This document shows positions 1 to 64,000 of a DNA stretch of 64,000 bases, in pieces. Position numbers and translations under genes: made by a program. Below the pieces are notes generated by a model. The model was not told the DNA's origin, ran no database searches, and saw only the letters and a program-made list of their open reading frames with translations. The DNA is taken from the NCBI RefSeq assembly GCF_038443385.1, contig NZ_CP151726.1, positions 6,758,001 to 6,822,000 of the forward strand. Direction: 5' to 3'. How positions within the stretch are numbered: the stretch's first letter is position 1; each line of letters begins with the position of its first letter. This stretch comes from Stieleria varia. Its GTDB lineage: Bacteria > Planctomycetota > Planctomycetia > Pirellulales > Pirellulaceae.

Positions 1-2249
1 GCTGTCGCACCCGTGTAGTCGACCGTTTCGGAGTAGCTCGTCGAACCAACAACGACGCCGTCGATGTACAGCGTCTGCGTCTGTGCAACCGCATCACGAG
101 TGTAGGTGATCAAGTGCCAACCGGTACCGGCAACGGAAACACTAGAAACCGTGTCGTGAAAACTGGATCCGTCGTAGAACGTACCGGTCACGTTGCCACC
201 GTTGACCGAGTCATCCAAGCGAACGATCACACGATTGTCCAAGTTGAACAAATCGGCACCTCCCACGTCCGCTGCGGTCAAATCAACCCAAGCCGACAGT
301 GTCAGACTTTGCGGATTGCCAAACGTATGGCCGAAGGAAATGGCGTCCGCCCCACCATCAAGCAGCAGGACATCGCCACGGATCGGATCGTTGACCACTT
401 GGCTATCACCGACCAGCACGCCATCTCTGCCCGCGGCGCTGCTGTCCGTCGTTGGTGCACCGGCATCAAATCGATAGTGTGCCAGTGCCGCCACATCGCG
501 GTTCATTGCGTACACATCCGCATCGGCAGACGCGATGCTCAGCGTGTCCGATCCGTTGAAGTCAGGATTCGGAGCGTACTGCAGCCCCTGCAACGCCGCG
601 TTGATGTCGGCAACGTCTCCGGTGATCACAAAGTTTGAGTCACCGTTGGTGCCTGATTCAAACGTCAGGTTCGTCGTCTGCGAAAGCGTCAATGTGCCTT
701 GACCGACCGACAACTCAAACGTCAACGTCTCTCCCGTATCGTCCAAGATACTGATCGCATTGCTGTTGCTGTCCTGAAAGACCAATACGGCATCTTCGTT
801 GACCGACTGGGTGGATGGAACGAAATTTTGAAGCGTTACGCCGTTCTGCAGGTCGTACAGTTCGTTGATGTCGGTGGAGTCAAGCGAACGATCGTAGAAA
901 CGTAAGTCATCGATTCTGCCGTCGAAATCTCCGGCTGATATCGATTCCGCCCCGATGATCAACGGATCGTTGTTATCCAAGCTACCCAGTGCGTTCGTCA
1001 CGCTGGAACGCAGCGTACCATCGACATGGAGTGCAAAGTCATCACCGGTTCGGGTCGCAGCAACATGATGCCACTGATCTGTCGCCAACGCCGCAACGAT
1101 CAAAGACACCGAACCGAGCGGACCGTTCACATTCCAGATGAGTGTGTCCGCCGTGGTGGTTTCGAAGGAATAACCTGGAACGCCCAAACCGTCCGACAAG
1201 ATCGTTGCGTTTGCGCCGGTCGATGGCAAGTAAACCCACATGCCGATGGAGAAATCAGCGGCTGCAAAGTCGATTTTGTCTGTATCTGGCAACACCGCCA
1301 ACGCGTGGTTCGCCGTGTCACCGGCAAAGTTCAATCCGCTCGTGCCGATGACGCCTGTGTCGAAGGCCGCGCCGTCTTGGATTGTCCCGTCGATGCTACT
1401 GTTGACCGAGTCAATGATGTCTGTCCCGGCACCTGAATCGAACGCGTAATGGGCGATCAAGTTGCTGGTGATGTCCAGTGTCCCCAGCCAGTGTGCTTGA
1501 GCGAATGCATTGAATGCAACCTGTGACTCGACATCTCCGATCGTGTACTCCAGAGTCCAGTCGCCGCCCAACGATTCGTGCCCAGTCGCATCGTCGCTCG
1601 CGGCAACATCGCAGTCACACAAGACTGACAAAGCGTCCACCAGTGCTCGTCCGTCGGCGGTCGACGCGAGATCACAGCCGTAGATCAACAGGTCGGCGTC
1701 CGCGTCCATCGCTTGAGCCCACAGCGCGACATCGCCGGCGTAGCCGGACAAGGCATCCAGCGTCAGTTCCGTGCTGCCGAGTCGCAAGCCGTTTCCGTCA
1801 CCGTGACTGATCAAGTGAACCGTATCGATGCCGGAAAGCTGTTGCAGCGTCTGAGAGATTTGCTCCATACCGTCACGTTCGCTGGCAAGCTCGACGACGA
1901 TCCACTGAGTCTCCGCCGACGCTTGATCACGCAAGCCGTTGAGTAAGGTCGCCGAATCCGCGACGCCGGCATCGACAAAGACGACTTCCAGCGGACGTGT
2001 TTCGTCGATCGAGTTCCAATCGGCGAGATCGCTCACCGTCTCATCGCCCGCTGACGCATTGCCCGATGCCTGGCCTGGACTTGCCAGGACGGCTTCCCCG
2101 CCCGATTCTGCGATCTCGTGCAAACAATCCAACAGTTCGCAATCGGCATCGGCCGGTCCAAAGTCGCCTGGGTCCAGGTCGTCGCCGCTAAGGAGAATGC
2201 GCTGCTCCAGCAGGTAAAAGTCAAAATTGCGTTGGTGAGGGTGGGCCAC
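1..2249 (-). CDS. Giant surface protein, DUF4347 plus LamG domains (N-terminal part)
   Basis: One continuous minus-strand frame runs from about 2393 to the left edge of the window, so the C-terminus lies outside. The N-terminus reads HQRNFDFYLLEQRILLSGDD, the LExRxLLS-type signature at the start of many large planctomycetal exported proteins. A DUF4347 domain follows (residues around 60-220; visible cores VVFVDAGVAD, HLISHGDG, ALWAQAMDADADLLIYGCDLA). Two LamG/concanavalin-like domains come next, recognisable by YDRSLDSTDINELYDL and TQTLYIDGVVVGS. The protein is probably an exported adhesin-like surface protein. The start is uncertain: I chose the GTG at 2249, but the frame stays open to a TAG at 2394-2396 without an ATG, and the upstream residues (SDTPTFFSDVDRTAAVAHPH) look protein-like. 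A start further upstream or a frameshift is therefore possible. Confidence 0.85.
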   Translation of the reverse strand, partial: MAHPHQRNFDFYLLEQRILLSGDDLDPGDFGPADADCELLDCLHEIAESGGEAVLASPGQASGNASAGDETVSDLADWNSIDETRPLEVVFVDAGVADSATLLNGLRDQASAETQWIVVELASERDGMEQISQTLQQLSGIDTVHLISHGDGNGLRLGSTELTLDALSGYAGDVALWAQAMDADADLLIYGCDLASTADGRALVDALSVLCDCDVAASDDATGHESLGGDWTLEYTIGDVESQVAFNAFAQAHWLGTLDITSNLIAHYAFDSGAGTDIIDSVNSSIDGTIQDGAAFDTGVIGTSGLNFAGDTANHALAVLPDTDKIDFAAADFSIGMWVYLPSTGANATILSDGLGVPGYSFETTTADTLIWNVNGPLGSVSLIVAALATDQWHHVAATRTGDDFALHVDGTLRSSVTNALGSLDNNDPLIIGAESISAGDFDGRIDDLRFYDRSLDSTDINELYDLQNGVTLQNFVPSTQSVNEDAVLVFQDSNSNAISILDDTGETLTFELSVGQGTLTLSQTTNLTFESGTNGDSNFVITGDVADINAALQGLQYAPNPDFNGSDTLSIASADADVYAMNRDVAALAHYRFDAGAPTTDSSAAGRDGVLVGDSQVVNDPIRGDVLLLDGGADAISFGHTFGNPQSLTLSAWVDLTAADVGGADLFNLDNRVIVRLDDSVNGGNVTGTFYDGSSFHDTVSSVSVAGTGWHLITYTRDAVAQTQTLYIDGVVVGSTSYSETVDYTGAT

Positions 2250-2620
2250 GGCAGCAGTCCGATCGACGTCTGAGAAAAAAGTTGGGGTGTCGGACGGGAC
2301 TTGGGAGAGCTCTTCTGGGCTCGTTGAGCACGCTTTCCGAGCCGTTTTTTGAGGGGCTTTCCAGGAGCTTTCCGGCAGCCGTCCACGCGAAACCTAGCTC
2401 GCCGCTTCGTTTTTTGGGGGTTGTCCGTCAGGGACATCCAAGACAAACGTTCGCCAATTCCAGCGAGATCCATAGAATCCGAACAGACGTGATAATCCTC
2501 CGCAGCTTGCCCCTGATGCCCCGCATGGCTTGCACGTGCCATCCGTGATCCGTCATCATCTAGCGTTTGACATGTTCGCGAATGATTTCAACGTCCTGAT
2601 CTAGACCGGAGAAGAGAGAG
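2250..2620. other. Divergent intergenic region
   Basis: 371 bases lie between the minus-strand DUF4347 gene and the plus-strand TMEM43-like gene. The left 145 bases keep the DUF4347 reading frame open and may still belong to that gene. The rest should hold the two divergent promoters. I see no convincing extra gene, repeat or terminator. Confidence 0.5.
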
Positions 2621-4000
2621 ATGGGAGTCCACGTATCCGAAGAGTCCTGGTTCAGCAGAATCGGAGGAGCCTTCAAGGGGATTCTGGTCGGCGGAATTCT
2701 CTGCGTCATCGGCGTTCCTGTCCTGTTTTGGAACGAAGGCCGCGCCGTCCGAACCGCCAAAGGACTCAAGGAAGGAGCCAAGGTCGTTCAGAACATCGAG
2801 CCGGACACCATCGACTCGGCGATGGAAGGCAAGTTTGTGCATGTCTCTGGGATGACGCAGACAGATGACATGCTGCGAGACGACCAATTCGGCATTGAGT
2901 ACAACGGCATCCGTTTGGTCCGCCACGTCGAGACGTATCAATGGAAAGAACGCGAGGAGCGCGAACGAAAAAAGAAACTCGGAGGCGGCACCAAAACGAT
3001 CACGACGTACACGTACAGCAAAGTTTGGGAACCAGGATTGATCGATTCGTCAAAGTTTGACGAAGCCTCCACGCACCAGAATCCGACCAGCGTTCCCTTC
3101 TCAGCAAGATCCGAGCAAGCCAAACAGGTACACTTGGGCGCCTTTCGATTGCCCGAGAGCTTGATCTCACAAATCAACAAGCCCGAGCCCGTTCAATTCA
3201 CCATCGACCAGTTGCCCACCGAAACCCGTTCCATGGTCTCACTGGGCCAACGCGATGGCGCAACGATGGCTTACTGGTCAAAGAAGCGATCATCCGATGC
3301 GTCCGTAACACCGACTAGCGAACCCGGTAACAACACTGCTGCGGAATCCTCCGATCAACCAGAGCCGATTCAAAAGATAGATCTTGAGCAGGTCGGAACC
3401 GAACAACCGGTCGAGAGCGAGACAGAGGTGCTGTCCGAGGAAACACCTGCGCCGCAGACGCTTGCCGCCACCGATATCAGCAGTGATCCGCAAATCGGCG
3501 ACACCCGTGTTTGGTTTACCGCCACGCCAGCCAGCGAGATCAGTCTGTTGTCCAGTCAACGCGGTGAGTCGTTCCAGCCGTACGTCACTCAGACCGGCAC
3601 GGAGCTGCATCGGCTGGAGATGGGGTCAGTCAACGCGGAAGAGATGATCCAACATGCGGAGCACGAGAACATGATCCTCACCTGGATCCTGCGTGGCGTC
3701 GGCACCGTGGTATTGTTCGTTGGTTTTTCGCTGCTGATGAGGCCCTTGGTGGTACTGGCCGATGTTGTTCCAATGTTCGGTTCGCTGGTAGGATTTGGAA
3801 CGGGATTGATCGCCGGACTAGCTGCCTTTGCGGTATCGCTCACCACGATTGGAATCGCTTGGGTCTTTTATCGACCGCTATTGGGTGCCACACTGCTGGC
3901 CATCGCCGCTGCCTGTATCTTTCTGATCATTCGTCGTGGTCGCAACGCATCGCGAGATCGCGAACCGGTTGAGCGGATGACGGAAATGGACTTGGTTTGA
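2621..4000 (+). CDS. TMEM43-family membrane protein
   Basis: A 459-residue protein of the TMEM43 (LUMA, DUF1625) family. Residues 10-38 form a first membrane helix ending in the family hallmark FWNEGRAV. A large soluble middle part follows (about residues 45-345), then three or four hydrophobic helices between about 350 and 440 and a short charged tail. The overall order, one N-terminal helix, a long extracytoplasmic domain and a C-terminal helix bundle, matches the family. The middle part contains an extra acidic, low-complexity segment rich in E, P, T and S (about residues 225-285), which I take to be a lineage-specific linker. The ATG follows a purine-rich GAGAAGAGAGAG stretch that can act as ribosome binding site. 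The biochemical function of bacterial members is not established. It is probably a single-gene unit, 63 bases ahead of the next start. Confidence 0.85.
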   Translation: MGVHVSEESWFSRIGGAFKGILVGGILCVIGVPVLFWNEGRAVRTAKGLKEGAKVVQNIEPDTIDSAMEGKFVHVSGMTQTDDMLRDDQFGIEYNGIRLVRHVETYQWKEREERERKKKLGGGTKTITTYTYSKVWEPGLIDSSKFDEASTHQNPTSVPFSARSEQAKQVHLGAFRLPESLISQINKPEPVQFTIDQLPTETRSMVSLGQRDGATMAYWSKKRSSDASVTPTSEPGNNTAAESSDQPEPIQKIDLEQVGTEQPVESETEVLSEETPAPQTLAATDISSDPQIGDTRVWFTATPASEISLLSSQRGESFQPYVTQTGTELHRLEMGSVNAEEMIQHAEHENMILTWILRGVGTVVLFVGFSLLMRPLVVLADVVPMFGSLVGFGTGLIAGLAAFAVSLTTIGIAWVFYRPLLGATLLAIAAACIFLIIRRGRNASRDREPVERMTEMDLV

Positions 4001-4063
4001 TTCGATTTGATCTAGACGCCATCGCCAAGCTTTCACTGAACGAAACAACCAATGGAGTTTTCC

Positions 4064-6214
4064 ATGTTGAAATGCATTTTGATATTTGCCACTTTGATGA
4101 TCCCCCCCGTGATCACGCTGTCCCCAGCAGCGAACGCACAATCCGATACTTCCAAGGACGAACCAGAAATGTCTGACTCGGCGTTATTGAAACCATGGAC
4201 TGGACCCTACGGCGGTGTGCCTCCGTGGAATTTGGTCCGTCCAGAAGAGTTTGTCGAAGCGTTTGATGCGGCGATCGTGTTGGCCGCCAAAGACATCGAG
4301 GCAATCGCCAACCAAGACGCCGAACCGACTTTCGACAACACAATCCTGGCGTTGGAGAAATCCAGTCAGGAACTTGATCGATTGGAATCCATTTTCTACG
4401 TGCACGCATCGAATCTGAATCTGGGACCTATTCCGGACATCGAACGGGTGGTCGCGCCAAAACTTTCCGCGCACGCGGACAGCATCTTTCAAAATCAAAA
4501 ACTGTTTCAACGCATCGAAACGATTTATAACAGCGATGCGATGAAATCGTTTGATACGGCCCAAAAACGTCTGGTCGACGATCTGTACAAGACGTTTGTT
4601 CGACGCGGTGCGAACTTGAACGCGACCGAGAAAGCCAAGATGTCGCAGATCAATTCACGACTGGCGCGGTTGTTCACGGATTTTAGCCAGAACGTGCTGG
4701 AAGACGAAAAGGGATTCGTGACTTGGATCGAGAACAAAGATGACCTGCAAGGATTGCCCGAGAGCGTCATCTCTGCGATGGCACGAGCAGCGACCGAGCG
4801 TGGCAAAGAAGGCCAGTGGGCGATCACCAACACACGATCATCCATGGATCCGTTCTTGACCTACGCTGACAATCGTGGCCTGCGTGAAAAGGTGTGGCGC
4901 AATTACTACAGCCGCGGAGACAATGGCGATGAGCACGATAACAACGCGATCATCACCGAGATCCTCAGCCTGCGTCTGCAACGGGCCAAGCTGCTGGGTT
5001 ATCCGACCCATGCTCACTGGCGATTAGAAGACACGATGGCCAAGAAACCCGAGCCGACCATGGATCTGATGCTCAAGGTATGGCCCAAAGCCGTCGCACG
5101 GGTCCACGAAGAAGTCGCGGATATGCAAAGGATCGCAGACGCCGAGGGCGTTAAGATCACGATTGAGCCGTGGGACTATCGCTACCACGCAGAGAAAGTT
5201 CGCAAGGACAAGTACGATTTGGATTTCAACGAAGTCAAACCGTACATGCAACTAGAAAAGTTGCGTGAAGCCATGATGTGGGCATCGGGCGAGTTGTTTG
5301 GGTTCCAATATCGACAGGTCAACGACGTGCCCGTATTCCACCCCGATGTTCGTGTCTGGGAAGTCACTCGGCAGGATGGCTCGTTGGTCGGACTGTGGTA
5401 CTTCGATCCCTACGCGCGTGAAGGCAAGCGCAGTGGAGCTTGGATGACGGCCTACCGCGTTCAGCAAAACATGGATGAGCCGATCACGCCAATCGTTTCC
5501 AACAACTCCAACTTCATCAAGGGTGGCGAGAACGAAGTCGTTCTGATTTCATGGGACGACGCCGTCACCCTGTTTCACGAGTTCGGACATGCCCTGCATG
5601 GACTCAACAGTGACGTCAAGTACAAGTCGCAAGCCGGAACGAGCGTGGCTCGCGACTACGTGGAGTTCCCCAGCCAATTGATGGAACACTGGCTCGATAC
5701 TCCTGAGGTGCTCAGCAAGTACGCGGTCCATTACAAGACCGGTGAACCGATGCCACAAAAACTGATCGACAAGATCAAGAAAGCGGCGACGTTCAACGAA
5801 GGATTCGCAACGGTCGAGTATCTGGCCAGCGCGCTTGTCGATATGAAACTGCACACCAGCACGGCCCCGAACATCGATCCCGACAAATTTGAACGCGAGA
5901 CTTTGGCGGAGATCGGCATGCCGCCTCAGATTCCGATGCGGCACAGGACTCCTCATTTTGCACACATCTTTAGCTCAGACAGCTATTCCGCTGGATACTA
6001 CAGCTACCTCTGGGCTGACGCATTGACGGCGGATGCCGCGGACGTATTTGTCGATGCCGGTTCGTTCTACGACAAAGAAGTGGCAAAGCGTTTGCACGAT
6101 AGCGTGATGAGCGTCGGCAACACGATCGATCCGGCCGACGGATTTCGAGAATTCCGTGGCCGAGACGTGGACACCAAGGCTTTGCTGCGAAAACGTGGTT
6201 TCCCAGTCGACTGA
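4064..6214 (+). CDS. dcp: M3-family peptidyl-dipeptidase (Dcp type), exported
   Basis: About 716 residues. The zinc site HEFGHALHG is clear at about residues 505-513 (His, Glu, His of HExxH), and downstream conserved M3 segments are present (VEYLASALVDMKLH, SAGYYSYLWADALTADAADVF). The N-terminal half has the Dcp-type pattern EPTFDNTILALE and APKLSAHAD. Members release dipeptides from the C-terminus of oligopeptides, or degrade oligopeptides generally. The start chosen is the ATG at 4064 because GGAG lies six bases before it; an in-frame ATG at 4052 would put that GGAG inside the gene. From 4064 the first 20 residues (MLKCILIFATLMIPPVITLS) form a signal peptide followed by AANAQ, so the enzyme is expected in the periplasm. 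A Glu-Met-rich linker precedes the catalytic fold. Full length for the family. Confidence 0.9.
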   Translation: MLKCILIFATLMIPPVITLSPAANAQSDTSKDEPEMSDSALLKPWTGPYGGVPPWNLVRPEEFVEAFDAAIVLAAKDIEAIANQDAEPTFDNTILALEKSSQELDRLESIFYVHASNLNLGPIPDIERVVAPKLSAHADSIFQNQKLFQRIETIYNSDAMKSFDTAQKRLVDDLYKTFVRRGANLNATEKAKMSQINSRLARLFTDFSQNVLEDEKGFVTWIENKDDLQGLPESVISAMARAATERGKEGQWAITNTRSSMDPFLTYADNRGLREKVWRNYYSRGDNGDEHDNNAIITEILSLRLQRAKLLGYPTHAHWRLEDTMAKKPEPTMDLMLKVWPKAVARVHEEVADMQRIADAEGVKITIEPWDYRYHAEKVRKDKYDLDFNEVKPYMQLEKLREAMMWASGELFGFQYRQVNDVPVFHPDVRVWEVTRQDGSLVGLWYFDPYAREGKRSGAWMTAYRVQQNMDEPITPIVSNNSNFIKGGENEVVLISWDDAVTLFHEFGHALHGLNSDVKYKSQAGTSVARDYVEFPSQLMEHWLDTPEVLSKYAVHYKTGEPMPQKLIDKIKKAATFNEGFATVEYLASALVDMKLHTSTAPNIDPDKFERETLAEIGMPPQIPMRHRTPHFAHIFSSDSYSAGYYSYLWADALTADAADVFVDAGSFYDKEVAKRLHDSVMSVGNTIDPADGFREFRGRDVDTKALLRKRGFPVD

Positions 6215-6346
6215 GACGTGGGCGATCGGCACCCATTTGGTCCAAACCATCCAAACGCATCACGTCCAACAGGCCGGGCTGCGGATCGGTTAAACTATGG
6301 ATACCGTTGACGGAAAAATTCTTCCTCTCAAATTGCTTTCCCCGCC

Positions 6347-7477
6347 ATGTTACGAAACTATCTTGCATGCCTGTTGGTCATTGCCGTTGCATCCTCAAGT
6401 GTGTCTGCCGATCAAAACGAACCTGCCACGGGTTCGACAGAGACTTGGGTGACGTCCATCGCGCCGATGGGAGACTCTGGACGTTTCGTTGCGTCGACCG
6501 CCAATGGACTGCTGTTGCGTGAATCCGACGTGGTCTCCTTTGATCCGGCGCACCCGGGTGAATTGACCAAACTGTACCAGCACCCTGCGGCCGTCTGGTG
6601 TGTGCAAGCCACGGCGGACGGCAAGCGTATCGCGAGCGTCGACTACCGCGGCAATTTGGGGGTGTATGACGTGGAAGCTGGTAAAAGCAGCGTTCACGAA
6701 AAGGCGTTTGAGCGTTGGTGCCAATCCATGCTGATCTCGCCCGACAACCAATCGGTCGTCGCGGGCAACGAAGCCGGCAAGGTGCTGGTTTGGAGTCTTG
6801 GTGAAAACAAGGTGACTCAATCGATCGAGTTGGAAGGTCACAGCGTGACCGGCTTGGCTTTTTCGCCTGATGGTAAGACTCTGGCGACCACAGACGGTGG
6901 TGGTCACGTTCACTTGCTTTCTTGGCCGGACCTCAAGGAGACCGCGAAAATTCAAATCAGTGAGTCACCCGCTTGGTGCATCGCATTCGTGGATGGGGGA
7001 GCAAAGCTGCTGGTCGGTTGCTCCGATCGACATCTGTATCAATGCGATGCCAAGGCTGATGCAAAACCAGAGAGTGTCGCGGAGGGCAAGGACTGGATCA
7101 CTCAACTGGCGGTGTCGTCGGATGGACAAGTCGCTGCGGGTGAAGTCAGCGGCGCGTTGCACTTTCCATCCGCCGGAACGGTGGACTCAATGAACGCCGA
7201 AAGTGGTGTGTGGGCGTTGTGCTGGAACGGTAGCAGCCAATTGCTCGCTGGAACACGTAAGCACGGGATCGTGTCGGCAAGCCGTAGTTGGAAATGGTCC
7301 CCCAACGCCCCTGCAGCACCGGCAGAAGCAACACCTACAGAAGACAAGCCCGCAGAAGACAAGCCTGCAGAAGCAACACCCGCAGAAGACAAGCCTGCAG
7401 AAGCAACACCCGCAGAAGACAAGCCTGCAGAGGACAAGCCTGCGGAGAGCAAAGAGCCCGAGAAGGCGGTCCAATGA
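6347..7477 (+). CDS. Exported WD40-repeat protein with acidic Pro-Ala-Glu repeat tail
   Basis: 376 residues with a signal peptide at 1-22 (MLRNYLACLLVIAVASSSVSA). The body contains WD40-type blades, best seen in HSVTGLAFSPDGKTLATT and in the VLVWSL and VYDVEAG strand ends; five or six blades are visible, fewer than the canonical seven. From about residue 322 the sequence becomes a low-complexity tail of PAEDKPAE and PAEATPAE units, which arose by duplication of a 30-36 base DNA stretch at about 7320-7445. It is probably a scaffold or binding protein outside the cytoplasm; no enzyme motif is visible. Its stop codon overlaps the start of the RicT-like gene in ATGA, so the two genes are probably translationally coupled, even though one product is exported and the other cytoplasmic. 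Confidence 0.8.
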   Translation: MLRNYLACLLVIAVASSSVSADQNEPATGSTETWVTSIAPMGDSGRFVASTANGLLLRESDVVSFDPAHPGELTKLYQHPAAVWCVQATADGKRIASVDYRGNLGVYDVEAGKSSVHEKAFERWCQSMLISPDNQSVVAGNEAGKVLVWSLGENKVTQSIELEGHSVTGLAFSPDGKTLATTDGGGHVHLLSWPDLKETAKIQISESPAWCIAFVDGGAKLLVGCSDRHLYQCDAKADAKPESVAEGKDWITQLAVSSDGQVAAGEVSGALHFPSAGTVDSMNAESGVWALCWNGSSQLLAGTRKHGIVSASRSWKWSPNAPAAPAEATPTEDKPAEDKPAEATPAEDKPAEATPAEDKPAEDKPAESKEPEKAVQ

Positions 7478-8433
7478 GCTCGGCGTCGCGGGACGGTGGT
7501 GATCGTCCTGAACCAAAATCGACCGAGCCTCACGAGGGTCCGGCCTCCCAACCAGACTCCACCTCGACAGTTGCCGAAGCGAGCTTGGAGTACGTCGTCC
7601 GCTGCGGATCGATGAGATTGCTGTGCGTGATGACGGCCCGGAGCCCTTATCGGTATGGTGACAAAGTGGTCGTCCGGTCCGAGAGGGGAACGGAGTTTGG
7701 CACTGTACTGTGCGAAGCCACACCGGCGACGACGGGTGCGATCAAGGAACCGACCGGCGGAAGAATTTTGCGTCTGGTGACGGCTGATGACGAAGCCCAA
7801 TCTCACCACCTGTCCGGTCTGGTTCGAGACGACATGGCGGTTTGTCAGCGTTGTGTCGATGCGCTCGATTTGAATATGGAGTTGGTCGATGTCGAACGAA
7901 TCTTGGGGGGCGAGAGGGTCGTCGTTTATTACCTCGCCGATGGCAGGGTCGATTTTCGCCAGCTCGTCCGGGACCTAGCCAAAGAGTTTCAGACGCGGAT
8001 CGAAATGCGGCAAATCGGGGTGCGGGACGAAGCAAAATTGCTGGCAGAGTATGGGGATTGCGGTCAACCCATCTGTTGTGCGACCTTTCTGACAAAAATG
8101 CCCCCCGTTTCCATGCGAATGGCTAAACTGCAAAAATCGACCTTGGATCCCTCTAAGATCTCGGGGCGCTGCGGTCGATTAAAGTGCTGCTTGCGCTACG
8201 AATTTGAGACCTATGAGGCACTGGCGGCCGAACTGCCGCCGGTGGGCAGTAAGATTTTAACGAGAGATGGCGGGGCAACGGTCTTGGCTCATGACATACT
8301 TTCGCAACAATTGATGATCAAGACAGACGACAAACGCCGCATCCTGATCCCACTGGCTGATGTGGTCCAAGTCACCTTCCGTGCAGAGGAACCGCCCCCC
8401 GATGGAAGACGTCGGTCGAGCAAGCAACATTAA
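7474..8433 (+). CDS. ricT: PSP1-domain protein, RicT/YaaT-like
   Basis: 319 residues, starting at the ATG that overlaps the previous stop (ATGA). The open frame extends further upstream through the repeat-coding tail of the WD40 gene, but that part is an artefact of the other frame. After a charged 45-residue N-terminus comes the PSP1 domain (YGDKVVVRSERGTEFGTV near residue 65, then GGERVVVYYLADGRVDFRQLV). The C-terminal half carries the cysteine segments typical of RicT proteins, QPICCATFL and SGRCGRLKCCLRYE. In Bacillus subtilis RicT joins RicA and RicF in an iron-sulfur complex that affects RNase Y-dependent RNA maturation. No RicA or RicF homologue is visible here, so the partner set in this organism is unknown. 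Confidence 0.88.
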   Translation: MSSASRDGGDRPEPKSTEPHEGPASQPDSTSTVAEASLEYVVRCGSMRLLCVMTARSPYRYGDKVVVRSERGTEFGTVLCEATPATTGAIKEPTGGRILRLVTADDEAQSHHLSGLVRDDMAVCQRCVDALDLNMELVDVERILGGERVVVYYLADGRVDFRQLVRDLAKEFQTRIEMRQIGVRDEAKLLAEYGDCGQPICCATFLTKMPPVSMRMAKLQKSTLDPSKISGRCGRLKCCLRYEFETYEALAAELPPVGSKILTRDGGATVLAHDILSQQLMIKTDDKRRILIPLADVVQVTFRAEEPPPDGRRRSSKQH

Positions 8434-8533
8434 GGTTCGATCGGACAGGATTTGGTGGTTGATTGGCGGTAGTGAGACGCGGGGCCGAGACGGGGTCAGT
8501 TCGACGGCGATTTGATAGATTCGAGAAATAACC

Positions 8534-8956
8534 ATGACATCAGCACTCCAAGTGATGCGAAAATTGCTCAAGGATGACCCACGGTACAAGCCCGAGGCTT
8601 ACCAGTTCATCCGAGAAGCGTTGCACTTTGCTCAGGAGAATCTGTCGGAACTCAATCAGGCGGAATACGTCGTCCGCCCCTCTGAAGAAGACGGCCCTCG
8701 CCACATCACGGGACAACAGCTCTGTGAAGCCTGTCGATTGTACGCCATCGAACAGTTTGGCTTCCTCGCGGGGATGGTTCTCGCGAAATGGGGTGTCCAC
8801 TCCACGGGCGACTTCGGCGAAATGGTCTACAATCTGATCCGTATCGATCAGATGCGAAAAAGTGACTCGGATCGCCGTGAGGATTTTGATGACGTTTACC
8901 CATTCGACAATGCTTTCGAACCGCACTTCCGAGTCGCCAGGGCGGAAGAAATCTAG
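8534..8956 (+). CDS. Minf_1886-family conserved protein
   Basis: 140 residues with the pattern of the Minf_1886 family, small proteins found in Planctomycetes and Verrucomicrobia: DPRYKPEAYQFIREAL near the start, HITGQQLCEACRLYAIEQFG in the middle and AKWGVHSTGDFGEMVYNLI near residue 85-103. No signal peptide and no membrane helix, so it is cytoplasmic. The function is unknown. The start ATG follows AGAAATAACC, a weak site. The 3' end overlaps the N-terminal codons of the methyltransferase gene by about 47 bases in another frame, which suggests they are co-transcribed, with RicT 100 bases upstream. Confidence 0.85.
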   Translation: MTSALQVMRKLLKDDPRYKPEAYQFIREALHFAQENLSELNQAEYVVRPSEEDGPRHITGQQLCEACRLYAIEQFGFLAGMVLAKWGVHSTGDFGEMVYNLIRIDQMRKSDSDRREDFDDVYPFDNAFEPHFRVARAEEI

Positions 8957-9809
8957 TGCCTTCTTAGTGGCCGCTCGAATTCTCTGTGCGATCGCTCTGC
9001 TGCTGAGCATCACACACCACGGGGCTGCACATGCCGACGACGGGAACAGTCAAGCGGCCGAAGTCACTACAGCCGAAGACACTGCGGCCAAGCCTGCCGA
9101 CGAAGAATCAGAAAAGCCCAAGGAAAGGGCACGGCAAAGCTATCTCGGTCGAGTCTTAGCTCAACCGATGAGCCACATGGGGGCACCGTGGTTGATTCGC
9201 CCCGAGCGTGACGACGAAGAAAACGCGTCGGTTTCTTTCGACCAATTGGAACTCAAGCCCGGAATGAAGGTCTGTGACTTGGGATGCGGAAACGGCTACT
9301 GGACATTGCCCATGGCTCGCAAGGTCGGAACCGAGGGAGCCGTTTACGCAGTGGACATTCAACGCGAGATGTTGCAAAAGCTGCAAGTCCGAGCCGCAAA
9401 ACTGAAAATCGACAACATCGAACCCGTCCTTGGTGCCGTCGATGACCCCAAGTTGCCCGCCGACACGATCGACCTGCTGTTGATGGTCGACGTCTATCAC
9501 GAATTCTCGCATCCCGAGTCCATGCTCTGGGAGATCCGCCGCAGCCTCACCTCCACGGGCGTGGTCGCATTGTTGGAGTATCGTGAGGAAGACCCCAAGG
9601 TGCCGATCAAGCCACTGCACAAGATGTCCAAGTCGCAGATCATGAAAGAGTACGAGGAGAACGGATTCAAACTCGTACGGGAATTCAACGAACTGCCATG
9701 GCAACACTTGATGTTTTTTGCCCGCGACGACAGCCCCCTGCCCGCGATCACCCCCGAACCGACAGCCGAAGTCCTTCAGAAACTCAAGGCATCCGCAGAG
9801 AGCAATTGA
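8910..9809 (+). CDS. Exported class I SAM-dependent methyltransferase
   Basis: About 299 residues. A signal-peptide-like N-terminus (RKKSSAF then a hydrophobic run ending in HHGAAHA) precedes a Glu-Lys-rich linker. The Rossmann methyltransferase fold has motif I VCDLGCGNGYWTLPMA, the acidic end of strand 2 AVYAVDIQ, and motif IV-like IDLLLMVDVYHEF. The substrate cannot be read from the sequence. Homologous planctomycetal proteins are also predicted exports, odd for an enzyme that needs cytoplasmic SAM; the N-terminus could instead be a membrane anchor. In-frame ATGs exist at 8862, 8889 and 8910. I chose 8910 because it gives the most regular signal peptide and the least overlap with the upstream gene. 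Confidence 0.82.
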   Translation: MLSNRTSESPGRKKSSAFLVAARILCAIALLLSITHHGAAHADDGNSQAAEVTTAEDTAAKPADEESEKPKERARQSYLGRVLAQPMSHMGAPWLIRPERDDEENASVSFDQLELKPGMKVCDLGCGNGYWTLPMARKVGTEGAVYAVDIQREMLQKLQVRAAKLKIDNIEPVLGAVDDPKLPADTIDLLLMVDVYHEFSHPESMLWEIRRSLTSTGVVALLEYREEDPKVPIKPLHKMSKSQIMKEYEENGFKLVREFNELPWQHLMFFARDDSPLPAITPEPTAEVLQKLKASAESN

Positions 9810-9830
9810 AGCCCCTAAGGAACTTCGGGT

Positions 9831-9978
9831 AGGTCGAGCTTAGCCGTTTAGGCGAATGCGAGGAAGCCTGTCCGCGCAAGTCAATGATTGGGAATGGCAA
9901 TACGCTTGGCGGGGCACTCGCTATCGACTTGGAAAGTCGAGCGACGATTGTCGTTCGACTTTCCAAGTCGATAGCGAG
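9831..9978 (+). repeat. Dispersed repeat, pieces X and Y (first copy)
   Basis: Piece X (9831-9863, aggtcgagc...ggcgaatgcgagg) is followed by piece Y (9866-9978), which includes a long hairpin. The arms are 24 bases each (9917-9940 and 9955-9978, core ACTTGGAAAGTCGA) with a 14-base loop that can itself pair in part. Both pieces recur at 59469-59572 (Y) and 59891-59923 (X), nearly 50 kb away and in a different arrangement, so they are dispersed repeats and not coding. Short open frames across Y exist at both loci only because the DNA is repeated. Confidence 0.8.
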
Positions 9979-10020
9979 CTCCACCATCCGCCCAAACACA
10001 AGCCTACGCCTTGCCCTGGG

Positions 10021-10256
10021 CTGTTCAAAATTTGGTGTTGACATTGTTTTTTCAGTCCATGTTTTTGTCCCATGCATCGCAATCAGAGTGAGCCTCAGGC
10101 GCTAGCCGTGGGCCGGCACCACAATCCGCCTCAGGCCCACGGCTAGCGCCTGAGGCTCACTGGGGGCCACCAGCCGCGCCGGGAGAGGTGACAGAAACTT
10201 GCGGAGCGCCGCGGCGTCACAACCCCAAATACTGAAGCGCCCAGGCTTGCCCTGGG
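10021..10256 (+). repeat. Modular palindromic repeat element, L-P-R form
   Basis: A left module L (~70 bases, ending ...catgcatcgcaatcag), a 75-base palindrome P (28-base arms agtgagcc...gtgggcc and its complement around a 19-base loop) and a right module R (cgcgccgggagaggtgacag... to about 10256). The same modules recur at 10257, 10411, 10651, 23348 (inverted), 30341-31859 and, in part, 60012. No open frame of interest. Confidence 0.9.
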
Positions 10257-10650
10257 CTGTTCAAAATTTGGTGTTGACAGTGTTTTTTCAGTCCATGTTT
10301 TTGTCCCATGCATCGCAATCAGAGTGAGCCTCAGGCGCTAGCCGTGGGCCGGCACCACAATCCGCCTCAGGCCCACGGCTAGCGCCTGAGGCTCACTGGG
10401 GGCCACCAGCTGGACTGCTCAAAGCTTGGGGTTGACATTGTTTTTTTCAGTCCATGTTTTTGTCCCATGCACCGCAATCAGAGTGAGCCTCAGGCGCTAG
10501 CCGTGGGCCGGCACCACAATCCGCCTCAGGCCCACGGCTAGCGCCTGAGGCTCACTGGGGGCCACCAGCCGCGCCGGGAGAGGTGACAGAAACTTGCGGA
10601 GCGCCGCGGCGTCACAACCCCAAAATATTGAAGCGCCCAGGCTTGTACCG
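10257..10650 (+). repeat. Modular palindromic repeat element, L-P-L-P-R form
   Basis: Two L-P units in tandem (10257-10410 and from 10411) followed by a single R module ending near 10650. The second unit starts with the tggactgctcaaagcttgg variant of L that is also used in the large array at 30341. This is the minimal case of amplification of L-P without R. Confidence 0.88.
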
Positions 10651-10778
10651 GGCCGTTCAAAATTTGGTGTTGACAGTGTTTTTTCAGTCCATGTTTTTGT
10701 GCCATGCATCGCAATCAGAGTGAGCCTCAGGCGCTAGCCGTGGGCCGGCACCACAATCCGCCTCAGGCCCACGGCTAG
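10651..10778 (+). repeat. Modular palindromic repeat element, L and part of P, split by an insertion sequence
   Basis: L module and the first arm, loop and half of the second arm of P. The palindrome is broken at its second CTAG (10775-10778) by the IS1380-type element 10779-12511. The rest of the arm and the R module resume at 12512 and continue to about 12622. Joined across the insertion with one CTAG, the copy is intact. Confidence 0.9.
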
Positions 10779-12511
10779 CCCGGATATTGCATCCATCGGT
10801 TATTGACGCGGGGTTGCGAGTTCGATACGTCCGCTTTTGGGAAATGATTTGATTTTGATGGGGGCTTTCGCAGCGCCGCGCAGAAGGCCCCCCCTCCCCC
10901 AAGCGAATGATTCGCTTCGTGGTTGCGTTTTCCTCGAGGGTTGCCGCCCTTAGTCGCTTCGGCAAAGACGCGCCATGACTTCGTTAAAGAGACTCGCGCT
11001 AGGGCAGTGAGTCGGAAGGTGAAAAATCACTCGCCGACAAGTCACGCGTACTCGCGCGGCAATCTTGAACAGACGCAAGCGGATCGTATCCACACGCATC
11101 CGAGCATGTGTAGTGCCCTGAAGTGCCAACCGGCGGATTCCGTCGACCAACACATACGCCAACGACGACAGAATCAAACGAAACTGATTGGCCATGAAGT
11201 CTGTGCAGCTGGTTCGATCGGCAAACAAACACATCTGTTGTTCCTTGATCCGATTCTCCATTTCACAACGCTGACAATAACGTTCTCGATAGAAATCCTT
11301 CGGGTTCCAAGCAACACTGCAGATCGTTCCAGGATCGAGGATTTGTCGAACCTGTTTGCCGTCCACGCGAGGGCGATGATAAGTCGGCTCGACGATCCCT
11401 TGGGCACTGGGCAGGTTTGTCACGACGAAACGCGGGTTGGCTCCCTTGTCGCCGTGCTCCGCCTTGCCGAGAACCCAGCGATGACGGTCCCATGTTTCCT
11501 GAGTGCGATAACGGAACCACTTGAAAAGCGTTCGCGTGGATTTAAATTTCAAATGCTCAAGTCGAGCACGGGTCATTTCGCAGGCAATATTGCGGATCAA
11601 GACGTTGTTCTTGGGCAATCCGAAGACATAGTAGACGTCGTTTTTATCGCACCAACGCATGAGTCTTTCATCAGAATATCCGCCATCGCCACGTAAAATG
11701 ATTTTCGTCTCCGGCCATCGCGAACGAATCTTTTGAACCAGCAGTTTGGTCACCGCGCGAGCGTGATGGGCTGCGCCAAAACTGCTGGGACGTAAGTAGG
11801 CGACAAGCAACTGATAGCCACAGAACACGTACAGCGGCAGAAAACAGTGGCCGTCGTAGAATCCATTGAAGTAGTTTTTGTCTTGATTGCCGTGCGTCGG
11901 ATCATCTGTGGCATCATAGTCCAACGTGATTTCTTCGGGCGGTTTCTCGTAGCTGTCCAGAAAGGTGTTTACGATTTCTTCGTGGATAGCCAGCATCGCT
12001 TTGCGATCGACACGATTTTCGAAACGTGAATGCGTTGACGGACTGGCCAAAGGAAAGTGTTCGTCGCTGTCATAGTCATTCTGTGCAGGTGTGCGTCCGG
12101 CAGCGACTTGAAAGGCTGCATCATGCCGCAAGTGGGCGTGATCGTTGCCGTCCTCGTAGCCTGCCGCAATTCCAAAGATACGACTGGTCAGGATCTCGGC
12201 CTGCGGATGTGCGGTGTAGATAGGATCGCGTGGATCGGCAATACAAGCGTCGACTCGGCGGATCAGGCCGAGTCGTTGATCGACTTCGCGAAGCAGTAGC
12301 AATCCGGCGTCGGACGTGAGCGTTCCGCCATCAAAATCAAACTCGACAGCTTGGCGACGGAGGCGTTTCAGTGCAGCTCGTTTTCGATTACGCTTTGTCA
12401 TTGCCGAGAGCCTTGGGCTTGGGATGTGTGAAGTGTTGTAACTCCAATGCATACCAGGACTAAGGCTCTTGCGCTATAGGGGGAAACAAATTTTCGGATG
12501 CAATATCCGGG
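10779..12511 (-). mobile_element. IS1380-family insertion sequence, copy 1
   Basis: 1733 bp, bounded by inverted repeats CCCGGATATTGCATCC (left, 10779) and its complement (right, ending 12511), flanked on both sides by the 4-bp duplication CTAG (10775-10778 and 12512-12515). It encodes a single transposase on the minus strand. A second copy of the same length lies at 24362-26094 in the opposite orientation, with only about five base differences seen in the coding part. The target is the second arm of the palindromic repeat P, which remains readable on both sides. Confidence 0.95.
10950..12452 (-). CDS. IS1380-family transposase (copy 1)
   Basis: 500 codons from the first ATG; the more likely start is the ATG at 12401 (MTKRNRKRAALKRLRRQ), giving 483 residues, because the residues before it are poorly protein-like. 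Typical IS1380/DDE_Tnp_1_4 features: FDGGTLTSDAGLLLLREVD near the N-terminus, LDYDATDDPTHGNQ with the first catalytic Asp, and ILRGDGGYSDERLMRWCD with a second catalytic Asp. It differs from copy 2 in one residue that I can see: Phe instead of Val in the SDEH-PLASP segment. The reading frame is intact and the element looks recently active. Confidence 0.93.
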   Translation of the reverse strand: MHWSYNTSHIPSPRLSAMTKRNRKRAALKRLRRQAVEFDFDGGTLTSDAGLLLLREVDQRLGLIRRVDACIADPRDPIYTAHPQAEILTSRIFGIAAGYEDGNDHAHLRHDAAFQVAAGRTPAQNDYDSDEHFPLASPSTHSRFENRVDRKAMLAIHEEIVNTFLDSYEKPPEEITLDYDATDDPTHGNQDKNYFNGFYDGHCFLPLYVFCGYQLLVAYLRPSSFGAAHHARAVTKLLVQKIRSRWPETKIILRGDGGYSDERLMRWCDKNDVYYVFGLPKNNVLIRNIACEMTRARLEHLKFKSTRTLFKWFRYRTQETWDRHRWVLGKAEHGDKGANPRFVVTNLPSAQGIVEPTYHRPRVDGKQVRQILDPGTICSVAWNPKDFYRERYCQRCEMENRIKEQQMCLFADRTSCTDFMANQFRLILSSLAYVLVDGIRRLALQGTTHARMRVDTIRLRLFKIAARVRVTCRRVIFHLPTHCPSASLFNEVMARLCRSD

Positions 12512-12865
12512 CTAGCGCCTGAGGCTCACTGGGGGCCACCAGCCGCGCCGGGAGAGGTGACAGAAACTTGCGGAGCGCCGCGGCGTCACAACCCCAAATA
12601 CTGAACAGCCCAGGCTTGCCCCGGTTCGGAGCACCAACTGGCAGCTACCGTCAACACAAGCACATTGGGAGCAACGCAAACCACAACAGCCCGCAAGGTG
12701 GTCGGCCTGCAGGATGCCCTCTTTTTTTTCGGATCCAGCTACCTCGTTGCCACCGCATCGGACACCCGAGATGGGTTAAACTCTGCCCATCAACGAATCA
12801 TCGGAACCACTGGGTTTCGACTTTGCGACGACATTCCTGCCTCTCTCATTCCCGCCGGTCGATTC
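12512..12865 (+). other. Repeat remainder and upstream region of the MFS gene
   Basis: 12512-12622 is the rest of the interrupted P arm and the R module of the modular repeat. 12623-12865 should contain the promoter of the transporter gene. The transporter frame is open upstream from 12665, but residues encoded there do not resemble the transporter's N-terminus and include a poly-Phe stretch, so I treat it as non-coding. Confidence 0.6.
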
Positions 12866-14449
12866 ATGTCAGACACTCCCGCCGTCAGCCCGAGCCAACA
12901 GTCCTCCATCATGTCTCGCTTGTCGGTCATGATGTTCCTGCAGTTCTTTGCCTGGGGAGCCTGGTTCGCCACGCTTGGGCTGGCCATGACCAACAAAAAC
13001 TTGGGAGCCTTCATTGGCGCGGCCTATGAATCGGCACCCATCGCAGCGATTCTGGCGCCTCTGTTTCTGGGCCTGATCGCCGATCGCTTCTTTGCCTCCG
13101 AAAAAGTGTTCGGGTGCCTGATGATTTTGGGCGGGATCATCATGTTTTCGATTCCGCACTACGCCAACGATGCCAGTGCGTTCGCCGACGCATCGCAAGT
13201 TCAGATCGAAGAAGCCAACCCGACCTTGGATGCCGAGGCAATCGGGAAGCTGTTTGCAAAACAGCAAGCCGAAGAGAACTCGTCCGGCAATATCCTTGGT
13301 TGGTTGATCCTCGCTTACATGCTTTGCTACATGCCAACGCTGGGACTGGGAAACACGATTGCGTTCACCCACATCCCCAGCCAAGACAAGTTTCCAGCGA
13401 TCCGCGTTTGGGGAACCATCGGCTGGATCGCCGCCGGGCTGCTGATCGGCGCCTCCGGATGGGACCGCACCTTCACCATCTTTTGGCTCGGCGCCATCAG
13501 TTCACTTGCATTGGGACTATTCTGTTTTGCGTTGCCCAATACGCCGCCACCGCTCAAGGGCAAAGCGATCAACCTCCGCTCGCTGTTCATGGTCGATGCG
13601 TTCAAGTTGCTCGCCGATTGGAACTTCCTCGTGTTCGCCATTTGCTCCACTTTGATCTGCGTCCCATTGGCGTATTACTACGGCAGCACGTCGCAGTACT
13701 TGGGCAACACCGGATTTCCGGCGGCGGGTGCAACGATGACTTTGGGGCAGATGTCAGAAATCATTTTCATGCTGCTGATTCCATTCTTCTTTCGACGATT
13801 GGGTGTCAAAGGCATGATCCTGATCGGCATGGCCTGTTGGGTCATTCGCTACGGATTGTTCAGCGCCGGTGCGCCGGAGCAAGTCACTTGGATGCTGCTG
13901 TTGGCCGTGGCTCTGCACGGGATCTGCTACGACTTCTTCTTCGTCACCGGATTCATGTACACGGACCAAAAGGCACCGGTGGAGATTCGCGGGCAAGCCC
14001 AGAGTTTGCTCGTGTTCTTGACGCAGGGAGTGGGAATGTTTTTCGGCTACCGAATCATGGCGGCCGGCAGCTTTCTTGGAATCGATCTGGGATGGAAGAT
14101 TGGCGAGTACGGAGAGCAAGTCACCACGGCGGCAACCTTGGCATCGGAGATCGATGAAGCTAGAGGTGAAACAAACATGAGTTTCATCGAAACCTTCACC
14201 AACATGTTCTCTCGCGACTTGCCCGACGGCGTCGACGATCAATTGCTCAGCAGCACAATGTCGCAGTGGCAGAACTTTTGGATGTTCCCCGCGATCATGG
14301 CGGGCATCGTCCTGGTGATCTTTGCCGTCGGATTCTGGGACAAAACCAAGCCACCGGTCGTCGATGCTGGCTCAGACGACGGTTCCGATGGTACGCAACC
14401 TTCTGACCCACTGGTCTCTAGCTCTAATCCCTATGAGCCCTCTGCTTAG
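12866..14449 (+). CDS. MFS transporter, nucleoside:H+ symporter type
   Basis: 527 residues from the ATG at 12866 (MSDTPAVSPSQ). The first helix reads LSVMMFLQFFAWGAWFATLGL, the characteristic beginning of the NupG/nucleoside-permease branch, followed by LAPLFLGLIADRFF and HIPSQDKFPAIRVWGTIGWIAAGLLIG. About twelve hydrophobic helices are visible, with an extra polar loop between helices 2 and 3 (about residues 88-135) and a polar loop before the last helix. Expected role: proton-driven import of nucleosides or a related small solute through the inner membrane. The C-terminal tail is acidic and Ser-rich. It is bounded upstream by the modular repeat and downstream by a convergent gene. Confidence 0.88.
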   Translation: MSDTPAVSPSQQSSIMSRLSVMMFLQFFAWGAWFATLGLAMTNKNLGAFIGAAYESAPIAAILAPLFLGLIADRFFASEKVFGCLMILGGIIMFSIPHYANDASAFADASQVQIEEANPTLDAEAIGKLFAKQQAEENSSGNILGWLILAYMLCYMPTLGLGNTIAFTHIPSQDKFPAIRVWGTIGWIAAGLLIGASGWDRTFTIFWLGAISSLALGLFCFALPNTPPPLKGKAINLRSLFMVDAFKLLADWNFLVFAICSTLICVPLAYYYGSTSQYLGNTGFPAAGATMTLGQMSEIIFMLLIPFFFRRLGVKGMILIGMACWVIRYGLFSAGAPEQVTWMLLLAVALHGICYDFFFVTGFMYTDQKAPVEIRGQAQSLLVFLTQGVGMFFGYRIMAAGSFLGIDLGWKIGEYGEQVTTAATLASEIDEARGETNMSFIETFTNMFSRDLPDGVDDQLLSSTMSQWQNFWMFPAIMAGIVLVIFAVGFWDKTKPPVVDAGSDDGSDGTQPSDPLVSSSNPYEPSA

Positions 14450-14540
14450 GCTGCAGACATGTGATTTCGCAACGGATCTGGCGAAGGCTTTCCGATACGG
14501 TAGCCGCCTCAGCTCAGAGTCTTACGTCGCGGGCATCTGC

Positions 14541-17168
14541 TTATGACAACGCAGTCTCTAAGAAGACTGCTTGTGAGATTTCGAGGACGGCTCCGGCAGG
14601 TAGCGCCTCAAAGATCACCACATTCACGTCGTTGTCGAGAGGAATCTCGACGGTCACCCAGTTGTCGGACAGAACAGGCACTTGGGTCCTTGAGATCGCC
14701 TGTCCTTCATTCTCAAGCTTGATTCCTACACTTCGTGCTGTACTGTCCCCCGCATTGAAATTCGCAAGTCGGAATCGAAGCAGGAATGTGGGATTCACTG
14801 CCCTTTCGACCCTGTCGATTCTTCCACCAAACCAGCCGCCAAACTCGCTTCCCGCTTCAAAGCGAATCAATGCATCGGAATCGATCGTCAAGTTTCCCCC
14901 GTCATGGAATTCTCCTGGCGCGTAGCTTGCGCTGAGCATGTCAATTCCATCGAGCGCTCCATCAAGCGTCGGCTGGGGCCATTGTGCGGGGGCTGAATTC
15001 ACCGAAGGGACGATGCTGTTGTATAGATCCCGTATCGCTTGATCATGATTTCGCGTTTTGTAGTACTCGCGTCCGCCGACCACATTGCCGCCCGTCAAGC
15101 CTGTAACATAACTGAGGACGTCGACTCCCACGTGGTACGGAGCAATATTGCCATTGTCAATTGCATCGAAGAGACCGTACGGCCCCTGCAGGCCCGGATT
15201 ATTAGTCAAAACGGTTCCGATGAATGACTGCACCGCGCTGGGTAAGAATTGCATCGCAGACGGCACTGCGTACAATGAGCCGATGCCTCCGTGCAATGGA
15301 TTCCCGTTGGTCGACAATCCGGCGACGCCGATATTTCCGCGATACTCGTATCCCATCTCGTCGTAGATTGCCGATGCGCTCGCGAATCCTTGACGTCCGT
15401 TTAGTTGCGCACTGTCCAAATGGGCGATGAGCGTATTGGTCAGCAGAGGTCCGATCGCGGTATCGACATCGTCAAACGTCTGGCTCGACCAAAACGCTTG
15501 GAAAGCTCCCCCTTCGCCTGAGCCCAGCACATCAATCTCGCGGCCTTCTTGAGTAATGTACTTTCTCGTCCTCAATTCTGGGAGGGAGTCGCTGTCAATC
15601 AATCCGTTGACGAACAAATCAACCACGGCAGCACGTGCTTCATCCCCAAAGTTATCGAGCACCCCAGTGCTGCGAACTCCAGTGTTTTCATCGATCGAGT
15701 GATGCAGGCGTTTGTCGCTGCTTTCTGAATCGACCAGATTCGCCATCCCCTGCCGGACCTTAGCGAGAATTTCATTCGCCGTCTGGTGCAGCAGTATTCC
15801 CTCAGGCGTATTGCTAAATCCTGATGCTTCCATCAATCCAATGCCGCTCACCAGATTCGATAGCAGGACGCCATTATCGAAGACATCCGCTGTCGACCTC
15901 TGTGGATTCAGACTGCCCGTCATTGGATCAAAGTGTTGCCATACCAGGAGGCGATTTGCGCCTTGTAGATTCGTGATCGATTCCAGCAGTTTTCCGACGC
16001 GGGCAACGGATTCCACGCGTTCCGACTCGGTCGTTTGAATGAATCCGGAAATGAGTTGAACATCCGCGCTGAACGCGAAACCGATGGGCGCTGGAGAAAC
16101 CAGCGCGTCAGCAATATTTCCTGCTGCGTCGATGGAGTCGATTGGCAACGCAGTGTGACCTGCTACTCCGGCACCTGTCCGAAAGACCGACCAGTTTCGT
16201 GCCACCTGTTGCTTTACCATCTCGCTCTGGGGTTCCGCAGTAGACGTGATGTCCATCGCAAAGACGGTCTCATTCCCAGCAGCGTCGAATGCGTGGTACT
16301 GGATGTTATTGCTGCCTGTTTCAAGTCGAAAGACGCCATACTCGGTGCGTGGAGAATCAACGTTATCTATCACCTCAATCGGGGCGTAGAGAATGGGAGT
16401 GTGTACGAGGCCGGTGCCATTGGGTAATTGGGCAAGGTCTACGGAAACGGTAGGAGGCGTCCGATCAATGGTTCCTGCTGCAATTCCCGAGTACACATAA
16501 TAGAAGTTGAATACGGACTTAAGTCTTAGATCCGCTTGATAGTCTCCGGTGAAGGGTGCATCAACGACGGTGTGCGTCGTGGTTCCCGTCTGAAATGTCG
16601 TCAGTTGTTCGCCGACCCGAATTCGCATTTCTGTCGACGTGATCTCCGGCAACTCATCAATTCCCGAGTAGTCGAATCCAATCGCGATGGCATTCGTCAA
16701 TTCGGGGCCGTCCAGTTCGATCTCGGGGATTTCCAGAGGACCTCTGCCGAGTTGATTGATGACAAGCAATGCATCCAGGGCAGACACGTTACCACTTCGA
16801 TTGACGTCAAGGTGTTCGCTGTATTCTGTTCCCGGCAGACTATTGATGATCAGCAAAGCGTCTAAGGCGGTCGGACTGCCGCTCCGATTGACATCCAGAG
16901 TGGTAAACACTTCTCCAGCCAACATCTGTCGGCCGTCGAGAGCTTCAAGGCGAAGCCCACGTCGTGTGGATCCGACGCGGCAAAGAGAGCGATTTGTGTA
17001 AATCCTATCGACTTGTTTCGCTATCTTGCGTAGGACGGCAGATATAAAATTGCGGATTTTGATCGAGACTCGATGGCGTAAGCGGCGGACGTAGTGAGAT
17101 TGACCCCGAAAAACGAGACGCCTTGTTACCCATGAATTGCTCCTTGGATTCCTCTTTGATCGGCTCAT
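14541..17168 (-). CDS. Exported dockerin type I-domain protein
   Basis: About 875 residues from the ATG at 17168, which has GGGGAG eight bases upstream; the open frame extends to 17300 without a better site. The basic N-terminus is followed by LRLEALDGRQMLAGEV, a planctomycetal export signature of the LExRxLL type. Residues around 85-145 hold two dockerin calcium loops (LDVNRSGSPTALDALLIIN and LDVNRSGNVSALDALLVIN). Unlike classic dockerins they sit at the N-terminal side. The remaining ~700 residues are not recognised; they contain Ig-like beta segments (around 180-270) and a mixed region with HIDENTG-type polar stretches. It is probably a cell-surface or extracellular protein. It lies 109 bases downstream of the GH17-like gene on the same strand, so the two could form an operon. 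Confidence 0.75.
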   Translation of the reverse strand: MSRSKRNPRSNSWVTRRLVFRGQSHYVRRLRHRVSIKIRNFISAVLRKIAKQVDRIYTNRSLCRVGSTRRGLRLEALDGRQMLAGEVFTTLDVNRSGSPTALDALLIINSLPGTEYSEHLDVNRSGNVSALDALLVINQLGRGPLEIPEIELDGPELTNAIAIGFDYSGIDELPEITSTEMRIRVGEQLTTFQTGTTTHTVVDAPFTGDYQADLRLKSVFNFYYVYSGIAAGTIDRTPPTVSVDLAQLPNGTGLVHTPILYAPIEVIDNVDSPRTEYGVFRLETGSNNIQYHAFDAAGNETVFAMDITSTAEPQSEMVKQQVARNWSVFRTGAGVAGHTALPIDSIDAAGNIADALVSPAPIGFAFSADVQLISGFIQTTESERVESVARVGKLLESITNLQGANRLLVWQHFDPMTGSLNPQRSTADVFDNGVLLSNLVSGIGLMEASGFSNTPEGILLHQTANEILAKVRQGMANLVDSESSDKRLHHSIDENTGVRSTGVLDNFGDEARAAVVDLFVNGLIDSDSLPELRTRKYITQEGREIDVLGSGEGGAFQAFWSSQTFDDVDTAIGPLLTNTLIAHLDSAQLNGRQGFASASAIYDEMGYEYRGNIGVAGLSTNGNPLHGGIGSLYAVPSAMQFLPSAVQSFIGTVLTNNPGLQGPYGLFDAIDNGNIAPYHVGVDVLSYVTGLTGGNVVGGREYYKTRNHDQAIRDLYNSIVPSVNSAPAQWPQPTLDGALDGIDMLSASYAPGEFHDGGNLTIDSDALIRFEAGSEFGGWFGGRIDRVERAVNPTFLLRFRLANFNAGDSTARSVGIKLENEGQAISRTQVPVLSDNWVTVEIPLDNDVNVVIFEALPAGAVLEISQAVFLETALS

Positions 17169-17277
17169 GATTCGCTCCCCAGCGCTTTCGAAAGACTGAT
17201 AACCTATCCGTTCAGTCCTAAGTTTATGCGCTGTTTTCTGACGAATTCGGTTTTCCCGAACTGCTGTTGCAGAATGA

Positions 17278-19419
17278 TCAAAGTGAGTTCTGTGACTCAA
17301 AGGAGAAATAAAAATGGCGATCAGCCATTTCTTTGCTTGAGTCGACTCTGATCAGTGGCGTGACGCCAAAATTGTCCTGCTCGAATGAATTCCGTTCGGT
17401 ATCGTATTGAGCCCCGATCGCTAGGTCAGCTCGGTCGGACTCTAGCAAGAGACGGATGTCAGGTGTACGTTTGCTTCGTGGTCCATCTCCAGCGGCACGA
17501 TTCAAGTTTCCATGGATAAAGATCTCGATCGCTGTGGATTGATCCTGCGGGAAGGTTGCATTGTTTTTCATGGTTGGCAAAAAGCTTTGGTTTATCCTCA
17601 AACCATCTTTTAGATAGGACCAACTCATACCAGTGGAATCGCCGGTGTCGCCCATCCCACCGGAATCCAGTTCAACGTCGCACAACACATTGGTGCTGAT
17701 GCGCAGGACAGACAGATCGCCTACAAATCCCTCGGTCAACTCCGGCTTCCATTGCAGGCTGCCGGTTCCGATAACATGTCGGGCAGATGTGTCATATCCA
17801 AGTTCGCATTGAAGTTCCCAGTGCCCACGAGTATCGTTTCCCACCACGGTGGAGCCCGTGCTTGTGATGTGGATGACCTGATCGCGAATCGTCAAATCAA
17901 CGTCATCGACACCACACGCGTCCGCGCCAAGCTGTCCGAAAAAAGGTGTCATGTAAATGGAAGCTCCCCAGCCATCTGGATCGTCGGATGGATGAGGTCG
18001 GAAGTTCATCGCACCGGCAGGCGTCCGGACGACAGAGCCGAAATGAAATTTGTCATCTCCCTGACTTACATGCAGTCGATGCTCGACGTTGCCGGTGTCT
18101 GCGTCCACCGTTCGTACAATCGAATAGTCTGCGGCAGGAACGACCAGACTGGCTGACAAAAGCCCCCAATGCCTTCGGAAATCATTCGCCACCGCCTTTT
18201 GCAGTCGTTGTCTGGAATCATCAATCAGACCGAGATATGCCCCTGCAGGATGACGCTGGTCTGGGAATATTGAAGCGGCATGGGTAACGAACCGACGATC
18301 AAACGCGAAAGCGTAGGAAGGGAAAACATGAAATGGTAGTGAAGTCGAACGCCAAAAATTCAAGAAGAATTCTCGCTGTTTCTGAGGCGAAAAACCCATC
18401 GAAGCTGGCCCGCTTGGGTATCCGATCATTTTGCAAAGCACCGGCTTATCCTCCGAAAGCTCAACAGCGCGAAAGCAATTGTCTCTGGTCTGTTTCACCA
18501 CTTCTGACGGATCATTGCTAAGCTGCCACGCGCCTCCCACATCAGGAAAGTACCAGTCACCTATTTCGCGTGCACGTTTTGATCTTTGACCGGAGTACGC
18601 CGCGATTGGCGCAGAAAACGTAACCGGTTTTCCTGTCGCGTTACGGAGCTGCGTCATCCATTGAGCCAATGTATCGAATTCGATCAGCTCACCACGAATG
18701 TGCCCAACACAGAACGCATCAACAACGCCGGCCTCATTCGCCTCAATTGCCTTCACAAACTCGGCTTCTGGTTTGAATCGAAAGTCGTCCGGAACCGACA
18801 GTCCCGCAATCACTTTGAATCCAAATTCAGACGCGATGTAGGGAATTTCACCAAGAGTGTTTTCCATTCCGAAGGTGATCACTCCCGTCACGCCGAGCTT
18901 TTTCATTGCCTTGAAATCTTCGCGGATTGAATCCTTCGTGGGAAAAGAGCCGGATAGCGGATTAAATCCAACGGGATCGTACGCCATCCAGTTTTCACCA
19001 CTGAGCAGATCGACAAGTTGAGACTGCTCGTCGTTCCGCCTTTTCTCGATCCACACGACTGCTGCTGTGGAGGCAAGGGTGAGCACCGAGAATGTGATCA
19101 GCCAACGTTGTTTTGAGAACCGGCTCCACAAAATGATGAACAACAGCCCAGTCAACGCAAAGATGATGAAGCCAACCTCTTCACACCAAAGTCGATCAAG
19201 AGTTGAAAGCGATACGTGCGCAATCTCACGTGAAATAAGAGACCAAGCACCGGGGAGAACAAAACCCATTAGTCCAAATAGCAAGGACTGGGAGGGCAGA
19301 GGAATCGAAGCGATGAATCTGCGCCACGGACTAGTCGTGATCGCGACTGCCTTGGTCACGTCGGAAATCGGATGCGAGTGCGGATTCTTTATGATCTCTT
19401 GTGCTTGGTGCAGCCTCAT
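17278..19419 (-). CDS. Membrane-anchored GH17-like protein, both catalytic glutamates apparently missing
   Basis: 713 residues. About three membrane helices lie between residues 40 and 128, then a TIM-barrel-like domain reading AYDPVGFNPLSG (about 144), KLGVTGVITFGMEN, VDAFCVGHIRGELIEFD and VLCKMIGYPSG, the order seen in GH17-type beta-1,3-glucan hydrolases. In that family the acid/base glutamate is in a GNE segment and the nucleophile in an ETGWP segment; here they read GHI and MIGYP. If this alignment is right the protein is a non-catalytic binder or acts on something else. The C-terminal ~300 residues are beta-rich and unrecognised. Hand counts of four 60-base lines gave about 42-52% GC, lower than in two housekeeping lines counted (about 57%), which hints at transfer. 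The start is 9 bases after the stop of the IS66-interrupted gene. Confidence 0.65.
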   Translation of the reverse strand: MRLHQAQEIIKNPHSHPISDVTKAVAITTSPWRRFIASIPLPSQSLLFGLMGFVLPGAWSLISREIAHVSLSTLDRLWCEEVGFIIFALTGLLFIILWSRFSKQRWLITFSVLTLASTAAVVWIEKRRNDEQSQLVDLLSGENWMAYDPVGFNPLSGSFPTKDSIREDFKAMKKLGVTGVITFGMENTLGEIPYIASEFGFKVIAGLSVPDDFRFKPEAEFVKAIEANEAGVVDAFCVGHIRGELIEFDTLAQWMTQLRNATGKPVTFSAPIAAYSGQRSKRAREIGDWYFPDVGGAWQLSNDPSEVVKQTRDNCFRAVELSEDKPVLCKMIGYPSGPASMGFSPQKQREFFLNFWRSTSLPFHVFPSYAFAFDRRFVTHAASIFPDQRHPAGAYLGLIDDSRQRLQKAVANDFRRHWGLLSASLVVPAADYSIVRTVDADTGNVEHRLHVSQGDDKFHFGSVVRTPAGAMNFRPHPSDDPDGWGASIYMTPFFGQLGADACGVDDVDLTIRDQVIHITSTGSTVVGNDTRGHWELQCELGYDTSARHVIGTGSLQWKPELTEGFVGDLSVLRISTNVLCDVELDSGGMGDTGDSTGMSWSYLKDGLRINQSFLPTMKNNATFPQDQSTAIEIFIHGNLNRAAGDGPRSKRTPDIRLLLESDRADLAIGAQYDTERNSFEQDNFGVTPLIRVDSSKEMADRHFYFSFESQNSL

Positions 19420-19523
19420 TTCAACAACCTATTCTTCCACACTGTCGAACCAGAAAAGCAAGTTGTCTTGAATGATCCGTAAGCGCCCAACGGCACCATG
19501 TGCCGTCGGGGCGGGCGGAGGGT

Positions 19524-21281
19524 TTATTCTGACTCGGATTGGCTGAGGCGTCGATCGAGTCGGGCTCGGTCACGCCGGGCGTTGCGTTGCCGACGCTCTT
19601 CGGCGCGGTAGTGACGAACCGATTCTGGGTGTGACTTAGCCCACGCATCTGGACGCAAGCTCGCGTAGTCGGTGCTGCCAGATAGCAGTGTATCGAGCAC
19701 GTCTTTGATGTAGGCGTAGACATCCAAGTCATTGCGGATCGCGCTGCTGCACAACGTCATTAAGTCCGCCGTGCGATAACCGGCAGCTACACTGCCGATG
19801 AACAGCCAGTTCTTGCGACCCAGCGCAACCTGTTTCATCAACTGTTCGCACTCGTTGTTGTCGATCGGGATCCGACCATCCCCAAGGTACTTCACTAAGC
19901 CATCCCATTGATTTAGCAAGTAGCCCTTCGCTTCGCCGATCTTCTCTTTCGTTGACACCTTCGACATCTCGTTTTCCAAGTAGCTACGAAGCAGCGTCCA
20001 CACCGGCAAAGCGTGCTCTTGCCGAAACGCAAATCGCGCGTCCCAGTCCATGTGGCGACATTGATCTTCCAAATCGTAAAGCCGATTGAAACACTTCAAC
20101 AACGCGGTCGCATGCTCACGATGATTACCTAACGCATACTCCGCCTTGCGTCGCGCATGGGCAACGCATGCGGCATGGACAACCAAGCCGTTGGAACGCA
20201 TGTGAATCCCAGTGTTCGCGCCGTAGCAATCGCCAAGTAACGTGCCTTCGTAATCGCGATCAATCAAGAACAGGTCTGGCCCGTCGCGATGTCGACTTAC
20301 CGTGAAGTCAAACACGTTGATCGGAACACTCACCCCGCGATAGGCCCACATCTTGGCTCGAACACTCTTGGCGTTCTCCTCTTTGGCTTTCGCTATCACC
20401 TCCGCAGCCCTGCGGCTCTTGGGGTCGTCTTCGTCAATCTTGGGGATGTCTTTGGGAAGCAGCAACAACACGCCCGTGTCATCACTGCTGATGCAATGAT
20501 CGGTGCGAACCAAATCGGCCAGATAGGCAGCAAACGGACGAATCAACTTCGCCGCTGCTTCTTGGATGTTCAATAACGAACTGCGAGAAATCGTGATCCC
20601 GCAACCAGCAAAAAGATCCTCTTGGCGATAAATCGGCAAGTGATAACTGAACTTCGCGGCGATGATCTCTGCGGCGAAGGAGGTGTCGTAGCGATCGCCC
20701 GCGATCAACGATTCGGGCCGTGGCATCTGCATCACGCCTGCATCAGGTTCACCGCTGCGGACGTACTTGGGATAGATCTTCTGCAAGATGTAAACGATTG
20801 GGCGACGATAGTGAGCCGTCTCGACGATGTCTTCGCCGATTCGCGTCAGGCCTTCCTTCTCTTCGTCGGACAAGTCGATCAGGACTTGCTTTCGCTCTAA
20901 GCTCTCGGGGAATCGCTCGTTACGTTTCCGCCTGCGTGGCTTGGGTTTTGATTTGCCAGTGTTGTTGTTTTCATCGCATGCTTGCTCGATACCTTCTCGC
21001 GCGTCAGCAGCTTGTTCGGGTGTGGCAAACTCAAACTTGAGCTGGTCGACATCGTCGAAGCGTTCGCTTTGGCGACCAAACAGACGGCGGATCAGGGCTT
21101 CGAGCTGGTCGCGAGATTTACGAAGTTCATCACTGATCGCTTCGTTCTTTTTGATCAGCTTTTGCTTCTCGTCGCCCAGCTTGGCAACTTCTTCAAGTAG
21201 CAGCTTGGCGTCGCTTGCGAACTTCTCGTTCTGCTCGCGAAGGACGGCGTTTTGTCGCTCAAGTTGCTCGATTCGGTTCAT
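19524..21281 (-). CDS. tnpC: IS66 transposase TnpC
   Basis: 585 residues from the ATG at 21281 (MNRIEQLERQNAVLREQNEKF). The open frame extends upstream to 21479, but the segment in between overlaps tnpB and is not protein-like. The N-terminal 80 residues form a leucine-zipper coiled coil typical of IS66 TnpC; a basic segment PKPRRRKRNERFPESL follows, then the DDE domain (DHCISSDDTGVLLL with the first Asp; GRIPIDNNECEQLMKQVALGRKNWLFIGS with the catalytic Glu near the C-terminus). Intact. Confidence 0.94.
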   Translation of the reverse strand: MNRIEQLERQNAVLREQNEKFASDAKLLLEEVAKLGDEKQKLIKKNEAISDELRKSRDQLEALIRRLFGRQSERFDDVDQLKFEFATPEQAADAREGIEQACDENNNTGKSKPKPRRRKRNERFPESLERKQVLIDLSDEEKEGLTRIGEDIVETAHYRRPIVYILQKIYPKYVRSGEPDAGVMQMPRPESLIAGDRYDTSFAAEIIAAKFSYHLPIYRQEDLFAGCGITISRSSLLNIQEAAAKLIRPFAAYLADLVRTDHCISSDDTGVLLLLPKDIPKIDEDDPKSRRAAEVIAKAKEENAKSVRAKMWAYRGVSVPINVFDFTVSRHRDGPDLFLIDRDYEGTLLGDCYGANTGIHMRSNGLVVHAACVAHARRKAEYALGNHREHATALLKCFNRLYDLEDQCRHMDWDARFAFRQEHALPVWTLLRSYLENEMSKVSTKEKIGEAKGYLLNQWDGLVKYLGDGRIPIDNNECEQLMKQVALGRKNWLFIGSVAAGYRTADLMTLCSSAIRNDLDVYAYIKDVLDTLLSGSTDYASLRPDAWAKSHPESVRHYRAEERRQRNARRDRARLDRRLSQSESE

Positions 21282-21426
21282 GCAACCGAAGGTAACGATG
21301 TGGCGCAAAAGCGCAAGGGCAAACCGACCAAAGCAACAAAAAAAGAGCAAGTTTTCTTGGCCCCAATCAGACCGTTTGAAAACTTGCTCTTGTGAGTGAT
21401 GACGTCGGCTTTCGCGTCGGTGCGAA

Positions 21427-21774
21427 TTACGCGGCCTTGAATCGCTTGCGTCGCTTGGCGTTCTCGATGGAGATTCCACCGAGCAACATAGCTAGTTCCG
21501 CCGCGTCGATCTGAACGGTCGACTTGCCTTGGTCAGTGATTCGCTCAAACGTTCCTGACTCCAATCGCTTGTACCATAGTGCCAATCCGTCGCGATCCCA
21601 GTAGAGTGCTTTGAGCTTGTCTTTGTTTCGGTTGATAAACAAGAAGAGGCTGCCGTCGTTGGGTTCCCGATGCAACGAATCTCGAACGATACCGGCTAGT
21701 CCACAAAAGCTTTTTCGCATGTCGGTGGGCTGGGAGAACAGGAAGATGTCAGTGTTGGTTGGCAATGCGATCAT
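21427..21774 (-). CDS. tnpB: IS66 accessory protein TnpB
   Basis: 115 residues beginning MIALPTNTDIFLFSQPTDMRKSF and containing GSLFLFINRNKDKLKALYWDRDGLALWYKRLE, the IS66 Orf2 signature. Needed for transposition in this family, exact role unknown. Its start overlaps the tnpA stop by four bases, implying coupled translation. Confidence 0.94.
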   Translation of the reverse strand: MIALPTNTDIFLFSQPTDMRKSFCGLAGIVRDSLHREPNDGSLFLFINRNKDKLKALYWDRDGLALWYKRLESGTFERITDQGKSTVQIDAAELAMLLGGISIENAKRRKRFKAA

Positions 21775-22127
21775 GGCATGTGTTCCTGCTGGGCAAGTGA
21801 GAGCGATCCGCTAGTCTGAATTCTCTCGATGACGGCCAGCAGGATGTCGATTCGCTGTGCTGGGATTTCGATGACGGCTCCGACGGTCAGGCGAACTCTC
21901 AGAGGCGGTTCGTCATCGATTGACTCGCTCGGGAGAACTTCAACGGGCAGGAAAGTCTGCCTCGGTTGATCAGTTGCTTGCGAGAGTTCTCGCCGCCATT
22001 TGTAGAACGATGCGGTCGAGATTTGTTGTGTGTCACAAAACCGAGCGATGCTCAATCCCGAGTGTGACTGGCGAGAGATCAATTCTCGCCAAGCCTGCCG
22101 CAGGGCAGGATCCGGTTTTCGCGCCAT
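21771..22127 (-). CDS. tnpA: IS66 accessory protein TnpA
   Basis: 118 residues with a helix-turn-helix type N-terminal half (AWRELISRQSHSGLSIARFCDTQQISTASFYKWRREL), as in IS66 Orf1 proteins that resemble IS3 OrfA. First gene of the element, 75 bases inside its right end. Confidence 0.9.
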   Translation of the reverse strand: MARKPDPALRQAWRELISRQSHSGLSIARFCDTQQISTASFYKWRRELSQATDQPRQTFLPVEVLPSESIDDEPPLRVRLTVGAVIEIPAQRIDILLAVIERIQTSGSLSLAQQEHMP

Positions 22128-22774
22128 GGTGGACTCCGTGTAGGCGGGGCAAAACCCGCCAAACTAAACCGGCAGTCAAGATGAAACCTACGTGCGCTTA
22201 CAATGATCCGGTAGATAGGGGCACCAGCGATGACAATTAAATCCAAGGATTCGCCTCGCTCCACGAGACCAATGCGGCTTGCCAAGCTATCGAAGAATGC
22301 TCGACGCGTAATCGGTCCCGGTTGTGATCGAAAGCAGTGATTCCAACCAGCAACGACTGTTCGCAGAAAATCAATGATGGCTGGCGTGAGCAGCGGTTCG
22401 GGGGCTCTGTCCATTTCAAGGATTCGACGAAATGCGCATAGGATCGGCAACCGAGTATCAACCTGGGTGAGGTCAAATTGATAGGGCACTAACAGATGCA
22501 GCGATTGGAACTTTGACAACTTCATGCTTCCATCTCTCACTCCGTCAGAATATGTGCTCGGTGCCATTCCAACCTGGATCGCTGCGTCACCCTGTTTGGG
22601 GAACGCTGCTCGCTTCGGCAGCTCGGTCAGATAGCGTCTCGTGTCTGGAATCAGCAAGTCCCTTCTTACCGATTCCCAAAAGACTCGATGGATATTTGCC
22701 ATGTTTGCGTCGTAGATGCTGCTGATTCTCGCAAGCCGCTCTTCGTACTTCTCTTGAAATTCCCTGTTCTCCAC

Positions 22775-23010
22775 ACTTCGCTCCAGTCTAAAACTGGTCT
22801 TTGGCTGGCGGTCACGTGACGGCGCGAAGCAGTGATCCTATCAAAAGCAGATCCTCAATCAGTATTCCCACAGCAATTATTAAATGCCAACGTCGACGCC
22901 CTCATTCGGAAATCCCGAATGGACACGCTGAAAATGACTGTGCGCACCTCTGATCTGAACGAGTTTCAGATGATCTAGACGAACTCGCTATTGTGCGTTG
23001 CCCGAACCAA
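22775..23010. other. Intergenic region
   Basis: 236 bases between the start of the split gene and the end of hemP. It should contain the promoter for the minus-strand split gene. I see no repeat, RNA gene or strong terminator. Confidence 0.4.
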
Positions 23011-23247
23011 TCATTTGGTCAGGATCAGTTTTCCCTGACGGGTGCTTTGCAGGCGATAGAGTTTGCCTTCGTACTCGATCCAGATCTCGTCGCCGCAGCG
23101 GGCGAGGTCGGTGAAATGCACGATCTTTGGACTGAACGGGGCTGCCCGGTCCGCAAAATCAGCGGTAAGTCCTTCGGGGACGGAGGATGCCGGTTGTTCG
23201 GGAGCAGTCATAAGTCGTTCAAAGATGGTGAGTTGCGCAATCCGCAT
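23011..23247 (-). CDS. hemP: Hemin uptake protein HemP
   Basis: 78 residues, or 66 if the ATG at 23211 is used. The last 30 residues carry the HemP hallmark, an IxxxGxxYxLxxTRxGKLILTK pattern seen here as GKLYRLQSTRQGKLILTK at the very C-terminus. HemP proteins are small and accompany haem and iron acquisition; in several proteobacteria HemP activates haem-receptor expression. No receptor or transporter gene adjoins it here. A Fur-box-like palindrome lies 46 bases upstream of the longer start, the expected control for this gene. Confidence 0.85.
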   Translation of the reverse strand: MRIAQLTIFERLMTAPEQPASSVPEGLTADFADRAAPFSPKIVHFTDLARCGDEIWIEYEGKLYRLQSTRQGKLILTK

Positions 23248-23292
23248 GCTTTAACGCACCCATTGTTGCGGAAAAAGAACTCCAATGCAATA

Positions 23293-23317
23293 CTTATTGA
23301 GAACGAATCGCAATAAG
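23293..23317. promoter_or_regulatory. Fur-box-like operator upstream of hemP
   Basis: Perfect 7-base inverted repeat CTTATTG / CAATAAG around an 11-base centre. Read on the hemP strand, the inner 19 bases ATTGCGATTCGTTCTCAAT match the Fur-box form ATTGCGAATGATTCTCAAT at 16 of 19 positions. It lies 46-82 bases before the two candidate hemP starts, right for an operator overlapping the promoter. Confidence 0.7.
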
Positions 23318-23347
23318 TCCTTCCGGGCCGACGACGCTAACGCTGAA

Positions 23348-23569
23348 CTGTTCTAAGCTTGGTGTTGTGTCTTCTTGGGTTTGCAAGTTCATGTCCCTGC
23401 TGCCGGCGCAGCTGGCGGCCCCAGTGAGCCTCAGGCGCTAGCCGTGGGCCTGTGGCGGATTGTGGTGCCGGCCCACGGCTAGCGTCTGAGGCTCACTTTG
23501 ATTGCGATGCATGGAACGAAAACATGGACTGAAAAAACAATCCCACACCCCCCAACTTTGAGCAGTCCA
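23348..23569 (-). repeat. Modular palindromic repeat element, single L-P-R copy, inverted
   Basis: On the minus strand it reads L (tggactgctcaaagttgg..., from 23569), P (around 23423-23498) and R (ending ...caccaagcttagaacag near 23348). The two outer ends are inverted relative to each other (TGGACTGCTCAAAG at one end, CTGTTCTAAGCTTGG at the other), as at the array at 30341. The P arms carry one mismatch here (gtctgagg for gcctgagg). Confidence 0.85.
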
Positions 23570-23571
23570 CG

Positions 23572-24234
23572 CTAACGCCACAGCCATTGGCGAAATCCCT
23601 GGACGACTTGATCGCTGCGGCTGAGGCCTTGCCAAAGGACCATGGCCAGTAGCGTCAAGGCGATGAGCAACATCACGCCGCCGTTGCGAAATCGCGTTCC
23701 CGGTGTCTTTTGAATGGCTTGTCGAAACAACCCCATCAACTGATGCCAAAACTCAACCGACACCACCGGCTCGAACGCTTCGATCGTCGCGTGATCGAGC
23801 GACCGATGGCCGGCCACCCGAAGCCGAACACCGAGCTTGGGCAAGTGAACTTGCAAGGCTTGCTCATCCACCGTCGTCGTCGAATCCAACTTCTGAGCGG
23901 CGTCGACCAAGGAACCAAAACATTCCGGAGCGGTGCGGCCGTAGACGACCAAACGTGGTCGAGCTGTGATGGCAAAGAGCAACACCAGCAAGGTGTAAAA
24001 CGAGAGCAACGCACCCCATACCCAAACGCCAAAGAATCCCGCCGCTGCATTTGGAAAGAATAGCTCGCCGGGTCCCACCGCGATCAGTCCCGCGATTGCG
24101 AACCCCAACGCCACAATGTCGCGGGCTCCGGTTGTCACCAACACCAAACCGCTGATGCGGATCAGCCCCAGCACCAGCAAGTAGCCCACCAGCGGCAGTA
24201 ACGCGAGCAACAGGACGAAGGGTGGAATGTTCAT
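23572..24234 (-). CDS. Hypothetical membrane protein
   Basis: 220 residues with ATG start. Three or four hydrophobic helices lie in the first 95 residues (VLLLALLPLVGYLLVLGLIRI, DIVALGFAIAGLIAVG, GFFGVWVWGALLSFYTLLVLLFAI), then a ~90-residue soluble domain (LVVYGRTAPECFGSLVDAAQKLDS ... LPKLGVRLRVAGHRSLDHATIEAF) and a last helix near 190-207. Function not recognised. No signal peptide cleavage site. Its 3' end abuts the inverted modular repeat; its 5' side has a short purine-rich direct duplication (gggacacaggtcgcattggg, twice) at about 24243-24283. Confidence 0.7.
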   Translation of the reverse strand: MNIPPFVLLLALLPLVGYLLVLGLIRISGLVLVTTGARDIVALGFAIAGLIAVGPGELFFPNAAAGFFGVWVWGALLSFYTLLVLLFAITARPRLVVYGRTAPECFGSLVDAAQKLDSTTTVDEQALQVHLPKLGVRLRVAGHRSLDHATIEAFEPVVSVEFWHQLMGLFRQAIQKTPGTRFRNGGVMLLIALTLLAMVLWQGLSRSDQVVQGFRQWLWR

Positions 24235-24361
24235 GACTCAGACGGGGACACAGGTCGCATTGGGCCGGGACACAGGTCGCAATGGGCTCAGAGCAACACC
24301 ATAACACGCGGGGTCTCTGGACGCGATCACACGCTGAAATCCTGATGCGACGTCCGGCTAG

Positions 24362-26094
24362 CCCGGATATTGCATCCGAAAATTTGTTTCCCCCTATAGC
24401 GCAAGAGCCTTAGTCCTGGTATGCATTGGAGTTACAACACTTCACACATCCCAAGCCCAAGGCTCTCGGCAATGACAAAGCGTAATCGAAAACGAGCTGC
24501 ACTGAAACGCCTCCGTCGCCAAGCTGTCGAGTTTGATTTTGATGGCGGAACGCTCACGTCCGACGCCGGATTGCTACTGCTTCGCGAAGTCGATCAACGA
24601 CTCGGCCTGATCCGCCGAGTCGACGCTTGTATTGCCGATCCACGCGATCCTATCTACACCGCACATCCGCAGGCCGAGATCCTGACCAGTCGTATCTTTG
24701 GAATTGCGGCAGGCTACGAGGACGGCAACGATCACGCCCACTTGCGGCATGATGCAGCCTTTCAAGTCGCTGCCGGACGCACGCCTGCACAGAATGACTA
24801 TGACAGCGACGAACACGTTCCTTTGGCCAGTCCGTCAACGCATTCACGTTTCGAAAATCGTGTCGATCGCAAAGCGATGCTGGCTATCCACGAAGAAATC
24901 GTAAACACCTTTCTGGACAGCTACGAGAAACCGCCCGAAGAAATCACCTTGGACTATGATGCCACAGATGATCCGACGCACGGCAATCAAGACAAAAACT
25001 ACTTCAATGGATTCTACGACGGCCACTGTTTTCTGCCGCTGTACGTGTTCTGTGGCTATCAGTTGCTCGTCGCCTACCTACGTCCCAGCAGTTTTGGCGC
25101 AGCCCATCACGCTCGCGCGGTGACCAAACTGCTGGTTCAAAAGATTCGTTCGCGATGGCCGGAGACGAAAATCATTTTACGTGGCGATGGCGGATATTCT
25201 GATGAAAGACTCATGCGTTGGTGCGATAAAAACGACGTCTACTATGTCTTCGGATTGCCCAAGAACAACGTCTTGATCCGCAATATTGCCTGCGAAATGA
25301 CCCGTGCTCGACTTGAGCATTTGAAATTTAAATCCACGCGAACGCTTTTCAAATGGTTCCGTTATCGCACTCAGGAAACATGGGACCGTCATCGCTGGGT
25401 TCTCGGCAAGGCGGAGCACGGCGACAAGGGAGCCAACCCGCGTTTCGTCGTGACAAACCTGCCCAGTGCCCAAGGGATCGTCGAGCCGACTTATCATCGC
25501 CCTCGCGTGGACGGCAAACAGGTTCGACAAATCCTCGATCCTGGAACGATCTGCAGTGTTGCTTGGAACCCGAAGGATTTCTATCGAGAACGTTATTGTC
25601 AGCGTTGTGAAATGGAGAATCGGATCAAGGAACAACAGATGTGTTTGTTTGCCGATCGAACCAGCTGCACAGACTTCATGGCCAATCAGTTTCGTTTGAT
25701 TCTGTCGTCGTTGGCGTATGTGTTGGTCGACGGAATCCGCCGGTTGGCACTTCAGGGCACTACACATGCTCGGATGCGTGTGGATACGATCCGCTTGCGT
25801 CTGTTCAAGATTGCCGCGCGAGTGCGCGTGACTTGTCGGCGAGTGATTTTTCACCTTCCGACTCACTGCCCTAGCGCGAGTCTCTTTAACGAAGTCATGG
25901 CGCGTCTTTGCCGAAGCGACTAAGGGCGGCAACCCTCGAGGAAAACGCAACCACGAAGCGAATCATTCGCTTGGGGGAGGGGGGGCCTTCTGCGCGGCGC
26001 TGCGAAAGCCCCCATCAAAATCAAATCATTTCCCAAAAGCGGACGTATCGAACTCGCAACCCCGCGTCAATAACCGATGGATGCAATATCCGGG
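24362..26094 (+). mobile_element. IS1380-family insertion sequence, copy 2
   Basis: 1733 bp with the same ends as copy 1 (CCCGGATATTGCATCC and complement) and CTAG on both sides (24358-24361 and 26095-26098). Here the target is not the modular palindrome but an unrelated ccggCTAGtgtcg site. The orientation is opposite to copy 1, so homologous recombination between the copies would invert the ~11.8 kb in between. Confidence 0.95.
24421..25923 (+). CDS. IS1380-family transposase (copy 2)
   Basis: Same protein as copy 1 apart from Val in place of Phe in the SDEH-PLASP segment; four further base differences are silent. The more likely start is the internal ATG at 24472. The intact frame and near identity to copy 1 indicate a recent duplication. 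Confidence 0.93.
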   Translation: MHWSYNTSHIPSPRLSAMTKRNRKRAALKRLRRQAVEFDFDGGTLTSDAGLLLLREVDQRLGLIRRVDACIADPRDPIYTAHPQAEILTSRIFGIAAGYEDGNDHAHLRHDAAFQVAAGRTPAQNDYDSDEHVPLASPSTHSRFENRVDRKAMLAIHEEIVNTFLDSYEKPPEEITLDYDATDDPTHGNQDKNYFNGFYDGHCFLPLYVFCGYQLLVAYLRPSSFGAAHHARAVTKLLVQKIRSRWPETKIILRGDGGYSDERLMRWCDKNDVYYVFGLPKNNVLIRNIACEMTRARLEHLKFKSTRTLFKWFRYRTQETWDRHRWVLGKAEHGDKGANPRFVVTNLPSAQGIVEPTYHRPRVDGKQVRQILDPGTICSVAWNPKDFYRERYCQRCEMENRIKEQQMCLFADRTSCTDFMANQFRLILSSLAYVLVDGIRRLALQGTTHARMRVDTIRLRLFKIAARVRVTCRRVIFHLPTHCPSASLFNEVMARLCRSD

Positions 26095-26098
26095 CTAG

Positions 26099-26537
26099 TG
26101 TCGTGAATTGACATTGATTGGAAAGGAGGCAAATACCAGCACGAAGCGCAAGCGAGTGAATAAATCGCCCTGAATCACTCGCTTGCGCGTCGTGCGGGTA
26201 TCAAAGCTCAACTCGCGATTTTGGCACTAAGGAACGCATCATCAAAAGATGCCGTAATGGATTTCGCCAGAAATCCTGGGCGAAAGGAATTCTGGCGAAT
26301 CCCACTACCAGGTGCGACACGAAATGGTTCATCGTTCCTAACGACCTTTCCCCATTGATTCGTTCGTCACAATCTGTTTCTTCAAATCGGCGGCGAGAAT
26401 TGTTCGGGGGATGTGGTGCCCTATCGGCAGAATTGGTCCTGCGACCACTTTTCGTAAGGCACATTCCAACGGAGGCAACTCGGGTCCAGGCAGCAACCCG
26501 AATATTCTAACCCAGATATCTTCACGCAACGAAAGCC
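26099..26537. repeat. Intergenic region with two palindromic repeat families
   Basis: 439 bases without a convincing gene. 26133-26202 holds a hairpin with arms ATACCAGCACGAAGCGCAAG... and the complement in ...CGCTTGCGCGTCGTGCGGGTAT; half of the same repeat recurs at 35441-35468. 26259-26302 holds a second hairpin (GGATTTCGCCAGAA / TTCTGGCGAATCC); a related tctggcgaatcccgctac stretch occurs at 57384. The last ~150 bases should contain the glycosyltransferase promoter. A minus-strand open frame of 87 codons spans the hairpins and is not credible. Confidence 0.7.
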
Positions 26538-27407
26538 ATGGACAGCACTCGCCCCAACGCCGCCGCGACCGCATCCCCCTCAACCGTCCCAGCACATTGC
26601 GTTATTACCGCGACGCCCTGGGGCGACATCGCCAAACGGTTAGAATCGACAGCCGAGCTGTTGGAACAAGCCACAGCGGGGTTGGCGAGCTCATCGGACT
26701 CAAACGTGACTCGCTCCGCCCCCACATGCACGCTGACCGTCATCATCCCGGTATTCAACGAACGGGAAACATTGCCGGTTGTCCTGCAGCGTACCGAAGA
26801 AGTCATGCCGGCCGACGCTGAACTGATCATCGTGGACGATGGCAGCACGGACGGAACCTGTCAGTGGCTGCAACAGTTACCAGCTAGTCCACGTCGCAAG
26901 GTCATTTGCCGTCGCAGAAATCACGGCAAGGGCTCCGCCGTTCGGCTGGGCATTCGCCACAGCCAAGGTGACGTGGTTGCGATCCAGGACGCCGATCTGG
27001 AGTACGACCCGTTTGATTTGCTGGACGTGATCAAGCCCATTGCGGAGAACCGAGCCGACGTGGTTTACGGGTCACGGTATTTACGCCAGTCAGATGATCC
27101 GTCCGTACTGCATCGATTCGGCAATTGGTTGTTGACAGCGTTGAGCAATCGGTTGACCGGCCTGAAACTGACGGACATGGAGACATGCCACAAAGCGTTC
27201 CGCGGTGACCTGATCCGTTCGATCCCGTTGCGGGAGTGCCGATTCGGATTCGAACCCGAGATCACGGCCAAGATCGCGGCCCGCAAACAGCGTGTGTTGG
27301 AGGTGCCCACGGGCTACGAATGCCGTGGATACGACGAGGGAAAGAAGATCGGGTGGCGGGATGGCATCGCGGCATTGGCCTGCATGTGGCGATATCGCCC
27401 CCGTTAG
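26538..27407 (+). CDS. GT2-family glycosyltransferase (dolichyl-phosphate mannosyltransferase-like)
   Basis: 289 residues. An unusual ~65-residue polar N-terminal extension precedes a GT-A fold: LTVIIPVFNERETLPVVL, then IIVDDGSTDGTCQWLQ, the metal-binding DADLEYDPFDLLDVI and the acceptor-side segments ADVVYGSRYL and RFGFEPEITAKIA. There are no membrane helices, so this is the soluble DPM1-like type that moves a sugar from a nucleotide donor to a lipid phosphate. Homologues in planctomycetes are often paired with membrane glycosyltransferases, but none adjoins it here. Aconitase follows 193 bases downstream on the same strand. Confidence 0.88.
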   Translation: MDSTRPNAAATASPSTVPAHCVITATPWGDIAKRLESTAELLEQATAGLASSSDSNVTRSAPTCTLTVIIPVFNERETLPVVLQRTEEVMPADAELIIVDDGSTDGTCQWLQQLPASPRRKVICRRRNHGKGSAVRLGIRHSQGDVVAIQDADLEYDPFDLLDVIKPIAENRADVVYGSRYLRQSDDPSVLHRFGNWLLTALSNRLTGLKLTDMETCHKAFRGDLIRSIPLRECRFGFEPEITAKIAARKQRVLEVPTGYECRGYDEGKKIGWRDGIAALACMWRYRPR

Positions 27408-27600
27408 GTCCCAGAAGGGCGGCCAGCGGTCGGCAATTCGCATTTTGCGAGCTTGCAATCGATCGGGGGACGACAACGCCTGCGCCGATCGATAAACTGG
27501 CGGCCTGTCCATCAGCCCGCTGAGTCGGCGCCCGCTGCGCAAGAGCAGGATCGATTCTCTGGCTGAGCCACGTCCGCCAGCCTGACCAGAGAACACCGCT

Positions 27601-30309
27601 GTGACTTTCGATCCGTTTAACGCTCGTGACCAATTTGATACCGGCAACGGCTCCGCCACCATCTTTCGGCTGAGCAAGCTGCAGGAGGCCGGGCTGGGCC
27701 AAATCGATCGAATGCCGTTCTCGATTCGAGTTCTGTTGGAAGCCGTGCTGCGAAACTGCGACGACTTTCTCGTCACACAACAGGACGTCAAGAATCTGGC
27801 GGCATGGAACGCAGCCGATCCGGCCAAACAAGAGATCCCGTTCAAGCCCTATCGCGTCGTCCTGCAAGACTTCACCGGTGTCCCCGCCGTCGTCGACTTG
27901 GCCGCCATGCGATCAGCGATGCAGCGGATCGGCGGTGATCCCAAAAAGATCAACCCGCTGATCCCGGTCGACTTGGTCATCGATCACAGCGTGCAAGTCG
28001 ATTTCTTTGGTACCGACGCGGCGCTAGGAAAGAACGTTGACATCGAATTCCAACGCAACCGCGAACGCTATGAGTTTCTGCGTTGGGGTCAACAAGCCTT
28101 TGACAATTTCCGCGTCGTCCCTCCCAACGTCGGGATCGTTCACCAAGTCAACTTGGAATACCTCGCGTGCGGCGTTGCCCTGGTCGACACGCCCGACGGT
28201 CCGGTCGCCGTTCCAGACACACTCGTCGGGACCGACAGCCACACAACGATGATTAACGGACTGGGCGTGCTCGGTTGGGGTGTCGGCGGCATCGAGGCGG
28301 AAGCCAACATGTTGGGCCAACCGTTGTACATGCTGATGCCCGAAGTCATCGGATTTGAACTCACCGGCGCACTGCCAGCCGGTTCGACCGCTACCGACAT
28401 GGTGCTGCGTGTCGTCGAGATCTTGCGTGAGGAAGGCGTGGTGGGCAAGTTCGTTGAGTTCTTCGGCACCGGCATGAACACCATGAGCGTGGCCGATCGC
28501 GCGACGATCGCCAACATGGCACCCGAGTACGGTGCGACGATGGGATTCTTTCCCGTCGACGACGTCACTCTCGATTACATGCGTCAGACGGGACGCACGG
28601 AAACGCAAGTCCAATTGGTCGAAAACTACTGCAAGGAACAAGGCCTGTTCCGTTTGGATGACGGCCCCAAACTCACCTACACCAAGACACTCTCGTTGGA
28701 CTTAGGAACCGTCGAGCCAAGTCTTGCCGGTCCAAAACGCCCACAAGACCGCATCGCGTTGCGTGACATGAAACAGGCGTTCAACGATTCGCTCACCGCA
28801 CCGATCGGCAAAGCCGGTTTCGGACTGGCGACCGAAGCACTCAAGCATACCGGTACGGTTGAGAATAACGGACACTCCAGCCAAATCACGCACGGTGCCG
28901 TCGTCATCGCCGCGATCACATCGTGCACCAACACCAGCAACCCATCCGTGATGATCGGCGCCGGCCTGTTGGCCAAGAAAGCGGCCGATCGCGGATTGCA
29001 AGTGCCTGGGCACGTCAAAACCAGTTTGGCTCCCGGTTCACGCGTCGTCACCGACTACCTAGACAAAGCCGGTTTGACGGACAGCTTGCGTGCGCTCGGT
29101 TTCCACACCGTCGGCTACGGCTGTACGACTTGCATCGGCAACAGCGGACCGCTGCCCGAACCCGTCGCCGCGGCCATCAAGAGTGGTGACTTGGTCGCGT
29201 CGGCCGTGTTGAGTGGCAATCGCAATTTCGAAGGCCGCGTGAACCCGCTGACCAAAGCCAACTACCTGGCCAGCCCGCCACTGGTCGTCGCCTACGCCCT
29301 TGCCGGCACCACCGACATCGATCTGTTGAACGAACCCTTGGGCACGGACAGCGACGGCAAACCGGTGATGTTGAGCGAGATCTGGCCGTCGGCGGAAGAA
29401 ATCCGCGAGACCATCCTGACCAGTATCGAACCCGACATGTTCATCCAGCAGTATGAGTCCGGTGTGACGGGTAACGAAATGTGGAACTCGATCGAAGCCG
29501 CCACGGGGGCGATTTACCCCTGGAGCGACGAGAGCACCTACATCCACAACCCGCCGTTCTTAGACAGCGTCACCGGCGAAGCCGTCCCGTCGATCGGACC
29601 GGTCACCGGCGCACGATGTTTGGTGCTGCTGGGTGATTCCGTAACGACCGACCACATTTCCCCGGCCGGTGCGATCGCAACCGACGGTCCGGCGGGCAAA
29701 TTCCTGCAGAAGTGTGGCGTTGAGATCCGTGACTTCAACAGCTTCGGCTCACGCCGCGGCAACGACTTGGTCATGGTTCGAGGCACCTTCGCCAACATCC
29801 GCATCCGCAACCAACTGGCACCTGGCACGGAAGGTGGCGTGACCCGCTACCTGCCGACCAACGATGTGATGAGCATTTACGATGCATCGATGCTCTATCA
29901 ATCCGAGTCCACTCCGCTGGTTGTGCTGGCGGGCACGGAGTACGGAACGGGCAGCAGCCGAGACTGGGCCGCCAAAGGAACGATGCTGTTGGGGGTCAAA
30001 GCCGTCATCGCTGCCAGCTATGAACGCATTCACCGCAGCAACCTCGTCGGCATGGGAGTCCTGCCACTGGAATTCGCCGACGGCGCGACTTGGCAATCGT
30101 TGGGCATCACCGGCGAAGAATCCTTTGACATCCCGGACCTCTCGGACGACCTGGAACCGCGTAGCACCATCAACGTGACGGCGACCAACGCGGACGGAAA
30201 GTCAATCACGTTCCCCTGTGTCGTGCGAATCGATACCCCAGTCGAATTGCAGTACTACCGCAACGGTGGAATCCTGCCGACCGTGCTGCGAAACCTGGCC
30301 GACAATTGA
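27601..30309 (+). CDS. acnA: Aconitate hydratase AcnA
   Basis: 902 residues, full length for the AcnA/IRP-type enzyme. GTG start. The three cysteines for the [4Fe-4S] cluster are visible in [13 protein letters not shown] and [14 protein letters not shown]; further signatures are [28 protein letters not shown] and, in the C-terminal swivel domain, DHISPAGAI and [16 protein letters not shown]. It isomerises citrate and isocitrate in the TCA cycle in the cytoplasm. Isocitrate dehydrogenase begins at 63208 in the same window but is not linked. Downstream it runs into the large palindromic array after 31 bases, so transcript ends may form in the first palindrome. Confidence 0.97.
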
Positions 30310-30340
30310 ACGCAACGGCCTACAGTTAAGCGGCCTACAC

Positions 30341-31859
30341 TGGACTGCTCAAAGTTTGGGGTTGACATTGTTTTTTCAGTCCATGTTTTCGTTCCATGCA
30401 TCGCAATCAAAGTGAGCCTCAGGCGCTAGCCGTGGGCCGGCACCACAATCCGCCTCAGGCCCACGGCTAGCCCGGATTATTCATGCGACTCACTACAGTC
30501 TTCGCAATACGTTTGCAAGAAACGGTTTACGCGGATTGGCACGAAAACAGTCTGCGCATATCAGCCGCCACGCGATAGCGTCCGGTTCTCACGCCTGTAA
30601 TCGGGAACCGGACGCTATCGCGTGCCGGCTAATGAATAATCCGGGCTAGCGCCTGAGGCTCACAGGGGGCCACCAGCTGGACTGCTCAAAGCTTGGGGTT
30701 GACATTGTTTTTTTCAGTCCATGTTTTTGTCCCATGCATCGCAATCAGAGTGAGCCTCAGGCGCTAGCCGTGGGCCGGCACCACAATCCGCCTCACGCCC
30801 ACGGCTAGCGCCTGAGGCTCACTGGGGGCCACCAGCTGGACTGCTCAAAGCTTGGGGTTGACATTGTTTTTTTCAGTCCATGTTTTTGTCCCATGCATCG
30901 CAATCAAAGTGAGCCTCAGGCGCTAGCCGTGGGCCGGCACCACAATCCGCCTCACGCCCACGGCTAGCGCCTGAGGCTCACTGGGGGCCACCAGCTGGAC
31001 TGCTCAAAGCTTGGGGTTGACATTGTTGTTTCAGTCCATGTTTTTGTCCCATGCATCGCAATCAGAGTGAGCCTCAGGCGCTAGCCGTGGGCCGGCACCA
31101 CAATCCGCCTCACGCCCACGGCTAGCGCCTGAGGCTCACTGGGGGCCACCAGCTGGACTGCTCAAAGCTTGGGGTTGACATTGTTTTTTTCCAGTCCATG
31201 TTTTTGTCCCATGCATCGCAATCAGAGTGAGCCTCAGGCGCTAGCCGTGGGCCGGCACCACAATCCGCCTCAGGCCCACGGCTAGCGCCTGAGGCTCACT
31301 GGGGGCCACCAGCTGGACTGCTCAAAGCTTGGGGTTGACATTGTTTTTTTCAGTCCATGTTTTTGTCCCATGCATCGCAATCAGAGTGAGCCTCAGGCGC
31401 TAGCCGTGGGCCGGCACCACAATCCGCCTCACGCCCACGGCTAGCGCCTGAGGCTCACTGGGGGCCACCAGCTGGACTGCTCAAAGCTTGGGGTTGACAT
31501 TGTTTTTTTCCAGTCCATGTTTTTGTCCAATGCATCGCAATCAGAGTGAGCCTCAGGCGCTAGCCGTGGGCCGGCACCACAATACGCCTCAGGCCCACGG
31601 CTAGCGCCTGAGGCTCACTGGGGGCCACCAGCTGGACTGCTCAAAGCTTGGGGTTGACATTGTTGTTTCAGTCCATGTTTTTGTCCCATGCATCGCAATC
31701 AAAGTGAGCCTCAGGCGCTAGCCGTGGGCCGGCACCACAATCCGCCTCAGGCCCACGGCTAGCGCCTGAGGCTCACTGGGGGCCACCAGCTGCGCCGGCA
31801 GTAGGGACATAAACTTGCGCAAACCCAAAAAGACACAACACCAAACTTTGAGCAGTCCA
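30341..31859 (+). repeat. Tandem array (L-P)8-R of the modular palindromic repeat
   Basis: Eight L-P units start at 30341, 30678, 30837, 30996, 31154, 31314, 31473 and 31633. Spacing is 158-160 bases except the first, which is longer by a 175-base MITE plus its 4-base duplication. Each unit has a 71-base L, a 75-base palindrome P with 28-base arms and a 13-base gggggccaccagc joint. A single R-like module (tgcgccggcag...) follows the last unit and ends at 31859 with an inverted copy of the first bases of L (CAACACCAAACTTTGAGCAG). Units vary at a few positions (cctcacgccc versus cctcaggccc at the loop edge). No unique spacers, so not CRISPR. Confidence 0.93.
30471..30645. mobile_element. 175-bp MITE of IS1380 type inside the first array unit
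   Basis: Ends CCCGGATTATTCAT and complement, flanked by CTAG at 30467-30470 and 30646-30649; inserted in the second arm of P at the same CTAG used by IS copy 1 in another repeat. No coding capacity. Its inside is a long hairpin (cacgcgatagcgtccggttc / gaaccggacgctatcgcgtg), whose arm sequence also occurs at 32456-32475. The ends resemble but do not equal those of the two IS copies here, so a related element elsewhere probably mobilised it. Confidence 0.85.
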
Positions 31860-31959
31860 GGCCTAGGCTGAGCAAGCCCATCGCGCGTTGGCGGACGAAG
31901 TGGACACGCCCGCCAACGACGTGGAACGTCGAGCGACAATCGCTGGGCAACCGCCAGAC

Positions 31960-32412
31960 TCAAGAATCAGTCGGTTGATCGTCCGACGATGCTGTCGCTT
32001 CTGTCGCCTGCTCATCCGATGCGCTAGAATCGGATGCGTCGAGTTCCGGCGTCGTGGATTCAGAATCCGCGGCCTGAGTATCATCGCCGGCCGCAGCCTG
32101 TTTCTTGAGCTTTCTCTCGGCTCGCTTTGCCTGATGCTCTTCTGCGATCCGTTCGATCGATTTGATCTCGTCGGGGCGCTCTTTCCCAAACTGCGTGAGG
32201 TACTGTTGCTCGATGAACTGAGGCAAGGGGACTTTCCACGGTTGATTGGTGGTGTCCGCATACGCTGCGAACCGTTTCGGGGACAGTCCTAGTTCGCGTG
32301 CCATTTGAATGTGAGCGTGAGAGAGCCGAAACTTTTTTCTCGCCTCAATCCAAGGGCGAAATTTGTTCGGAATACGTTTCTTCTTGGCCACGGACATCTC
32401 CAGCAGTTTCAC
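31960..32412 (-). CDS. Small basic conserved hypothetical protein
   Basis: 150 residues from a GTG; the ATG at 32397 (MSVAKKKRIPNKFRPW) is an equally good start. The first 75 residues look conserved and basic (RKKFRLSHAHIQMARELGLSPKRFAAYADTTNQPWKVPLPQFIEQQYLTQFG), with a helix-turn-helix-like rhythm around SHAHIQMARELGLSPK. From residue 90 on the chain becomes a Glu-Lys helix and then a disordered Ser-Thr-Asp-Glu tail. I cannot assign a function; the first part resembles small proteins seen in many bacteria without known role. The 3' end lies 100 bases from the end of the palindromic array. Confidence 0.65.
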   Translation of the reverse strand: MKLLEMSVAKKKRIPNKFRPWIEARKKFRLSHAHIQMARELGLSPKRFAAYADTTNQPWKVPLPQFIEQQYLTQFGKERPDEIKSIERIAEEHQAKRAERKLKKQAAAGDDTQAADSESTTPELDASDSSASDEQATEATASSDDQPTDS

Positions 32413-32594
32413 ATCGGTTCGGAATTCGGACGGTAATGTAGTTCATCAGCCGCAACGCGATAGCGTCCGGTTCTCGAAAATGGGCGGAAGCACCGGGCTG
32501 TGGAGACGGCCGAGTTAGTGACCCACAAGGCGTAGGCGGATGGGCTAACACCACGCCCGGTGCCTGACCGAACGATCATCATCCGACGCGACGA

Positions 32595-33434
32595 TTAATC
32601 TCGCGTGAAGGCTTTTGTCAGAATCTGCATTCTGGTCAGCAGCTCGTCGTAGTCGAGTTGCTGAATTGCCGTCCATGCATTGGTTTGTGACAGGCCGAAA
32701 GCGAGAATGGTGACCGATGCAGCAACAAGGACGCTGCGTCGTATCCATCGATGTACGGTGACAGTTCGTGCCGTGGGAACCCGATCGGGGTCGTTCTCCT
32801 CTAGAACACGGGCAATCACCTCTGGGAGATCCTTTTTGGTGAACTCCACCCCCACGACGTAGGTGTCAGCGTCTTCGGTCTGCCAAACGGATTTGGCATT
32901 GATCACCAACTCATCGCCTCCATCGGGAGTCATTCGGATCCGCAAGCGTGTCGCATCCGGGATGGGGGTCTTCGAGATAATCTTCAGACCGCCTGGCGAG
33001 CAGTCACAGACCGTCACATCGACTTCGCCCGCTTGCAACTCCCAACTCATGTGGGCAGGTTGAGTCCATGGGACGCGTCCGTCGCGTCGACGATCAACGA
33101 CGTTTTCGCGAGCCAGTGTTTCCAGGATCTCGTCGGGAATCTTTTGAGTCAATTGGCAACCGATGACAGACTGCCCGGCAACCCAAGGCTCGACACGTCG
33201 AACGATTCCTTCGTAGCTGCCGTGCGAGCGTTCAGTCTTGAGTTCGACGACAAACGTCTCACCGATCGCGAACTTGCCTTCGCACAGCAAACGCAGCCCG
33301 CTGGGCGAGATGTCGATCACAGTGCCGTGATGCATCTTGTCGCCTTTGACGAGGGTTTCGCAGTGCAGGATGTGTCCGGCACGCGTCTTGAATCGACGTT
33401 CGCGTCTTCGGCACAGTGATTTCTCGTTTTCCAT
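32595..33434 (-). CDS. Tandem PilZ-domain protein with C-terminal membrane helix
   Basis: 279 residues. Two PilZ-like units: residues 8-110 start with RRRERRFKTRAG and continue TVIDISPSGLRLLCEG; residues 112-210 start RRRDGRVPWTQPAHM and continue VCDCSPGGLKIISKT. In PilZ proteins the RxxxR and (D/N)xSxxG motifs bind cyclic di-GMP; both repeats keep versions of the two motifs. A single hydrophobic helix near 236-252 (SVLVAASVTILAFGLS) would anchor the protein with most of it in the cytoplasm. Likely role: cyclic di-GMP-responsive control of surface or motility functions. Stands alone; the next gene on the same strand is 161 bases upstream. Confidence 0.82.
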   Translation of the reverse strand: MENEKSLCRRRERRFKTRAGHILHCETLVKGDKMHHGTVIDISPSGLRLLCEGKFAIGETFVVELKTERSHGSYEGIVRRVEPWVAGQSVIGCQLTQKIPDEILETLARENVVDRRRDGRVPWTQPAHMSWELQAGEVDVTVCDCSPGGLKIISKTPIPDATRLRIRMTPDGGDELVINAKSVWQTEDADTYVVGVEFTKKDLPEVIARVLEENDPDRVPTARTVTVHRWIRRSVLVAASVTILAFGLSQTNAWTAIQQLDYDELLTRMQILTKAFTRD

Positions 33435-33595
33435 TTTCCGCTCACAACCCCCGTGATCTGACCTTTATCTCTTGTCAGATAGCTCAGCGTTTCGTGTGTC
33501 TGTTGGCGTACATCGCGCCTGCGATACAAGATGTCGACGTTCCAACCACTGGTGTTCCGGTTGTGCGGCATGTAGCACATCCAACAGCATCGGTT

Positions 33596-34159
33596 TCACC
33601 GCTTTGGACGAAACGCAACCATCACACTTGCGTCGGTCGTTAATCGCGGTCCGTTCATTAGATCGATGCAATAGGGAACTGCGGGAAAGACAGCATCGAG
33701 ACATTCTGCGATCGCTTTGGGTTTCCCGGGCAAGTTGATGATCAGCGATTCACCTCGCAGTCCAGCAGTCTGGCGTGACAAGATCGCGGTGGGCACTTTC
33801 TCCAAGGAGGCACGGCGCATCTGCTCGCCGAATCCCGGCATCATGCGGTCACAAACCGCCTCGGTCGCTTCCGGAGTCACATCGCGTCGTGCCGGACCGG
33901 TGCCCCCCGTGGTCACAACCAGGCAGCAACCGTGCACGTCGCACAGATCGATCAGCGTTTCACGAACGGTGCTCTCCTCGTCAGGTATCACACGCAAAAC
34001 AGGTTCGAACGGCGATGTCAAAACCTTGGTCAAATACTGGACGATGGCGGGGCCGCCCAAATCCTCGTACTCACCTCGGCTCGCCCGGTCAGAGACGGTG
34101 ACAACGCCAATGAGTGCGACAGAACTTTCCGTGGGATCGTTTTTGACGCCACTCATCAT
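33596..34159 (-). CDS. mog: Molybdopterin adenylyltransferase (Mog/MoaB family)
   Basis: 187 residues. MoCF domain from residue 12 (IGVVTVSDRASRGEYEDLGGPAI), with the family signature VVTTGGTGPARRDVTPEAT near residue 80-98 and SLIINLPGKPKA near 140. It activates molybdopterin by adenylation ahead of molybdenum insertion, in the cytoplasm. The start chosen is the ATG at 34159, which overlaps the stop of the upstream peptidase gene as ATGA; a TTG six bases upstream is less likely. No other molybdenum cofactor gene is visible nearby. Confidence 0.92.
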   Translation of the reverse strand: MMSGVKNDPTESSVALIGVVTVSDRASRGEYEDLGGPAIVQYLTKVLTSPFEPVLRVIPDEESTVRETLIDLCDVHGCCLVVTTGGTGPARRDVTPEATEAVCDRMMPGFGEQMRRASLEKVPTAILSRQTAGLRGESLIINLPGKPKAIAECLDAVFPAVPYCIDLMNGPRLTTDASVMVAFRPKR

Positions 34160-35286
34160 TTCCAATCCAAGCCTTCGTGCAGTCGGTTCAAGTTCAACGC
34201 GTCTCCATCCGTCACGACCAGCATGTCTTCGACTCGAACGCCACCATCGTTGCGGCCATAGAGTCCGGGCTCGATCGTAAAGACTTCGTTTTTCAATACG
34301 GGCCCGCCGCCGGTATCCAACAAAATCGGTTCGTGGACATCCAATCCGATCCCGTGCCCCGTGCCGTGTTGAATGCTGGGGTGATCCGTGATGGTTCCCC
34401 GGGAGAGCGGATAACCAGATTCAACCAACACGTCTTCGGCGGCTTGATGAACATCTCCCGCAGGAGTACCCAACTTCAGTTTTTGAGTCGCTGCTGCCTT
34501 GGCACGAACCACAGCTTGGTGCATCGCAACGACGGTATCCGACGGCGAGCCGTTGACCACTGTTCGCGTGCAGTCGCCCCAATAGCGAGTGGATTCATCC
34601 ATGGGAAAAAGATCAACCACGACCGGAATCTCGGTTCGAAGTGGTCCGTCACCCGCATGATGGCAATCGGCAACGTGAGGAGCCGTCGCGACAATGGCGC
34701 CGTGAGACATCGAAAACCCACGCTTCATGAATTCCACACCGGCAATCGAACGGACGCGTTCGCTGGTCAGCCTCCCACCGTCATGCTGCAAGATTCCGTC
34801 TGCGGAAACCGAAGCCCGCGCGATCATTTCACAAATCATTTGCATCACCGATTCGGTGGTCGATTGAGCTGCCGTCAGTGCTTCGATCTCAAAGTCCTGC
34901 TTCGACCGCCGATCCAGAACGCCCAGTTCCGCGTCGTAGCGCACCGAGATACCCGCTTGCTGCAAATGCCATGCAAAGATGAACGGGAAAGTGCGATCAC
35001 CGGTCACTTCACCAATTCCATTCTTTTTCAGCCACTGCGTCAGCGCTTGCGCGGTCGCCGTTTCACGGTCCGCATCCAAACCAGAGTCGGGCGCATTATC
35101 GGCCGGGCAAGTCACCAAAGTCGCGGCACTTCGCTGTCGCACCCGGTCCATCTCCAAATCGCGGACCAACGCGATTTGCCGACCGTCCAGCTCGATCCAT
35201 GCAGCCGGATCGCCGAGTGCCACTTGGGTGCGTCGAAAGAGAGTCGGATTGCGTGCTGCAATACCCGCAAAGACCTTGACTGACAT
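34156..35286 (-). CDS. M24-family Xaa-Pro aminopeptidase-like protein
   Basis: 376 residues from the ATG at 35286 (MSVKVFAGIAARNPTLFRRTQ). A creatinase-type N-terminal domain is followed by the pita-bread fold with metal ligands in VVDLFPMDESTRYWGDCTRTV (two Asp), HGTGHGIGLDVHE (His) and FTIEPGLYG and VRVEDMLVV (two Glu). All five metal ligands can be identified, so it should be an active di-metal peptidase of the Xaa-Pro type acting on peptides in the cytoplasm. Translationally coupled (ATGA) to mog downstream. Confidence 0.9.
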   Translation of the reverse strand: MSVKVFAGIAARNPTLFRRTQVALGDPAAWIELDGRQIALVRDLEMDRVRQRSAATLVTCPADNAPDSGLDADRETATAQALTQWLKKNGIGEVTGDRTFPFIFAWHLQQAGISVRYDAELGVLDRRSKQDFEIEALTAAQSTTESVMQMICEMIARASVSADGILQHDGGRLTSERVRSIAGVEFMKRGFSMSHGAIVATAPHVADCHHAGDGPLRTEIPVVVDLFPMDESTRYWGDCTRTVVNGSPSDTVVAMHQAVVRAKAAATQKLKLGTPAGDVHQAAEDVLVESGYPLSRGTITDHPSIQHGTGHGIGLDVHEPILLDTGGGPVLKNEVFTIEPGLYGRNDGGVRVEDMLVVTDGDALNLNRLHEGLDWK

Positions 35287-35440
35287 GTGTTTGAGGACCT
35301 GCAAAAAAGGGAGGTAATGTACGTCATCCGTTTGGGACGTGCGAAAAGTGAATGCCCTGTCTCTTTGCAAAAAACACGCGGAGCGATGATTGCTACGTGG
35401 ATTTCGCGATACTTATTTCCCGCTCGTCCCTTCAGGCAAA

Positions 35441-35468
35441 TTCACTCGCTTGCGCTTCGTGCTGGTAT
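35441..35468 (-). repeat. Half copy of a dispersed palindromic repeat
   Basis: Complement reads ATACCAGCACGAAGCGCAAG then cgagtgaa, identical to the left arm of the hairpin at 26133-26202. Lies in the 277-base gap between the peptidase and the Dop-like gene, which otherwise shows nothing recognisable. Confidence 0.75.
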
Positions 35469-35563
35469 CTGCGGCGGTGTCAGCCGGGGAAGCTGACCAT
35501 AGGGATGATAACAGCAAAGTCGCCATCGAGGGCAGAACCCAGCCGCGCACCTGGTGAAACCTT

Positions 35564-37303
35564 CTATTGGGTTGAATCCTGTATTGGGCGATCAAAGCTG
35601 ACTCGTTTTCGCTCGCTGCCTGAGCCCCACAACGCGTAGCCCCACTCCGATCTGAGCGAATCGCCGGCACCGCCGAATTCGCGGATCACCCATCCACGTC
35701 GCGCGGCGCGTGAGTTCGGCGGCGGATATTTTCGGCGCATTCGGATCTGATCAGGATCGACAAGCTGTAGTTCTGGATTGGTTCTGGCCAGTTTTCGATG
35801 GTAGCCTTGCTCGGACAATTCGTGGTACCGCAAGTCGGTCTTTTTGCGTGCCGCCCAACCCACGTCGGAATCCAGTTGGTCCAGCATCCAAAGCTTCGTG
35901 AGCCAATCGACGCTGCCCAACGCGGATGCGGTGTTGCCGGCATCCTTTCTGAAATCGGCAACGGCATCGAACAAGCGGTTCCAACGCTCGATCACCACGG
36001 GGGCTTCGCCCCTGAGCGCGGAATCGACCGATTCGACGAACGAACGTGCGGCCCGCAAGTAGTTCTTTTGAATGTCCAATGCTGACGACCTGCCGGTACG
36101 CGTCGGCACACGAGTGACGAGATTCCAGTCACTTGCCAAGTCGTGCAATGCCGTGATCGGACGTTTCAGAACAGGCAGATCTTTTGTCGCTCCAGCCTCG
36201 ATCATGTCCAAGACCAGCGACACCGAAGCAAACTTGACGTACTCGGCCAGATCGCAAAGGTTGGAGTCGGAGAGCCCGATCTGCAGTCGCTGCCTCTTGG
36301 CAAACATGCTGCGAGTAGAACTCAGTGACACGATGGACTTGGCACAGAACTGATCCAACCAATGACCAAAAACAAAGATGGGACGTTCACCTCGATAGCT
36401 GCCCATGTCCGCGACCACATCCACCGCGATCGCTTTGGCGCTCAATCGATACCTGCCGTCGTGATCCAAATCCCCTGAACCGCAAAGTGAGACGCGAGAA
36501 ACCAGCAGCGCTGTCAAGTAGCGACGTTGATCGCGAAAAGCGATGTGGCGGCAAACGAACCGGAGCACCACCACGGAGGGAAAGTGGATCAGCCTGAGGC
36601 ACCCGACCGCAATGAGTTGAACCGGACGCGCCAGTGTTTCGAACAATTCTCTCGGATCGGCATCGACCGGAATGTTCACGCCCCGCCGTCGGTGGCCAAA
36701 GTATACCGCGAGATAGAGGCACAGCAAAACGGGCAGTGAAGCGACAAGAATCGCGCACTGCATCAACCACAGCAGGGCCACAAACAGACGATAGATGAGC
36801 AGCATGGACCCGCGAGCAACGACGGCTTCGTAGTTTTCCTGGCAGCCGTACACGTGTCCCAATGCGTCGGAGCTGTTTTTTAAAACTCGCAAATCGATAT
36901 CGAGATCGATGCTGTTTGCCGCGTTCTCGACCAAGTCATCGATGGACCGTTGACAGGCCAGCAATTCCGCCGGACTGGACACCTCCGGCGTAGCGATCTC
37001 GACCAATCCACCGGGTAGCGTGTACATCGACGGATGAGACTCAAACGTCACGGCCCCGCCACTGGCGAGAAACATTTGCTCTCGATCGTAGATTCCATCG
37101 GCGGTGGGTTGATCTCGACGGATCGCATCGCACATCGCTTCATAGACTTGCTTTGCCGAGGGCAATGCATCCCGCGGTACGTCCTGCTGATCCAAGACCA
37201 GCGTCGCATACTCGGTCTCCAATCCGATCAATCGCGAGACCAAACACTGCGTATCACCCTGATCGCGTTGGGGTGCCGCGTCGACAGAATGGTCTGCAGG
37301 CAT
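35564..37303 (-). CDS. Pup-ligase/Dop-like protein with an internal membrane segment
   Basis: 579 residues from the ATG at 37303; the frame is open to 37396. Segments match PafA/Dop carboxylate-amine ligases in order: GLETEYA (residue ~27; the G-x-E-T-E-Y/F nucleotide-binding start), LASGGAVTFESHPSMYTLPG, EIATPEV, then LKNSSDALGHVYGCQENY (Dop: KNNTDGKGxSYGCHENY), LQIGLSDSNLCDLAEYVKFA, SVDWLTKLWMLDQLDSDVGW and DLRYHELSEQGYHRKL. A hydrophobic stretch (about residues 166-203) and a second one (about 230-250) sit directly after the ENY motif, inside the catalytic fold, which is unknown to me for Dop or PafA. In other bacteria these enzymes attach Pup or remove it from proteins. No pup/UBact, proteasome or Mpa gene is in the window. 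It lies 40 bases downstream of the S1 gene, probably one operon. Confidence 0.78.
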   Translation of the reverse strand: MPADHSVDAAPQRDQGDTQCLVSRLIGLETEYATLVLDQQDVPRDALPSAKQVYEAMCDAIRRDQPTADGIYDREQMFLASGGAVTFESHPSMYTLPGGLVEIATPEVSSPAELLACQRSIDDLVENAANSIDLDIDLRVLKNSSDALGHVYGCQENYEAVVARGSMLLIYRLFVALLWLMQCAILVASLPVLLCLYLAVYFGHRRRGVNIPVDADPRELFETLARPVQLIAVGCLRLIHFPSVVVLRFVCRHIAFRDQRRYLTALLVSRVSLCGSGDLDHDGRYRLSAKAIAVDVVADMGSYRGERPIFVFGHWLDQFCAKSIVSLSSTRSMFAKRQRLQIGLSDSNLCDLAEYVKFASVSLVLDMIEAGATKDLPVLKRPITALHDLASDWNLVTRVPTRTGRSSALDIQKNYLRAARSFVESVDSALRGEAPVVIERWNRLFDAVADFRKDAGNTASALGSVDWLTKLWMLDQLDSDVGWAARKKTDLRYHELSEQGYHRKLARTNPELQLVDPDQIRMRRKYPPPNSRAARRGWVIREFGGAGDSLRSEWGYALWGSGSERKRVSFDRPIQDSTQ

Positions 37304-37343
37304 CGGATGGTTTTTGGATGTCGGATGGAGATGCGAACCAACC

Positions 37344-39011
37344 CTACCAACGCAAACCGAATCGTTCGCCGCCGGTGTCGCGGTTGTTTCCGCCACGCAG
37401 GGGGCCGGAGAACGTCGGTTTCACCGCTGGCTCGCGTTGCGGCTCGTCTTCTTCAACCGCATTTTCGGATGCCTCGCTTTCGGGTAACTGTTGAGCGGCT
37501 TTCATGGAAAGGCCGATCTTCTGTGCACCTCTGTCAAACGACAACACCTTGACTTCGACCTCCTGACCTTCGCTGACGAACGAATCGATCCGAGAGACAC
37601 GGTGGTGCGCCAACTCACTGACATGCACCAGACCTTCGACACCGGCACCCAACCGCACAAAGCAGCCGAAGGAAGCGATGCGGCTGACGACGCCTTTGTG
37701 GACCGAACCGATCGCAAACTCTGCTTCGGCTACATCCCAAGGATTCTCCAAGAGGTCGCGATAGGAGAGTCCGATCTTGCCGGTTTCTCGGTCGATGGTA
37801 TCGATCTTGACCTTGACCTTCTGGCCGACCTCAAGCACTTCGCTGGGATGCTTGACGCGATCCCAGCTGAGTTTGCTGACATGGATCAATCCATCGACGC
37901 CGCCCAAGTCGACGAAGGCACCGAAGTCTTTGACCGATCGCACGACGCCTTCCAAGGTATCGCCGGGGTTGATCTGCTCGAGTTGCTCCTTGCGTTTGGT
38001 TTCGCGCTCGCGTTCCAGGATCGCTCGACGACTGAGAACCAAGTTGCCACGTCTCGGGCTGGCTTCGGTGACCAAGCACACAAAACGCTGGTCGACAAAC
38101 TCGCTCAAGTCTTCGACGCGGTACTCGGTGACTTGACTGATCGGCATGAAACCAGGCACGCCACCGACCTTGCATTCCAAACCGCCGGCGTTGTGTCCCG
38201 TCACGATCGCTTCGACGACCGCACCTTCCTCCAAGTCGCCCCAGTCGTTGACGTCGATTGTCTTGCCGGGCAACGACAAAACATACAAACCGTCGGCTCG
38301 GTTGAGTCCTCGAACCAGTACCTCGACGCTTTGACCAGGCGTGGGCTCGGCATCCATGAATTGCTCGAATGGCACGACGCCTTCATCAGGTCCACCGAGC
38401 GAAATGAATACGGAGTCCTGGTGGATCTTGATGACTTGACCGTGAACGCGAGCACCATCGGCGAGTGGTTCTTTGCGGTCAGGCATCCCGGCTTGACCGG
38501 ACAGAAAACCATCCAGGTCGGCCGCTGCCAACTCGGCTTCCAACTCCGCTTCTAAATCAGCGCTCAAACCGGCGCGCAAACTGGGCAGGGCGACTTTGGA
38601 TTTGGTGGGTGCCGCCGCGGGTTTGGCCACCGCATCATCACTCTCACCTTGCAGCCTGGGACGCGGTGGTTTCTTTTTGCTTTTGCCACTTGGCTTTGCC
38701 GCAGCAGCTCCGCTTGCCAGTTGCTCCGTCGAAGCAACCGGTGAGGCGGGCTTGGCGACGCCCAGGCCACGTGCGGCGAGCGGTCCGACGCCACGCGCTG
38801 CCACTGACGCGGGCTTGGCAGCCTGCGCGTCATTGGCCGCTGAGTCATCGGCCGCTGAGTCATTGGGCTCCAGAGTGGGTTCGATTGCACTGGAACCCTC
38901 TTGTGGGGATTCAGCAGCCGCTTGGTCTACCGGCGTTTGAGTCTCGATTGGAGATTCCGAGGCGGGTGCGACGGTTGAGTTCTCAGTCGCAGATTGTTCT
39001 TCATTGCCCAT
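37344..39011 (-). CDS. S1 RNA-binding-domain protein (ribosomal protein S1-like)
   Basis: 555 residues. The first ~180 are Ala-Pro-Glu rich and probably unstructured. Four S1 domains follow: [22 protein letters not shown] (~190), [23 protein letters not shown] (~270), [34 protein letters not shown] (~350) and [34 protein letters not shown] (~440). The last two are the most canonical. The product should bind RNA, on the ribosome or in decay. With four domains and a long acidic N-terminus it differs from the six-domain proteobacterial S1. First gene of a probable operon with the Dop-like protein. Confidence 0.88.
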
Positions 39012-39199
39012 CGGTGTTCAGTGGCGTTCTTGAACGAGTGATTGGAAAGGAGCCAAGCCGGATCAGGCCCCCATCACGAACGCTCGTCCGCTGGGCACCC
39101 TTTTTGGCGTGCATGTCAATTCAGCAGTCTAGCACTCATATCATCCGATCGGTAGTCTTGGCCTTGGTCAGGACTACATCAATTGTTGGAAGAAATACG
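39012..39199. other. Divergent promoter region
   Basis: 188 bases between the diverging S1-domain gene (minus) and the 191-residue hypothetical gene (plus). Both promoters must lie here. I see no clear operator or repeat. Confidence 0.4.
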
Positions 39200-39775
39200 A
39201 TGCCAAGGCTTGCCGACTTTGCCCACTCACTCCTTGACAGGTTCAGCGGCCCTCTGCGAGATGCTGTCATCGATGCCAAAACCCCGTCCTTGGGCGACGG
39301 ACCACGCAACGAGAACTTGATCGGCTGGTTGACCGGTCGGTCGACATTTCCTGAAAAAACGCCTTGGCCATCGGATCCTGGCTCCCTGGGGCTGACACGC
39401 AATGCCCACCAGCCTTTCCTGAGCGGCATGTGGCTCCTGGCCGGAGACATCGACCGAAGCCATACGATCAGCCAAGACATCCCGACTTCCGAAGGCAGCT
39501 TCCTGCACGGAATCATGCACCGCCGAGAAGGCGACTTTGGCAACGCGAAGTATTGGTTCCGCCGAGTCGGCCGCCACAGCGTCTTGGATCAAATCGAAGC
39601 AGAAACCGGGGGCGTCTATCGCGATCCGTTTGACTTCGTCGACGCGTGCAGTGACGCGTCGATGAAGTCGTCTGGTGGTCGAGGTCAATCCGCACCGCAG
39701 AATGACGCCGAACTGATCTCCGCCCAGTGGATCGAGTGGCAGGCGTTGATGAACTACATCACCACGATCGACTAG
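39200..39775 (+). CDS. Conserved hypothetical protein
   Basis: 191 residues from the ATG at 39200, preceded by TTGGAAGAAATACG. The frame is open far upstream through the antisense of the S1 gene, which is not coding. Visible features: a hydrophobic core [22 protein letters not shown] and the segment [28 protein letters not shown], rich in His, Arg and aromatic residues. No signal peptide and no membrane helix, so cytoplasmic. I recognise this only as a protein type common in planctomycetes, without a function. Converges on the giant cadherin gene with a short hairpin between the two stops. Confidence 0.78.
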
Positions 39776-39777
39776 GT

Positions 39778-39797
39778 CAGCCTGGAAAGGCTGACGT
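39778..39797. terminator. Hairpin between two convergent genes
   Basis: GTCAGCCTGGAAAGGCTGAC: 7-base arms and a 6-base loop, 3 bases after one stop and 15 bases before the other. It could end transcription from both sides, though no T-run follows. The same hairpin family occurs three times at 57417-57502. Confidence 0.55.
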
Positions 39798-39812
39798 ACA
39801 TGAAGCCGCGAT

Positions 39813-42800
39813 CTAGAACAACATCGCGCTGTCCAGGAGCTCCAGCAACGCCGAGTCGTTCGCTTCGTCTTTGTCGTCGATCTGCACATCCGACAACGAC
39901 ACCAACTCTCGTTCGCCGGCGGCACGCCGGAATCGAAGCTCGTTGATCACGCCCAACGCATCCAAAGCGGTGACGATGTTGTTGCCGTTTGTATCGACAA
40001 ATCCGGGGAAGACTGTTTCAACGGAGGGCGACTGGCCGCTGCCATTCCTGCCGATGAAGTTGATGATCTTCAACGCGTCCAACGCAGCGACTTCGCCGTT
40101 GCGGTCGACATCCATCGGGTTGCTTTGGTTGAAATAAGGCGTCGAACCCAGTTGCACTTCGATGGTGAAATCCAAGCGACTGAACAGTTCCAATGGGCCG
40201 AACTCAAAAGCACGCAAAGTCAATGGGTATTGCCCGACGTCGTCCGGTGTCGCCAAGCCGGTCAGCACCGCGACAGGATCGGCACCCGATTCCAGCTCCA
40301 CTTCGGGATCAAACGTCAACCAGCTTGGAACTTTTCCTTGGGCATCAAAGATCGTGACCTGGAACGGATTGCCCTCCGGATCGACGATGAAATCGTTGGG
40401 AATCACATAAGTGAATGTTTCACCACTGGATACCGGATCAAACGAAAGTGTGCCGCCGAACTGAGGAGGCTCATTGACGTCATTAAGCACGATGTTGATC
40501 ACGCGCTCGCTCGTTCCACCGTTTCCGTCACTAGCCATGACATTCAAAGTCATGAACTCCCCTGACTCAAAGTCGAGGGTCACCCCGTCGGCGACAGACA
40601 GAACATGCGTATCGGGATCCAACGTGAACAAAGCAGCCGCGGTTCCGCCAGTGATCGTCGTTGTCACATCATCGTTGACGTCAGGATCGGTCACCAACAA
40701 AGTTTGAACACTTGAACCCGCAGGTGCGTTTTCTGAGATGTTGATCTCGCTCGACAGAATTTGCGGATCGTCATTGGAGTCGGTCAGCTCAACTCGAATC
40801 GATTGAGTGTTCGTTGGCGAGCCACCGGTATTATCGACGACTTCGAAAACAAGGTTCAACGATCGACGCGTTTCGAAATCCAAATTCGCGCCCGGGGCAA
40901 CGCTGAGCGTATTGGTTGCTCCATCGAACTGGAACAAGTCCCCGTCGAGGTCCGGCAACAGCGAGATGCCATAATCGGCCGGCGTGTTCTCAGGGTCGGT
41001 CAGCGAAAACTGAGCCACTTGTGTACCCGCGGCGGTGTTCTCAGGGAACAGAACCGTGGTCGGCGATATCACTGCCGTTTCATTGACATCGAAAAGCGTG
41101 ACGGTGATGTCTGCGGAATCCGCCAGCGGAGGCGTGCCGTTATCGATCACATCAACCGACACAAAATAAGTAGCACGTTGTTCAAAGTCCAACGTGACAC
41201 CATTGGCCGTTCTCAGATTGCCTTGGTTGTCGATTTGAAACAAATTCGCATCGGAGCCACCGGAAATCACGTACCGCAACGTTTGTCCGACGTCCGGGTC
41301 GCTGGCAACCACGCGACCAATGTTCGGCAGGTTTTCACTGACGAACAAACTGGTGGTGGAGATCACCGGGGCATCGTTTTGATTGATCAAGTTGACGCGC
41401 TGAGTGATGGTGGTGGTCAAGGACGGCGAACCGCTATCTGACACTTCCACCTCCAAGTCGACGAACGGCCTGGTCTCAAAATCCAACTGAGCGGAATCGG
41501 CAATCGTCAGCAATCCCGATTGCGGATGGATGCTGAACAAGGGCGGCTGAATCGATGAAATCAGCGTGTATGTCAACGTTTGATTCTGTTGCGTATCCGG
41601 GTCGAACGCTTCGACTTGCCCGACCGCTGTTCCATTCGCTGTTCCTTCCGGGACCGAGAACGGCGACGTCACCACAATCGGTGCTTCATTCACGTCCACC
41701 AACGTCAGTCGCACAGGCACGGCAACTTCCGCGCCCAAATCGTCGGTGAGGATGACTGGTATTTCCAACGTCGGTGTGGCTTCAAAGTCCAACACTCCGA
41801 CCACGGAGACGACACCGGTAACCGGATCAACCGCAAGTGGCGAATTCGGATCGTCGATGCGATAGCTGACCGTGCTGCCGTCCGGGTCGACACCGCTGAT
41901 CGCTCCCAGCTCAAGACCCAGCGGCTGGTTTTCCTCCAACGTCAAGGTAAGCGGAGCACCCTCGGGCAATCGGTTCGGTCCTACGATGTAGTTCTCGTAT
42001 CGCGTCACCGGAACAGCCAGGGTTTGTGCGCCGATCAAGACCATCGGAGGATCATTGATGTCGGCCGGCAACGGGGTCTCGTAGCGGACCGAGTAATTTG
42101 CACGCGGCAGATTCTCGATCTCAAAATTCCCGTTCGCGTCGGTCACCGTACTGGGCTCGCGTTGACGATATTCCAGGCTATCCAGCAGACCGAACGGATA
42201 CCCTGTCACGACATTGCCATTGGCATCGACAAATTGTGACTCCGCAAACGCTTCGATGTAGGCGATCTGATCCGTCTGCGTGGAAACCGTCAAACGCTGG
42301 CGTTGACTATTGATCAGACCAAAAGAAACCGTTGTGGCCAACAGGTTGCCATCGGCATCGAACGCATTCAATCGGATATACGTCGGCAGCGAGGTGAATG
42401 ATCCGCTGATCGCCGTGATTGAAACGGCATTGACCGGTCGATAAAACTCTGCGTGCAGCTTACGGGAATCAGAAAAATCAGTGAGGCCGATATAGGAAAA
42501 GACCCGATTGCTGGTCGCGCTGCCAATGAACGATTCAGCATCCGGTTCGATCTCCAGCCCCAGGAAACCGATCGTGTCATTGGTTGCCGTCAGGGTGACA
42601 CCAGGATACGCATTGGTCAAATCTGCCCCGATGGGAAAACTATCCGGTTCCACACGGTAGATCAAATTGTCCTGCTGGCCGTTGCCGTTGATGTCCAAGT
42701 GGACGGAGACACCCGCGGCTGGTTGTGGCAACTGTTCGGCATCACCGGGCATGGGCTCTCGAATCACGGATCCACGGACGCCACCGACGAAATTGCTGTC

Positions 42801-44684
42801 GCCGAAATGGTCCAGGTTCCGCCCGATGAAAACGGACTGCGTCGGCTCGTTTTGCGAATGGGCCAGTTCGTATGCCAATGGCTGATTAAGGATGGATTCC
42901 TGAGTCAACGAACTCACAATCCAGTCGTCTGGATCACTGCCGACCGAATCTCCGGCGCGAGCTGCATATCCATAACCAGGAGACACGACGAGATTGGCGC
43001 CACTGGGGATGGTCACGGTCGGCGCAGAAAAGTTATCTTCCGCGAAAACGATTTGTCCGTAGGCCACAGTCGATAACGAAGTCGTGGACAGCATCGAGAT
43101 CGAATCGTGCACATTCCAGCCGTCAAAGATTCCGTCCGCCACTCCGTTGTTGTCCGCGTCGATATCGGAACCCACGGTTGGCGCAAAGCTGGCTGTCACC
43201 AAAAAGAATGAGTGCGAGCGAGCACTCTGGTCAATCGAGTCGGTCAAGCCTTGGTAGATCCCGCCCGGTAGACCTGCAAAATCATTTCCCGTCGACCGCA
43301 ACACACTGGCATCAAGATCGATGGAGTAGGGACTATTGGCCGGTGCGATGACCAAGAACCCATTCTGCCCAAACGTCTGTCCGCTCAAGTCGATCACGTT
43401 GGCGATTTCGCCGTTATTGCTCGTCGAATTGTCATGCGTGACGACGAAATAGGTCCCGTCAGGGATCTGGCTGTTGGCGGGTCCCCGCAATTCGATGATC
43501 TGCTCATCTGGCGTATTGAAAAACGCACGGCCGACCAGCAGTTCATTGATAAACATTCCATTGAACGCCGCAGTGCCGAATCGGTCGGCAGTCGACAGCA
43601 CGCCGAAATCCAATCCGGTCAAATCATCGGTCGCTGCCACCGTGACTCGGCGGGCAACGTCCCCCGTGGTGCCGAAGAACAACCCTGTCGCGTCCACCGG
43701 GCTGGACGAGTTGATGAACGCCGATGTCACGCCCGTGTCCGGGTTCACCGTGATGATCGATGTCTTCTGCGGTGAGTCCGCATCAAACATCACGAACGAA
43801 GTGCCGTTGAAGGCCAGAGACATCCCGTTGAGCGATCGATCGGCCGTTGCCAGCATGCTGCCGAAACCGGTCGTTGTGAATGCAAAGAATTGGTCGGTCG
43901 TGTCGTCGAACCCAACGATCCGATTGGCCGACGCGTCATACGCCAAGTCTGAGATGTTGGACAATCCCGTCAGGCCAGCGCCCAACGCGGTCAACGACCC
44001 ATCATTCTGGTCGACTTCGTACAGCGTCCGCAGATCGGTTGAAAGCCCCGCCCTGCCCACTGCAAAGACACGATCCCCGACGCGGTCATAAGCCAAACCG
44101 GCGACCAAATCGTCCTGGTGGGTTGCCAGTACCGTTTGCACGCCGGTATTGGAATCGAGCAAGACGATCTCGTTGGTCTGCGAGTTGACCCCCATCAGCA
44201 CGCCGGCGTTGGTCCGAATGATGCCATCGATCTTGGAACCACTGGCGATACCGATCGGATGCACCACGCCCGATTCCGTCATGCTCAGCAATTGAGTCGC
44301 ATTCGAACCGACAACGTTTGCCGTCCCAAAATAGGCACGAGGGCTTGTTTGCACCGAGTCTCCGCTGACATCGATTCGCACAACGTGAGAGCCCGCCTGC
44401 AAGTTATCCAGGACGTAACGCCCCAAAGTGTCCGTTGTGGTAAACGGCTCCGTGATGTCGGCTTGCGCGTCGTCGTTGACGTCAACATAGACACGAACAT
44501 TCGCCGCAGCAGACTCTTGTGGGTCTCGCACTCCGTTGGCATTGACGTCCGCCCAAACTTCGCCAGCCAACGAAGCGAGCAGTTGCCGACTTTCGAGATG
44601 CTGAAACCGTTGCTGGCGGCGTCGACGGTGCTGCTGTGCCAACTTATCTCGCTTGGAACGCCGGAATGATTTCAACGCTTTCAT
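39813..44684 (-). CDS. Giant exported cadherin-like/dockerin protein
   Basis: 1623 residues from the ATG at 44684 (MKALKSFRRSKRDKLAQQH). The basic N-terminus is followed by FQHLESRQLLASLAGEV, the planctomycetal export signature. Domains in order: SdrD-B-like (GEVWADVNANGVRDPQESA, ~37-110), a beta-propeller-like region (~120-340), a lamin-tail-like domain (~370-480, INELLVGRAFFNTPDEQIIEL), another SdrD-like segment (~660-900), five cadherin-like repeats (~940-1410) each with LDFE and a DxNxxP linker, one PIG/dystroglycan-type domain, and a C-terminal dockerin pair (PMDVDRNGEVAALDALKIIN; VDTNGNNIVTALDALGVIN). The make-up points to a calcium-dependent adhesin or sheath protein at the cell surface. 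The predicted open frame extends 31 codons upstream without protein-like features. Confidence 0.88.
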   Translation of the reverse strand: MKALKSFRRSKRDKLAQQHRRRRQQRFQHLESRQLLASLAGEVWADVNANGVRDPQESAAANVRVYVDVNDDAQADITEPFTTTDTLGRYVLDNLQAGSHVVRIDVSGDSVQTSPRAYFGTANVVGSNATQLLSMTESGVVHPIGIASGSKIDGIIRTNAGVLMGVNSQTNEIVLLDSNTGVQTVLATHQDDLVAGLAYDRVGDRVFAVGRAGLSTDLRTLYEVDQNDGSLTALGAGLTGLSNISDLAYDASANRIVGFDDTTDQFFAFTTTGFGSMLATADRSLNGMSLAFNGTSFVMFDADSPQKTSIITVNPDTGVTSAFINSSSPVDATGLFFGTTGDVARRVTVAATDDLTGLDFGVLSTADRFGTAAFNGMFINELLVGRAFFNTPDEQIIELRGPANSQIPDGTYFVVTHDNSTSNNGEIANVIDLSGQTFGQNGFLVIAPANSPYSIDLDASVLRSTGNDFAGLPGGIYQGLTDSIDQSARSHSFFLVTASFAPTVGSDIDADNNGVADGIFDGWNVHDSISMLSTTSLSTVAYGQIVFAEDNFSAPTVTIPSGANLVVSPGYGYAARAGDSVGSDPDDWIVSSLTQESILNQPLAYELAHSQNEPTQSVFIGRNLDHFGDSNFVGGVRGSVIREPMPGDAEQLPQPAAGVSVHLDINGNGQQDNLIYRVEPDSFPIGADLTNAYPGVTLTATNDTIGFLGLEIEPDAESFIGSATSNRVFSYIGLTDFSDSRKLHAEFYRPVNAVSITAISGSFTSLPTYIRLNAFDADGNLLATTVSFGLINSQRQRLTVSTQTDQIAYIEAFAESQFVDANGNVVTGYPFGLLDSLEYRQREPSTVTDANGNFEIENLPRANYSVRYETPLPADINDPPMVLIGAQTLAVPVTRYENYIVGPNRLPEGAPLTLTLEENQPLGLELGAISGVDPDGSTVSYRIDDPNSPLAVDPVTGVVSVVGVLDFEATPTLEIPVILTDDLGAEVAVPVRLTLVDVNEAPIVVTSPFSVPEGTANGTAVGQVEAFDPDTQQNQTLTYTLISSIQPPLFSIHPQSGLLTIADSAQLDFETRPFVDLEVEVSDSGSPSLTTTITQRVNLINQNDAPVISTTSLFVSENLPNIGRVVASDPDVGQTLRYVISGGSDANLFQIDNQGNLRTANGVTLDFEQRATYFVSVDVIDNGTPPLADSADITVTLFDVNETAVISPTTVLFPENTAAGTQVAQFSLTDPENTPADYGISLLPDLDGDLFQFDGATNTLSVAPGANLDFETRRSLNLVFEVVDNTGGSPTNTQSIRVELTDSNDDPQILSSEINISENAPAGSSVQTLLVTDPDVNDDVTTTITGGTAAALFTLDPDTHVLSVADGVTLDFESGEFMTLNVMASDGNGGTSERVINIVLNDVNEPPQFGGTLSFDPVSSGETFTYVIPNDFIVDPEGNPFQVTIFDAQGKVPSWLTFDPEVELESGADPVAVLTGLATPDDVGQYPLTLRAFEFGPLELFSRLDFTIEVQLGSTPYFNQSNPMDVDRNGEVAALDALKIINFIGRNGSGQSPSVETVFPGFVDTNGNNIVTALDALGVINELRFRRAAGERELVSLSDVQIDDKDEANDSALLELLDSAMLF

Positions 44685-45084
44685 GATTTGCAGACAAAAA
44701 CCGGATGAGAAATCGAAGAATGAAGATAGGAAAAATCGGCGCGTGGAAAGGCTCACAAGCCGGCCCTGCCGCGCCACAAGACTCCAATGCTGAAGTGTTG
44801 GCGGGGATCGGGCGAACCGTGGGCGCGGATTAACGGCCGACCATAGATTAACTCAGCAGGCTATTGGTTCCCTCCCAAACAGACGAAAAACACGCCGAAA
44901 GTTTCATTGAACCGTTTGACAACTCTTGCAACGTAGTCGCCCGGTCACCACAGAGGGCGGGTGCACGCGGCCGATTTTCCGTCCAACCGCTCACAATCAA
45001 AGGTCTCAATCGCCCACTAGACCGGACAGAACAAAATTCCCGCCAACCTCTTGCGGGAACGAAACCCTTTGGACAAAATGCCAC

Positions 45085-45107
45085 CTAATGAGAACTAGTC
45101 TCATTAG
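45085..45107. promoter_or_regulatory. Perfect palindrome, Fur-box-like
   Basis: 9-base arms CTAATGAGA / TCTCATTAG around ACTAG. The inner 19 bases AATGAGAACTAGTCTCATT match the classical Fur-type arrangement AATGAGAATCATTCTCATT at 16 of 19 positions. It is 246 bases before the pseudopilin start and 400 bases before the cadherin start, so the target gene is unclear. Confidence 0.5.
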
Positions 45108-45132
45108 CAAGTACCTGCCAGCAAGCCAGCGG

Positions 45133-45154
45133 AACTCCCTGAATCGGGAGTTTT
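45133..45154 (+). terminator. Possible terminator hairpin
   Basis: Stem AACTCCC / GGGAGTT, 6-base loop TGAATC, followed by TT (TTTT in total from the end of the stem). It could end a short transcript from a promoter at the palindrome 45085-45107. The T-run is short, so this is weak. Confidence 0.35.
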
Positions 45155-45352
45155 CCCAGCCAGCCACGCATGGTGAACGACGCTAGAGGACCGGTATCGC
45201 AGCGAGACAAGTCCACGCCGACGGGGTGGATCTGCCGAGCAAGCCGCTGACCGCTCTCTCCGCGTCGAATTCATCCCCACCGATGCCTGCCGAGTTGGCA
45301 GGAAGGACATCGATCGGGACTCCATGGTTTGCTGAGTAAAGGTTGTTGTCGC

Positions 45353-46402
45353 ATGAGACAGGTACGATATGGCACTCGATTCGAAAATCGACGCGTCAGC
45401 AGGACGCGAGCTGCTGGATTCACACTGGTCGAGTTGCTGGTGGTGATTGCCATCATCGGAATTTTGGTGGGGCTCTTGTTGCCAGCCGTGCAGGCCGCCC
45501 GGGAAGCCGCCCGTCGGATGAGCTGTCAAAATAACCTGCATCAAATCAGCTTGGCGATTCACAACTACGAATCGTCTACCAAACGCCTACCGCCGGCCTG
45601 GACGAAACCGTCTCAGTCAGGTGATGGATGGTCCGCACAAGCAAGGTTGCTGCCGTACATCGAAGCGATCGCGTTGGCGTCGGCGGTTGATTTTTCTGCC
45701 GGGTACGGCGACGCGATGATCACGGTAGACGGCGCACAGACTCGAGTAGCGGGCTTTCGCGTGCCGCCCTATTTGTGTCCGAGCGAGATCAATGACCGTG
45801 GGCGCTATGACTCTAGCGGAAACCCTGAGCATTTTCCTCTCAGCTACTGCTACAACGCCGGCCCATGGTTTGTGATGGATCCTGTCACCGAAGTGGTCGG
45901 TGAAGGTACGTTCTTGCCCGGGCGTTGGACTCGATTTCGAGATGTACTGGATGGATTGAGCAACACACTGGCGTTTGCTGAAGTCAAAGCCATGACCCCC
46001 TATCTGCGTGACGCGGAGTTGCCGGGCAACTTGGCAATGCCTACCGAGCCGAGTGAGATTTGCACGCTGGGTGGTTCGTTCAAACTGGACACGGGGCACA
46101 CCGAGTGGGTGGACGGACGAACCCATCAAACCGGATTCACGACGACCTTCACGCCCAATCGCAAGATCTTGTGCACGCAAAGCAACAACGAGTACGACGT
46201 CGATTTCACAAACATCCGTGAAGGGCGAACGACAACGGCCCGGACCTATGCCGCAGTGACCTCTCGCAGCTATCACCAAGGCGGAGTGGGCGTGACCCTG
46301 ATGGATGGTTCGGTGCGATTCGTCAGCGATTCGATCGATCTGCAACTTTGGCAAGACCTCTCCACGCGAGCAGGCCACGAACACGTGACAGTCCCCGACT
46401 GA
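45353..46402 (+). CDS. DUF1559-family pseudopilin-like protein
   Basis: 349 residues from the ATG at 45353; a TTG 24 bases upstream is less likely. The type IV pilin/pseudopilin signal is GFTLVELLVVIAIIGILVGLLLP (cleavage after the Gly at about residue 22), followed by AVQAAREAARRMSC, the family's standard continuation, with NNLHQISLAIHNYES. The C-terminus GGVGVTLMDGSVRFVSDSIDLQLWQDLSTRAG is the H-X9-DG-type ending of DUF1559 proteins. Planctomycetes carry dozens of these, thought to be secretion- or surface-associated pseudopilins. No secretion machinery genes adjoin it. Confidence 0.93.
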   Translation: MRQVRYGTRFENRRVSRTRAAGFTLVELLVVIAIIGILVGLLLPAVQAAREAARRMSCQNNLHQISLAIHNYESSTKRLPPAWTKPSQSGDGWSAQARLLPYIEAIALASAVDFSAGYGDAMITVDGAQTRVAGFRVPPYLCPSEINDRGRYDSSGNPEHFPLSYCYNAGPWFVMDPVTEVVGEGTFLPGRWTRFRDVLDGLSNTLAFAEVKAMTPYLRDAELPGNLAMPTEPSEICTLGGSFKLDTGHTEWVDGRTHQTGFTTTFTPNRKILCTQSNNEYDVDFTNIREGRTTTARTYAAVTSRSYHQGGVGVTLMDGSVRFVSDSIDLQLWQDLSTRAGHEHVTVPD

Positions 46403-46470
46403 TCCACCATCTTGGACGAAAATCGACCATCATTTGAATGTCGGTTCTCTCGATGTGCTTCGTCGGCAAT

Positions 46471-46502
46471 TCGATAGCCACGAAGATCTTCGTGGCTATC
46501 GA
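46471..46502. terminator. 32-base perfect palindrome downstream of the pseudopilin gene
   Basis: The arms TCGATAGCCACGAAGA and TCTTCGTGGCTATCGA pair without a loop. It lies 69 bases after the pseudopilin stop and 79 bases before the sigma-54 site. As RNA it would form a strong hairpin and could end the upstream transcript; as DNA it could be a dyad protein site or another small repeat. Confidence 0.5.
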
Positions 46503-46580
46503 TCTCGGATCCAATAGACGCTCACATGGCAGGACGCTTTATACGCAAATCGCATGCGTGATTTCACGCGGATTGGGCAA

Positions 46581-46596
46581 TGGCACGCATGTTGCA
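46581..46596 (+). promoter_or_regulatory. Sigma-54 promoter upstream of the antiporter gene
   Basis: TGGCACGCATGTTGCA fits the sigma-54 consensus TGGCACG-N4-TTGCA at every defined base, with GG and GC separated by the required 10 bases. The predicted transcript start is near 46607, about 45 bases before the ATG at 46652. Confidence 0.8.
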
Positions 46597-46651
46597 GTAG
46601 CTTGAGTGAACACTTGCGTCCGTCTTCTCATTCCAGCAATCTGCCCTTGGA

Positions 46652-47752
46652 ATGCTACGTCAGAGTGCAGTAGAGGATTTCAACGAACACGCTTTCATGG
46701 ACTTTTCCGACAACAGCATCGGAGTCAACTTTGTCGTCTTCGCTTTCGGTGCGTTGCTGGTGTGGGGCGCTGGTACCAAACTCAGCAAGTACGTTGATTT
46801 GTTTGCCGATCGAACAGGATTAGGTAAAGCGTTCGCCGGTGCGTTGTTGCTCGGTGGTGCGACGAGTTTACCGGAACTGGCGACAACACTCACCGCGTCT
46901 TACTCTGGAGCGGCCGAACTCGCAGCGACGAATTTGTTGGGCGGTGTCGTGATGCAGATTGCGGTTCTCGCTTTGATCGACGCCTTCGTATTGCGTGGCC
47001 GACCGTTGACTCTTTTCTCGCCCAAGTCTTCGCTGCTGATGGCGGGTATCATGCTGATCGGACTCATCGCCCTCGCCTCCGCTGCCGTCGCCAGTGGTGA
47101 ACTGCTCGCTTGGTCAGGAGTTGGAATCTGGCCGGTCGCACTGTTCGCAGCCTACTTGCTTTCGATGGGAGTGATCTACCGATACGAAGGCGATCCACGA
47201 TGGGAACCACGTGGCGAGATCGCTCAGCCACCTGAGTCGGCTCGGGACTTGAAAGACGCCCACAGACACGCCTTCCAGGAGACCTCCACTGCTCAGCTGG
47301 TTGGCTACTTTCTGGTGGCGTCCGTCGTGGTCTTGGTGGGAGGAGTCCTGGTCGCCAAGACCGGCGAAGCGATCGCTGAACAAACGGGCGTTGGCCAAAG
47401 TATCATTGGCGCGACCTTGGTTGCGTTCGCAACCAGCTTGCCGGAAGTCAGCACGACGTACTCGGCAGTGCGTTTCGGTGCATACAGCATGGCCGCGGCG
47501 AACATCTTGGGCACCAACAGCTTGGAGATCGCGCTCTTCCTGCCCGCAGAGCTCGCCTATCGAGGTGGAGCCATTTTCGATGCGATGCAGCCGTCTGCCT
47601 CATTCCTGGCTGCAATTGGAATCGTCGTGACAAGCCTCTATCTATGGGGAATCCTAGAGCGCCGAGACCGCACTGTGTTGGGCATGGGAGTAGACTCACT
47701 GGCTGTGTTGATAGTTTACATCGGTGGAATGGCGATCTATTGGATGCTGTGA
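46652..47752 (+). CDS. Calcium/cation antiporter (CaCA family)
   Basis: 366 residues from the ATG at 46652; the ATG at 46700 (MDFSDNSIGVNF) is an alternative. Two inverted repeats with the alpha motifs of this family: GGATSLPELATTLTASYSGAAELAATNLLGG in the first half and ATLVAFATSLPEVSTTYSAVRFG...ANILGTNSLEIALFLP in the second. About ten helices and a charged cytoplasmic loop (residues ~175-210). It exchanges calcium, or another divalent cation, for sodium or protons across the inner membrane. Its promoter matches sigma-54 perfectly, so expression probably depends on an enhancer-binding activator. Confidence 0.9.
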   Translation: MLRQSAVEDFNEHAFMDFSDNSIGVNFVVFAFGALLVWGAGTKLSKYVDLFADRTGLGKAFAGALLLGGATSLPELATTLTASYSGAAELAATNLLGGVVMQIAVLALIDAFVLRGRPLTLFSPKSSLLMAGIMLIGLIALASAAVASGELLAWSGVGIWPVALFAAYLLSMGVIYRYEGDPRWEPRGEIAQPPESARDLKDAHRHAFQETSTAQLVGYFLVASVVVLVGGVLVAKTGEAIAEQTGVGQSIIGATLVAFATSLPEVSTTYSAVRFGAYSMAAANILGTNSLEIALFLPAELAYRGGAIFDAMQPSASFLAAIGIVVTSLYLWGILERRDRTVLGMGVDSLAVLIVYIGGMAIYWML

Positions 47753-47789
47753 CTCAGGCATCCCATGCAATCCGCAAATGACAAGTGGC

Positions 47790-49958
47790 TCATGGTGTCA
47801 CTCCCCAAGCCTCTTTCACAACCCTGGCACCCTCTGGGTCCGTTTCCAGCAATTCTGTTCGGTCAAAGGGAAAGAAATCGTTCTTCGAGAAATACGCTTC
47901 GCTCAACTCCGCAAAGTACTCTTTGTGATTGCTCAATGCGTACGCCCGATCGGGCCTGCGATTCCCGTTGGCATCCTGTCTCAACACGGATTCGTACTTG
48001 CCACTGGCCACCGCCCGGTCGAACACCTTGCGGATCTCGGCATGGTCAAACCCCAACACGCGATCATGAAAGGCATGGGCCAATTCGTGCAGCGCAAAGT
48101 TGGGCATGCGACGCGACTCTGCTTCAAAAATCTCGACGTTGGAAAACTCCACGCCCCGGGCCATGATTTCGCTACGTCCGTTCTCCCGCAGCCATTGAGG
48201 GCTCGGATGGTATTCCGCGCGTGCGCCGGTGTTGGGATACTTCGGCGAAAACCAAAGATCCACTTTCTGCAATTCTGCGACCGCGTCCTTGGGCAACTTC
48301 TGTTTGATCTCTTTCAGTTGAACCGTCAGCAATTCCATTGCACGCCCTAGCTTCTTTCGCGAAGCGTCGTCCTTTGTCAGTCTTGGGTTCACGTGCACAC
48401 GCCACCCCACCACCTTGCGTTGAAGCCATTCGGGCTCCGCGGTGTCATTTGTCTTCGCGAGGACGACATGTTCGGATGCCGCTTCGCGTAGCTTGATCAG
48501 CTCTGAACGGTGTTTGGGAACAACTGCCAGATTGTGCCATTCATTGGGGTCAGCGATGACGTCATAAAGTTCCTCGTCACCGTTGTCGTATCGAATGTAT
48601 CGCCAGCGATTGGTCCTCAAAGTAACGTTGCCTTCGTCGAACAGAGTAACAACGGCGCGATTCGTCTCAAGTCCTGGGTTCTTGAGCAGCGGCAGCAGCG
48701 ACTGACCGTGCAAATCCTTGGGCGAATTGATACCACACGCATCCGTGAGCGTCGGAAACAGATCCAGCAAACTGACGGGTTGGTCGCATCGGCTGCCTGC
48801 TTCGGCAAACTGAGCGGCGATCGCCGATGGTGGCACGATGATCAGGGGCACACGCGTGGATCGTTCCCAAGGCGTCCATTTCCCCCAGTGTTCTTTCTCG
48901 CCAAGATGCCAACCGTGATCGGTCCACAACACGATCCAGGTGTTCTCGCTTTGCCGGGATCGTTTCAGAGAACTGACCAGTCGTCCGACCTGTTCATCGA
49001 CGAAAGTCGTGCATGCCAAGTAGGACTTCACTGCCTGACGCCACTGATTGCTACGGACCACCGTCGCGTGGCTGCCTGCCGTGACGGCTTCGATTGCCCA
49101 CCGACGCCCGGTCGGGCTCAAGTCATCAAGATCACCATCCAAGGTGGGAGGCAGTTGTATGTCGACGTTTTCGAATCGTTCAAAGTACTTTGCAGGTGCC
49201 CACAAGGGGATGTGGGGTCGATAGTAACCGACGCCCATGAAGAACGGCTTGTCATGCTGCTTGCTCAGTTGTTCGATGGCCCAGTCGGTGATCTTGACGT
49301 CACCCATTTCAGAATCGGCAACCGCCATCGGTCCCCAATCGAACGACTCTCCTTCTTTGGTATCCGGATTGCGATCCGATGGCACGCTATTGAGTGGCAG
49401 CGTGACGGTTCTGCCATCACTGAGAGTCGCAACATGCTTCGGCGCATCCGTTTTCTTTGTCGGCAACTCGTCGGCGGTGTACCGGACAGCTTCGCGCGTC
49501 AGAGGGCTCCAACGCTGTTCGGTGTTGTAGAACTTCTCGAACAGTTTTGCATTGTCCCCGGTGCCGTGATTGATCTTTCCGGTGCCCAGGGTCGCGTATC
49601 CGGCGTCGCGAAAAACGCCAGGCAGGTGATCGATCTGCGGTTTGGCTTGCAACAATCGGGGACTGTCGTTGGACCACACACCGGTGCTTGCAGGACGACG
49701 TCCGCTCAGCAAGGCGGCACGGGATGGATTGCATGCAGGGGAGACACAGTGGGCATTGGTGAACAGAATCCCGGCCTCTGCCAAAGCGTCGATGTTGGGA
49801 GTCAAGGCCTGAGGGTGCCCGTTCAAGCAGCCGATCCAATCGTTCAGGTCGTCAATCGCAATGAACAGAACGTTGGGTTTTTCTGCTGCCGATGAGGCAG
49901 CAGGCAAGCCAACGGGAAACAAAAGCAGTATGATCGCAGCCGCAATCCGAGACTTCAT
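47790..49958 (-). CDS. Sulfatase fused to a C-terminal HExxH metallopeptidase-like domain
   Basis: 722 residues from the ATG at 49958, with GGTGAG upstream; the frame runs open to 50204 antisense to the next gene. Signal peptide MKSRIAAAIILLLFPVGLPAA, then an S1-type sulfatase: FIAIDDLNDWIGCLNG (metal Asp pair), SPACNPSRAALLSGRRP with C-x-P-S-R for formylglycine, WTDHGWHLGEKEHWGKWT, DLFPTLTDACG. The sulfatase part ends near residue 480. The last ~225 residues hold VNPRLTKDDASRKKLGRAME..., a zinc site ALHELAHAFHDRVLGFDH (HExxH) and NHKEYFAELSEAYFSKNDFFPF, a pattern of a separate metallohydrolase family often seen as stand-alone exported proteins. The enzyme should be periplasmic or outer-membrane-associated and need a formylglycine-generating enzyme, not visible here. 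Confidence 0.88.
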   Translation of the reverse strand: MKSRIAAAIILLLFPVGLPAASSAAEKPNVLFIAIDDLNDWIGCLNGHPQALTPNIDALAEAGILFTNAHCVSPACNPSRAALLSGRRPASTGVWSNDSPRLLQAKPQIDHLPGVFRDAGYATLGTGKINHGTGDNAKLFEKFYNTEQRWSPLTREAVRYTADELPTKKTDAPKHVATLSDGRTVTLPLNSVPSDRNPDTKEGESFDWGPMAVADSEMGDVKITDWAIEQLSKQHDKPFFMGVGYYRPHIPLWAPAKYFERFENVDIQLPPTLDGDLDDLSPTGRRWAIEAVTAGSHATVVRSNQWRQAVKSYLACTTFVDEQVGRLVSSLKRSRQSENTWIVLWTDHGWHLGEKEHWGKWTPWERSTRVPLIIVPPSAIAAQFAEAGSRCDQPVSLLDLFPTLTDACGINSPKDLHGQSLLPLLKNPGLETNRAVVTLFDEGNVTLRTNRWRYIRYDNGDEELYDVIADPNEWHNLAVVPKHRSELIKLREAASEHVVLAKTNDTAEPEWLQRKVVGWRVHVNPRLTKDDASRKKLGRAMELLTVQLKEIKQKLPKDAVAELQKVDLWFSPKYPNTGARAEYHPSPQWLRENGRSEIMARGVEFSNVEIFEAESRRMPNFALHELAHAFHDRVLGFDHAEIRKVFDRAVASGKYESVLRQDANGNRRPDRAYALSNHKEYFAELSEAYFSKNDFFPFDRTELLETDPEGARVVKEAWGVTP

Positions 49959-50007
49959 GGATAACTCACCGGGTTGATAGAAACCAAGAGACAGGAGCAC
50001 CATTCTA

Positions 50008-50718
50008 GTGAAACCGATCGTACAGATCTCGTTGGACTTGACGAATATTGATGAAGCCTTGCAAACGGCTGAGATGGCACTGCGAGCCGGTGTCGATTGG
50101 CTCGAAGCGGGAACGCCCCTGATTTTGGCGGAAGGGCTACACGGAGTCCGGAAGCTCAGGGAAGCGTTTCCGACGACTCCCATCGTCGCTGACCTCAAGA
50201 CCATGGACGGGGGCTATCTGGAAGCCGAGATGATGGCGGGCGCTGGTGCCACGCATGTGGTCGTCATGGCTGCGGCGCACGATGAAACGATCAAGTGTGT
50301 GGTCAAGGCGGGTAAGGATTTCGGCTGCCAAGTGATGGGCGACAACATGGTGTGCCCCGACATGGTCCAAGGGGCGCGACGCCTGGAGTCATTGGGATGC
50401 GATTTCATCATTCACCACATCGGATACGACGAACGTCGCGGCATCGCAGCGGCCGGATTGCGGATGCCAAGCCCGCTGGATCAACTACGTGATGTCGTCG
50501 CCGCCGTCTCGATTCCCGTCCAAGCCGTCGGCGGTCTGTCACTGGAACAGGCCATCGAGTGCCCCAGTCACGGCGCCCCGCTGGTTGTCTTGGGGGCCCC
50601 CCTGACGATCGACGCCGATGCATTCAAGACGGCCGACGGTGACCTGGAGTCATCACTACGCCTGATTTGCGACGCGGTGCATGCACAGCAAGTCGCTAAA
50701 ATCGGTCGCCAAGATTGA
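50008..50718 (+). CDS. 3-hexulose-6-phosphate synthase-type enzyme (OMP decarboxylase superfamily)
   Basis: 236 residues with GTG start, AGGAG nine bases upstream. TIM-barrel segments of the HPS/KGPDC group: QISLDLTNIDEAL, AGVDWLEAGTPLI, IVADLKTMDGGYLEAEMM (D-x-K-x-x-D metal and catalytic set), ATHVVVMAAAHD, and GGLSLEQAI near the end. HPS condenses formaldehyde with ribulose 5-phosphate; KGPDC decarboxylates 3-keto-gulonate 6-phosphate. The sequence alone does not decide. There is no adjacent PHI isomerase. An MDR dehydrogenase follows 50 bases downstream, so a sugar-phosphate or ketose route is as likely as C1 metabolism. Divergent from the sulfatase with only 49 bases between the starts. 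Confidence 0.82.
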   Translation: MKPIVQISLDLTNIDEALQTAEMALRAGVDWLEAGTPLILAEGLHGVRKLREAFPTTPIVADLKTMDGGYLEAEMMAGAGATHVVVMAAAHDETIKCVVKAGKDFGCQVMGDNMVCPDMVQGARRLESLGCDFIIHHIGYDERRGIAAAGLRMPSPLDQLRDVVAAVSIPVQAVGGLSLEQAIECPSHGAPLVVLGAPLTIDADAFKTADGDLESSLRLICDAVHAQQVAKIGRQD

Positions 50719-50768
50719 TCGACCTACGATTTGCTCCATCACCCTCCCACCTGAAATGATCTGTCGCC

Positions 50769-51797
50769 ATGAAAACGCCCGCCGTTGTTAACTTTGCCCC
50801 CGAACCCCACAGCGTCGAACTACGCGAAATCGAGATTCCTGAAATCGGTGCCGACGATGTGCTGATCGAAGTCGCCAATGTTGGTGTGTGCGGCAGCGAC
50901 CTGCACCAATGGACGGCAAACCATTCTTGGCCGGTCAACTATCCCGTGGTACTGGGGCATGAATTTGGCGGAACGATTACCCAATGCGGCGAGAACGTCA
51001 CCCAATGGTCGGTCGGTAGCCGAGTGGTCAGCGAAACCGCCGCCATCATCAACCCCGATGATCCGATGACGCGTCGCGGCTTGTACAACTTGGACCGCTC
51101 TCGCAAAGGATTCGGGTACGGCACTGACGGCGCGATGACGCGGTATGTTCGCGTCCCGTCACGAATTTTGCATCACGTCCCCGACAACCTGCCGATGCAT
51201 CATGCCTGTCTGACCGAACCCTGTTGCGTCGCGTATAACGCCGTCGTCAAGAATGGCGGGATCGAACCTGGAGATCGCATCCTGGTACTCGGCCCCGGCA
51301 CGATCGGTATCCTCTGTGCCGCCATGGCCAAACTATGCGGAGCACAGGTCGCCATTGTGGGCTTACCCAACGACAAGCCACGTCTGGACATCGCAAAGCA
51401 ATATGGATGCGAGACGATCGTCGGCAATCCGGTGGATTGGGCGTGCCAGCGTGACGGCCTGGGCTGCGATGGCGTCGTCGACGCCGCCGGCAGTAGTGCC
51501 ACGCTCCGCATCGCCATCGACTGTGTTCGTCCCGCGGGCTGGATCAGCAAAGTCGGCTGGGGGCCCGAGCCGCTCGGGTTCAGCATCGATCCGCTGGTCC
51601 AAAAAAATGTTCGTTTGCAAGGTAGCTTCAGCCACAACTGGCCGATCTGGGAGCGCGTGATCGAACTGCTCAGCAGCGGACAACTCGACGTCGAACCGAT
51701 CGTGGGCGGCGTTTGGCCCATCGAACAATGGCAGACCGCGTTCGAGAAAATGCACCACGGCGAGATCGTCAAAGCCGTCTTGCAACCATCTGTTTGA
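50769..51797 (+). CDS. Zinc-type alcohol/polyol dehydrogenase (MDR superfamily)
   Basis: 342 residues. The GroES-like domain contains VGVCGSDLHQW (catalytic zinc Cys) and GHEFGGTI; the nucleotide-binding domain reads ILVLGPGTIGILCAAMAKLCGAQVAIVGLP (GxGxxG) with a Pro-Asn ending that suggests NAD rather than NADP. The four structural-zinc cysteines of the classical family are missing around residues 95-115. Polyol or sugar dehydrogenases such as sorbitol and L-threonine dehydrogenase are the nearest types. It follows the HPS-type gene by 50 bases, so they likely work in one pathway. Confidence 0.85.
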   Translation: MKTPAVVNFAPEPHSVELREIEIPEIGADDVLIEVANVGVCGSDLHQWTANHSWPVNYPVVLGHEFGGTITQCGENVTQWSVGSRVVSETAAIINPDDPMTRRGLYNLDRSRKGFGYGTDGAMTRYVRVPSRILHHVPDNLPMHHACLTEPCCVAYNAVVKNGGIEPGDRILVLGPGTIGILCAAMAKLCGAQVAIVGLPNDKPRLDIAKQYGCETIVGNPVDWACQRDGLGCDGVVDAAGSSATLRIAIDCVRPAGWISKVGWGPEPLGFSIDPLVQKNVRLQGSFSHNWPIWERVIELLSSGQLDVEPIVGGVWPIEQWQTAFEKMHHGEIVKAVLQPSV

Positions 51798-51863
51798 ACG
51801 GAGATTTGCTCGGCCTACGTTGAGTCGTGTCCTGGATTGTTCATCAGCCGCTGCCGCAAACGG

Positions 51864-53234
51864 TTATTGAGTTTCAGAATCAACCACCACCGGTTTGAGC
51901 TTCAAATGGCTTTGACCAATTGCCCGCGAAGTACTGTGAACATATCGCCGCGCGGTCCCGACCGAATTGGTCATACGCTCCGCAAAGACATAGCCACTGG
52001 GAACAACGACAATCCCCGCAGGTGAGACATAAAACCTCCTGGCGTCACGATCGGGATCAACGCCGATGGTTTCCCCAGCGGGGATCTGAACGCGTTTGTC
52101 CACGATACAGTTCCTCAAGATCGCGTTCTGGCCCACCGTGACATCGTGAAATAAGACGGAGTCGTGAACGTTTGCCCCGCGTTCGAATTGGACGTTGGGC
52201 GAGATCACACAGTGCTCGACGTTCGCGCCACAGACTCGCACACCATTGCTCAGCAACGTCTGGCTCACGACACCGGGTCTACCCGATGGATCGTCACAGA
52301 TCATGGCGGGCGGGGCAGCGACATCGTATTTTCGAACCGGCCAATCTTGGCAGTAGAGATCCAGTGGCGGATGCGTCTTCAACAAATCCATGTTGGCGAT
52401 GTAGTACGAGTCGATCGTGCCGACATCACGCCAGTAGGGCTGCACAGTACTCTGACAGGCATCGCTCTGACAGGCATCTTGGCCGTGACAAGCATCTTGC
52501 ATTGGATGGCCGATGACACGGTAGTTGTCGATCATCCGAGGGATCAGGTCCTTTCCAAAATCATGGGAGGAACTCGCGTCGGCGTGATCACGGATCAACT
52601 CCCGAAAAAGTGTCTCCGCACTGAAGACGTAAACTCCCATCGACACCAACGCTTGATCAGGTCTGTCGACGGATGGTTGCGGTTCCGTCGGCTTTTCGTT
52701 GAACTCGTAGACTCGATGATGTCGATCGATCGACATCACACCGAATGCACGAGCATCATCAATGCCGACCTCCATGCACGCGATTGTCACATCAGCACCT
52801 CTTGAGAGATGTTCATGGATCATCTGCGTGTAATCCATGCGGTAAATATGGTCACCCGACAGGACGACGACCATCTTGGCTCCGCTGTTTCGGATCAAGT
52901 CATGGTTCTGATAGATCGCATCGGCCGTTCCCGCGTACCAGGAATCTCCGGTTCGCATCTGCGGTGGGACATCCATGATGTACTCCCCCAGGTCAGGATT
53001 GTAGATTCCCCAGCCATCACGCAAGTGTTTCTGCATCGACAGCGATTTGTACTGAGTCAGCACCAGGACTTGACGCAAACCCGAATGCAAACAATTGCTG
53101 AGTGTGAAATCGATGATGCGATACTGGCCGCCGAAAGGAACCGCCGGCTTGGCCCGGTGCATCGTCAATGGCGCAAGCCGCGAGCCCACGCCACCCGCCA
53201 TGATGAAGGTGAGCGTGTTGGAAAGCACAGTCAT
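51864..53234 (-). CDS. glgC: Glucose-1-phosphate adenylyltransferase
   Basis: 456 residues, start ATG with GGAG nine bases upstream. The nucleotidyltransferase domain shows IMAGGVGSRLAPLTMHRAKPAVPFGG near the N-terminus, DFTLSNCLHSGL, VLSGDHIYRMDY, FNEKPTEP, and YWRDVGTIDSYYIANMDL; the C-terminal beta-helix reads VHDSVLFHDVTVGQNAIL. It makes ADP-glucose for glycogen in the cytoplasm. Oddity: just before YWRDVG there is a Cys-rich insertion with a triple QDAC/SDAC repeat (residues ~255-270), encoded by an imperfect 18-base DNA repeat at about 52450-52500, not seen in ordinary GlgC. Confidence 0.93.
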   Translation of the reverse strand: MTVLSNTLTFIMAGGVGSRLAPLTMHRAKPAVPFGGQYRIIDFTLSNCLHSGLRQVLVLTQYKSLSMQKHLRDGWGIYNPDLGEYIMDVPPQMRTGDSWYAGTADAIYQNHDLIRNSGAKMVVVLSGDHIYRMDYTQMIHEHLSRGADVTIACMEVGIDDARAFGVMSIDRHHRVYEFNEKPTEPQPSVDRPDQALVSMGVYVFSAETLFRELIRDHADASSSHDFGKDLIPRMIDNYRVIGHPMQDACHGQDACQSDACQSTVQPYWRDVGTIDSYYIANMDLLKTHPPLDLYCQDWPVRKYDVAAPPAMICDDPSGRPGVVSQTLLSNGVRVCGANVEHCVISPNVQFERGANVHDSVLFHDVTVGQNAILRNCIVDKRVQIPAGETIGVDPDRDARRFYVSPAGIVVVPSGYVFAERMTNSVGTARRYVHSTSRAIGQSHLKLKPVVVDSETQ

Positions 53235-53270
53235 GGTCAGTCGCTCCGGTAGCGAGTTTCATTTGCCAAG

Positions 53271-53609
53271 TCAAGCTTGCGAACATCGCATGCAGGATGT
53301 TGCGTAGGGCAATAACTCCAGCCGACCGGGATCGATCTCCGCGTTGCAATGTGTACAGATGCCGTATGTCCCCAATTCGATTTGACGCAGCGCGCGATGA
53401 ATTTGCTGGATCTCGGCCAAGTTCGCGTTGCCGATCGACGATAAGACTTCGTCGTCCTCCAACTCCACGGCGCGTTCCTCCCAATCGTCGTTGGTCTTGC
53501 GGGAGAGATCCGAATCGATTCTCTCTGTTCGCGCCACCAGCTCCTGAAGCTTGGACTCCAATTGCTGCCGGGTTCTGTCGAGCGATGCAGCGTCAGCTTG
53601 AGTTTTCAT
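53271..53609 (-). CDS. DksA/TraR-type zinc-finger protein
   Basis: 112 residues. An N-terminal coiled coil (~residues 5-45, LDRTRQQLESKLQELVARTERIDSDL) is followed by an acidic helix and a C4 zinc finger CTHCNAEIDPGRLELLPYATSCMRC, two CxxC pairs. DksA-type proteins enter the RNA polymerase secondary channel and act with ppGpp, but this short form may do otherwise. It is followed on the same strand by glgC 36 bases downstream. Confidence 0.88.
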   Translation of the reverse strand: MKTQADAASLDRTRQQLESKLQELVARTERIDSDLSRKTNDDWEERAVELEDDEVLSSIGNANLAEIQQIHRALRQIELGTYGICTHCNAEIDPGRLELLPYATSCMRCSQA

Positions 53610-53957
53610 GGATCATTTTTGGGGTTGGAGAGAGAGGCAAAGTCTATAAGCCGGTGATAGGCGTGTGGGCAATTCTTATGCCGTGCCTTCATGATTCAGG
53701 AAAACGGCTGATTCACTCATCTCCCTCGGAGTTTTTCACATCACCCACGTGCCATCGCGTACCAAGACGTGCCATGACGCACAGTGCGTACCAATGTGAG
53801 ACCGAGAGTGCGCTTGGGTGTCATGGCCGCAAACACTGCAACATGACACACAGTCTGCCATGCAGTGCAAAAAAACGCATGGTTTCGCGGCGTCTCAGTG
53901 ACGCGGCGCTCCGCAATGATCATCCGCCTTGATCCGGTCCTCATGTCAAAGAAGGAT

Positions 53958-53972
53958 TGGCACGACGATTGC
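53958..53972 (+). promoter_or_regulatory. Sigma-54-type promoter upstream of hsp20
   Basis: TGGCACGACGATTGC has the consensus -24 box TGGCACG, four bases and TTGC, with GG-N10-GC spacing. The predicted transcript start is near 53984, 115 bases before the hsp20 ATG. 23 bases starting at 53961 are repeated exactly at 53984-54006, but the second copy lacks the TGG, so only the first site is complete. Confidence 0.7.
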
Positions 53973-54006
53973 GGCGTCTGGACCACGACGATTGCGGCGT
54001 CTGGAC
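53961..54006 (+). repeat. Tandem duplication of 23 bases at the hsp20 promoter
   Basis: Unit cacgacgattgcggcgtctg plus gac, at 53961-53983 and 53984-54006, exact. It copies the -12 element and the presumed transcript start region, but not the -24 TGG. Confidence 0.85.
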
Positions 54007-54098
54007 GACGAATGGTTGATGACGCCTTGGGGCAGGATCATGGAGCTTCAAGCGGTCCACCGAAAACTTCGTTTCGTATTCACGTTAAGGGAAAAAAG

Positions 54099-54563
54099 AT
54101 GGGCATGCTCTCACGTCAGCTTCACTCCGCTCCCAGTGCCATTGATCGTATGCGTGAGGAGTTCGATCGGGCGCTTCAGAATCTCTGGAACGGCAACGGA
54201 GAGTGGGAAGGAGCAACAAGCGTCGGCAAATGGGAACCGAGTGTCGACATTTCAGAAACCGACTCGACACTGGAGGTCAAAGTGGACTTGCCGGGTATCA
54301 AACCGGAGGACATCGACATCAGTGTCACCGACGACATGTTGACGATCAAAGGACAGCGACAAGAAGAAAAGAAGACGGAAGACAAGGAACGCAAGGTCCA
54401 CCGGGTAGAACGTCACTACGGATCGTTCTATCGCAGCATTCCACTACCACCGGGCACCAAGCCCGACGATGTGGTAGCGGAATCAGATCACGGAGTGGTC
54501 ACGATCACGTTGCCAAAGACGGAGCCGACCAAGGCCAAAAAGGTGTCGGTAAAACCCAAATAG
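54099..54563 (+). CDS. Small heat-shock protein, Hsp20/alpha-crystallin family
   Basis: 154 residues from the ATG at 54099; the frame upstream to 53865 crosses the promoter and duplication and is not coding. The N-terminal 45 residues are variable. The alpha-crystallin domain reads WEPSVDISETDSTLEVKVDLPGIKPEDIDISVTDDMLTIKG (~45-85) and RVERHYGSFYRSIPLPPG, GVVTITLPK (~110-145), with a short basic tail. It prevents aggregation of unfolded proteins in the cytoplasm. The upstream sigma-54-type site suggests activator-dependent rather than heat-sigma control. Confidence 0.92.
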   Translation: MGMLSRQLHSAPSAIDRMREEFDRALQNLWNGNGEWEGATSVGKWEPSVDISETDSTLEVKVDLPGIKPEDIDISVTDDMLTIKGQRQEEKKTEDKERKVHRVERHYGSFYRSIPLPPGTKPDDVVAESDHGVVTITLPKTEPTKAKKVSVKPK

Positions 54564-54580
54564 ACGCGAGCGTCGTTGTT

Positions 54581-54629
54581 CAAGCGGGGCTCCCCAAACC
54601 GTTGGCTGCGTATCAAGGAGCCCCGCTTG
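54581..54629. terminator. Strong hairpin after hsp20
   Basis: Arms CAAGCGGGGCTCC / GGAGCCCCGCTTG, 13 base pairs with a 23-base loop, 17 bases after the hsp20 stop. It probably ends or protects the hsp20 transcript. A second hairpin (GTAG-TGGATCTT / AAGATCC-CCGCTAC) follows at 54642-54673. The remaining bases to 54872 show nothing further. Confidence 0.55.
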
Positions 54630-54872
54630 CACGGTTTAGCCGTAGTGGATCTTGTTAAAGATCCCACCGCTACAGGATCTTCAACTACCCTAAAGATAAG
54701 CGGGACACTATCGCGTGGCGGCTGATACGCGAATCCTGTTTTCGCACGCACCCCAGCGTTTCTTTCACTCGCGTCGAACCTGAATCTCTAAACGCATCGT
54801 CAAGACAGTTGAGAAAAGCTGGCTTGATTCTCAAACAATTCGTTGACGCAGGTGCTTGCTGACGTCAACCCC

Positions 54873-57371
54873 TTACTGCGTCAAACTTTGAAACGCACTG
54901 AAATACCTTCGCCCAAACTCCTTGAGTGATGCGGTATTGAAGTGCACCAAATCGGAGTTGGCGGTGAGGCCGTCCGAGGGGACGTAACCGGTATGGGGCA
55001 TCTCCTGAGCCAACTCACGGTGGGCTGCGTCGATCTTCTTGCGTGCTTCATTCCATGGTCGCTCGGCAAACTGCCCCAGTCCTCCAATCAAGATCGGAAC
55101 GTCGCCACCGGACAGTGTTCGTAAACGCTCCAGAGTGTCTTGCAGCTTTGGCTTGTAGATCTTTGCCGCATCGTCGTTGGAATCGGATTCACCCTGATGC
55201 CACAGGATTCCTTTAACGGCCCCCGATTGCTTAGCCAACTCAATGCGTTTCGCCGCGTCGTCGTAAGGATGCGTTTTGGTGCTGGAGTGGTATCCGCCTG
55301 GTTGCCAAGCGGAGATCGGAGAACCGCCCACGGCACAAGGAATCAACCCGACCGTGACATCCGGGTTCGCCTTGGCGTACTGGATGGCAAAGGTGCGTCC
55401 CAAACCGACGCCGGCAACGGACTTGTCAAAGTGGACCGGGGCGATCGCGGGCACCCACTGGCCTGCCTTATTGAGCATCATGACGTTGGGAAACGGCTGG
55501 CGGTCTTCGTCACCCATTTTCCCTCGTCCAGCCATGTTGGACTGACCGGCCAGCACAAACAGATGCATGGGTTTGGCGGACTCCGATTCCGTGCGGACCA
55601 AGGTCACGCCGCCGAGATCGAGGTGAAACGTCGACTCGGCATCCGCCGTCAGCTTCAGCGTCTTGACCTGTGATGTGTCGGCGACTTCGATCGTCCCCAA
55701 GGACTTGCGGTCAAACTCCATCATCAGCCGAGGCTGGGAATCGGTATCCAAGTCCGGCCGAACGACGCGTTGGTGAGAAGTCAGAGCAAGTGCACCCGTT
55801 GTGGATCGATCGTCGATCGACGCCGTGACCTGAGTCCCTGCGACGCTTGCATTGGCGTGCACGATGATTTCGTAGTTTCCCGGTTGATGGAATTGCACGT
55901 CAAAGGAAACTGAGTCGGTCGGCCGAGTCCAGTTGCTGAGCCAATCGTGCGCCCATCCGTTGCCGTTGGCAAAGCCGATTTCGCCAGATGAGTGTGCTTC
56001 GACCGCCGGCAGAAACACACTCGGTACTTCCTCGTATCCCACCGGGATCGGACGCGGAGCGGTGATGATGGGCTGAACTTGCCGGTGGTGCCGATCGATG
56101 GCTGCAGAGAGTCGGTCCACGATCTCGGGGTGCTGTTTCGAAATGTCAGTCGCTTGCCCAGGGTCGGTTTGCATGTCAAACAGTTGCGTTTTGCCCTTTT
56201 CGATTGTCAATCGAAACCGCTGGTCGCGCGCGGCGGCGCGTCCAAGTTGATCGAGGTTCGCTTTGTCGGGGCGAGAAGTGATCAGCACGCGATCGGCAAA
56301 ACTCTCGTCGCTGCCGTCTTTCAACAGTCGCACCAAACTACGGCCATCCAAGGGGTGGGCCGGTTTCCAATCGATCCCGGCGAGTTCGGCAAGCGTTGGC
56401 AGCAAGTCGATGTGAGCAGCGATCTGCTGGCAGTCCTTTGCCTGAAGCTGCCCCGGCCATCGGATGAAACACGGCACGCGAACCCCGCCTTCGTGGACAC
56501 TTCCTTTGGCGCCCCTCATCCCGCCGTTGTAACGCGGTCCGTTCGGGCCGTTGTCGGTCAAGAAAACGACGATCGTGTCGTCACTGAGTTGCCGCTGTTG
56601 CAACTTGCTGAGCAAACGACCAATGTTGGCATCGATGTTTTCGACCATCGCATACACGGCAGCCGTTTTTGCGGACAGTATTCCGTCGCTGTATTTGCTG
56701 AACCACTGCTGAGAGATTTGAAAAGGTCCGTGCGGTGCGTTGTACGGGACGTAACACAGAAAAGGTCGCTCGCCTGCTTCGTCGATGAAACTCAACGCAG
56801 CGTCGGTGATCAAGTCCGTGATGTATCCCTTTGTTTCAATGGCCTTGCCGTTGAACTCCAAAATCGGATCGTCGTAAAGATTCCAGTGACCACCGCAGAA
56901 TCCATAAAACTCCTCGAAGCCTTGACCGAGTGGATGGTTGGGATACTGGGCACCGTTATGCCACTTTCCAAAACAGCCCGTGCGATAGCCTGCGTTGGCG
57001 AAAACCTCCGCCATGGTTTCTTCGTCGCCTCGCATCACCTCCAATCTTTCCGAGACACCCGCCACGCCACAACGTCCTGGATAGCGCCCCGTCAAGAGAG
57101 CGGCACGGGTCGGTGCACAGACAGGAGAAACAAAGAAACGCTGCAAACGAACGCTTTCGTGACTCAACTGATCCAAGACGGGTGTGTTGATCGAGTCGTT
57201 CGCATGGCAATGCAAATCACCCCATCCTTGATCGTCCGTCATGATCAAGAGCACGTTCGGAGGCTTGCTGGCATTGGAGGAATCGGCTGCCACGAGGGAA
57301 AACGGCAGGATCGCGGAAACCAATCCAAGCAGCATGCCGAGTCGTCCGGCAAGAATGAGCGTTGATGTCAT
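54873..57371 (-). CDS. Sulfatase fused to a carbohydrate-binding-like and a sialate-O-acetylesterase-like domain
   Basis: 832 residues. Signal peptide (MTSTLILAGRLGMLLGLVSAILPFSLVAA), then a formylglycine sulfatase (residues ~37-470): LLIMTDDQGWGDLHCHAN (metal Asp pair), VCAPTRAALLTGRYPGRCGV with C-x-P-T-R, FLTDNGPNGPRYNGGMRG, VHEGGVRVPCFIRWPG. Residues ~475-610 are beta-rich (GNYEIIVHANASVAGTQVTASID), like the carbohydrate-binding appendages of other sulfatases. The last ~220 residues are an SGNH-type esterase: MHLFVLAGQSNMAGRGK (block I with GQSN), IPCAVGGSPISAW and ILWHQGESD (block III type with GES), as in the sialate O-acetylesterase group. One exported enzyme could thus remove both sulfate and acetyl groups from an algal polysaccharide. 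Confidence 0.9.
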   Translation of the reverse strand: MTSTLILAGRLGMLLGLVSAILPFSLVAADSSNASKPPNVLLIMTDDQGWGDLHCHANDSINTPVLDQLSHESVRLQRFFVSPVCAPTRAALLTGRYPGRCGVAGVSERLEVMRGDEETMAEVFANAGYRTGCFGKWHNGAQYPNHPLGQGFEEFYGFCGGHWNLYDDPILEFNGKAIETKGYITDLITDAALSFIDEAGERPFLCYVPYNAPHGPFQISQQWFSKYSDGILSAKTAAVYAMVENIDANIGRLLSKLQQRQLSDDTIVVFLTDNGPNGPRYNGGMRGAKGSVHEGGVRVPCFIRWPGQLQAKDCQQIAAHIDLLPTLAELAGIDWKPAHPLDGRSLVRLLKDGSDESFADRVLITSRPDKANLDQLGRAAARDQRFRLTIEKGKTQLFDMQTDPGQATDISKQHPEIVDRLSAAIDRHHRQVQPIITAPRPIPVGYEEVPSVFLPAVEAHSSGEIGFANGNGWAHDWLSNWTRPTDSVSFDVQFHQPGNYEIIVHANASVAGTQVTASIDDRSTTGALALTSHQRVVRPDLDTDSQPRLMMEFDRKSLGTIEVADTSQVKTLKLTADAESTFHLDLGGVTLVRTESESAKPMHLFVLAGQSNMAGRGKMGDEDRQPFPNVMMLNKAGQWVPAIAPVHFDKSVAGVGLGRTFAIQYAKANPDVTVGLIPCAVGGSPISAWQPGGYHSSTKTHPYDDAAKRIELAKQSGAVKGILWHQGESDSNDDAAKIYKPKLQDTLERLRTLSGGDVPILIGGLGQFAERPWNEARKKIDAAHRELAQEMPHTGYVPSDGLTANSDLVHFNTASLKEFGRRYFSAFQSLTQ

Positions 57372-57752
57372 GTTGAGTTCTTTCTCTGGCGAATCCCGCT
57401 ACGGGGCGCTAAGTACGTCAGTCTTTCCAGACTGACATTCAGGGGAGTACGTCAGTCTTTCCAGACTGACATTCAGGGGTACGTCAGCCTGGAAAGGCTG
57501 ACGTACTTGTTACGGGGTGCGGATAAGTTTAACGGTTGTATCAGAAGTGAACTGAGGAATGTTTCGATTCGACCAGCCGAGCCGATCGAGTCGATCCTCA
57601 CTGCACAAGGCATTCACACACCGCCAAACACCGCACGGACGCGAGCTTTGGCGCCCCCCCCATTGTATCTGGACAAACACGTTGAATGAGCCGCGTTTGC
57701 GGTGAGACGATTCGCGTGAAATATCCAGAATCTGGGTGCTGTCCAATACTTC
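57372..57752. repeat. Intergenic region with three tandem hairpins
   Basis: 57417-57436 and 57451-57470 are two copies of GTCAGTCTTTCCAGACTGAC within a repeated tacgtcag...attcagggg unit; 57483-57502 is the related GTCAGCCTGGAAAGGCTGAC in the opposite sense of the loop. The same hairpin stands at 39778-39797. Just before them, tctggcgaatcccgctac (57384-57401) matches the right arm of the hairpin at 26259-26302. The last ~250 bases should hold the promoter of the TolC-family gene. Confidence 0.8.
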
Positions 57753-59414
57753 ATGAAACTCTCGCTGCGCATGGATGCCATGAGAATCAAACGTAAACGC
57801 CTGTCTCTATCGTGTTTCATCGCCTCCGGTCTGCTGGTTGCGGGTGGATGCACGAGTGTTGGTCAATATTCTCACGGCCATGCCAAGACGGCGGCGGTAA
57901 GCCCACCTGCTGGATCCCTAGCGGTCGCTTCCTCCGAATCGACGGAGACATCGGATTCCTCATCGGATCTCGACTCGTCCTTGATCAACACTGTTGCGTA
58001 CCATCTTGATGGTGACGGCGACTCGACGAAAGGCACCGCCAGTGATTCCATTCCCTCAGTTTCAGATTCTGGGGTGGAGAAACTACCGAAAGCGGTTGCT
58101 GCAGGACAAGAAGCAGCGAGAGGCAGCCTTTCCTTGGATTTCTCAACCGAATCCGAAATGAACCTTGGGTCGTTGATCCCGATCCGCATCGCGCCGGACG
58201 TCAGCTACACGCTTGCAGACTTGGAGCAACTGGCGCTCAACAACAATCCATCGCTCACCGCGGCATCGTCGTTGACGAACAAGTCCGCGGGACTTCGTCA
58301 ACAAGTCGGAGTGCGTCCCAACCCGACCCTGGGTTACTTTGGTCAACAGATTGCCGATCGCAACACCGATCAGCACGGCGTGTTCGTGGAACAGGAATTC
58401 GTCCGCGGAAATAAACTCGCACTGAATCGACAAGTGCTCGCGCACACCACGAGTGCACAACGTTGGGAGATGCAGTCACAGCGATATCGCGTACTGACGG
58501 ACGTCCGCACGCGGTTCTATGAAGCCGTTGCGGCACAGCGACAATTCGAGGCCACGGTGGAGTTCAGCCAAGTGGCTCGACGGGGCGTACAAGTCGCCGA
58601 GGATCGTCGCGAAGCTGAGGAAGGAAGCTTGGTGGAATTGCTGCAGTCGCAAACGTTGTTGAGCGAGATCACGCTGGCCGCAGAGCAGGCCGAAGTGGCG
58701 TATCGCGGTGCTTGGCAAGATTTGGCTGCCATCGCCGGATTGGATGATCCGATGCCGGCAAACCTTGTCACCGAGTTGCCATCGACCTCGATCACACCGA
58801 GCTGGGACGATCGTTACGCCCAGATCCTGGCTGAGAGCCCAGAGCTTTCTGTGGCCAATGCACTCGTCTGCGAAAAGCGAGCGTTGCTGAGTCGCCAGCA
58901 AGTGCAAATGGTCCCCAATGTGACGGCACAGTTGGGCGCTGGCTACGACCGCGGTACGGACAACGGCATGCTCAACGTGCAAGTCTCCGCACCGATTCCG
59001 GTTTGGAACAAGAATTCGGGAAACATTTCCGCCGCTTACGCGGATTATGTCCAAGCGATCGAGAACGTCAAGCGAATCGAACAAGCCATCAAGTCGCGAT
59101 TGGCAAGAGCTGCGCAAGACTACGACTCGGCATTGGCCGCGGTCCGCAAGTACGAGCAAGAAATCATTCCACAAGCAAAGAAGAGTCTTGAGCTGAGCGA
59201 AGAAGCGTACCGTGCCGGAGAACTGGAGTTCCTGCAAGTCCTGATCGTCCGCCGCAGTTTCTACGAGTCGACGATCCGGCAAATCGCCGCACAGGGTCAG
59301 CTGGCCCAAGCCGGAGCGAGGGTGGACGGTTTGCTGCTGACCGGCGGATTGGACTCGCCAACGGACTATACCGACGGCGACGGAATCCGCGGTGCGTCCT
59401 TCGGCGGACAGTAA
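57753..59414 (+). CDS. TolC-family outer membrane efflux protein
   Basis: 553 residues. A hydrophobic N-terminus runs to GLLVAGGCTSVGQ, a possible but imperfect lipoprotein site. A ~100-residue Ser-Asp-rich linker follows, unusual for the family, then the outer membrane efflux fold with its two repeats: YTLADLEQLALNNNPSLTAASS (~165) and, further on, DDRYAQILAESPELSVANALVCEKRALLSRQQV (~350), with long helices such as RLARAAQDYDSALAAVRKYEQEIIPQAKKSLELSEEAYRAGELEFLQVL near 430-490. The type matches CusC/CzcC-like channels working with RND or ABC pumps. No pump gene is visible on either side, so the partner is unlinked or beyond the window. Confidence 0.9.
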   Translation: MKLSLRMDAMRIKRKRLSLSCFIASGLLVAGGCTSVGQYSHGHAKTAAVSPPAGSLAVASSESTETSDSSSDLDSSLINTVAYHLDGDGDSTKGTASDSIPSVSDSGVEKLPKAVAAGQEAARGSLSLDFSTESEMNLGSLIPIRIAPDVSYTLADLEQLALNNNPSLTAASSLTNKSAGLRQQVGVRPNPTLGYFGQQIADRNTDQHGVFVEQEFVRGNKLALNRQVLAHTTSAQRWEMQSQRYRVLTDVRTRFYEAVAAQRQFEATVEFSQVARRGVQVAEDRREAEEGSLVELLQSQTLLSEITLAAEQAEVAYRGAWQDLAAIAGLDDPMPANLVTELPSTSITPSWDDRYAQILAESPELSVANALVCEKRALLSRQQVQMVPNVTAQLGAGYDRGTDNGMLNVQVSAPIPVWNKNSGNISAAYADYVQAIENVKRIEQAIKSRLARAAQDYDSALAAVRKYEQEIIPQAKKSLELSEEAYRAGELEFLQVLIVRRSFYESTIRQIAAQGQLAQAGARVDGLLLTGGLDSPTDYTDGDGIRGASFGGQ

Positions 59415-60101
59415 AAAAGTTTTAGTCGCAACACCGTTCAATGAGTTGCGTATTCCAATTAGTCGCAGGCCTGTCCGCGCAAGTCAACGATTGGAAGTGG
59501 CATAACGCTTGGCGGGGCACGCTATCGACTTGGAAAGTCGAGCGACGATTGTCGTTCGACTTTCCAAGTCGAAAACGAACACCAACAGACGGCCAAACAA
59601 AAATCATACGCGATCCAGTTGCGTTTGACCCGTAGCCGAAGGCGTAGGCGGAAGCGGCGTCTGAGTTTGCGGTGCAATCCGGTTGGTTGCGGCGATGACG
59701 CCTGCGGCTAGTCGTTAAACGACGTCCACTGACACCTCCCCCAAGGAACGAGACTGCTGATTTAGTGAGCCGCAAGGCGCTAGCCGCGGGCCTAATGGTG
59801 TTGACGGAACCCTTCGAAGCCCGTGGCTAGCGCCATCGGCTCACAGACACAATGCAACACGATTAAATCAGCAGTCTCGGAACATGGGGGAGGTCGAGCA
59901 GAGCCGTCCAGGCGAATGCGAGGGAGGGGGCAATGCGCACCGTTTGGGCATTTGAACTCGTTTTTCCCAGCGTAGGCCCCCTCCCGGATCTTGCTTCGCT
60001 CGATCCGACCTCCACCAGCTGCGCCGGGAGAGGTGACAGAAACTTGCGCAAGCGTCACAGTGCCACAACGCCAAATTTTGAACAGCCCAGCACTCGCCTA
60101 G
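59415..60101. repeat. Repeat-rich intergenic region
   Basis: Holds a second copy of piece Y with its hairpin (59469-59572), a divergent relative of palindrome P (59765-59844; arms gtgagccg...gctagccgcggg and complement, still with CTAG in both arms), a second copy of piece X (59891-59923), a hairpin-rich stretch with ggaggggg / cccctcc (59926-59995), and a solo R module of the modular repeat (60012-60090). No gene. Short open frames across it come from the repeats. Confidence 0.8.
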
Positions 60102-60201
60102 CCCGGATTATGAAAAACAATCTGCATTTCCCAACGATGTCACAACTCATTGTCAAGAATCTGTTTGCGCTAAAATCTAACATCCTCATGAATAATCCGG
60201 C
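60102..60201. mobile_element. 100-bp MITE of IS1380 type abutting the dnaJ stop
   Basis: Left end CCCGGATTATGAAAAAC, right end complement GCCGGATTATTCATGAGG; flanked by CTAG at 60098-60101 and 60202-60205. The right-hand CTAG contains the TAG stop codon of the J-protein gene and the last base of its final codon. No coding capacity. Same end type as the 175-bp MITE at 30471. Confidence 0.75.
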
Positions 60202-61167
60202 CTAGAAATGCAGGCCTTCACGAAGCGCCACCTGGTTGGCTTCGTCAAACTGCTTGATCAACTCGGCGGATGCTTCGTCGATCGAATCGGGCAGTTGGAT
60301 TTGTAGCGTGACGATCAGGTCGCCGGCGGTGCCGTCTGACTGTTTGACACCCTGACCCTTCAATCGCAATTTCTTTCCGCTGCTGGATGCCGCCGGTATG
60401 TTCAGTGTGACGGTCCCCGAAGGCGTGGGAACGTCGATCGACGCACCCAAGACGGCTTCGGCAACCGAGATCGGCAACGTCAGTTCGAGATTCTTGCCGA
60501 TACGACGGAAATGCGGATGCGGCGAGACTTTGATCAAGAGAATCAAGTCGCCCGCCTCGCCGCCGTTGAGCGACGGTCCGCCTTGATTGCGAAGTCGAAT
60601 CTTGGCACCGTTCTCGATTCCCGGCGGGATCGTCACAGCGATCTTTTCTTGACTGCCGCTACCGCGACTGATGTAGAACTCCGTCTTGCCGCCTCGAACG
60701 GCCGTCTCCAGAGGCAGCTCCAGTTCGTGCCTCAAGTTGCCGCCTTTGGCCGGTGGTGCGGGGCGTCGAGCTCTGCCCGCGCCTGCTCCACCGCGTTGTT
60801 GTCCCAGAATCTGTTCAAAGAAATCGCTGAATCCGCCTTCGAATCCTCCGCCAGCTCCGCCGCCTGAGCGACCACCGAAAATCTGCTCCAGGTCCAAACC
60901 GTCAAAACTTGCCCCACCAGCACCGGGATGAAATCCGCCCCCGCGAATCTTTTCAAAATCGGCACCGTAACGATCATAGGCGGCGCGTTTTTCCTCGTCA
61001 CTCAGGACATCGTAGGCTTCCTGAATCCGCTTGAATTTGTCGTGCGCTTTATCATTCGGGTTCTTGTCTGGGTGATACTTGATCGCCAGCTTGCGATGAG
61101 CCTTTTTGATTTCGTCCAGCGTTGCGTCTCGGCCCACGCCAAGGGTTTGATACAGGTCTTCAGCCAC
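60202..61167 (-). CDS. J-domain co-chaperone, CbpA-type DnaJ
   Basis: 321 residues from the GTG at 61167 ([19 protein letters not shown]); an upstream TTG at 61260 would add 31 residues but the chain before MAEDLYQ looks unlike the family. J domain at 1-70 with the HPD motif ([30 protein letters not shown]). A Gly-rich linker (~85-140) and the C-terminal peptide-binding domains ([56 protein letters not shown]) follow; the Cys-rich zinc domain of classic DnaJ is absent, as in CbpA. It stimulates a DnaK/Hsp70 in the cytoplasm. Its stop codon lies in the target duplication of the adjacent MITE. Confidence 0.9.
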
Positions 61168-61350
61168 GGAGTCGTCTGCTATGGGATGTTCTTGAGTCAA
61201 AAAGCCTTGAGCCGAGTACTCGGCATCTTTCGTCGGCACATACGGAGTGCGAATTGCCAAATTGGCATATCGGTGATTGTCACGCCATGGGTAGCAAATG
61301 TCGATCCAACTGGCAATATTCTAATGTTCATCGGCAAAACCCTGTGAACA

Positions 61351-63081
61351 ATGCTGCCGAGCGCCCGATTCAGCGAACGAATCAATGTCCCACGATCGAG
61401 GAAGTGGTCGATGCGGAAACTTATGTTTTGCGAAGAATTTGACTCGAATCCGTCCCTCGCTGCTCCAGCATCTGCGTCGATGAAGTCGGCTGGAAGACCG
61501 TGGTTTAGCTTGGTTGCCAAAGCCTGGAGTGGCGTCGCGTGCCGGTGCGGCGTCGTTTGCCTCGTCGCGACGACATGGGTAAGTTCCGCCTGTGGCGCCA
61601 ATGGAACGCTGACGTTCACGGCGGACGACAAAGCCACCGGGGCATCGACCATCACGCGGATGGAGCTTTGGCGGGGCACACCGACCGGCAAGACCACTCC
61701 GGTGCGTCGCACCGTGCCGGCCGGCATTGGAGTCGTCTTGGATCGTAGCGTTGAATTGACGATGCCAGACGGCCCGTACCATTTTCGACTCATCCGCGGC
61801 CCCGAGTATCGTATCGTCACCGGCACGTTCACGTTGGAACCGACGAGCTTGGATGAAAAGAACGTACAACTGCCACGCATGGTCGACATGTTGTCCGAGG
61901 GCTGGACAAGTGGCGACTGCATGGTGGTGGCCTCGGAGAACAGTTTGCCGCTGCGGATGGCTTCGGAGGACTTGCACGTTGCTTCGGTGATGGGGCATCA
62001 AGACGCCAAACCGATCCCCTATCGCGACGCGGACTATGACATCGGTGGCGAACCGAAGTGGATCCGCGAGGACGTGTCGCACCACGACGGACTCGCGTTT
62101 TATGGCCTCGGTCCCGAGACCTGGAATTCCATCAGTGCCGCTGACACGATCAGCACACGACGACTTGTGATCGCATCGGAACGTAGCAATGAGGAGAACA
62201 CTATTCAGATCGGCGTCGAGAATCCCTTTGCTTGGGAGCTACCCGTCTGGCTTGCCAGTTCACGTATCAACGGTTTCTTTCTGATGGGTGACTGGTTGCG
62301 ATTGGATCGAAAAATCCTCAAAGTCGCTGAAGGTCGCGGGCCGCAAAACGTTGGGTTCGGTGATGGTCAGCAGTTGGGACGCTATGCCGAAGAAATCTAT
62401 CGCAACATCTTGGATGCAGGTATCCGAATGCCTCCTTTGGCCGGTGGCGGTTCCGCATCCAACGGCACACCGGTCGGCTACAACCGTTTGTACGTGACCT
62501 TGCCGAGCGACGCACCGAGCGATCATGACGTCAGTGATCCCTTGGCGGTCACCGACGCACAGCAATGGTGGTCAGGCGTCTGGCGAGGCAACAGCGTCGC
62601 TACGAATGGCCCGATGCTGCGTCCAAAACTCGCCGGCAAGCTGCCCGGCCATGTGTTCACCGGCTCTGCCGGCACCACTTTGCAGCTACAGCCGGAACTG
62701 GAGCTGGCGGTTCGTGACCCGGTCGAGTATTTGGAGGTGATTCATAACGGACGTGTTCATTACAGCGCACGCCTGAAAGAGTTTGCCGAAGCCGGCGGAC
62801 GCATTCCGATGATCGAGACCGATCAGAGCGGGTGGGTGTTCATCCGCGTCGTGACGTTGCACGAAGACCATTATCGCGCGGCCGTCAGCGCCCCGTGGTA
62901 CGTCGAGATCAACGGCCGCCCACGTGTTTCCAAACGGAGCGTGGAGTTCTTTCAAAAATGGCTGGCCGATTACGAAGCCAAGTTGGTTGCCCTGCCACCT
63001 GAACGTTTGGCCGAGCACGCACCCTTTATTCGGGCTGCACGGACTTTCTGGCAAGCCAAAGCGGAAGTCGCAGTGGAGTGA
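61351..63081 (+). CDS. Exported PHP-like (CehA/McbA-type) protein lacking the first metal-binding histidines
   Basis: 576 residues from the first ATG; the ATG at 61480 (MKSAGRPWFSLVAKAWSGV) gives a more regular signal peptide. A beta-rich N-terminal domain (~85-175) precedes a segment that in CehA/McbA-type proteins reads SGDLHxHR...MxAEDLHVA; here it reads SGDCMVVASENSLPLRMASEDLHVA, so both histidines of the HxH motif are gone. Downstream segments are well kept: NPFAWELPVWLASSRINGF, RYAEEIYRNILDAGIRMPPLAG, GTPVGYNRLYVTL and SVATNGPMLRPKLAGKLPGHVF. It is therefore a recognisable but probably non-catalytic family member. Diverges from the J-protein gene. Confidence 0.75.
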   Translation: MLPSARFSERINVPRSRKWSMRKLMFCEEFDSNPSLAAPASASMKSAGRPWFSLVAKAWSGVACRCGVVCLVATTWVSSACGANGTLTFTADDKATGASTITRMELWRGTPTGKTTPVRRTVPAGIGVVLDRSVELTMPDGPYHFRLIRGPEYRIVTGTFTLEPTSLDEKNVQLPRMVDMLSEGWTSGDCMVVASENSLPLRMASEDLHVASVMGHQDAKPIPYRDADYDIGGEPKWIREDVSHHDGLAFYGLGPETWNSISAADTISTRRLVIASERSNEENTIQIGVENPFAWELPVWLASSRINGFFLMGDWLRLDRKILKVAEGRGPQNVGFGDGQQLGRYAEEIYRNILDAGIRMPPLAGGGSASNGTPVGYNRLYVTLPSDAPSDHDVSDPLAVTDAQQWWSGVWRGNSVATNGPMLRPKLAGKLPGHVFTGSAGTTLQLQPELELAVRDPVEYLEVIHNGRVHYSARLKEFAEAGGRIPMIETDQSGWVFIRVVTLHEDHYRAAVSAPWYVEINGRPRVSKRSVEFFQKWLADYEAKLVALPPERLAEHAPFIRAARTFWQAKAEVAVE

Positions 63082-63207
63082 CGCCGGATGCCTCCCGGTG
63101 ACAGACGCGGTGGATCTTGGTAACGTTTTGGCTGTATTTTCGCCGCGTTGACACGGTGCCAGCATAGTGCCAGCACGGTCGGCCTCTCCAGCAAAGCGTT
63201 GCCACTG

Positions 63208-64000
63208 ATGACCAAGAACGAATCCGCCCCCGGCATTGTTTACACCCACACAGATGAAGCCCCCGCATTGGCGACTTATTCATGGTTGCCGATCGTGGAA
63301 GCCTTTCTGAGCACGGCCGGCGTTTGCGTTCAAACCAAAGACATTTCGCTTGCCAGTCGCATCCTGGCCAGCTTCCCAGAGGTCCTAGCGGAAAACCAGC
63401 GTCGTGAAGACGCCTTGGCACAACTGGGCGAGCTAGCGAACACTCCGGCCGCGAACATCATCAAACTGCCGAACATCAGCGCGTCGATTCCACAGTTGAC
63501 CGAAGCCATCGCGGAATTGCAGGCCGATGGATTCCCCGTGCCTGATTTTCCGGCGGACCCAAAGACTGATGCAGAGAAAGCGGTTCGGGCCAAGTACGCC
63601 AAAGTGCTCGGCAGTGCGGTCAACCCTGTCCTGCGTGAAGGCAACTCGGATCGCCGCGTCGCCGCACCGGTCAAGAACTACGCCAAGGCTCACCCGCACT
63701 CGATGGGCGTGTGGTCCGCGGACTCTCCATCGCATGTCGCCAGCATGACCGAAGGAGACTTCTATGGCAGCGAGAAGTCCGCGATCCTGGACGATGCAGG
63801 TTCCTTGACGATCACGCTCAACGCTGCCGACGGGTCCACGACCGTGCTGCGTGAATCGGTGCCGGTGGAAAGGGGGGATGTTGTCGACGCATCAGTCATG
63901 AGCGTTCAATCGCTGCGAGCTTATCTAAAAAAAGAAATCGAAGACGCGCGGCAGTCGGGCATCTTGTTATCACTGCACCTCAAAGCCACCATGATGAAGG
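63208..64000 (+). CDS. icd: Monomeric NADP-dependent isocitrate dehydrogenase (N-terminal part)
   Basis: 264 codons up to the right edge; the full enzyme is about 740 residues, so most of it lies outside. ATG at 63208. Start typical of the monomeric type: IVYTHTDEAPALATYSWLPIVEAF, then IIKLPNISASIPQLTEAIAELQ, the long segment KVLGSAVNPVLREGNSDRRVAAPVKNYAKAHPHSMG (substrate-binding Ser-Asn-Arg region) and VESLRAY-like SLRAYLKKEIEDA. It oxidises isocitrate to 2-oxoglutarate in the TCA cycle. Aconitase, the previous step, is at 27601 in the same window. Confidence 0.95.
   Translation, partial: MTKNESAPGIVYTHTDEAPALATYSWLPIVEAFLSTAGVCVQTKDISLASRILASFPEVLAENQRREDALAQLGELANTPAANIIKLPNISASIPQLTEAIAELQADGFPVPDFPADPKTDAEKAVRAKYAKVLGSAVNPVLREGNSDRRVAAPVKNYAKAHPHSMGVWSADSPSHVASMTEGDFYGSEKSAILDDAGSLTITLNAADGSTTVLRESVPVERGDVVDASVMSVQSLRAYLKKEIEDARQSGILLSLHLKATMMK

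Follow-up and report, generated by a model that had tools for sequence, protein, structure and literature searches.

What does an enzyme of the Pup-ligase family do when a long hydrophobic stretch follows one of its core motifs and neither a Pup-like gene nor a proteasome gene lies beside it? In Actinobacteria, experiments have established pupylation as a tag that targets proteins to the proteasome, PafA works with Dop and a proteasome, and UBact is a small modifier ending in Gly-Glu or Gly-Gln outside Actinobacteria. The question is raised by a gene in a 64,000-nucleotide stretch of the Stieleria varia genome, hereafter the window (G000:C1:6758001-6822000); positions are those of the window unless a contig is named. 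The gene lies at 35564-37303 on the minus strand and encodes 579 residues from the ATG at 37303, its frame staying open to an upstream GTG at 37396 that would give 610 residues instead. PF03136 matches the product nearly over the full profile (positions 1-437 of 441) with 236.8 bits (cut-off 25; 6e-70), in line with the initial annotation, which had seen segments typical of PafA and Dop. This is the sole PF03136 match in the 9.72-Mb genome. The PafA equivalog model TIGR03686 gives 119.6 bits (cut-off 551.3) and the Dop equivalog model TIGR03688 gives 105.7 bits (cut-off 492.3), both below cut-off. The window ligase is a member of the Pup-ligase family, yet by these equivalog cut-offs it is neither PafA nor Dop. 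Its nearest relatives come from the planctomycetes Stieleria, Rubripirellula and Rhodopirellula. A total of 104 relatives were found and 80 were kept as named loci; by record titles, largely of metagenome assemblies, the hosts are mostly planctomycetes, with Thermoanaerobaculia, Acidobacteriota, Spirochaetia, a deltaproteobacterium and others also represented. A scan of 35300-39300 for promoters and terminators gave nothing above chance.

No Pup-like or modifier ORF was seen beside the window ligase, as had been noted at the outset. In the related loci, however, a small ORF ending in Gly-Glu lies just upstream of the ligase in 56 of 80, against 0.12 expected from the rate in the remainder of those loci. 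The pattern required was [DEN]-x6-9-[YF]-x7-13-G-E, with the ORF end between -420 and +60 of the matched ligase start. A narrower earlier pattern gave 54/80, the modifiers of L170 and L172 having Glu in place of Asp. The adjacent upstream ORF ends in Gly-Gln at none of the 80 loci, and one further ORF ends in Gly-Arg; all 68 of the 68 modifiers collected with the narrower pattern, which also allowed Gln, end in Glu. Within the window and 19 of the 20 relatives' regions fetched (all but L052), the Gly-Glu ORF stands just upstream in 11/20. Common to the modifiers are an Asp, a Tyr or Phe about 8 residues further on and the Gly-Glu end; only this tail is conserved, and by the start codons chosen most are 50-70 residues long. 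The adjacent arrangement is found in R. europaea (L136) and also in another part of the phylum (G166). At 24 loci there is no modifier next to the ligase; these comprise 20 of the window type (L117-L135 and L137), three that are partial or at a contig end (L139, L140 and L164) and L180, a true miss in which no modifier lies upstream of the ligase.

The modifiers form a small Gly-Glu family of their own, because neither the UBact nor the Pup model matches them. The Pup model PF05639 exceeds its cut-off in 0/60 genomes and matches 0/22 modifiers; the NCBIfam Pup and UBact models likewise match none of these 22, and the UBact model NF033388 finds nothing in the window's own genome. A modifier of the UBact type, which the initial annotation had offered as a candidate, thus finds no support. 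A modifier profile also matched a solved cyclase (0.013), which was judged to be chance. No conserved third gene was accepted at the 80 loci. Separately, PafA/Dop-type genes of L219 (G110:C63) and L216 (G075:C97) stand beside small ORFs ending in LEYVMQKGGE and QQSRQEGGQ, respectively; because of these two loci, Glu- and Gln-ending ORFs can both be said to occur in planctomycetes.

The alternative raised with UBact, that the modifier is encoded elsewhere, is borne out by a candidate in the window's own genome. An ORF of 64 residues from its ATG lies at G000:C1:254094-254288, about 6.5 Mb from the ligase, and ends in YLLRSNTSHDGE. It was matched at G000:C1:254199-254285 by profile A2, built from 11 linked tails with the own copy outside it, at a modest E of 0.02; a profile containing the own copy gives 1.3e-16. 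In the own genome no start codon other than this ATG yields 44 residues or more, and the congeners use other starts; the bases upstream of the start do not settle the choice. The congeners too carry the modifier at places unlinked to the ligase. Profile A3, which included the first congener modifiers, found those of G002, G003, G006, G012, G013 and G026 at 2.6e-5 to 1.1e-18; these six genomes lie outside A3, though some are near-identical to its rows. Thirteen additional genomes with the unlinked arrangement were searched: 12 have a modifier at 2.3e-5 or better, all ending in Gly-Glu, and none is detectable in the thirteenth (G353). A modifier was also found in both linked controls, R. europaea and Roseimaritima. 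Over 34 codons in 11 congeners (L204 and L209 were left out), mean pN is 0.25 and mean pS 0.65, with pN below pS in 55/55 pairs, and both shifted frames reverse the order of the two means. The congener copies are a real gene under protein-level selection.

In a tree of 73 ligases (L164 and L137 were left out), the 20 unlinked ones, which include the window's but not L180, group in a single clade (support 0.98) whose sister is the linked ligase of R. europaea. Because the unlinked ligases form one clade, a single separation event explains the arrangement seen in the window. Around the detached modifier, a protein-kinase-related gene is present in 9/13 genomes (L198-L208; PF00069 in L204), and in 8/13 a protein of 268-336 residues is encoded between the kinase-type gene and the modifier. 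The kinase-type gene is absent from this place in the own genome, and the gene group was not accepted as a functional part.

Ligase and modifier also go together across genomes. Among 60 genomes, the own included, a modifier (E <= 1e-3 in either modifier profile search) is present in 24 of 25 with a ligase and in 0 of 35 without (Fisher p 7e-16), a count that is partly circular because 17 of the 24 supplied rows to a profile. The non-circular part of the pairing test consists of the seven that gave none (G002, G003, G006, G012, G013, G016 and G026) and the 13 further genomes; the match in G016 (1.5e-4) sits at a contig edge. The ligase-positive genome in which no modifier is detectable, G008, is 85% complete and in 1210 contigs, and no modifier was found in G011, a congener without the ligase. 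Two membrane-type ligases are encoded in Roseiconus nitratireducens (G007) and likewise in G019, and each of these genomes also has two modifiers, which differ in tail type. Distances between ligases correlate with those between modifiers (r 0.76 over 65 pairs, reached by 0/2000 permutations; 52 of the 56 linked loci were taken in), a correlation that common descent alone could produce.

Other members of the family are scattered through the phylum, PF03136 matching in 33 of the 294 genomes sampled. Some of the proteins (for example in G060:C234, G079:C147, G120:C91 and G140:C78), in frames of about 655-740 residues, have a match broken between positions ~358-366 and 368-370, and because the match breaks there they appear to carry another insertion near the domain end. 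A further region, L052 (G022:C75, 5907-13183), is a different locus, where a pair of divergent PafA/Dop-like ORFs is accompanied by an AAA ATPase (PF00004, 3e-14) and by a JAB-domain match below threshold (7e-4). A membrane-type ligase-modifier pair is present in its genome as well.

Proteasome parts are scarce in the window's genome. The Mpa/ARC model TIGR03689 finds none there, its best score of 149.6 bits (cut-off 504.75) being that of any AAA protein, in a search whose control rang in all 14 genomes too. There are no separate 20S alpha and beta subunits; the genome has a single PF00227 gene (L030, G000:C1:8646490-8647059; 34.1 bits against a cut-off of 22.4), which has no NCBIfam match and lies directly upstream of a transglutaminase-type gene. 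We take such a setting to be typical of Anbu rather than of the 20S proteasome, and the gene is probably not a 20S subunit. An HslV-type gene would probably have been seen, because the same search finds the proteasome-family gene of E. coli. Being above its Pfam cut-off, this PF00227 gene still weighs against the reading of a system without a proteasome.

The neighbour that the initial annotation had singled out, an S1-domain gene, is indeed adjacent (37344-39011, minus strand; 555 residues with four S1 stretches, 40 nucleotides from the ligase ATG). The proposed conservation of the pair fails in the related loci: an S1 homologue is upstream of the ligase in only 6/80, and beside it in 5/20 regions with the window included. 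A functional linkage was rejected on these counts, and the S1 neighbour is taken as incidental, not as part of the system. Elsewhere in the window, at 39813-44777 on the minus strand, a protein of 1654 residues combines five cadherin stretches with an SdrD_B-like domain and, close to its C-terminus, a dockerin domain.

The reading that we hold to be probable is a membrane-tethered pupylation-type system that works without a proteasome, with a Gly-Glu modifier and a predicted two-helix anchor in the ligase. The fold, the active site and the insertion bear on it in turn. An AlphaFold2 model of the ligase was built from alignment A5, which holds the window sequence and 73 homologues (74 sequences; from the 80 loci, L137, L140, L153, L188, L193 and L196 were dropped by a length and motif filter and L139 at a coordinate step). 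The model has a pLDDT of 93.0 and a pTM of 0.92, and as predicted it adopts the PafA/Dop fold. Its best Foldseek matches are Dop (3e-22) and PafA (3e-20). By VIA-align, of which only the matches to PafA/Dop and to carboxylate-amine ligases were used, it superposes on Dop 4b0r with Z 41.5 at 2.4 A over 416 residues (26% identity) and on PafA 4bjr with Z 35.5 over 420 aligned residues. That the model is nearer to Dop than to PafA, and that Dop is also the best sequence match of the ligase among solved chains, would suit a membrane-anchored hydrolase that mainly removes or processes the modifier as Dop does, while another, so far unrecognised enzyme attaches it. Such an attaching enzyme would need to come from another family, the ligase being alone in its genome as a PF03136 protein, and the Glu at the end of every collected modifier makes deamidation unnecessary, so we regard a dedicated hydrolase as unlikely.

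The active site is nearly complete by alignment and structure prediction, as far as the ATP and Mg sites that the annotation had wanted checked against PafA and Dop are concerned. All of its elements are on the minus strand. The GLETEY segment (residues 27-32, 37208-37225) corresponds to the GhExE motif of core strand 1, a putative Mg/ATP site, with E29 and E31 in 74/74 sequences of A5. The acidic segment EIATPE (residues 102-107, 36983-37000) keeps E102 in 74/74 and E107 in 73/74. QENY (residues 155-158, 36830-36841) is the [HQ]xN motif of core strand 4, with Q in 51, H in 22 and K in 1 at its first position, so that Q or H stands at 155 in 73/74, E in 74 at the second and N in 63 or S in 11 at the third. 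In the strand 5 region (residues 339-346, 36266-36289), Arg339 and Asp346 are each kept in 74/74. The invariant residues of the 74 sequences are E29, E31, E102, D146, E156, R270, R339 and D346, and the ligase has every item of the motif list for the family (GhExE, acidic strands 2/3, [HQ]xN and the strand-5 Arg). This list comes from the available part of PMC2588565, which names GhExE.

Two features of the site differ from those of PafA. Glu88 (37040-37042) occupies, in the profile alignment with PafA, the position of the PafA/Dop catalytic Asp; it is Glu in 73/74 sequences and Asp in one (L174). In PafA we take this Asp to be residue 64. In Dop it is D94, according to the portion of PMC8599861 seen. 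The alpha-loop region RPIFVFGH (residues 307-314, 36362-36385; R in 63, P in 68, G in 62 and H in 54 of 74) usually reads R-P-[IV]-F-x-x-G-H and has a GH pair where PafA and Dop carry Arg-Asp. The two alpha-loop Thr and Arg193, described as important for PafA in the available text of PMC7947786, have no equivalents in the ligase alignment. E29 and E88 are 59 positions apart, and the Dop-loop of about 40 residues lies in the region of Dop that the profile leaves unaligned; the same partial text of PMC7947786 notes that planctomycete homologues align partly. A loss of catalytic residues across the branch, which would have spoken against the original reading, is not what the alignment suggests: with the exceptions of the Asp-to-Glu change and the altered alpha-loop, these residues are conserved. 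We read the site as working but altered, and because the catalytic Asp is Glu and the alpha-loop Thr, Thr and Arg are not kept, the chemistry may differ from that of PafA.

An alpha-loop unlike those of both PafA and Dop, together with a location at the membrane, could also mean that the enzyme joins the modifier Glu to a membrane amine or lipid, or makes a modified peptide, instead of ligating proteins. YbdK-type enzymes and glutamine synthetases belong to the same superfamily, other ligases of which act on small molecules. This is improbable given that PafA and Dop are by far the closest structures (Z 32-42, against 20.9 for YbdK and 13 to 15 for glutamine synthetases) and that the partner is a small protein encoded by a gene, its Gly-Glu tail resembling that of Pup.

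The strongly hydrophobic stretch of about 40 residues and the second one that had been noticed after the ENY motif are confirmed by several approaches. Kyte-Doolittle windows of 19 residues reach >=1.6 at residues 160-180, 181-204 and 228-251, directly after QENY. In the AlphaFold2 model the stretches form two helices that are missing from solved PafA and Dop: residues 166-207 (42 residues; 36683-36808, minus strand) and residues 226-254 (29 residues; 36542-36628, minus strand), the latter leading into a positive flank. A profile of 17 sequences, the window's included, when aligned with solved PafA and Dop skips positions 133-240 (about 108) right after [QH]ENY. The peak 19-residue hydropathy of the region is 1.72 to 3.40, above the highest value elsewhere in the same protein (median 1.11, maximum 1.77) in 73/73 filtered homologues, so the insertion is no chance feature of one sequence. 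The AlphaFold model of the distant homologue L176 has the same two-helix layout, with 52 and 35 residues. Hydropathy counts 1 to 3 stretches per homologue, and both models predict two long helices. The first stretch, about 40 residues in the window and up to 61 in homologues, is long for a single crossing. Few charges fall within the two helices of the window ligase, and the 19 residues after helix 2 hold on average 4.8 Lys/Arg against 0.2 Asp/Glu.

The ligase is, by alignment and model, of the membrane-inserted type, with the hydrophobic insertion directly after core strand 4, and we infer that it is embedded in the membrane. A place for the stretch in the soluble core, named beforehand as grounds for giving up the idea, is not borne out as far as tested, since the helices appear in alignment and model as an insertion relative to PafA and Dop. 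An insertion that forms a soluble stalk, or that packs against the core or against a partner subunit, in an enzyme outside the membrane would fit predicted helices longer than a bilayer needs, but this is quite improbable in view of the hydropathy peaks in every filtered homologue, the scarcity of charges inside the helices, the strongly positive flank and the transmembrane prediction in the accessible part of PMC2588565.

In the membrane-tethered system that we favour, the cytoplasmic glutamine-synthetase-type fold would bind ATP and Mg and phosphorylate the C-terminal Glu of the small modifier, and an isopeptide bond would then be formed between the modifier and lysines of membrane-associated or membrane-embedded proteins. 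With Glu and not Gln as the last residue of the modifier, no deamidation step would be needed, and one enzyme may both attach and remove it. The two-helix hairpin would keep the enzyme on the membrane and so limit its substrates. In the window's clade, the modifier gene has parted from the ligase gene. Because no Mpa was found and the PF00227 gene probably does not encode a 20S subunit, the tag probably has a regulatory role or serves another protease. Ligation, its substrates and its outcome are what we infer from the computed features. A more far-reaching version, which we put forward tentatively and rate below an even chance, is a self-contained two-gene tagging system distinct from Pup-proteasome and from UBact. 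In it, a single membrane-embedded enzyme with Glu in place of the catalytic Asp would attach and remove the Gly-Glu modifier and thereby regulate membrane proteins with no proteasome involved. The membrane-tagging idea becomes directly testable in cultured Stieleria and Rhodopirellula strains through the evidence for pairing and through the location of the modifier, which in the unlinked clade sits where neighbourhood searches would miss it. Whether tagging systems can run in parallel in one cell could be examined in the genomes that have two ligases and two modifiers.

The core observation is already known, because a membrane type of Pup ligase was predicted in 2008. In the part of their paper available (PMC2588565), Iyer, Burroughs and Aravind describe Pup ligases of Rhodopirellula and Plesiocystis in which four transmembrane segments are inserted directly behind core strand 4 and whose genes are unlinked to proteasome genes, and suggest that they might modify membrane proteins. 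The distinct branch that the initial annotation proposed is thus upheld by insertion, fold and a nearly complete active site, as a kind already in print; its statement that known PafA and Dop are soluble overlooks this earlier prediction. PMC2837639 merely cites PMC2588565 in the portion seen. Single-copy planctomycete homologues, 29-31% identical to PafA and Dop, serve as an outgroup in PMC7947786; they are probably the same kind of protein as the window ligase, and the available text of that paper mentions neither a membrane insertion nor a modifier for them. Experimental work on membrane-type ligases was not found among the best literature matches, which covered few subscription papers. What is added here is the evidence for modifier pairing and the location of the likely partner in the clade where it is unlinked.

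Compared with known systems, the window ligase is closest to the type in PMC2588565, as far as the available text describes it. Both have the insertion after core strand 4, a small modifier ending in G[EQ] and no linked proteasome genes. However, four segments were predicted there, whereas AlphaFold models two helices here. Pup was reported there as always adjacent, whereas the modifier is unlinked in the window's clade. A linked membrane-protein gene was reported there as well, which was not recovered as a conserved gene in the 80 loci, where no third gene is common to more than 8/80, the size of the largest neighbour cluster. PafA (4b0t, 4bjr) has the fold and the main active-site residues in common with the window ligase, but it lacks the insertion, has Asp where the ligase has Glu and carries the alpha-loop Thr and Arg that are absent from the ligase. 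Dop (4b0r, 5lrt, 7oxv) is the closest solved fold, but has no membrane insertion.
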